IMG/VR virus record: IMGVR_UViG_3300047287_000181
Location: 1 to 20,504 of that record
Length of the DNA stretch: 20,504 nucleotides
Origin: a virus
Direction: 5' to 3' (one strand)
Shown here: positions 1 to 20,504 of the stretch, in pieces
Numbering within the stretch: the first letter of the stretch is position 1
Layout of the letters: each line of letters opens with the position of its first letter
The notes under the pieces: model-generated
What the model was told of the DNA's origin: nothing
Databases searched by the model: none
The model's input: the letters and a program-made list of their open reading frames with translations, nothing else
Position numbers and translations under genes: made by a program

Positions 1-3000
1 CAGCTGATGCCGCTGTTAGTTGGGTCAGTGATGATGCTAGCCAAACCAGATACTGGAATACGACGCTCTTTGCGATTGTTAGGCAATGTAGTCTTATTCT
101 TAACCCAGAAGTAATACTTGGTTGCTTGTGCACCGGTTTCAGTTGTATATACTTTAGTTGAGTAACTAGTGTTGCTAATGTCTGCGTTAGGTGTAACTTT
201 AGCAGTACCGCTAGGAACTTGTCCGTCTACTGGGTTACCTTTGCTTACAGCATCATTGTATGCTATAGGATCTACTGTAGTTTCAATCCATTCATAAATG
301 TCAATAGTACTACCGGTAAACAATTTACCCCAGTTTTTACTTCTGTAATCTAATGTACCTTGTTCGTATTCAACATACTTAACATTGGCAGTATCCCACC
401 AGACAGTACCTACCTGGCGTTCGCCCCAGTAGCTGTCGCTGTTTACTGTTACGTTATCGTCTGTACTAAACTCATACTGTGCAGGATCTACGCTACCCTT
501 GTGGTCAATTTCAATGTCTGCTACACTAGGAATAACTCCTTTGTATGGGTCAAACAATTCCAAATCAACTAAGATTCTATCTAGCTTGTGGTCATAGATA
601 TTTGCTTCGTGAACCTTATAAGTGTCTACTAACGGTGTTTCTTTATTGTACTGGTCAAATGCTTGATATAGTACAGGAATCATTGTAATATCGTCGCTAA
701 CACGATATTCGCTTTGCCATTGGTAAACTGTGTATCCCGAATCTTCTTTTACATAAGCTAATTCGTTATCTACCCAATTGTAGCGCGAGCTGTTTAACGT
801 TGCTTCTAGTTCTGCTTTTGTTTCAAATACGATAGGTGCATACAAGTATACAGTACCTGTAGTACCTGCATCAGTAATAATAGTAGAAATTTGAACTGTT
901 AAAGTGTCTACTACCTTAGCAACTGTTACCATACCGTCGACAATTGCACTACTATCGCTACCTGTAATGTATAAAACATCACCTACAACAAAATTATGTG
1001 CAACGTCAAATACTATGTTAGTAGCTCCTGTTGGGCTAGAATCTGCTTTTACAATATCTACAATAGTGTAAGAATTTTGCTGAGCTATAACACTCCAATT
1101 ACCTTCTTTGTAGTTTCCTACCCAAATAGTTGGCTTGGTAGTAACATCTATACTGTCGTATAGTTCTGCAACTGTTGTTGTATCTGTTGTTACAAAATCA
1201 ACATCGTCAAAGCTGACAAATCCTGCATTAGGCAAGTCTGTATCAAATATGATTTCGTTTTGGTCGTCTGTCATTTCTGTTTTCTTACGAACAGGGAATT
1301 CCAGGTTGCCAGTGCCCGGACGGTCGATCCAACGATTGTCCGATGACATAATGTCTATAATTCTATCAGTGCTTCTATCAATGTTGCTACGCTCTGTTGT
1401 AGGATCGTAGTCAGGTAAGAATCTAAACAACTGTTTGTTGTCTTTAAATTCTCTTTGTTTTAATTGTAGTTCCCAAGATGCTTGTGTTTCGTTGGCTCCA
1501 AATTCGCCTAGTTTGAACATCCACTCTTCGTCTACTTGCAATTCTTGTAATGTGCTAACACTACCCTCAACATTGGTATTACGCAATAACTTGTTGTATA
1601 CCGCAGGCGTACCTTGTTGACGAATCATGCCGCGCTGGAATTCAAATGTAACTGATGGATTTAGTAACAAGTTATCCAAGTAGCTAGTTGTATTAATACC
1701 TAAGTTGTGACGTGCTGTTTCAACTAAACGTGTGTTTAGTGTGCTACCTTCAACGTTGAAGTAGCGTGTTTCCATGTCACTGATAGTTCTGTCGTAGTTA
1801 GCAATCACTGTGCTACCGTTAATTAGGTAACCAGGTGCGCTAGGACGACCCATCCAGTCAGCAGTACGTTGTCCAATAAACTTCAAACGATATTGCTTTA
1901 GTCGCAAAATAGGATCGTAAACAATGTCATTGAACGCAGTGATGTTATCAAATACTACTGCATGTTCAATATCAATGATACGAATACGGATACCAAACAA
2001 ACCAGTTTGGTCACTCTTTGTTGTAACTGTAGTTACGCCGTCGTCAGCACGAGTAACACGGACCATGCTAACATCTAGTGGTATTTTGTCCTTGTCAATC
2101 AATGGAGCGAAGCCGCGACTTAACTGGTTAAAGTCTTCTACAAAGCCTTGTGCGTTTTGAATTACTAACTTATTAGCACATGGACTTAGCGCAATATAAT
2201 ATCCTTCAGTCCATTTAGTTTCGCTCCAGAACAAGAACTGTTGAGCACTTTGACGGAAGTCTTTAATGCTGTTCATGTTACTGTCGTAGTCAGAGAATAC
2301 AACGCCTTGTTCAATGATCCAACGTTGCAATCCTAATAGGAAGTTAACAACACCTTCTCTGCTATTGTATGTTGTGCCGTAATCAACTTGGCTGGCGGTA
2401 GTTTCCCAGTCTAGTGCTTCTTTAACTGTAATGTTACCATAGGTAAATTCTGTTACTCGGGTAGAGTTCTTAGGCTTGTATACTGTAAAGTAAGGATTTA
2501 CAAAGTCGTAACCTTGCACTTCGTATCCAGTACCGTTGAATATTACTTTAACGCCGCTGTAGAAAAACTCTTTATAAGGAGTACCTTTGTAGAAGGTTAA
2601 GTTGTAGTTTTCTTCAGGGATGAAGTTTCCGCCGCTTTGTGTTTTTAAACTGTCAGCCAAGAAAGCCAAGTTACGCTTGTCTGCAAATCCACCAACTTTA
2701 AAGATGTTTTGTACTGTAGCATAACGAATTTGATTGTAGAAGTAATCGGCCAATGTCTTGCTATCGCTGATTAAACTTTCAGCAATAACATTTTCTAAAC
2801 CATAACGAACTGTGACGTTACCGTCATATAGTTCCCTGTGGAACAAGTAATCGCCAACCATTGGGCGAGCATTTTGCAACTGGCTAACTGAATACTGTGT
2901 ATTGTAAAAGTCAGTGCCAGCATATTCTGGTTGCCATGACTTTTCAATATACTTGTTTGGTGCCACGCTGTAATACCATTGTGCCACAGCCCATGGATAT

Positions 3001-6000
3001 TCTTCGCTACGTACCCATGCAAGTTCCTGATTACCTAAGTCTCCTGCTACCCAATTTAATTGTGCGTTTTCTTGCGATGGTGCAGTTAGCAATCCTGCTG
3101 TAACTGGATCTTGTAACTCAGATGATTGTGTTACAGGGAACGACATTCCAGGACGAGCAAATCTATGGTCAATTACTACACTAGGTGGGCAAGCTACATT
3201 ACCTGCTTGTAGTGCGTCTATTAGAGGCTGACGCTTGTACGGATCACTCCAGCTATAATGAGTGTCCCACCATGTTGGCTTAATACTATAACCTAGCATT
3301 TCCCATGGATGGCTATGCGGACGGTCCGTGTCGTATAATGCTTTATAAATGCTTCTCCAGCTTCCGCCAAGTCCACTGCTTACTGTAGAATAATTCCATG
3401 TAAACTTATTAGGTTGTTGATAGAACTGGCTGTTGTCTAATTCGTTAACCCCATTGGTTGTTTTCCACAACCTAAACAAATCACCGATATAGCTGGCCTT
3501 GTCTTCTCTTGTAACTCGAGTAGCTCTAAATACGCCTGGCTCTGCATTTGCCCATTGGAAACGCTGTTGCTTAAACTTGTCGTAGATATTATTGTAGATA
3601 CGTGTTTCAAATTCATAGATGATGTCATCGCGGTAGTCGTCGTAAGCAACTATCATACTGCCGTCATGACATTGAATAAACTTAGTAGTCGTTGGATATG
3701 TATCGTCCCAAACAAATTGCGGACGATATACTGGCGCCATGCCTAGCTTGCTCAAAGACGTTGGCACAAAGCAATCATCTTTTGTTTCGTATACAACAAT
3801 TTTAATTGTGCATGGACCTGTTAGCTGATTAAAATCTACAGTAGTATCGTTAAGAACATAATCAGAATCTTGCGTCTTGATTACATTGTCTACATAAACA
3901 TAAACGTGATTTCTGTACGGGTCAGTAGTATCAACCGCAATAGGCAATGCGTATGTAACTGTAGCTGGTGCTAGCTCGTCGATAACATAGCTAACTGTGC
4001 TTTTTACAGCGCCGTAGTATAACATATCACTGTATGCATGAGTAAAGTCACTGCTCTTACCTACGTTGATATCCGATAATACTTTATCCAGTAGTTCCGC
4101 AGTTGTTAATTCTACTACGTCAACTTCTGATACTAGCACAGAAATCTTTTGTAAGAACTTTTGTTTAAAAATCTTTGCTTGCTCTGCACCAAAACGTAAT
4201 ACGTTAATAGGATTGGTTTCATTCAAGCGCAACAACGCGGCCATTTTCAATGAGCTATTTTCTTGTTGTTGTATTACCCAACCTGCGCCTGGGTTCTTGT
4301 GAATGTTGTAGTAATTGTTTTTACCATAACCTTCTCCAGATAATCCATAAGTGCTTACTAGTTTACTCTTAAAGTGGTTGAATACTTGATTGTAACCCAC
4401 GCTCAAGAATGTTTCGTTGTTAGCGTTGGCTTCAATGGTATTGTGTACTGCATACACTCCCCATTCTAACGAACTTTCAAATAGTACTTCAATAATATCG
4501 CCGTTGTTTAGCACACTACTATCTACAGTAATGTCAATTGCACCGTTATTTTCTGCGTAGCTAAAGCCCGTAGTTTTATCGTAGCCGTTTATACGTACTA
4601 GGAAACTGCGAGGATCATTGTACATGTCTGTGACAATAACTAGACCTTTTTGTCCATTGAATACATAACGGAAATTAACTGCTTCTAAACAAGCTATTTC
4701 GATTAAGCCAGAGTCGGCGCCGTTGTTGTCAACAAAGATTAAATCTGGATCATTGTTGTCATCGACAAAAGTCAATGGCAATCCTGACATGTTCAGTATT
4801 GTAGCAATACCCATGTTAGGGACCACTAGTGTATTTGTAACAGGATCAAAACGTTCCCATTCTCCGTTCTTGCTTAAACACCAAAATACAGGCTGGCCGT
4901 ATTCCTGTGTTAGCATGTAACGATAGCTTGGAGTACTGTCCAATGGGATAGTTACAACATTGTCATTGTATTTGTTATTAACAGTTTTACTAATACGTTG
5001 GTAAGTCTTTGGAGGTTCGCTATTTTTAACCCAACCATTGCTTTGGTTGTAACGCTCTAGCTTTTCGTCCCAGTATTGGTAGTAGTAATTGCCAGAGATT
5101 TGACTACGTAAACCTAACGTATCTCTATAGTATATAGGATTGTTTTGCGTTACATCAAACACAATGTTAGTAAATGTTTTAGCAAATGGGCTTGCATTGT
5201 CAATGATGTCAAAGTTTGAACTTTCATAAGCAATATTAAAACCTAGTTCTTCATCATATACTGTTCCGACTTGGTATTGGAACAATGTATTTCCTGCAAA
5301 GTCGCTGTCTGGGTATTCAACTGTATTACCAATACCTACTGCATTTTTGTCGTATAAAGTAAACAACGGGAATTGGTCACGCTTGGTTTTGTTTTGTCCT
5401 AATAGCCATGCAGAGCCATCAAACCATAGTTCTTTATAAATGTATGTACTGCCACGCAATACAAACAGTTTATCGTCTGCCATTGGCACGTTATCTGATT
5501 CGGCTACAAAGCTGATGCCAGAACCTACTCCAGTAACACGATAAATTTTATTATTGTATGTATGGTTGCCGTTGATAAACACAACCCTGTAGTCGTTCTT
5601 TAATGTAATACCGTCAATGATGTACGCAGATTCAGAAGTAATGGTACTAGGAGCAATACCGTCAATTACTAAATCTACAGGTGTAATAGGATTTTTACCG
5701 TAGTTAAACAATTCAATATTACGAATAAATTGAACGATAGGACGGGCGGCACGTTGTTCTAGCTTTAAGTAGTCTGCGCTGTTAACATCTAAGAACTCAC
5801 ATACTGCTTTAACTGCATCAACGTGATACCATTTGTTTGTTCTGCTCCATGGGTTTTGATCCTTGGCGCCACGTTCCATAACAACATATTCTTTTTGTAT
5901 AGGAGCAGGTTCGCTAGTATCCCATTTCTTACGATCCCAGTTTACACCGTCCCATGGCACATAAGCCAACATAGTGTATGGAGTACGAGGATCTAGTTCA

Positions 6001-6995
6001 GAGCTAGGAATTAATTTTATACTGTCGCCGACTCCACTAACAATAAAATATGTAGGATCAATCAATGGATCTGGACTACTTACATATTCAGGCGGTGTTA
6101 CTGTAGGTGCTGTAATTCCTGTTACTGTAACAGAGAAGTTTGTACCTGGGCCAATAATGTTTGGTCCGCAACGTAACATATCGCCAACTTTATATCCTTG
6201 GCCACCTTCAACTAATTCAACTTGCGATACAAATCCGCCGTCAACTGTTAGGTTAACTTTAACGCCGGCACCAACAACACTGTCGGTTAATCCAACTAAG
6301 GTTACGCCTTCATAGTATCCGTCATTATAACCAGCGCCAGGATTCTGGCCGCTAAAGCTAGTAATGGCGTTCTTGTTAATAAAGTAAACTTTCATTCCGT
6401 TATGGAATGTTAATTGCTTACCGTTTGGCTGTACAGGTGTTGTGTACTGTAGTTTGCCAATAATATCTTCAGTTACGTTGATTAGGCCTTCTAATTGGAT
6501 TGGCAGTGGATCGAACTTTAACCAGTAGTAACTAGTAAAGTTAGTAAACATGTCTGTATCAATTGGAGGATTCCAGATGTAGTATTCACTGTCTAAGTAG
6601 TCAGGCTTAGTTTTATTCCAGTTAAGTTTTAATTGATCAATAAAGTCATCATAAGCCAATGCGTCAGTTACATTGCCGTCGATGTCGTTGAATACTACAC
6701 CAGGTTCTAACTGGTAGTCTGCTCTAATAGATCTTGGTTCTTCTAAGTAAAAGTCTTTAGTAGGACGATATACTGTACCACTCTTTTTACCAACATACAA
6801 GTTAATGTCTTCGGGCGTGCCTTTACTTACTAGCTTATCTAGTGTAGTAGATAAAAACTTTACGTTAGTATCCGTACGGAAATAGCCGGGCAAGAAATTA
6901 CTTGTTTGTAATACTTCATTACCTGCGGCTTCCCCAGGTACTGTGTTCTTGCTAGCTACTACTGGCTGTGCGGAGAAATTCTTCTTTTCTGCCAT
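1..6995 (-). CDS. Giant virion structural protein, probably baseplate/tail (partial, runs off left edge)
   Basis: The frame is open from an ATG at 6995-6993 to the window edge, giving at least 2331 codons with no stop; the C-terminus lies outside. The start is one base after the gp6 stop (TAA-G-ATG), with AAGGG just upstream as ribosome binding site, so translation is probably coupled to gp6. My translation reads as a coherent secreted-free structural protein rich in Tyr, Trp, Asn and Asp. It begins MAEKKNFSAQPVV, has a Trp/Tyr-rich stretch near residues 137-157 (SYYWL), a PTWWDTHYSW segment near residue 1235, LFDPYKGVIPSVAD near 2150 and YYFWVKNK near 2295. These motifs recall very large structural proteins of T4-like marine phages (family memory, not searched). 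Position after gp6 is where T4 has gp7 (1032 aa), so it may take gp7's place or combine several wedge proteins; that is inference. I see no enzymatic domain. Confidence 0.85.
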   Translation of the reverse strand, partial: MAEKKNFSAQPVVASKNTVPGEAAGNEVLQTSNFLPGYFRTDTNVKFLSTTLDKLVSKGTPEDINLYVGKKSGTVYRPTKDFYLEEPRSIRADYQLEPGVVFNDIDGNVTDALAYDDFIDQLKLNWNKTKPDYLDSEYYIWNPPIDTDMFTNFTSYYWLKFDPLPIQLEGLINVTEDIIGKLQYTTPVQPNGKQLTFHNGMKVYFINKNAITSFSGQNPGAGYNDGYYEGVTLVGLTDSVVGAGVKVNLTVDGGFVSQVELVEGGQGYKVGDMLRCGPNIIGPGTNFSVTVTGITAPTVTPPEYVSSPDPLIDPTYFIVSGVGDSIKLIPSSELDPRTPYTMLAYVPWDGVNWDRKKWDTSEPAPIQKEYVVMERGAKDQNPWSRTNKWYHVDAVKAVCEFLDVNSADYLKLEQRAARPIVQFIRNIELFNYGKNPITPVDLVIDGIAPSTITSESAYIIDGITLKNDYRVVFINGNHTYNNKIYRVTGVGSGISFVAESDNVPMADDKLFVLRGSTYIYKELWFDGSAWLLGQNKTKRDQFPLFTLYDKNAVGIGNTVEYPDSDFAGNTLFQYQVGTVYDEELGFNIAYESSNFDIIDNASPFAKTFTNIVFDVTQNNPIYYRDTLGLRSQISGNYYYQYWDEKLERYNQSNGWVKNSEPPKTYQRISKTVNNKYNDNVVTIPLDSTPSYRYMLTQEYGQPVFWCLSKNGEWERFDPVTNTLVVPNMGIATILNMSGLPLTFVDDNNDPDLIFVDNNGADSGLIEIACLEAVNFRYVFNGQKGLVIVTDMYNDPRSFLVRINGYDKTTGFSYAENNGAIDITVDSSVLNNGDIIEVLFESSLEWGVYAVHNTIEANANNETFLSVGYNQVFNHFKSKLVSTYGLSGEGYGKNNYYNIHKNPGAGWVIQQQENSSLKMAALLRLNETNPINVLRFGAEQAKIFKQKFLQKISVLVSEVDVVELTTAELLDKVLSDINVGKSSDFTHAYSDMLYYGAVKSTVSYVIDELAPATVTYALPIAVDTTDPYRNHVYVYVDNVIKTQDSDYVLNDTTVDFNQLTGPCTIKIVVYETKDDCFVPTSLSKLGMAPVYRPQFVWDDTYPTTTKFIQCHDGSMIVAYDDYRDDIIYEFETRIYNNIYDKFKQQRFQWANAEPGVFRATRVTREDKASYIGDLFRLWKTTNGVNELDNSQFYQQPNKFTWNYSTVSSGLGGSWRSIYKALYDTDRPHSHPWEMLGYSIKPTWWDTHYSWSDPYKRQPLIDALQAGNVACPPSVVIDHRFARPGMSFPVTQSSELQDPVTAGLLTAPSQENAQLNWVAGDLGNQELAWVRSEEYPWAVAQWYYSVAPNKYIEKSWQPEYAGTDFYNTQYSVSQLQNARPMVGDYLFHRELYDGNVTVRYGLENVIAESLISDSKTLADYFYNQIRYATVQNIFKVGGFADKRNLAFLADSLKTQSGGNFIPEENYNLTFYKGTPYKEFFYSGVKVIFNGTGYEVQGYDFVNPYFTVYKPKNSTRVTEFTYGNITVKEALDWETTASQVDYGTTYNSREGVVNFLLGLQRWIIEQGVVFSDYDSNMNSIKDFRQSAQQFLFWSETKWTEGYYIALSPCANKLVIQNAQGFVEDFNQLSRGFAPLIDKDKIPLDVSMVRVTRADDGVTTVTTKSDQTGLFGIRIRIIDIEHAVVFDNITAFNDIVYDPILRLKQYRLKFIGQRTADWMGRPSAPGYLINGSTVIANYDRTISDMETRYFNVEGSTLNTRLVETARHNLGINTTSYLDNLLLNPSVTFEFQRGMIRQQGTPAVYNKLLRNTNVEGSVSTLQELQVDEEWMFKLGEFGANETQASWELQLKQREFKDNKQLFRFLPDYDPTTERSNIDRSTDRIIDIMSSDNRWIDRPGTGNLEFPVRKKTEMTDDQNEIIFDTDLPNAGFVSFDDVDFVTTDTTTVAELYDSIDVTTKPTIWVGNYKEGNWSVIAQQNSYTIVDIVKADSSPTGATNIVFDVAHNFVVGDVLYITGSDSSAIVDGMVTVAKVVDTLTVQISTIITDAGTTGTVYLYAPIVFETKAELEATLNSSRYNWVDNELAYVKEDSGYTVYQWQSEYRVSDDITMIPVLYQAFDQYNKETPLVDTYKVHEANIYDHKLDRILVDLELFDPYKGVIPSVADIEIDHKGSVDPAQYEFSTDDNVTVNSDSYWGERQVGTVWWDTANVKYVEYEQGTLDYRSKNWGKLFTGSTIDIYEWIETTVDPIAYNDAVSKGNPVDGQVPSGTAKVTPNADISNTSYSTKVYTTETGAQATKYYFWVKNKTTLPNNRKERRIPVSGLASIITDPTNSGIS

Positions 6996-6996
6996 C

Positions 6997-9900
6997 TTAA
7001 CCCTTAATCTGTTTTAAATTAACATCAGTTAGTTGAGTGATAATATCAATGTCATCTACTGTTGCACTACTTATGAACAATTCATTTGCGCCACTGCTAA
7101 CTTGGAACAAGTCGCCAAATGTTGTACTTGTGCCTTGTGGTACTAGAACCACAGAGCTAATTGAACCTGCTAGCTTAGTGTGAATGTAAGCCGCTAGTTC
7201 TGTAAAATAAAATGTTTCGCCAAATGTCCAGTTAATGATTGAGAAGAACTCATCAATAGCCGCTAACACTTTGCTCTTAATTTCGTTGTCTGTCATTGCT
7301 GTGCCAGGCATCTTAATTACTTTAAATCTACCTGCCAATTCTTTGTCAGCATACTTTCCAAACAATAACTTGTACTTGGCTGGACGATAAACAATTGTAT
7401 CGCTACTTGTTTTCACATCTTCCAATGCGGCAAAGTTTTGATACAACTCTTGTGGTGTTGGAGGTAATGGCATGTCTTGTAGCTTGCCGCTGTTCTTCAA
7501 CCAACGACGATATGTTAAGTCGTAATCACTAGTTAACACAAACAAGTCAATGATGTTAATTGTACTTGGATCGATACGCTGATTGCTTTCTGCAACGTGA
7601 TGCCATTGCATATACAGGTCTTTACGGCCTGTTACATACTTTGTAGTTGCTGTATCAGTATAGTCATCGCCGTATGCTTGTTGGAATGTAATGCCGTTAA
7701 CTGTTGTGTAATCAACTTTAATTTGATTAGTGCCTACTAAACGTTCAAACACATAAGGATCATCTGGCAAGAAGTCGCTATTGTCGTCGGATACTGCAAC
7801 AACTAACTTAGTATTGTCTGTAAAGCTGTCTGCACCGATAAAGTACTTGTCGCTCTTAAACTCAGCTTTCTTTCCCAGGATACCTGTGCCTTCAGCATTT
7901 GTATTTGTTTGTAGGAAATAAATGCTATCACGTTCAACTTTAGTTGTTTCGCTGTTAAGTGCTTTCTTAAAGTTTTCGTTGAAGAAACGAACTTTGTTTT
8001 CGCTACCAACAATGTAACGAATAGCCTTGTTCACTACTACGTATTGTCCGTTTTCGTAAGTTACTTTAATCAACCAACTGTTGTCTTTGTTTAGCTCGCT
8101 GTTGTCTCCAGCAAACTCGTCACTGTAAAATGCACTGGTACCTAGATTGTTTTGAGTTACAATTTTGTAAGTTTGTGTTAGATAGTCATAACGGATACCG
8201 AATGTGTTCTTAGCTACTAACAAGTCGAATATTAATCCGTACTCAGTTGTGCTGAATACTTGTTTGAATCTAGGAATAATTCTAGAAATAGTGCTAGCAG
8301 ACTTGATGTTTTTGCTTAGTGCTACAGTACCAGAACCGTCAAGTTTTTTGCCGGTGTCAATGCCGTTTAAGTCTTGTTCGCCCAAACCGTTGCCATAAAT
8401 GTTAGTAATTGCGGCCCAAGTTTTTGTTCCAGCAGAATCAAATTCTACTAAAGAACCTTGTTGCAATAAACGCAATAAACCTGTTGTAGCATTACCTACT
8501 TTGATAACTTCGGCAGTTGTGCCGCTTTGTGGTACACCGGTAAAGTAACCTGTACTAGTACCACTGTTGATAGTTGTTCTGTTCCATGTTACGTTAGTAG
8601 GACTGCCCGTTACTTGAGTGTAAGTAATTGCAGGGAAAATGCTATAGAACATGTTAACAACTTCTGGTTGTGTAAATGCGCCTGAAATGTGTTCAGTAAT
8701 CAAATTACGCAAGAAATAGTTGTTGCTAATGCTGTAGTAGTTTGTTGTGTAAAACTCATCTTTGTATACATAACCGTCATCACTGAAGATATCCAAACTT
8801 TGGTTAGTGCCTGTTGGATCAGTTACGTTAGTGTATCTGCTAAAACCACTGTGGATCCTGTTGACTGCTTTAATCTTTAAGATGTTAGAGCTTTGTGTTA
8901 GTGGATAGACACTGTAGTCTTGTCCAGTAACCATACGGTCCTGACTGTAGTATGCACTAGGTGCATTAGCACGAACGCTTTCAATGCTTTCCGACGGGGT
9001 GCTGTTGCTTACGTTGTACTCTAAGTCAGCAATCATAGTTAGGAATTGCTTTTTACCTACCTTATCGTAGTATGCAATATCCCATGTAATGTTCTTCATA
9101 TCGTCTGGGCGGATGGTATAAGTCAATCCGTTACTAGTGCGTGACCATACACGAATGATACCACGTGGTACATCGCTAAAATATCCGTCGCCAAACTTGA
9201 TACTAATCTTATCGCTATCGCGAGTAATTACGCTACAAATTTTACGTTGTCCCAGACTGTAACTGTTATAGATAACGTTGTTACCTACTAAGTTAGGCAC
9301 GTTTTTCCAATTTGTAACTACGCTACCATCTTCATTGATTGTTTGTACATAAACGTCTTGTTCGTTGATGTTCTCAATGTCAATGTCTAGTACACGGTTT
9401 TCAATGTAATCGTTTAACTGATAGTCGTTTTTGTTTAGTTGGCCTTGTTTGAATGTAACAAAGAATCCTGTATTGGCACTAGTATTACCTGTTCCGTCAT
9501 TGCGGTACAACAAGTTAAATGCGGCCATTGGATCTGGCGTGGCTTCTTCGTAGTACCCTAAGTCAGCAAAGTCACTGTTACAAATTTCAAAGTTACTGCT
9601 AATACCTGCAACTGATGCAGAATAGCTGATAGCCACTTGCTGATCGGGAATACTGTTTAAGCTGTATAGCTGGCTAGTTACGCCACCTACGGTACCTGCT
9701 TTAACTGGATTACCAAACAAGTGGTTAGTACTAAAGGCACTGTTCATAATAGTAATGAATTTTTCAAAGCTATCAGGATCGTTAACACCCGCCCACTGAA
9801 TTGTTTTATTGGCCAGGTTGTTACCTGTGTTGTCTAAAACATTTTCTGTAGTCTTGATTGCTTTGATTTTCATCAAGCCTTGTGCCGCAATGTTACGCTT

Positions 9901-10224
9901 AGGGTTGTAGCTTAAGAAACGAGCAAGACGCAATACGTTTTCTTTACGCTCGGCAGTATCAATAAAGTTTTCACGAGCATTTAAGTCAATACGAAAACCT
10001 AAGTTTTGTCCTAAGAACGCAACTAAGTCGATAAGGGCAACAAATTCACTAGACTGGATCCAGTCGTTAAAATCTTCTGGATAGTTGGTACGAATATAAT
10101 CAATCATTGCGGAACGCAATGTGTCGAAATCGTAGGCTTTAAAATCAGCGTTTCTAAAACTCTGATATACACTTTGCCAGTTCTCTGCGGCAAATAAATT
10201 TTCTTGTCTGATAGTTTGAGTCAT
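6997..10224 (-). CDS. 6: Baseplate wedge protein gp6-like, long form
   Basis: This is a 1075-residue protein whose N-terminal 120 residues carry the gp6 signature: ENWQSVYQSFRNADFKAYDF, then a stretch ending SSEFVALIDLVAFLGQNLGFRIDLNARENF and LRLARFLSYNPKRN. In T4, gp6 forms the dimer ring holding the six wedges together around the hub. The C-terminal part (about 985-1045) has the INWTFGETFYFTELAAYIH segment ending in SSVVLVP, typical of gp6/baseplate-J-like proteins. It is about 400 residues longer than T4 gp6 (660 aa). The extra length appears to lie in the middle, roughly residues 480-950, which is Thr/Asn/Asp-rich. The start follows the gp25 stop by 9 bases, with a TAAGG ribosome site overlapping that stop. 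The next gene starts one base after its own stop, so gp25, gp6 and the giant gene form one translational unit. Function is well supported; the role of the extra segment is unknown. Confidence 0.92.
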   Translation of the reverse strand: MTQTIRQENLFAAENWQSVYQSFRNADFKAYDFDTLRSAMIDYIRTNYPEDFNDWIQSSEFVALIDLVAFLGQNLGFRIDLNARENFIDTAERKENVLRLARFLSYNPKRNIAAQGLMKIKAIKTTENVLDNTGNNLANKTIQWAGVNDPDSFEKFITIMNSAFSTNHLFGNPVKAGTVGGVTSQLYSLNSIPDQQVAISYSASVAGISSNFEICNSDFADLGYYEEATPDPMAAFNLLYRNDGTGNTSANTGFFVTFKQGQLNKNDYQLNDYIENRVLDIDIENINEQDVYVQTINEDGSVVTNWKNVPNLVGNNVIYNSYSLGQRKICSVITRDSDKISIKFGDGYFSDVPRGIIRVWSRTSNGLTYTIRPDDMKNITWDIAYYDKVGKKQFLTMIADLEYNVSNSTPSESIESVRANAPSAYYSQDRMVTGQDYSVYPLTQSSNILKIKAVNRIHSGFSRYTNVTDPTGTNQSLDIFSDDGYVYKDEFYTTNYYSISNNYFLRNLITEHISGAFTQPEVVNMFYSIFPAITYTQVTGSPTNVTWNRTTINSGTSTGYFTGVPQSGTTAEVIKVGNATTGLLRLLQQGSLVEFDSAGTKTWAAITNIYGNGLGEQDLNGIDTGKKLDGSGTVALSKNIKSASTISRIIPRFKQVFSTTEYGLIFDLLVAKNTFGIRYDYLTQTYKIVTQNNLGTSAFYSDEFAGDNSELNKDNSWLIKVTYENGQYVVVNKAIRYIVGSENKVRFFNENFKKALNSETTKVERDSIYFLQTNTNAEGTGILGKKAEFKSDKYFIGADSFTDNTKLVVAVSDDNSDFLPDDPYVFERLVGTNQIKVDYTTVNGITFQQAYGDDYTDTATTKYVTGRKDLYMQWHHVAESNQRIDPSTINIIDLFVLTSDYDLTYRRWLKNSGKLQDMPLPPTPQELYQNFAALEDVKTSSDTIVYRPAKYKLLFGKYADKELAGRFKVIKMPGTAMTDNEIKSKVLAAIDEFFSIINWTFGETFYFTELAAYIHTKLAGSISSVVLVPQGTSTTFGDLFQVSSGANELFISSATVDDIDIITQLTDVNLKQIKG

Positions 10225-10233
10225 TGCTTAACC

Positions 10234-10599
10234 TTATTTTATTGCCGAATTAGCATCAAATTCTACTTGTAAATCTGTTACTAAGTTGTCCGGCAAATAT
10301 ACCAATCTTATTACTAGTGTGAAACCGTTGGGTACCTGAATAACTTCAGTGCCCATGTACTGGAACCTAATATCCTGTGCTACAATAGATTCACACTCAC
10401 GCTTGATGTAGTTTTGTAATTCTGGTGTTAGTGGATCAAATAATAGTTCCCAAATGTTTGTACCAAATTCAGGAGCCATTACACGCTCGCCTTTGCGAGT
10501 CATGAAATGATTCATTAAATCCTGCTTGGCTAGGTCAACATCATACGCTTTTAATGCGTCATTTTGTGTTGTAAAGCCTTTATATGTTAATGTTGCCAT
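10234..10599 (-). CDS. 25: Baseplate wedge protein gp25-like
   Basis: The 121-residue product has the gp25/GPW fold pattern: a disordered N-terminus, then DLAKQDLMNHFMTRKGERVM followed by APEFGTNIWELLFDPLTPEL, then NYIKRECESIVAQDIR and a final beta pair. In T4, gp25 joins gp6 and gp53 at the core of the wedge and contacts sheath initiation; related proteins occur in type VI secretion (TssE). Length is close to T4 gp25 (132 aa). The ATG at 10599 has no clear ribosome site; it is preceded by TAAATATTAGT, a possible T4-late-like box at a distance that would give an almost leaderless transcript. The next gene downstream is gp6, a neighbour consistent with wedge assembly. Confidence 0.93.
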   Translation of the reverse strand: MATLTYKGFTTQNDALKAYDVDLAKQDLMNHFMTRKGERVMAPEFGTNIWELLFDPLTPELQNYIKRECESIVAQDIRFQYMGTEVIQVPNGFTLVIRLVYLPDNLVTDLQVEFDANSAIK

Positions 10600-10610
10600 A
10601 CTAATATTTA
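10597..10610 (-). promoter_or_regulatory. Candidate late-promoter-like box before gp25
   Basis: Reading the minus strand, TAAATATTAGTATG directly precedes and includes the gp25 start. The same string with two substitutions (TAAATATTGCTATG) precedes the HNH gene start. TAAATA matches the 3' six bases of the T4 late box TATAAATA. If used as such, transcription would begin at or next to the ATG. It could also be chance in AT-rich DNA. Confidence 0.3.
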
Positions 10611-10631
10611 CCAGTAAAATAAACTACATAC

Positions 10632-10874
10632 TTAATGCAAAGTAGGCTTTGCTTGTTGTATTTCAATCTTGTCCAGTAAGTCTGCAACGTTATCGTCGTT
10701 GAGCATTTGGGTATTAATTAACTTAATAACCTCTTTGAAGAACTCGACATTTTTAGGCAATTCAATGCTGTGCGTTAAGCTAGGATAAATGAAGTCCAAT
10801 TGGCCATTTTCTTTGATAATAATGGCGCAGTCTTTGGGTCCGCATTGATATCCTTTGTGTAAATCGGTTGACAT
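10632..10874 (-). CDS. Small protein of unknown function upstream of gp25
   Basis: The 80-residue product is acidic and mixed in composition, with CGPKDCAIIIKENGQLDFIY near the N-terminus followed by a helix-prone region (VEFFKEVIKLINTQML). The two cysteines (CGPKDC) could be structural. I do not recognise the family for certain; small proteins with an IIIKENGQLDF-like opening do occur in T4-like marine phages. It is the first gene of the gp25-gp6-giant leftward run, 32 bases before gp25. Its ATG (10874-10872) sits inside the -35 element of a promoter firing the other way. No good ribosome site is visible. A late-like AATAAATA box lies 25 bases upstream of its start. Reality of the gene is supported by position, length and sensible composition, not by a known homolog. 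Confidence 0.65.
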   Translation of the reverse strand: MSTDLHKGYQCGPKDCAIIIKENGQLDFIYPSLTHSIELPKNVEFFKEVIKLINTQMLNDDNVADLLDKIEIQQAKPTLH

Positions 10875-10896
10875 GAATTATGATTTATTGTAAAAT
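10868..10896 (+). promoter_or_regulatory. Sigma70-type promoter P4, with half-conserved palindromic spacer
   Basis: TTGACA (10868-10873), 17-base spacer, TAAAAT (10891-10896). The right arm ATTTATTGT (10883-10891) is identical to that in the two promoters at 14462 and 14793. The left arm ACATGAATT matches the family arm at 6 of 9 positions. It drives the rightward gene at 10929, with an expected start of transcription near 10903. Its -35 covers the start codon of the leftward gene at 10874. Confidence 0.8.
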
Positions 10897-10898
10897 AG

Positions 10899-10906
10899 TA
10901 TTTATT
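10899..10906 (-). promoter_or_regulatory. Candidate T4-late-like box AATAAATA
   Basis: On the minus strand the octamer AATAAATA, followed by CTATTTT, lies 24 bases before the ATG of the 80-residue gene at 10874. It differs from the T4 late -10 box TATAAATA in the first base. It would drive the gp25-gp6-giant baseplate genes. In AT-rich DNA such an octamer is not rare, so this is a suggestion only. Confidence 0.35.
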
Positions 10907-10928
10907 TGGCAATTTTCTGGAGAACTTT

Positions 10929-11330
10929 ATGACCATGCATCTAGCGCATCCTAGCCTAAGTACTACTGGTAAGAAAAAAGGTAAACGTAAGTTTGCCAGT
11001 GCAGAAGCCAAACGCAGGGCAGAAGCACTTGACGCCAGCTGGGCTGAACTTAAAAAGTCCCATGGCGTTTCAGAAGAAGACAAACGCCGCAAACGTGCAA
11101 TGGCCGCTCCTCCACTTAATAGTGTTTACTCATTGAAGCCGCCGCCTGGCCGCGAAACTACGCAACACATTAAGAGCCTAGGACAAGACAATGGGGTGGC
11201 TACAATGTCGGCCCCCAAGGTTTACACTGGCACCAAAGTCAAAGGTATTGCTACTATGCACAAGAGCAATGCTGTGCCTGTGTTCAGTGACGAAGAAGCT
11301 GTTGAAATTTCTAGGATGCGTAGAGGTTAA
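10929..11330 (+). CDS. Conserved phage protein of unknown function (basic N-terminus, C-terminal THKSNAVPVF-type motif)
   Basis: The 133-residue product starts at an ATG preceded by GGAGA at 10919-10923, a good ribosome site; a second ATG two codons later is less well placed. The N-terminal 60 residues are very Lys/Arg-rich (GKKKGKRKFASAEAKRRAEA) and helix-prone, which suggests nucleic-acid or acidic-partner binding. The C-terminus carries KGIATMHKSNAVPVFSDEEA and ends EISRMRRG, a pattern I recall from many unannotated marine and freshwater phage proteins. No function is known to me. It is a single gene with its own promoter (P4), pointing rightward between two leftward operons, so it is likely expressed with the other P-type genes near 14-16 kb. 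Its stop overlaps the stop of the leftward oxygenase gene within TTAA. Confidence 0.85.
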   Translation: MTMHLAHPSLSTTGKKKGKRKFASAEAKRRAEALDASWAELKKSHGVSEEDKRRKRAMAAPPLNSVYSLKPPPGRETTQHIKSLGQDNGVATMSAPKVYTGTKVKGIATMHKSNAVPVFSDEEAVEISRMRRG

Positions 11331-12013
11331 TCTTCTACTGCACTAGTAAACACGCTGAGTCCTATTTTGCCATGGGCACCTGCTCGTAAAAAGTTGCTGG
11401 CTACATGTAGGTGCCTGCGGTCAAAAACAAACACATTACCTGGCTTCCATTCAAAACGCTGTTTGACTGTAAGGCCTTCAAAGTTGCTACGGGGCAAATG
11501 ACTGCAATCTGCAACCAAGTCTTCGTCGAACCCTTTGTCCAGTTCAGCGACATCTGAGTAATCTGTTACAACCTTATTGTATTCTTCTTGTACATCAGTG
11601 CTACCTTTAACAAAGAACGCGGCTGGTCCGTACCAACGTTGATTTAATACATACAAGGAATTCTTTGCGGCATCGTAGTTTGTGCCCGCAAATACTTTAA
11701 GCGGGAACACAAATGTCTTCCATGGACTTGGATCCGGTAGTCCTGTATCTGTGTGTATTCTATAGGGCACTTTGGTATCAAAAAAGTTGCCACTGTCGAT
11801 TTTCCAAGTACCTTCGCCTATCTCTTTGTTTATAATAGGTGTGATTATTTCCAGGACTTTGGGCGTCAGGTTACTAAAGTATCTGCCCTTGTATTGTGCA
11901 TAACTGTTAGGGTCGTAGTCTTTGAGTTCTTCTTTGTAACCCGCGGCCCTGTGTTCCATTAGTAACTGGGTACGGGTAAACATGTCTACAGCATTTTCTA
12001 AAAAGTATGCCAT
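11327..12013 (-). CDS. 2OG-Fe(II)-dependent oxygenase-like protein
   Basis: The 228-residue product has the double-stranded beta-helix oxygenase signature: YRIHTDTG supplies the H87-x-D89 metal pair, FVFDRRHLHVASNF supplies the distal histidine (H201 or H203), and K216 in AHGKIGLSVF is the likely 2-oxoglutarate carboxylate ligand. Such enzymes hydroxylate or oxidise a substrate using Fe(II), O2 and 2-oxoglutarate; phage members are common and their substrates are mostly unknown. It is the last gene of a four-gene overlapping cassette. Its ATG shares a base with the stop of the QueC-like gene (TAATG), so translation is probably coupled. Its stop overlaps that of the rightward gene at 10929. 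The fold assignment is strong, the substrate unassigned. Confidence 0.82.
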   Translation of the reverse strand: MAYFLENAVDMFTRTQLLMEHRAAGYKEELKDYDPNSYAQYKGRYFSNLTPKVLEIITPIINKEIGEGTWKIDSGNFFDTKVPYRIHTDTGLPDPSPWKTFVFPLKVFAGTNYDAAKNSLYVLNQRWYGPAAFFVKGSTDVQEEYNKVVTDYSDVAELDKGFDEDLVADCSHLPRSNFEGLTVKQRFEWKPGNVFVFDRRHLHVASNFLRAGAHGKIGLSVFTSAVED

Positions 12014-12645
12014 TATTGTGTACCTGGGTCACGTTTTGTTAATTGTGTGAATGCCCAATGACGTTCTGCACATTGAAAACATTGTCCGCATCTGCCTACT
12101 TGCTGTTCAGTGCAACTGTGACTAAGTTCAAGTAATTGCTCTTGCCCAAATTGATAATACAAGTCCAATGTATGACGTTTGTCTAAGTCTACAAATGGCA
12201 CTTGGGCTCGCTTATAGTTGTTATGCGTAGGCCGCTCCGGATACAGTCCGGGCATAGGCCATTCTTTAGGAGGAGTTTGCTGACTGCCGTAGAATACATA
12301 ATCAGCAATACCGTTTAGAACTTCTATGGTTCCTGTTTCAACTTGTTTACTATGGTGTACTGTAGGATCTCCTACTTGTATGGGTGCAGGTAAATCCAAC
12401 TCTAATACTCTGTTTACATATTGCACAATATCAGGACTGTAACGATAAGCGCCATCTGTGCGAGGTACTGTAAAAGGAATGATTTCTTTAGGCTGTGGCA
12501 AGGCTTTGTTTAGCTTGGCCACAAGATATAGTAATATGGCACTGTCCATACCACCACTGACTGTTACGCCAATCTTCTTTGGCCATACAGGAATGTATAT
12601 ATTAAATGTTCTTTGATCGTTTGCGGGTCCGCATGTAATAAGCAT
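12013..12645 (-). CDS. QueC-like PP-loop ATPase with Cys4 zinc site
   Basis: The 210-residue product has a PP-loop (VTVSGGMDSAILLY, residues 27-40), the AMP-forming ATP-pyrophosphatase signature, and a C-terminal Cys cluster SCTEQQVGRCGQCFQCAERH with C178, C186, C189 and C192, as in the zinc site of QueC. QueC turns 7-carboxy-7-deazaguanine into preQ0 using ATP and ammonia; phage and bacterial relatives serve tRNA queuosine or 7-deazaguanine DNA modification. The spacing C-x7-C differs by one from the C-x8-C I recall for E. coli QueC. No queD, queE, folE or DNA transglycosylase is in this window, so the pathway may be elsewhere in the genome, supplied by the host, or the substrate may differ. 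Both ends are coupled to neighbours by TAATG overlaps. Assigned to the superfamily with confidence; exact QueC activity is inference. Confidence 0.78.
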   Translation of the reverse strand: MLITCGPANDQRTFNIYIPVWPKKIGVTVSGGMDSAILLYLVAKLNKALPQPKEIIPFTVPRTDGAYRYSPDIVQYVNRVLELDLPAPIQVGDPTVHHSKQVETGTIEVLNGIADYVFYGSQQTPPKEWPMPGLYPERPTHNNYKRAQVPFVDLDKRHTLDLYYQFGQEQLLELSHSCTEQQVGRCGQCFQCAERHWAFTQLTKRDPGTQ

Positions 12646-13349
12646 TAGTGTCTATGTTGCAAATGGGCAATAACCTTATTGACGTTTGCAACTGTAAATG
12701 GAATATTCATAATCAAGTGGATACTATCATCGGTCCAACTGATTGTTCTATGTGTCTTTTTCGTGTTCACATAGTATACACGGCCTTGTTCGATATTAAT
12801 TTTCTTATCGTCCATCCACCAGTCGTACTGTAGTGGTGCAACGTTCTTAACAAAGCAAGCTAACCTAAACTCTCTGCGAGGAAAGCCCGGGCTGTCCCTG
12901 TGTGGCACAAAGTATCCGCCCGTACCGCACTTGACTAAAAAGCTTCGGCCAACAGGAGCAAACTCTTCGAACAATGGATGTAAGCTGGCACAAGCATCAT
13001 ACAATGCTGTTGGCTTGGTAAATGCACTATCGCCTACCGGACGACCTAAGGCTTGGGCGGCTTCGGGCAAGCTGGGCAAGCTACGATGGTCCCAACCTTC
13101 CATGTCCAATGTTGTTAAACTAAGTCCTTTGCGATTGTTTGGCCGATCTGTACGAGGCAAATAATCAACCCAGTCGTTGGAAAACACCGACAGCTCTTGC
13201 TCAAGCTGTGCGGTGTCAATCATATAGTCTAAAGGTTCAAAGTCCCCTATACCCAGGAGCGCAGTTTCCGCAACTAGTTTGTCGTAATTGCTAATTGCTG
13301 GGTCTACTGCACTCCTGCTGTGACTTATACCTTTTCCGTCTACTGTCAT
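12645..13349 (-). CDS. Aspartyl/asparaginyl beta-hydroxylase-like oxygenase
   Basis: The 234-residue product has a C-terminal hydroxylase core: GGYFVPHRDSPGF gives H150-x-D152, KKTHRTIS gives distal H200, and the segments REFRLACFVKN and NIEQGRVYYVN match the beta-strands and the E-x-G turn usual in aspartyl/asparaginyl hydroxylase-like proteins. These are Fe(II) enzymes that hydroxylate Asp/Asn side chains or small substrates. The N-terminal 130 residues are less recognisable. The ATG overlaps the stop of the HNH gene (ATGA), and its own stop overlaps the next start (TAATG). It differs in sequence from the other oxygenase in the cassette, so the two are not a simple duplication. A protein in the tail operon (16816-17301) appears to share its fold without the metal ligands. 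Substrate unknown. Confidence 0.8.
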   Translation of the reverse strand: MTVDGKGISHSRSAVDPAISNYDKLVAETALLGIGDFEPLDYMIDTAQLEQELSVFSNDWVDYLPRTDRPNNRKGLSLTTLDMEGWDHRSLPSLPEAAQALGRPVGDSAFTKPTALYDACASLHPLFEEFAPVGRSFLVKCGTGGYFVPHRDSPGFPRREFRLACFVKNVAPLQYDWWMDDKKINIEQGRVYYVNTKKTHRTISWTDDSIHLIMNIPFTVANVNKVIAHLQHRH

Positions 13350-13885
13350 GCGGCCTTTACTAACTCATCGGGCCAGTGGATGTATTCCTTCCACGCTTCG
13401 TCCCTGATGTAAATTGTTTGTTTACGAGCAAGTTTAGCCATTTCCCAGTAAGTAGGCGCACGTGGTGCAACCAACGGTTCCATTGGGTCCGTACCTTTAA
13501 CAAAGTTACAAGTACGGCAAGCGGTTACAATGTTGTCCCAATTGGTTTCGCCACCTTGGCTACGTGGCACCACATGGTCGAACGTTAAGTCGTCAACATG
13601 GAACTGTTCACCACAGTACTGGCAACGATGGCCGTCACGCATGTAAACCATTTTACGGTTAAATGCCACACCAAAGCTAGGGTTTATATATTTGGTAGCC
13701 ACAATAATGCTGGGCACAGGAATAGTCAAGTGTTGACTATGCACTTCCCAATCGTCATAGTTTTTAATTACTATGGCTTTTTCAGAAAAGACTGCCTTAA
13801 TGGCTGTTTGCCAGTCAACCGTGCTCAGTGGAACCAAGCAAAGTGGCTGGTAGTCTGCGTTTAATACTAGTGTGTCAGAGCTCAT
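13346..13885 (-). CDS. HNH endonuclease family protein
   Basis: The product has the common HNH layout: DTLVLNADYQPLCLVPLSTV at the N-terminus, then a CQYCG...DHVVPRSQGG...CRTCN core. CxxC pairs bind zinc, the DH pair in FDHVVPRSQGG supplies the catalytic His, and NWDNIVTACRTCN closes the motif. Such proteins nick or cut DNA; phage examples include packaging helpers and free-standing homing enzymes. I place the start at the ATG at 13885 (179 aa), because the HNH-family opening follows at once and the string before it (TAAATATTGCTATG) matches that before gp25. A TTG at 13909 would add eight residues, but it sits at the expected transcription start and looks leaderless. First gene of the overlapping four-gene leftward cassette. 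Whether it serves packaging or the oxygenase/QueC-like genes is open. Confidence 0.87.
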   Translation of the reverse strand: MSSDTLVLNADYQPLCLVPLSTVDWQTAIKAVFSEKAIVIKNYDDWEVHSQHLTIPVPSIIVATKYINPSFGVAFNRKMVYMRDGHRCQYCGEQFHVDDLTFDHVVPRSQGGETNWDNIVTACRTCNFVKGTDPMEPLVAPRAPTYWEMAKLARKQTIYIRDEAWKEYIHWPDELVKAA

Positions 13886-13896
13886 AGCAATATTTA
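13883..13896 (-). promoter_or_regulatory. TAAATATTGCTATG start context of the HNH gene
   Basis: This 14-base string ends in the HNH start codon and matches the gp25 start context at 12 of 14 positions. No Shine-Dalgarno site is present. It supports the ATG at 13885 as the start and may be a late-type box next to the start, or an A/T-rich initiation context. Confidence 0.3.
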
Positions 13897-13915
13897 AGTG
13901 GGTGGTCAAAACGCT

Positions 13916-13944
13916 AGTATAACATCATTTGCTATTTCGAGCAA
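13916..13944 (-). promoter_or_regulatory. Weak sigma70-type promoter for the HNH/oxygenase/QueC-like cassette
   Basis: On the minus strand TTGCTC (13944-13939), a 17-base spacer and TATACT (13921-13916) would start transcription near 13909, about 24 bases before the HNH ATG. The -10 is good, the -35 matches only the first three bases. The spacer does not carry the palindrome seen in the rightward promoters, so control may differ. Confidence 0.35.
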
Positions 13945-13955
13945 TTAAATACTGT

Positions 13956-14138
13956 ATGCTTGAACGTGTGCCTGCAACCGAAAAACAAAGACGCTTGGAT
14001 GTGTGTACCGCATGTCCATTCTTTGTGCAAGCCGCGTGGACTTGCAAAAAATGCTGGTGTTACTTGCCTGCCAAAGCCAGCTTCAAAAAGACCCGATGCC
14101 CTGAAGGGAAATGGACAGTTGACAATAAATCCAATTAA
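13956..14138 (+). CDS. Small Cys-rich zinc-ribbon protein
   Basis: The 60-residue product (ATG at 13956) has paired cysteines, RRLDVCTACPFF then WTCKKCWCYLPAKASF and a final RCPEGKW, giving C-x2-C...C-x2-C-x-C...CP. This matches a small zinc-binding family often seen in phages, whose CPxGKW ending is characteristic. Function is not established; a zinc-stabilised DNA or protein adaptor is likely. A TTG at 13929 would extend it by nine residues but lies upstream of any sensible ribosome site, so I prefer the ATG. No clear Shine-Dalgarno is seen. It diverges from the HNH cassette across a 70-base gap. Its stop codon TAA lies within the spacer of the next promoter, so the promoter and gene end overlap. 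Confidence 0.75.
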   Translation: MLERVPATEKQRRLDVCTACPFFVQAAWTCKKCWCYLPAKASFKKTRCPEGKWTVDNKSN

Positions 14139-14147
14139 TTGTATAAT
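14119..14147 (+). promoter_or_regulatory. Sigma70-type promoter P1 with palindromic spacer
   Basis: TTGACA (14119-14124), 17-base spacer, TATAAT (14142-14147): both hexamers are perfect consensus. The inverted repeat is ACAATAAAT (14122-14130), CCA, ATTAATTGT (14134-14142), with one mismatch. It drives the gene at 14178 and overlaps the end of the preceding coding region. Confidence 0.9.
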
Positions 14148-14177
14148 AGCGAAATCGTTAACAAATTCTAACATTGT

Positions 14178-14465
14178 ATGGACTTTAACGCAAGCGATTT
14201 CGGATTCCTAGGTTGGAACAATGCACCCGGACACGATAAAATTTGGGGTTTTATTAAGACTAGTCAAGGGATTTTTAGCTTCTGGGGTCGCAGGGGCAAG
14301 AGTTTGTCGTTTAAAGAATACACTAGTATGTGGGACGTTGAAGCCGTTGCTAATAAAAAGGAATATTCGGGCTATAAACGACAATTTAATACCGAAGTAT
14401 TACCCCCGGATTTTGAGGGGCAATTAATGATGGCCTGCTTGGGCAAAGTAAAGTTTTCGGCTTGA
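14178..14465 (+). CDS. Small WGR-like protein
   Basis: The 95-residue product contains LGWNNAPGHDKIWGFIKTSQ, then GIFSFWGRRGKSLSFKEY. The order of a strand pair followed by the WGRRGK core recalls WGR domains, which bind nucleic acid or partner proteins and occur beside ligases and PARPs. That is a motif-level resemblance, not a search result. The C-terminus (LPPDFEGQLMMACLGKVKF) is helical in pattern. The ATG at 14178 lies about 24 bases after the expected transcription start of P1; no Shine-Dalgarno is visible, so the start is the least certain part. It stands alone behind its own promoter. Its TGA stop is embedded in the -35 hexamer of the next promoter. Likely early and accessory to DNA metabolism, as the downstream ligase suggests. 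Confidence 0.7.
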   Translation: MDFNASDFGFLGWNNAPGHDKIWGFIKTSQGIFSFWGRRGKSLSFKEYTSMWDVEAVANKKEYSGYKRQFNTEVLPPDFEGQLMMACLGKVKFSA

Positions 14466-14490
14466 CATTAAATCCAATTTATTGTATAAT
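14462..14490 (+). promoter_or_regulatory. Sigma70-type promoter P2 with palindromic spacer
   Basis: TTGACA (14462-14467), 17-base spacer, TATAAT (14485-14490), both perfect consensus. Arms ACATTAAAT (14465-14473), CCA, ATTTATTGT (14477-14485) pair with one mismatch. The preceding gene's TGA stop (14463-14465) is part of the -35. It drives the 88-residue gene at 14521. Confidence 0.9.
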
Positions 14491-14520
14491 AACACTATTG
14501 TAACGCAAAAGGAGTTTGAA

Positions 14521-14787
14521 ATGTTCGTAATGTATAACTTTTCCTATCCTAACTACAAGCCCCGTTATTTCGAAACTGAACGCGGCGCTCGTATTGCACA
14601 AGGTCGCAACAACAAAAACCCCAAAAACTTCCAGTGCGGTGTGCTCAGCCACAAAGCATTTGACGAGCTTTTTGGTAATAAAAAAGTTACTGTCAAGAAC
14701 TTGATGACGGGCATGGACGTGGAAATCCTGGAATCGGACCGCGGTACTTGTAACGACCCCAGCCAAGAACGCTATTTTTCCATGTAA
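14521..14787 (+). CDS. Small phage protein of unknown function
   Basis: The 88-residue product starts at the ATG at 14521 after an AAAAGGAG ribosome site; the open frame extends further upstream only into the promoter. It opens MFVMYNFSYPNYKPRYFETE, and the C-terminal half reads KKVTVKNLMTGMDVEI and ends SQERYFSM. The C-terminal pattern (VKNLMTG...DPS.E.YFSM) is one I recall from unannotated proteins of T4-like marine phages. Predicted as a small beta-rich domain; no catalytic motif is visible. It is a single gene with its own promoter (P2), followed six bases later by the next copy (P3). Expressed early, by promoter type. Confidence 0.8.
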   Translation: MFVMYNFSYPNYKPRYFETERGARIAQGRNNKNPKNFQCGVLSHKAFDELFGNKKVTVKNLMTGMDVEILESDRGTCNDPSQERYFSM

Positions 14788-14792
14788 TTTGG

Positions 14793-14821
14793 TTGACAAT
14801 AAATCCAATTTATTGTATAAT
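14793..14821 (+). promoter_or_regulatory. Sigma70-type promoter P3 with perfect palindromic spacer
   Basis: TTGACA (14793-14798), 17-base spacer, TATAAT (14816-14821), both perfect consensus. The inverted repeat ACAATAAAT (14796-14804), CCA, ATTTATTGT (14808-14816) is perfect. It drives the LPD29-like gene and, with no promoter between, probably the ligase and the 79-residue gene. Confidence 0.92.
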
Positions 14822-14854
14822 ACTTACATAGACAGCAACAAACAGGAGTTTTAA

Positions 14855-15262
14855 ATGGCTTACATTACCGCAGAAGACGTCAAAGCAATCCGCAACGAAC
14901 TCAAAGCTCGTTACCCGCAATTCAAATTTGGTTGCAAAAAGGGTGCAGGTAGCCTCAGCGTTGATGTTACCATTAAACAAGGTCCCGTGGACTTTATTGA
15001 AAACTATTTGACTGGTGCTACTCCTGGCGCCAATGTAGATTACATTCGCAAAGCTGGTTCCGTTCAAGTGAACCCTTACTGGCTGGACAGCACTTACTCC
15101 GGCGAGGCCTTGACAATCCTTGAAGATATTGTTAAAATTGTCAAGACTGCACCCAAGCGCGGTTGGTACGATAATTCTGACGCAATGACGGATTACTTTG
15201 ATACCGCTTACTACTTTCACATCAGCATTGGCGAGTGGAACAAACCTTATCAAGTGGCCTAA
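14855..15262 (+). CDS. LPD29-like domain protein
   Basis: The 135-residue product opens MAYITAEDVKAIRNELKARY and continues PQFKFGCKKGAGSLSVDVTI with KQGPVDFIENY, which fits the LPD29 domain (large polyvalent protein-associated domain 29), found in phage and plasmid proteins and often in anti-restriction or mobile-element contexts. Its activity is unknown. The C-terminal half has two YY-containing strands and a helix (EALTILEDIVKIVKTA). The start has an excellent ribosome site, ACAGGAG, eight bases before the ATG. It is the first gene after promoter P3 and lies 12 bases before the ligase, with which it is probably co-transcribed. I recognise the family by motif memory; an independent domain search would be the test. 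Confidence 0.8.
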   Translation: MAYITAEDVKAIRNELKARYPQFKFGCKKGAGSLSVDVTIKQGPVDFIENYLTGATPGANVDYIRKAGSVQVNPYWLDSTYSGEALTILEDIVKIVKTAPKRGWYDNSDAMTDYFDTAYYFHISIGEWNKPYQVA

Positions 15263-15274
15263 TTAGGAAAATAA

Positions 15275-16588
15275 ATGAAACAACCTTTTGAAATTATCCA
15301 AGAGCTAGAGTCTGATAACAGTAGACTCTTCAAAGAAGATGTTATTAAACAAACTGCCGAAGCTGGCAATGACATTTTCTTTGAAGGATGTAAGATGGCA
15401 TTTGATGCTATGATTACATTTGGTGTTAAGCAAGTGCCTACGCACGGTGGACCTGACGGACAAGGACTTCCTTGGGACGCCTTTGTTGAGCTAGCAGAAA
15501 ATCTTCGTACCCGTGCGATCACTGGCAACGAAGCACGTCAGGCTATTGAGCTTTGCCTAAGTGCGGCCAAGCAAGACGAATGGAATTTCTGGTATCGCCG
15601 TATTCTTATCAAAGACTTGCGTTGCGGTGTCAGTGAAAAGACTGTCAACAATGTCGTTGGCAAAAAATTTAAACAATATGCTATACCAGTTTTTAGCTGT
15701 CAGCTTGCTCATGATAGTGCTAATCATGAATCGAAAGTATCTGGACGCAAACTTATCGAAGTTAAACTCGACGGGGTCCGCGTTATCACTGTTGTTTATC
15801 CAGATGGGCGTGTTGATCAGTATAGCCGTAACGGTAAAGAGCTTGTTAACTTCCCACATGTGAAAGAACAGTTGGCAAAGGTTGCTGGACAGTTTACTGA
15901 AGCAATGGTACTAGACGGCGAAATCATGTCGGGTAGTTTCCAAGACTTGATGAAACAAATCCATCGCAAAAGCGATGCACAAGCCCAAGATGCTGTGCTT
16001 AATCTGTTTGACGCACTGCCATTGGTGCAGTTTGAAAAAGGCATTAGCCCTACTACACAAACTCAGCGCAGTGAATGGCTTAATGCGTGGTTCAGTTCTA
16101 ACAAAGATGCGTTGCCCAATGTAACTGTAGTTGGACAAGAACTTGTTGACTTGGACTCTGCCGAAGGGCAAAAGCGATACAAAGAAATTAATGCACAGGC
16201 CATTGCTGGTGGCTACGAAGGCATCATGCTTAAAGATATTGATGCTCCTTACGAAGTTAAACGTAGTGTAGCATGGCTTAAACTTAAACCATTCATCGAA
16301 GTCAGCTTGAATGTAATCGGTGTAGAGGAAGGAACTGGTCGCAATGAAGGAAGACTTGGCGCAATTATTTGTGAAGGTGACGACGACGGAAAATTTATCA
16401 CCGTTAACGTTGGTAGCGGTTTCACTGACGCTAACAGGGATGATTATTGGACTGCTAAAAATCGACTTCTTGGGCAAGTCGTTGAAGTTCGTGCAGACGC
16501 AGTTACACAGAACCAGGATGGTTCTTATTCGCTCAGGTTTCCACGGTTCTTACGTTTCCGAGGCTTCGAAGCTGGCGAGAAAATCTAA
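15275..16588 (+). CDS. ATP-dependent DNA ligase
   Basis: The 437-residue product has all core nucleotidyltransferase motifs in order: motif I K164-L-D-G (EVKLDGVR, the AMP-accepting lysine), SRNGKEL (184-190), motif III LDGEIM (213-218), motif IV EGIMLKD (315-321), and motif V AWLKLKP (333-339). A C-terminal OB-fold (about 343-434) ends RFPRFLRFRG. It seals nicks in duplex DNA using ATP, as T4 gp30 does (487 aa), acting in replication and repair. The N-terminal 130 residues are a helical domain, as in phage ligases. The ATG follows the LPD29-like gene by 12 bases with AGGA as ribosome site. The 79-residue gene follows after 10 bases. All key residues are present; no sign of decay. Confidence 0.95.
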   Translation: MKQPFEIIQELESDNSRLFKEDVIKQTAEAGNDIFFEGCKMAFDAMITFGVKQVPTHGGPDGQGLPWDAFVELAENLRTRAITGNEARQAIELCLSAAKQDEWNFWYRRILIKDLRCGVSEKTVNNVVGKKFKQYAIPVFSCQLAHDSANHESKVSGRKLIEVKLDGVRVITVVYPDGRVDQYSRNGKELVNFPHVKEQLAKVAGQFTEAMVLDGEIMSGSFQDLMKQIHRKSDAQAQDAVLNLFDALPLVQFEKGISPTTQTQRSEWLNAWFSSNKDALPNVTVVGQELVDLDSAEGQKRYKEINAQAIAGGYEGIMLKDIDAPYEVKRSVAWLKLKPFIEVSLNVIGVEEGTGRNEGRLGAIICEGDDDGKFITVNVGSGFTDANRDDYWTAKNRLLGQVVEVRADAVTQNQDGSYSLRFPRFLRFRGFEAGEKI

Positions 16589-16598
16589 TAGGGTAATT

Positions 16599-16838
16599 AT
16601 GACACCAGAAACAGTAAAGGCAATGTTATATGGAGGCTTAAAAGAGCTAACAAACAATAAGAAGTATTTTCGCAAAAGCGATATTGGCCGCAAGCATGAG
16701 TATAGCGGCTGGACTGAAGACGGTGCTTCTGAAGTCAATGAGTTCGTCAAACTGATGACCACGCAGTTGCTAATAGCAGAAGATACTGCCATTGAAGATA
16801 AAGCAAAAGATATGGTTATGGAGAACTTAAAGAAATAA
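16599..16838 (+). CDS. Small conserved phage protein of unknown function
   Basis: The 79-residue product starts at the ATG at 16599, ten bases after the ligase stop; the frame is open further upstream but only inside the ligase gene. It reads MTPETVKAMLYGGLKELTNN, then KYFRKSDIGRKHEYSGWTED and ends in helices (EFVKLMTTQLLIAEDTAIED, KDMVMENLKK). It is highly helical, with an SDIGR/GWTE core that I recall from small unnamed phage proteins. No function is known to me. The ribosome site is weak (ATAGGG). It is the last gene of the P3 unit, and its last 23 bases overlap the end of the leftward gene at 16816. The intrinsic terminator 61 bases downstream should end this transcript. Confidence 0.8.
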   Translation: MTPETVKAMLYGGLKELTNNKKYFRKSDIGRKHEYSGWTEDGASEVNEFVKLMTTQLLIAEDTAIEDKAKDMVMENLKK

Positions 16839-17301
16839 GTTCCAACGTTGGATCTGCTCGCAGTATTTCCAGCACATCAGTTGTAGGTATCTTAAATTTA
16901 ATACTGGCATAAACCATGCCAGTATTTTTCACATCCCACATTAAAGGATCGGTTTGTATGTCTACAAAATATGCCTTTCCTTGTTCCAACAAAATACGTT
17001 CGCTGTCTTGTGTACAATAATACTGCTCGCCCGCGGTATGCAAGTGCATGATCATACAAGTGAACCACATGCTCTTTCCATAGTGATGTCGAAGTGTGGG
17101 ACCGTACATACTATAGCTAGGTTCTATAGCAATGTCCTTTACACTAGCAGGTATACGAGTTAAGAATTCTTGTTTGTGTTCTCCCACTGGAGTAACAGAT
17201 TTCTTATGCTGGGCAATGTGTATCTTATCCCAGTTAATCCATCGCAAATTGTCTTCTCTCCATCTGTTAGGAAAGTTAATTCCTTTGAGTTCGTATATCA
17301 T
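16816..17301 (-). CDS. Oxygenase-fold protein apparently lacking the metal ligands
   Basis: The 161-residue product looks like a relative of the aspartyl/asparaginyl hydroxylase-like protein encoded at 12645-13349. LLEQGKAYFVD (104-114) matches IEQGRVYYVN there, and KSMWFTCMIMHLH matches REFRLACFVKNV. The HxD pair has become HHY (72-74) and the distal histidine position is occupied by Asp/Pro, so catalysis by Fe(II) is doubtful. It might be a structural or binding version of the fold, or a cupin-like protein assigned wrongly. Its ATG overlaps the stop of the gp5-like gene (ATGA), so it is translated with the tail genes. Its 3' third contains the rightward terminator. This comparison is by eye; the relation is suggestive only. 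Confidence 0.7.
   Translation of the reverse strand: MIYELKGINFPNRWREDNLRWINWDKIHIAQHKKSVTPVGEHKQEFLTRIPASVKDIAIEPSYSMYGPTLRHHYGKSMWFTCMIMHLHTAGEQYYCTQDSERILLEQGKAYFVDIQTDPLMWDVKNTGMVYASIKFKIPTTDVLEILRADPTLELISLSSP
16900..16929 (+). terminator. Rho-independent terminator for the ligase unit
   Basis: AATACTGGCAT (16900-16910), loop AAACC, ATGCCAGTATT (16916-16926) is a perfect 11-bp stem running into TTTTT (16925-16929). The T run is on the plus strand, so it ends transcripts coming from the ligase and the 79-residue gene. It lies inside the leftward gene at 16816-17301. Confidence 0.85.
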
Positions 17302-19259
17302 GTTACTGCATTACCTTTAACGCCAGCCCATTGACGTTTTTGTACTTCAGTTGGTGCGCCAAAAATAGGCTTGTATCTTCCAGGACTTAGCTCTGGTCCT
17401 TTAACTTGTGCCTTACTATTTTCAATCTGACCTTTGGCCGCCTTGTAGCCTTCTTTTTCTAACTGTGCTCTAGTTAACCCTTGTGGGTAGTTACCAGATT
17501 TCATAACTTGAGCTTCTTTTAAGCGGCGTGCATTTTCATGCGGGCAACTGCTAATACAGTTAGCAACGTTTTCCCAATCACCTGCTTTGCCGTAATCTTT
17601 AATGTTTTTATTTTTATAACTTAAAGATCCCATGCCGCCCGCGCCCATGTTATAGCTACAACTAATCAACGCATCAAATGCGTTTTGTGTTAGCTTACAT
17701 CCTTTGAACGCACTCTTAACTGCATTTTCAAATTGTTGTACGTCAACTAGGAACTTATTGTAGGCCGCATCATATGTCATACCGTTTTCAAAGTCACTAG
17801 GTTTGTCGTATCTCTTACCGTCCTGCAAGTGTCCAAATCCAATGCTATGTGCTCTAAAGTCCCAATACTCAATAGGACGATAACGTTCCATACCTAGAAT
17901 GAAGTCTGCGCCTGGCTTACTTAAATGTAGCCCGGCAATGTCAACTGCATTTTTTGTATCTACGTTAGCATTTGGTTCAATGCCAGTAGTGTCCAACGGT
18001 GTACTACTTGCATTAGGGTCAGCAGGTAAGCCAGGGCCACCATCGGCCGCTGTTTGTTGTTCGCTACGTGTTTTGCTAGATAGTCCTGGGTTAGGTAAAT
18101 TAACGTGACCTCTCCATGGTTCATGTTCTGGCACACGACTTGCAATACTACTACGAACACTGGTGTTAACTGCCAAGCCGTTTTCGTCAGGAGTTTCTGG
18201 ACTGTCTGGGGCAGGACCATTTAAGTGTAGTTGGGCGCCGCCTAGTACTAGGTTACCGCCAGCTCCTACGTGCGCGGCTCCCATGGCTCCTAATCTTAAA
18301 TCGCCACCGACAATTAAGTTACCGTTGCCAGCAACACTGATCTTTAAATCACTGCCGCTGTTCATTTGTATCTTGCCGGCCGCTTCTAAGTTTATGTCTT
18401 TACCAGCTCTAAAGTTAATATCGCCTAAGGTATGCATGTTAATGCCGCCCTCTGCGTATGCATCGATGTGCCCGTCTGCACTTAATTCAAACCATGCAGT
18501 ACCATCTCGGTTGATCAAATAAATCATACCAAAGGTATCGTTGATAAAAATTTGAGCACCGTTTTGTGTACGTAATCTAATGTAAGCGTTCTTACTGTCG
18601 TCGTCCATTACAAACTGATGTTGTCCTGGAGTTAATATTCCGTATACCTTACTAATGTCATCGCGTTGTGCGCCACTGGTACTATTACCACGTAAAAAGT
18701 CTGTAGTCAGTCCTTGGTCATCTAATGCGTCTGCTAATGTTGGATGGCGAGGACGAAGGCTGGAGTCGTTGTCCAAGTCGCGTTTGTTTTTCTCTGCACT
18801 TGGATAAGTTTCTGCATTTTGTGTTTCGCCGTAAGTCTTACCAAAAGGAATACCAGGAACAGTATATGTATTAGAGTCCTGATACAAACACGCAAACCAA
18901 ACACCTTTTGTAACGTCTCCGTTAGGGAAACATACTAGAACTTCGTTGTTAATGTCGGGAGGCACAAACCACATACCATAAGCACGTTGAGTTTCTGTAC
19001 TGCTCTTTGGATTAGATCCTGTTGCATGTGGGTCACTGGCTCCAGCAAAAGGACTAGCGTAACTTACTGTGGTCCATGACAAGCTGTCTGCTGGATCGCT
19101 TTTAAATTCAGGAATCCAAACACGTAAACGTCCCATGCCTTTGTCGTCTGCATTATCTTTGACAATGGCTAGATATATGCCCATGGGCATATTAATTCTA
19201 CTTGCGGTATCGTCCCTTGACTGTGGCCTTACTTTACTGGCCGCGTTACTAATTGCCAT
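17298..19259 (-). CDS. 5: Baseplate hub/needle protein gp5-like with C-terminal GH24 lysozyme
   Basis: The 653-residue product has an N-terminal gp5 OB-fold (about 26-135: MGIYLAIVKDNADDKGMGRL), a repetitive beta-helix needle (about 210-345, with steps such as GGINMHTLGDINFRAGKDI and GGDLRLGAMGAAHVGAGGNL), a Pro/Ala-rich linker (346-445), and a C-terminal T4-lysozyme-like domain (about 447-600). In the lysozyme, GMERYRPIEYWDFRAHSIGF GH aligns E458, D467 and S472 with T4 lysozyme E11, D20 and T26; the E-to-D spacing of nine is conserved. The protein pierces the outer membrane and digests peptidoglycan. In T4 gp5 the lysozyme sits between OB-fold and needle, so the order here is different. It follows the preceding gene by TAA-TAA-ATG and overlaps the next by ATGA. 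Function is clear; the C-terminal tail (600-653) is unassigned. Confidence 0.9.
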   Translation of the reverse strand: MAISNAASKVRPQSRDDTASRINMPMGIYLAIVKDNADDKGMGRLRVWIPEFKSDPADSLSWTTVSYASPFAGASDPHATGSNPKSSTETQRAYGMWFVPPDINNEVLVCFPNGDVTKGVWFACLYQDSNTYTVPGIPFGKTYGETQNAETYPSAEKNKRDLDNDSSLRPRHPTLADALDDQGLTTDFLRGNSTSGAQRDDISKVYGILTPGQHQFVMDDDSKNAYIRLRTQNGAQIFINDTFGMIYLINRDGTAWFELSADGHIDAYAEGGINMHTLGDINFRAGKDINLEAAGKIQMNSGSDLKISVAGNGNLIVGGDLRLGAMGAAHVGAGGNLVLGGAQLHLNGPAPDSPETPDENGLAVNTSVRSSIASRVPEHEPWRGHVNLPNPGLSSKTRSEQQTAADGGPGLPADPNASSTPLDTTGIEPNANVDTKNAVDIAGLHLSKPGADFILGMERYRPIEYWDFRAHSIGFGHLQDGKRYDKPSDFENGMTYDAAYNKFLVDVQQFENAVKSAFKGCKLTQNAFDALISCSYNMGAGGMGSLSYKNKNIKDYGKAGDWENVANCISSCPHENARRLKEAQVMKSGNYPQGLTRAQLEKEGYKAAKGQIENSKAQVKGPELSPGRYKPIFGAPTEVQKRQWAGVKGNAVT

Positions 19260-19262
19260 TTA

Positions 19263-20504
19263 TTATTTCTTTGCGTTTGGTACTTTGGCTCCTGCCGTGT
19301 CTGCACCTTTTTGTACTGCGCCTTTGGTTGCGTTAACTGCGGCCGCAGAATCTTTTTGTTGTTTTTCAACTGCTTCTTTGCTAACACCTAAGTAACTAGC
19401 AATAATGTTAGCGTCTCTAACACCATGGATCTTTTGCACAAACGTTCCCTTGAAGGTGTGCTCAACTGTAGTGGCCAAGTAAAGTCCGCTAATCATTTGG
19501 TTTTGATCAAACTTCATTAAGCCGTCTGCAGGATCGTAGTCGCTAGGTGTTTGTACTGTTAGATAGAAATAGTTGCCGCCTTTGTTGTAATCTGCCAGAG
19601 TCATGTTAGAGTTTTTCATGTCTGCATTACCGCCTAGTTTTTCTAACAAAATACTATTAGGTGTTCCGAACCAGAACGGATCTCCTACGATTTCAATATC
19701 AATAGCACACAAGTCTGCGCTGGCACGTAGTTGGTTAAAGATGTAACCAAAGCTACCGCGGTTATTACTAAACGGGCTTTCTACACCTTCGGTACTTTCT
19801 TTATCTGTATCGTCTTCTAAGAATCTATTCAACAACCAGCCTGCGTTAACACTATTGTCGTCTACTACACCTTGGCTGTCCTGATATGTTAGGCCGCTAA
19901 CACGTAGCTGATGAGGAGGTGCCTTAGGAGCATTTTGTCCAAACTTTTTAATAGGACCCAACAACGTAGTTGCGGCTTCTTGTTTGGCTTTCATCACGGG
20001 GTTATTGGCTTGTTCCTGTACTAAACGTGCTTCTTCTTTTTCTCTATTGTTAAACAAGTAAACGCCTTTGCCTTCTCTAACTTCTTTTAACTTTTGTGCG
20101 TTGTCTTTCCATTCTTTACGTGCCTTGTCAATTGCGGCACGTTCGCCTTCTGGATTACCTTTAATCTTAGGACCGTGCTGGCTAGTGTCTGCAAATGCAG
20201 TACCGTTAGTTGGCACAGGTTGGAAGAACGCATTGTTTAGTGTAATCTTAAAAGATCTTACTTCAGTGTTCATACCTGTATAAAAGTAATCATAACGCTT
20301 GTTAAGCATATTAAGTACTTTTAGTTTTTCGTAACGCTTCTTAACTGTTTCCCTATTAACTGCATCGTCTCCGCCTTGTTGCGAATCTTGGTCCGCTGGT
20401 GTAATTACCTGCGGGGTAACAAACGACATGATTTTATATGTGATCTTTTTAGCGTAGTCTTTTGTATAGCTATCAAACTCTATGGCTTGTGTATATGTTT
20501 GCAC
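19263..20504 (-). CDS. Probable baseplate hub/tail structural protein (partial, C-terminal part)
   Basis: At least 413 codons end at 19263; the frame is open to the window edge, so the true start is probably outside and the GTG at 20504 need not be the start. The sequence contains KRYDYFYTGMNTEVRSFKIT (about 70-88), which recalls a structural-protein family of T4-like marine phages found near the hub genes, and SGLYLATTVEHTFKGTFVQK before a Lys/Ala-rich C-terminus (KQQKDSAAAVNATKGAVQKG). A charged helical segment with many Lys/Glu lies near residues 120-175. It is immediately upstream of the gp5-like gene (TAA TAA ATG), so a hub partner such as a gp27-like protein is a fair guess. No enzymatic motif is visible. 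Confidence 0.8.
   Translation of the reverse strand: MQTYTQAIEFDSYTKDYAKKITYKIMSFVTPQVITPADQDSQQGGDDAVNRETVKKRYEKLKVLNMLNKRYDYFYTGMNTEVRSFKITLNNAFFQPVPTNGTAFADTSQHGPKIKGNPEGERAAIDKARKEWKDNAQKLKEVREGKGVYLFNNREKEEARLVQEQANNPVMKAKQEAATTLLGPIKKFGQNAPKAPPHQLRVSGLTYQDSQGVVDDNSVNAGWLLNRFLEDDTDKESTEGVESPFSNNRGSFGYIFNQLRASADLCAIDIEIVGDPFWFGTPNSILLEKLGGNADMKNSNMTLADYNKGGNYFYLTVQTPSDYDPADGLMKFDQNQMISGLYLATTVEHTFKGTFVQKIHGVRDANIIASYLGVSKEAVEKQQKDSAAAVNATKGAVQKGADTAGAKVPNAKK

Follow-up and report, generated by a model that had tools for sequence, protein, structure and literature searches.

In operators of the tetO type, a dyad lies in the spacer of a sigma70 promoter and is occupied there by a dimeric repressor; for the activity of such promoters, the identity of the spacer counts for little. 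Among phages, PeSL (promoter early stem-loop) elements are known from T4-type phages, and we use the term as defined in the available part of PMC4503421 supplemented by general knowledge. The early promoters of T4 are described, in the accessible sections of PMC2988021, as host-type and close to consensus, with additional positions that are conserved. Cluster A mycobacteriophages (e.g., L5 and Bxb1) carry many short sites whose sequence type is group-specific and matched by the type of the repressor, with most of these stoperators lying away from promoters (PMC6550527, available part), and one repressor is described as monomeric, its site being asymmetric (PMC9283540, available part). In the halovirus HF2, intergenic repeats carry early-middle promoters and are suspected of containing regulator sites (PMC8707807, available part). 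A search of one library of open papers returned no description of the promoter cassette considered here, and the string TTGACAATAAAT matched mouse papers only.

The window that we analyzed is a stretch of 20,504 nucleotides of viral DNA (positions 1 to 20,504 of the IMG/VR record IMGVR_UViG_3300047287_000181). A scan for the two promoter boxes on both strands, with spacings of 15–19, recovered the three rightward promoters with perfect boxes that a sequence-only reading of this DNA had placed at 14119, 14462 and 14793: TTGACA-ATAAATCCAATTAATTG-TATAAT (14119–14147), TTGACA-TTAAATCCAATTTATTG-TATAAT (14462–14490) and TTGACA-ATAAATCCAATTTATTG-TATAAT (14793–14821), all on the plus strand, with a 17-nt spacer and no mismatch in the boxes. 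These were the only matches, as against a mean of 0.03 expected, and three matches were seen in none of 100 dinucleotide shuffles of the window. Spacer and box edges form a 21-bp dyad with a 3-nt center, ACAATAAAT-CCA-ATTTATTGT, and a pair-by-pair comparison bore out the earlier account of it: the dyad is perfect in the third cassette (14796–14816) and has a single broken A/T pair in the first (pair 6; 14122–14142) and in the second (pair 4; 14465–14485). The geometry would suit an operator, with a dyad of suitable length between or over the promoter boxes. The ungapped repeat among the three copies runs for 31 nt and then stops.

As had also been claimed, every small gene here has a promoter copy of its own. 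The first cassette is followed by a 30-nt leader (14148–14177, +) and a gene for a protein of 95 aa (14178–14465, +), the second by a 30-nt leader (14491–14520, +) and a gene for 88 aa (14521–14787, +), and the third by a 33-nt leader (14822–14854, +) and a gene for 135 aa (14855–15262, +), each leader running up to the ATG; these are probably early genes. The first protein itself has no family match, and a WGR-like fold is suggested by two distant homologs that match PF05406 with E-values of 0.018 and 0.0078, below the family cut-off. No family match was found in Pfam or PHROGs for the second at an E-value of 0.01, and the third has an LPD29 domain (PF18847, E 9e-8; phrog_10415), in whose model secondary structure no obvious helix-turn-helix is seen. 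A related promoter, TTGACA-TGAATTATGATTTATTG-TAAAAT (10868–10896, +), keeps the right arm of the dyad without the left arm and precedes the ORF at 10929–11330 (phrog_27048); its spacer varies by 0–6 of 17 positions between phages, and it is among the four control promoters against which spacer conservation was judged.

The palindromic type of this cassette was found in 26 IMG/VR contigs, a count that derives from 34 rows of a pattern scan and includes several near-duplicates; since the loci were collected by pattern, such counts give no share of the phages that carry it. One 231-kb contig has 16 copies and a 338-kb contig has one, and a second site of the latter record (with a TAAAAT box) is a doubtful member of the 66 sites analyzed below. 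Across 316 homolog loci, the queries' own included, 87 have the palindromic type under a loose rule, 172 have another promoter (at most two box mismatches) and 57 have none. BLAST searches of a phage collection gave nothing convincing for the 31-nt element (best E 0.8) and no match by blastn for window positions 13000–16600. The cultured relatives SCTP-2, phi30-2 and GAP32 have 23 perfect-box promoters with 1–6 of the 9 dyad pairs each, and no perfect-box promoters were found in Atu_ph07. GAP32 has a spacer of its own, in three copies. The palindromic-type pattern had no match in 84,980 bacterial and archaeal species genomes, in which the bare dyad with one A/T choice matched once, a hit in a Clostridia MAG that we ascribe to chance; a host operator borrowed by the phage is thus unsupported. 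Upstream of the cassette there is a clear preference at two bases only; downstream, the leaders resemble each other across unrelated genes and the conserved block stops with the initiation region. The best explanation for this near-consensus promoter, which lies between genes in many copies, is that it is a sigma70-type promoter of large aquatic myophages that gives small accessory genes a strong promoter and a short leader.

Ortholog groups were assembled by hand from class-like sites with at most 7 spacer mismatches (at most 4 for cassettes), limits that lower the cassette differences and were set on the same list from which the controls were drawn; averaged by family over all ortholog pairs of nine cassette gene families, spacers differ at 0.105 per site versus 0.441 at fourfold sites, with a ratio below 0.6 in all nine (0.56 in one of them). 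The four control promoters of the same phages gave 0.271 versus 0.399, and the ratios by family differ between cassettes and controls (Mann-Whitney p 0.034) with overlapping ranges. In two of the four controls, too, the spacer has changed less than fourfold sites (ratios 0.35 and 0.46), the former being a group of 10 pairs that includes pairs with 0 and 1 differences. Twelve hand-picked cassette pairs showed 16/204 spacer differences versus 158/351 at fourfold sites, with both half-sites kept (left 9/72, right 6/96), and five hand-picked control pairs showed 26/85 versus 174/424, a contrast whose p of 2e-6 weakens to 0.034 when all pairs are taken by family. We regard the contrast between cassette and control spacers as moderate. 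The one good site of the 338-kb record and that of a homolog have 0/17 spacer differences, and the proteins are identical at 22 of 44 residues. Judged by these comparisons, the spacer is under selection at orthologous cassettes: it is kept against diverged fourfold sites, and more so than in the controls, which argues that something reads it. A part of the sigma70 promoter usually thought free to drift is kept by selection in one class of promoters of these phages.

What is kept has a two-module structure. In sister phages, the same genes stand behind a cassette whose left half is unchanged but whose right half is different and non-palindromic, e.g., TTTGGGTA in the TTTGGG type versus ATTTATTG in the palindromic type, and 17 gene families are found behind either type, palindromic or TTTGGG, depending on the phage. 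Within loci of at most 20 kb, rather than whole genomes, 105 of the 106 scorable sites agree in type with the remaining cassettes of their own locus; hence, the right-half type follows the phage and not the gene (one locus, L007, is counted with both types on a doubtful match). The right half and center are specific to the locus (z about −17), unlike the left half (z −1.3), although the latter value comes from sites that had been searched for and selected partly by their left-half likeness. When homologous promoters were found by their boxes alone, 224 of 243 had a left half at most one base from ATAAAT. In the largest sister type (F2), the 386 F2-F2 ortholog pairs differ by 0.097 in the left half, 0.509 in the center and 0.209 in the right half versus 0.505 at fourfold sites, with the left and right values lowered by the typing rule, typing by the right half lowering right-half differences inside each type. 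As the sister types keep non-palindromic right halves, conservation of the spacer does not depend on the palindrome. The inner pairs AA..TT are common to the palindromic and sister types, a hint of symmetry in both.

The reading that we tentatively prefer is that the spacer is a phage-type-specific recognition sequence, and that in the phages with the palindromic type a phage dimer binds the dyad and times the genes or shuts them down together. On this reading, the spacer carries a two-half recognition sequence between −35 and −10, in which the left half, ATAAAT, lies beside −35 and is common to the related phages seen, and the right half is specific to the phage type and common to the cassettes of one phage. 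In the palindromic type the two halves are reverse complements of each other, so that spacer and box edges make up the 21-bp dyad, with the half-site ACAwTwAAT. A phage-encoded dimeric DNA-binding protein would sit on this dyad between the boxes and, when bound, would block the host RNA polymerase, whereby all the cassette genes, presumably early ones, would be shut off or timed together.

The low probability of a chance dyad, given below, counts for this dimeric reading, and so do two features of the 66 sites, namely that both arms follow one half-site with an A/T exchange at pairs 4 and 6, and that two sites have a TGG or TGA center, the complements of CCA and TCA, with the direction of the boxes unchanged. 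Other observations count against it. The CCA center shows the same degree of conservation as the arms (58, 62 and 62 of 66 sites), which is more than a plain dimer needs, and no dyad site was seen outside promoters: at three or fewer mismatches there was none without promoter boxes in the 18 site-bearing records of 20 searched, nor in the 231-kb contig, whose two weak candidates have 4–5 mismatches. Co-variation of the arms was dropped as proof of an operator, since the positive result of an unrestricted shuffle (p 0.008; pair 4 alone p 0.010), which lineage composition may explain, was lost on shuffling within contigs (p 0.43 overall; pair 4 p 0.14, pair 6 p 0.92). When each distinct 29-mer was counted once (31 rows), p was 0.13, and pooled unrelated phages gave p 0.23 for pairs 4–6 and p 0.004 for pairs 7–9, the last set aside on account of the unrelated promoters mixed in. 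Arms that do not co-vary, the outcome that the sequence-only reading had itself named as speaking against it, are what the within-contig comparison yields; the conserved spacer from which it argued to a dimeric protein stands, and the co-variation that it proposed as a check was not seen once lineage was controlled. However, a protein that reads the halves separately with A/T tolerance needs no co-variation, and the null result is accordingly missing support rather than a refutation.

Searches for a candidate regulator with the HTH_3, RHH_1 and MotCF profiles gave no match in eight records, mostly fragments. The 231-kb contig has 335 ORFs as called by a simple script, and a Pfam search covering 169 of its 170 small minus-strand ORFs (50–260 aa; one overlapping small ORF left out) returned 46 family rows with no transcription-factor family among them. 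The PHROGs matches of the small ORFs were taken from the 25 of 69 and 25 of 58 rows listed; phrog_3636, labeled ‘DNA binding protein’, has matches in 9 of 14 control genomes as well, and its protein may be Dps/ferritin-like. The phage-type-specific right half offers a handle on the regulator, whose gene would be expected to differ in step with this tag, and finding it would explain how large phages shut down or time many accessory genes together. A wider form of the preferred reading, a genome-wide operator code with a common left half and with one right-half tag and a matching regulator per phage type, is doubtful. Under such a code, the tag would have changed along with the regulator, in every copy that a genome carries, and the types would decide whose early genes are shut off in a mixed infection, an immunity-like outcome without lysogeny.

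The rival that survives best does without a regulator: the spacer would be tuned to the host RNA polymerase through the speed of promoter opening or escape, and the phage types would differ because their hosts differ. We consider this possible, if on the unlikely side. The extra consensus of T4 early promoters beyond the boxes is described in just such terms, as polymerase-optimized, in the available part of PMC2988021. Here too the left half abuts −35 and is common to all types seen, conservation extends no further than the initiation region, and the two controls with ratios of 0.35 and 0.46 show that spacers can be kept elsewhere. Nevertheless, promoters of other genes with good boxes in the same phages carry other and, on average, more variable spacers, and the palindromic-type pattern is absent from the 84,980 genomes (a search confined to that type). 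Spacer identity is, moreover, of minor weight in sigma70 promoters.

A trans-acting phage factor that is not symmetric is unlikely in our estimation. It would read the common left half together with the right half of the type, whether as a monomer, as a heterodimer or as an accessory protein bound to RNA polymerase, and the palindrome would arise from a right half that mirrors the left by chance. The conserved non-palindromic right half and free 3-nt center of the largest sister type, the left half kept in the 224 of 243 promoters found by boxes and the conserved center of the palindromic type all fit such a factor. Against it stand the hint of symmetry in the shared inner pairs and the improbability of the mirroring: with right-half columns taken from 333 sister promoters in which the left half is retained, all eight free pairs match with a probability of 2e-4 and at least seven with 4e-3, values computed after the fact for one founder sequence, the former rising, by our own estimate, to perhaps 0.01 over some tens of lineages.

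That the cassette is a mobile promoter-leader unit whose copies are alike through recent copying or gene conversion, with no other role, is quite improbable, and as a sole cause it is strongly disfavored. Mobility would account for the tandem copies that exist at distances of 71, 85 and 94 nt, for similar leaders ahead of unrelated genes, and for genes common to the phage types behind promoters that stay of the local type, i.e., genes swapped behind resident promoters. However, spacers differ by 2.29/17 within contigs and 2.35/17 between them (p 0.43), and copies inside a contig that are no more alike than those across contigs are at odds with recent duplication, the alternative that the earlier reading had offered in place of a regulator; together with orthologous spacers that differ by about 10% versus 44% at fourfold sites, this led us to reject it. 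Further, in most cassette pairs the leaders have diverged more than the spacers, and the single good site of the 338-kb record is kept although no second good site is there to convert it. An RNA or DNA hairpin, such as a 3′ end signal of the upstream gene, is scarcely credible and was rejected, for although folding gave −4.1 kcal/mol (z −8.5) with the perfect dyad, it gave 0 with the commonest one-mismatch form and −0.9 kcal/mol with another. Moreover, 26 of the 66 sites have pair 6 broken, and the window copies have no T run behind them.

The cassette resembles the PeSL elements in being a strong sigma70-type promoter that recurs many times between small genes; a role in gene swapping is proposed for those elements, and 17 gene families occur here behind both spacer types. 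It is not a PeSL element: the dyad overlaps the promoter rather than trailing it, as the sequence-only reading had rightly observed, and its RNA fold is inconsistent, the commonest variant being unfolded. Over the 66 sites, the 40 nt past the likely start fold with a median of −2.6 kcal/mol, and only two leaders, both in tandem copies, have a clear stem-loop (more than 2 sd below shuffles). The repeated, intergenic, promoter-bearing sequences of HF2 are a further likeness, although those are 58- and 29-bp repeats with archaeal TATA/BRE promoters, for which no spacer dyad is described in the part of the account available. With the T4 early promoters the cassette shares near-consensus host-type boxes and extra conserved positions, but it differs in its phage-type right half and spacer dyad, neither of which figures in the accessible description of those promoters. 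As with the operators and stoperators of Cluster A, which number in the tens, the sequence type of the site is specific to the phage group; unlike those stoperators, the good sites here are all within promoters and those of one type form a dyad, with no elongation-stopping sites away from promoters at three or fewer mismatches in the 18 site-bearing records and the 231-kb contig. Finally, the dyad inside the spacer of a sigma70 promoter is shared with tetO, but whereas tetO has one or two sites and a known repressor, up to 16 copies are found here in one phage contig.

Three rightward promoters with perfect TTGACA and TATAAT boxes at 17-base spacing were located in the window (14119-14147, 14462-14490 and 14793-14821), as the sequence-only reading had described; 0.03 would be expected, and none of 100 shuffles yielded three. 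The inverted repeat which that reading saw in their spacers is also real: all pairs of the 21-bp dyad ACAATAAAT-CCA-ATTTATTGT match at 14796-14816, and the remaining two copies each show a single broken pair. As it further claimed, each small gene has its own copy, every such cassette (the promoter with its recognizable spacer and short leader) being followed by a 30-33 nt leader and a gene; the encoded proteins are 95, 88 and 135 aa long, and the third has an LPD29 domain. The -35 box and some of the spacer of cassette 1 (14119-14138) also encode the end (VDNKSN, stop) of the ORF at 13929-14138. The next gene after the three encodes an ATP-dependent DNA ligase, for which the scan of the window found no perfect-box promoter copy of its own.

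The window equals an entire 20,504-base virus record and is thus probably a genome fragment. Its region 13000-16600 has no DNA relative in the phage collection; homologues of the minus-strand ORF at 6997-10224 are present in 67 phage records, of which the 20 listed show 37-41% identity in records of 286-490 kb, with the informative labels among them reading baseplate wedge protein. A QueC-like protein (phrog_1550, E 1.7e-10, match over residues 148-206) is encoded at 12013-12645 on the minus strand. A promoter-like TTGACA-N17-TAAAAT at 10868-10896 on the plus strand, which keeps the right arm ATTTATTG and not the left, precedes the ORF at 10929-11330 (phrog_27048, function not assigned); among its homologues in four other phages the spacer varies at 0-6 of 17 positions and the leader is better kept.

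From 72 sites, reduced to 66 non-redundant ones after dropping near-identical contexts, we obtained the consensus TTGACA-wtwAAT-CCA-ATTwAwTG-TATAAT. Pairs 1-3 and 7-9 are nearly invariant, pairs 4 and 6 take either A or T on both arms, pair 5 varies on the left arm only (7 of the 66 sites), and the CCA centre is conserved to the same degree as the arms. Just two bases 5' of the -35 box show a clear preference; 3' of the -10 box there follow an A, YATwG about the probable start and then a short leader up to the ribosome site, with a clear stem-loop in 2 of the 66 leaders. The unit is therefore promoter plus leader, with no long repeat. Tandem cassettes 85 nt apart in three phage loci (L009, L010 and L011, minus strand) enclose a similar 56-nt stretch, possibly a short untranslated RNA; its computed fold is good in one phage (-14.9 kcal/mol, z -3.9) and poor in the other two.

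The expected co-variation of the arms was not borne out. Shuffling across all 66 sites gave p 0.008 (0.010 for pair 4 by itself); with right arms shuffled within contigs only, p rose to 0.43 overall, 0.14 for pair 4 and 0.92 for pair 6, and co-variation is not demonstrable. This removes support for an operator but leaves room for one, since a protein reading the halves separately and accepting A or T at two places need not impose co-variation. Perfect palindromes of different sequence (ACATTAAAT-CCA-ATTTAATGT and ACAATTAAT-TCA-ATTAATTGT) and two sites whose centre is reversed (TGG, TGA) between boxes of unchanged direction are suggestive, but too few.

In other phages, homologues of the same small genes often carry this cassette with its left half, beside the -35 box, unchanged and another right half, beside the -10 box. 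The largest sister type, TTGACA-ATAAAT-NNN-TTTGGGTA-TATAAT (the TTTGGG type), has 220 sites in 100 loci, and a smaller one carries TATTCCTG as right half. The palindromic and TTTGGG types are mutually exclusive: among the 93 loci where two or more cassette-like sites occur, 60 have TTTGGG alone, 18 palindromic alone, one both (resting on a doubtful match), one TTTGGG with the TATTCCTG type, one TATTCCTG alone and 12 none of these. Both main types precede 17 gene families, and at 105 of the 106 scorable sites of these families the type agrees with the other cassettes of the locus. Centres and right halves are specific to the locus (z about -17); left halves, whose likeness was a selection criterion, are as alike between loci as within them (z -1.3), and among 243 homologous promoters found in these loci by boxes alone, 224 have a left half that departs from ATAAAT by one base at most. 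The spacer thus consists of two modules: the left half is common, the right one phage-specific.

Orthologous cassettes of different phages were compared with the fourfold sites of their genes. Across 9 gene families (all pairs, family averages) spacers differ at 0.105 of sites versus 0.441 for fourfold sites (ratio 0.07 to 0.56), the former being somewhat low because ortholog groups were assembled from sites already alike. As controls, four promoters that drive other genes of these phages (one encoding an AAA ATPase, one which from its appearance we take to encode a VWA-domain protein, and two others) gave 0.271 versus 0.399, with ratios between 0.35 and 1.33. By family the two sets of ratios differ at p 0.034, which is the fair measure of the contrast, rather than the sharper p 2e-6 between cassette and control spacers in hand-picked pairs (spacer 16/204 and fourfold 158/351 for cassettes; 26/85 and 174/424 for controls). 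In most cassette pairs the spacer is better kept than the leader, the reverse of the controls, where the leader is better kept in 3 of 4 groups at distant pairs.

Most likely, judging from these sequences, the spacer in this class of promoters is read by some factor, with the right half read differently from one phage type to another. The palindromic type has a right half that mirrors its left one; computed from the right-half columns of 333 sister promoters, the chance of this is 2e-4 for one founder, or by our estimate near 0.01 allowing for some tens of lineages. Hence a dimer bound to the dyad is the likeliest form, though predicted tentatively. The dimeric protein proposed earlier between the boxes gains from the kept spacer, and loses from arms without shown co-variation and from non-palindromic sister right halves. 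A spacer tuned for the polymerase is less likely, yet a live rival; its precedent is the early promoters of T4, whose extra consensus positions are interpreted as tuning in PMC2988021. That a non-symmetric factor reads the spacer appears unlikely; the sister right halves would suit it, the mirrored one less so.

A factor that reads the spacer would be best accommodated as phage-encoded, given that type is coherent over a phage's cassettes and that the searched prokaryote genomes lack the palindromic pattern. IMG/VR has 16 stretches with the exact 29-mer, and a relaxed pattern (A/T allowed at four arm positions, centre free) is present in 34 stretches of 26 contigs, several near-duplicates. A large 231-kb contig has 16 cassettes (near 71, 115-119 and 218-227 kb), and a 338-kb record has a single site when up to 3 mismatches are allowed. 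At that limit 18 of 20 records have sites, and every one of these, like those of the 231-kb contig, lies inside a promoter whose boxes carry no more than one mismatch. None of 84,980 bacterial and archaeal species genomes holds the relaxed pattern, and the dyad alone, with one A/T choice, has a single match there, in a Clostridia MAG, so the motif looks like a phage element and a host operator taken over by phages is disfavoured. Recent cassette duplication as the sole cause is strongly disfavoured, copies within contigs being no closer than those between contigs (2.29 versus 2.35 of 17, p 0.43).

The search for the regulator found none: HTH_3, RHH_1 and MotCF had no match in 8 records, and Pfam yielded no regulator in 169 of the 170 small ORFs on the minus strand of the 231-kb contig. 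Gene 1 (14178-14465, 95 aa) resembles a WGR domain: two distant homologues match PF05406 (E 0.018 and 0.0078, both below the family cut-off), and the window's own protein does not. It contains FWGRRGK, looks like a stand-alone WGR domain and has homologues in 6 other phage loci. Its structure model (pLDDT 84.7) has weak matches (best E 0.023), the top five of which include a Bacteroides fragilis protein and PARP-1 and PARP2 chains, proteins that carry WGR domains. WGR domains bind nucleic acid; they are not known as sequence-specific regulators, and gene 1 is therefore a lead only.

By the placement of its dyad the cassette resembles an operator in a promoter spacer. Its type specificity is similar to that of the mycobacteriophage stoperators, as portrayed in PMC6550527, but it is no stoperator set, since its good sites lie inside promoters. 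The likeness to PeSL elements drawn by the sequence-only reading holds for the many promoter copies with their own genes; the defining stem-loop is wanting in all but those two leaders, so the cassette is not a PeSL. Virus genomes with repeated promoters, as here, are already known, e.g., halovirus HF2 (PMC8707807). In GAP32 (JN882285.1) three perfect-box promoters at 11183, 11575 and 14725 share another spacer, ending GTTAGAGTACTT, so that a cultured jumbo phage, too, may have sets of promoters with a conserved spacer.
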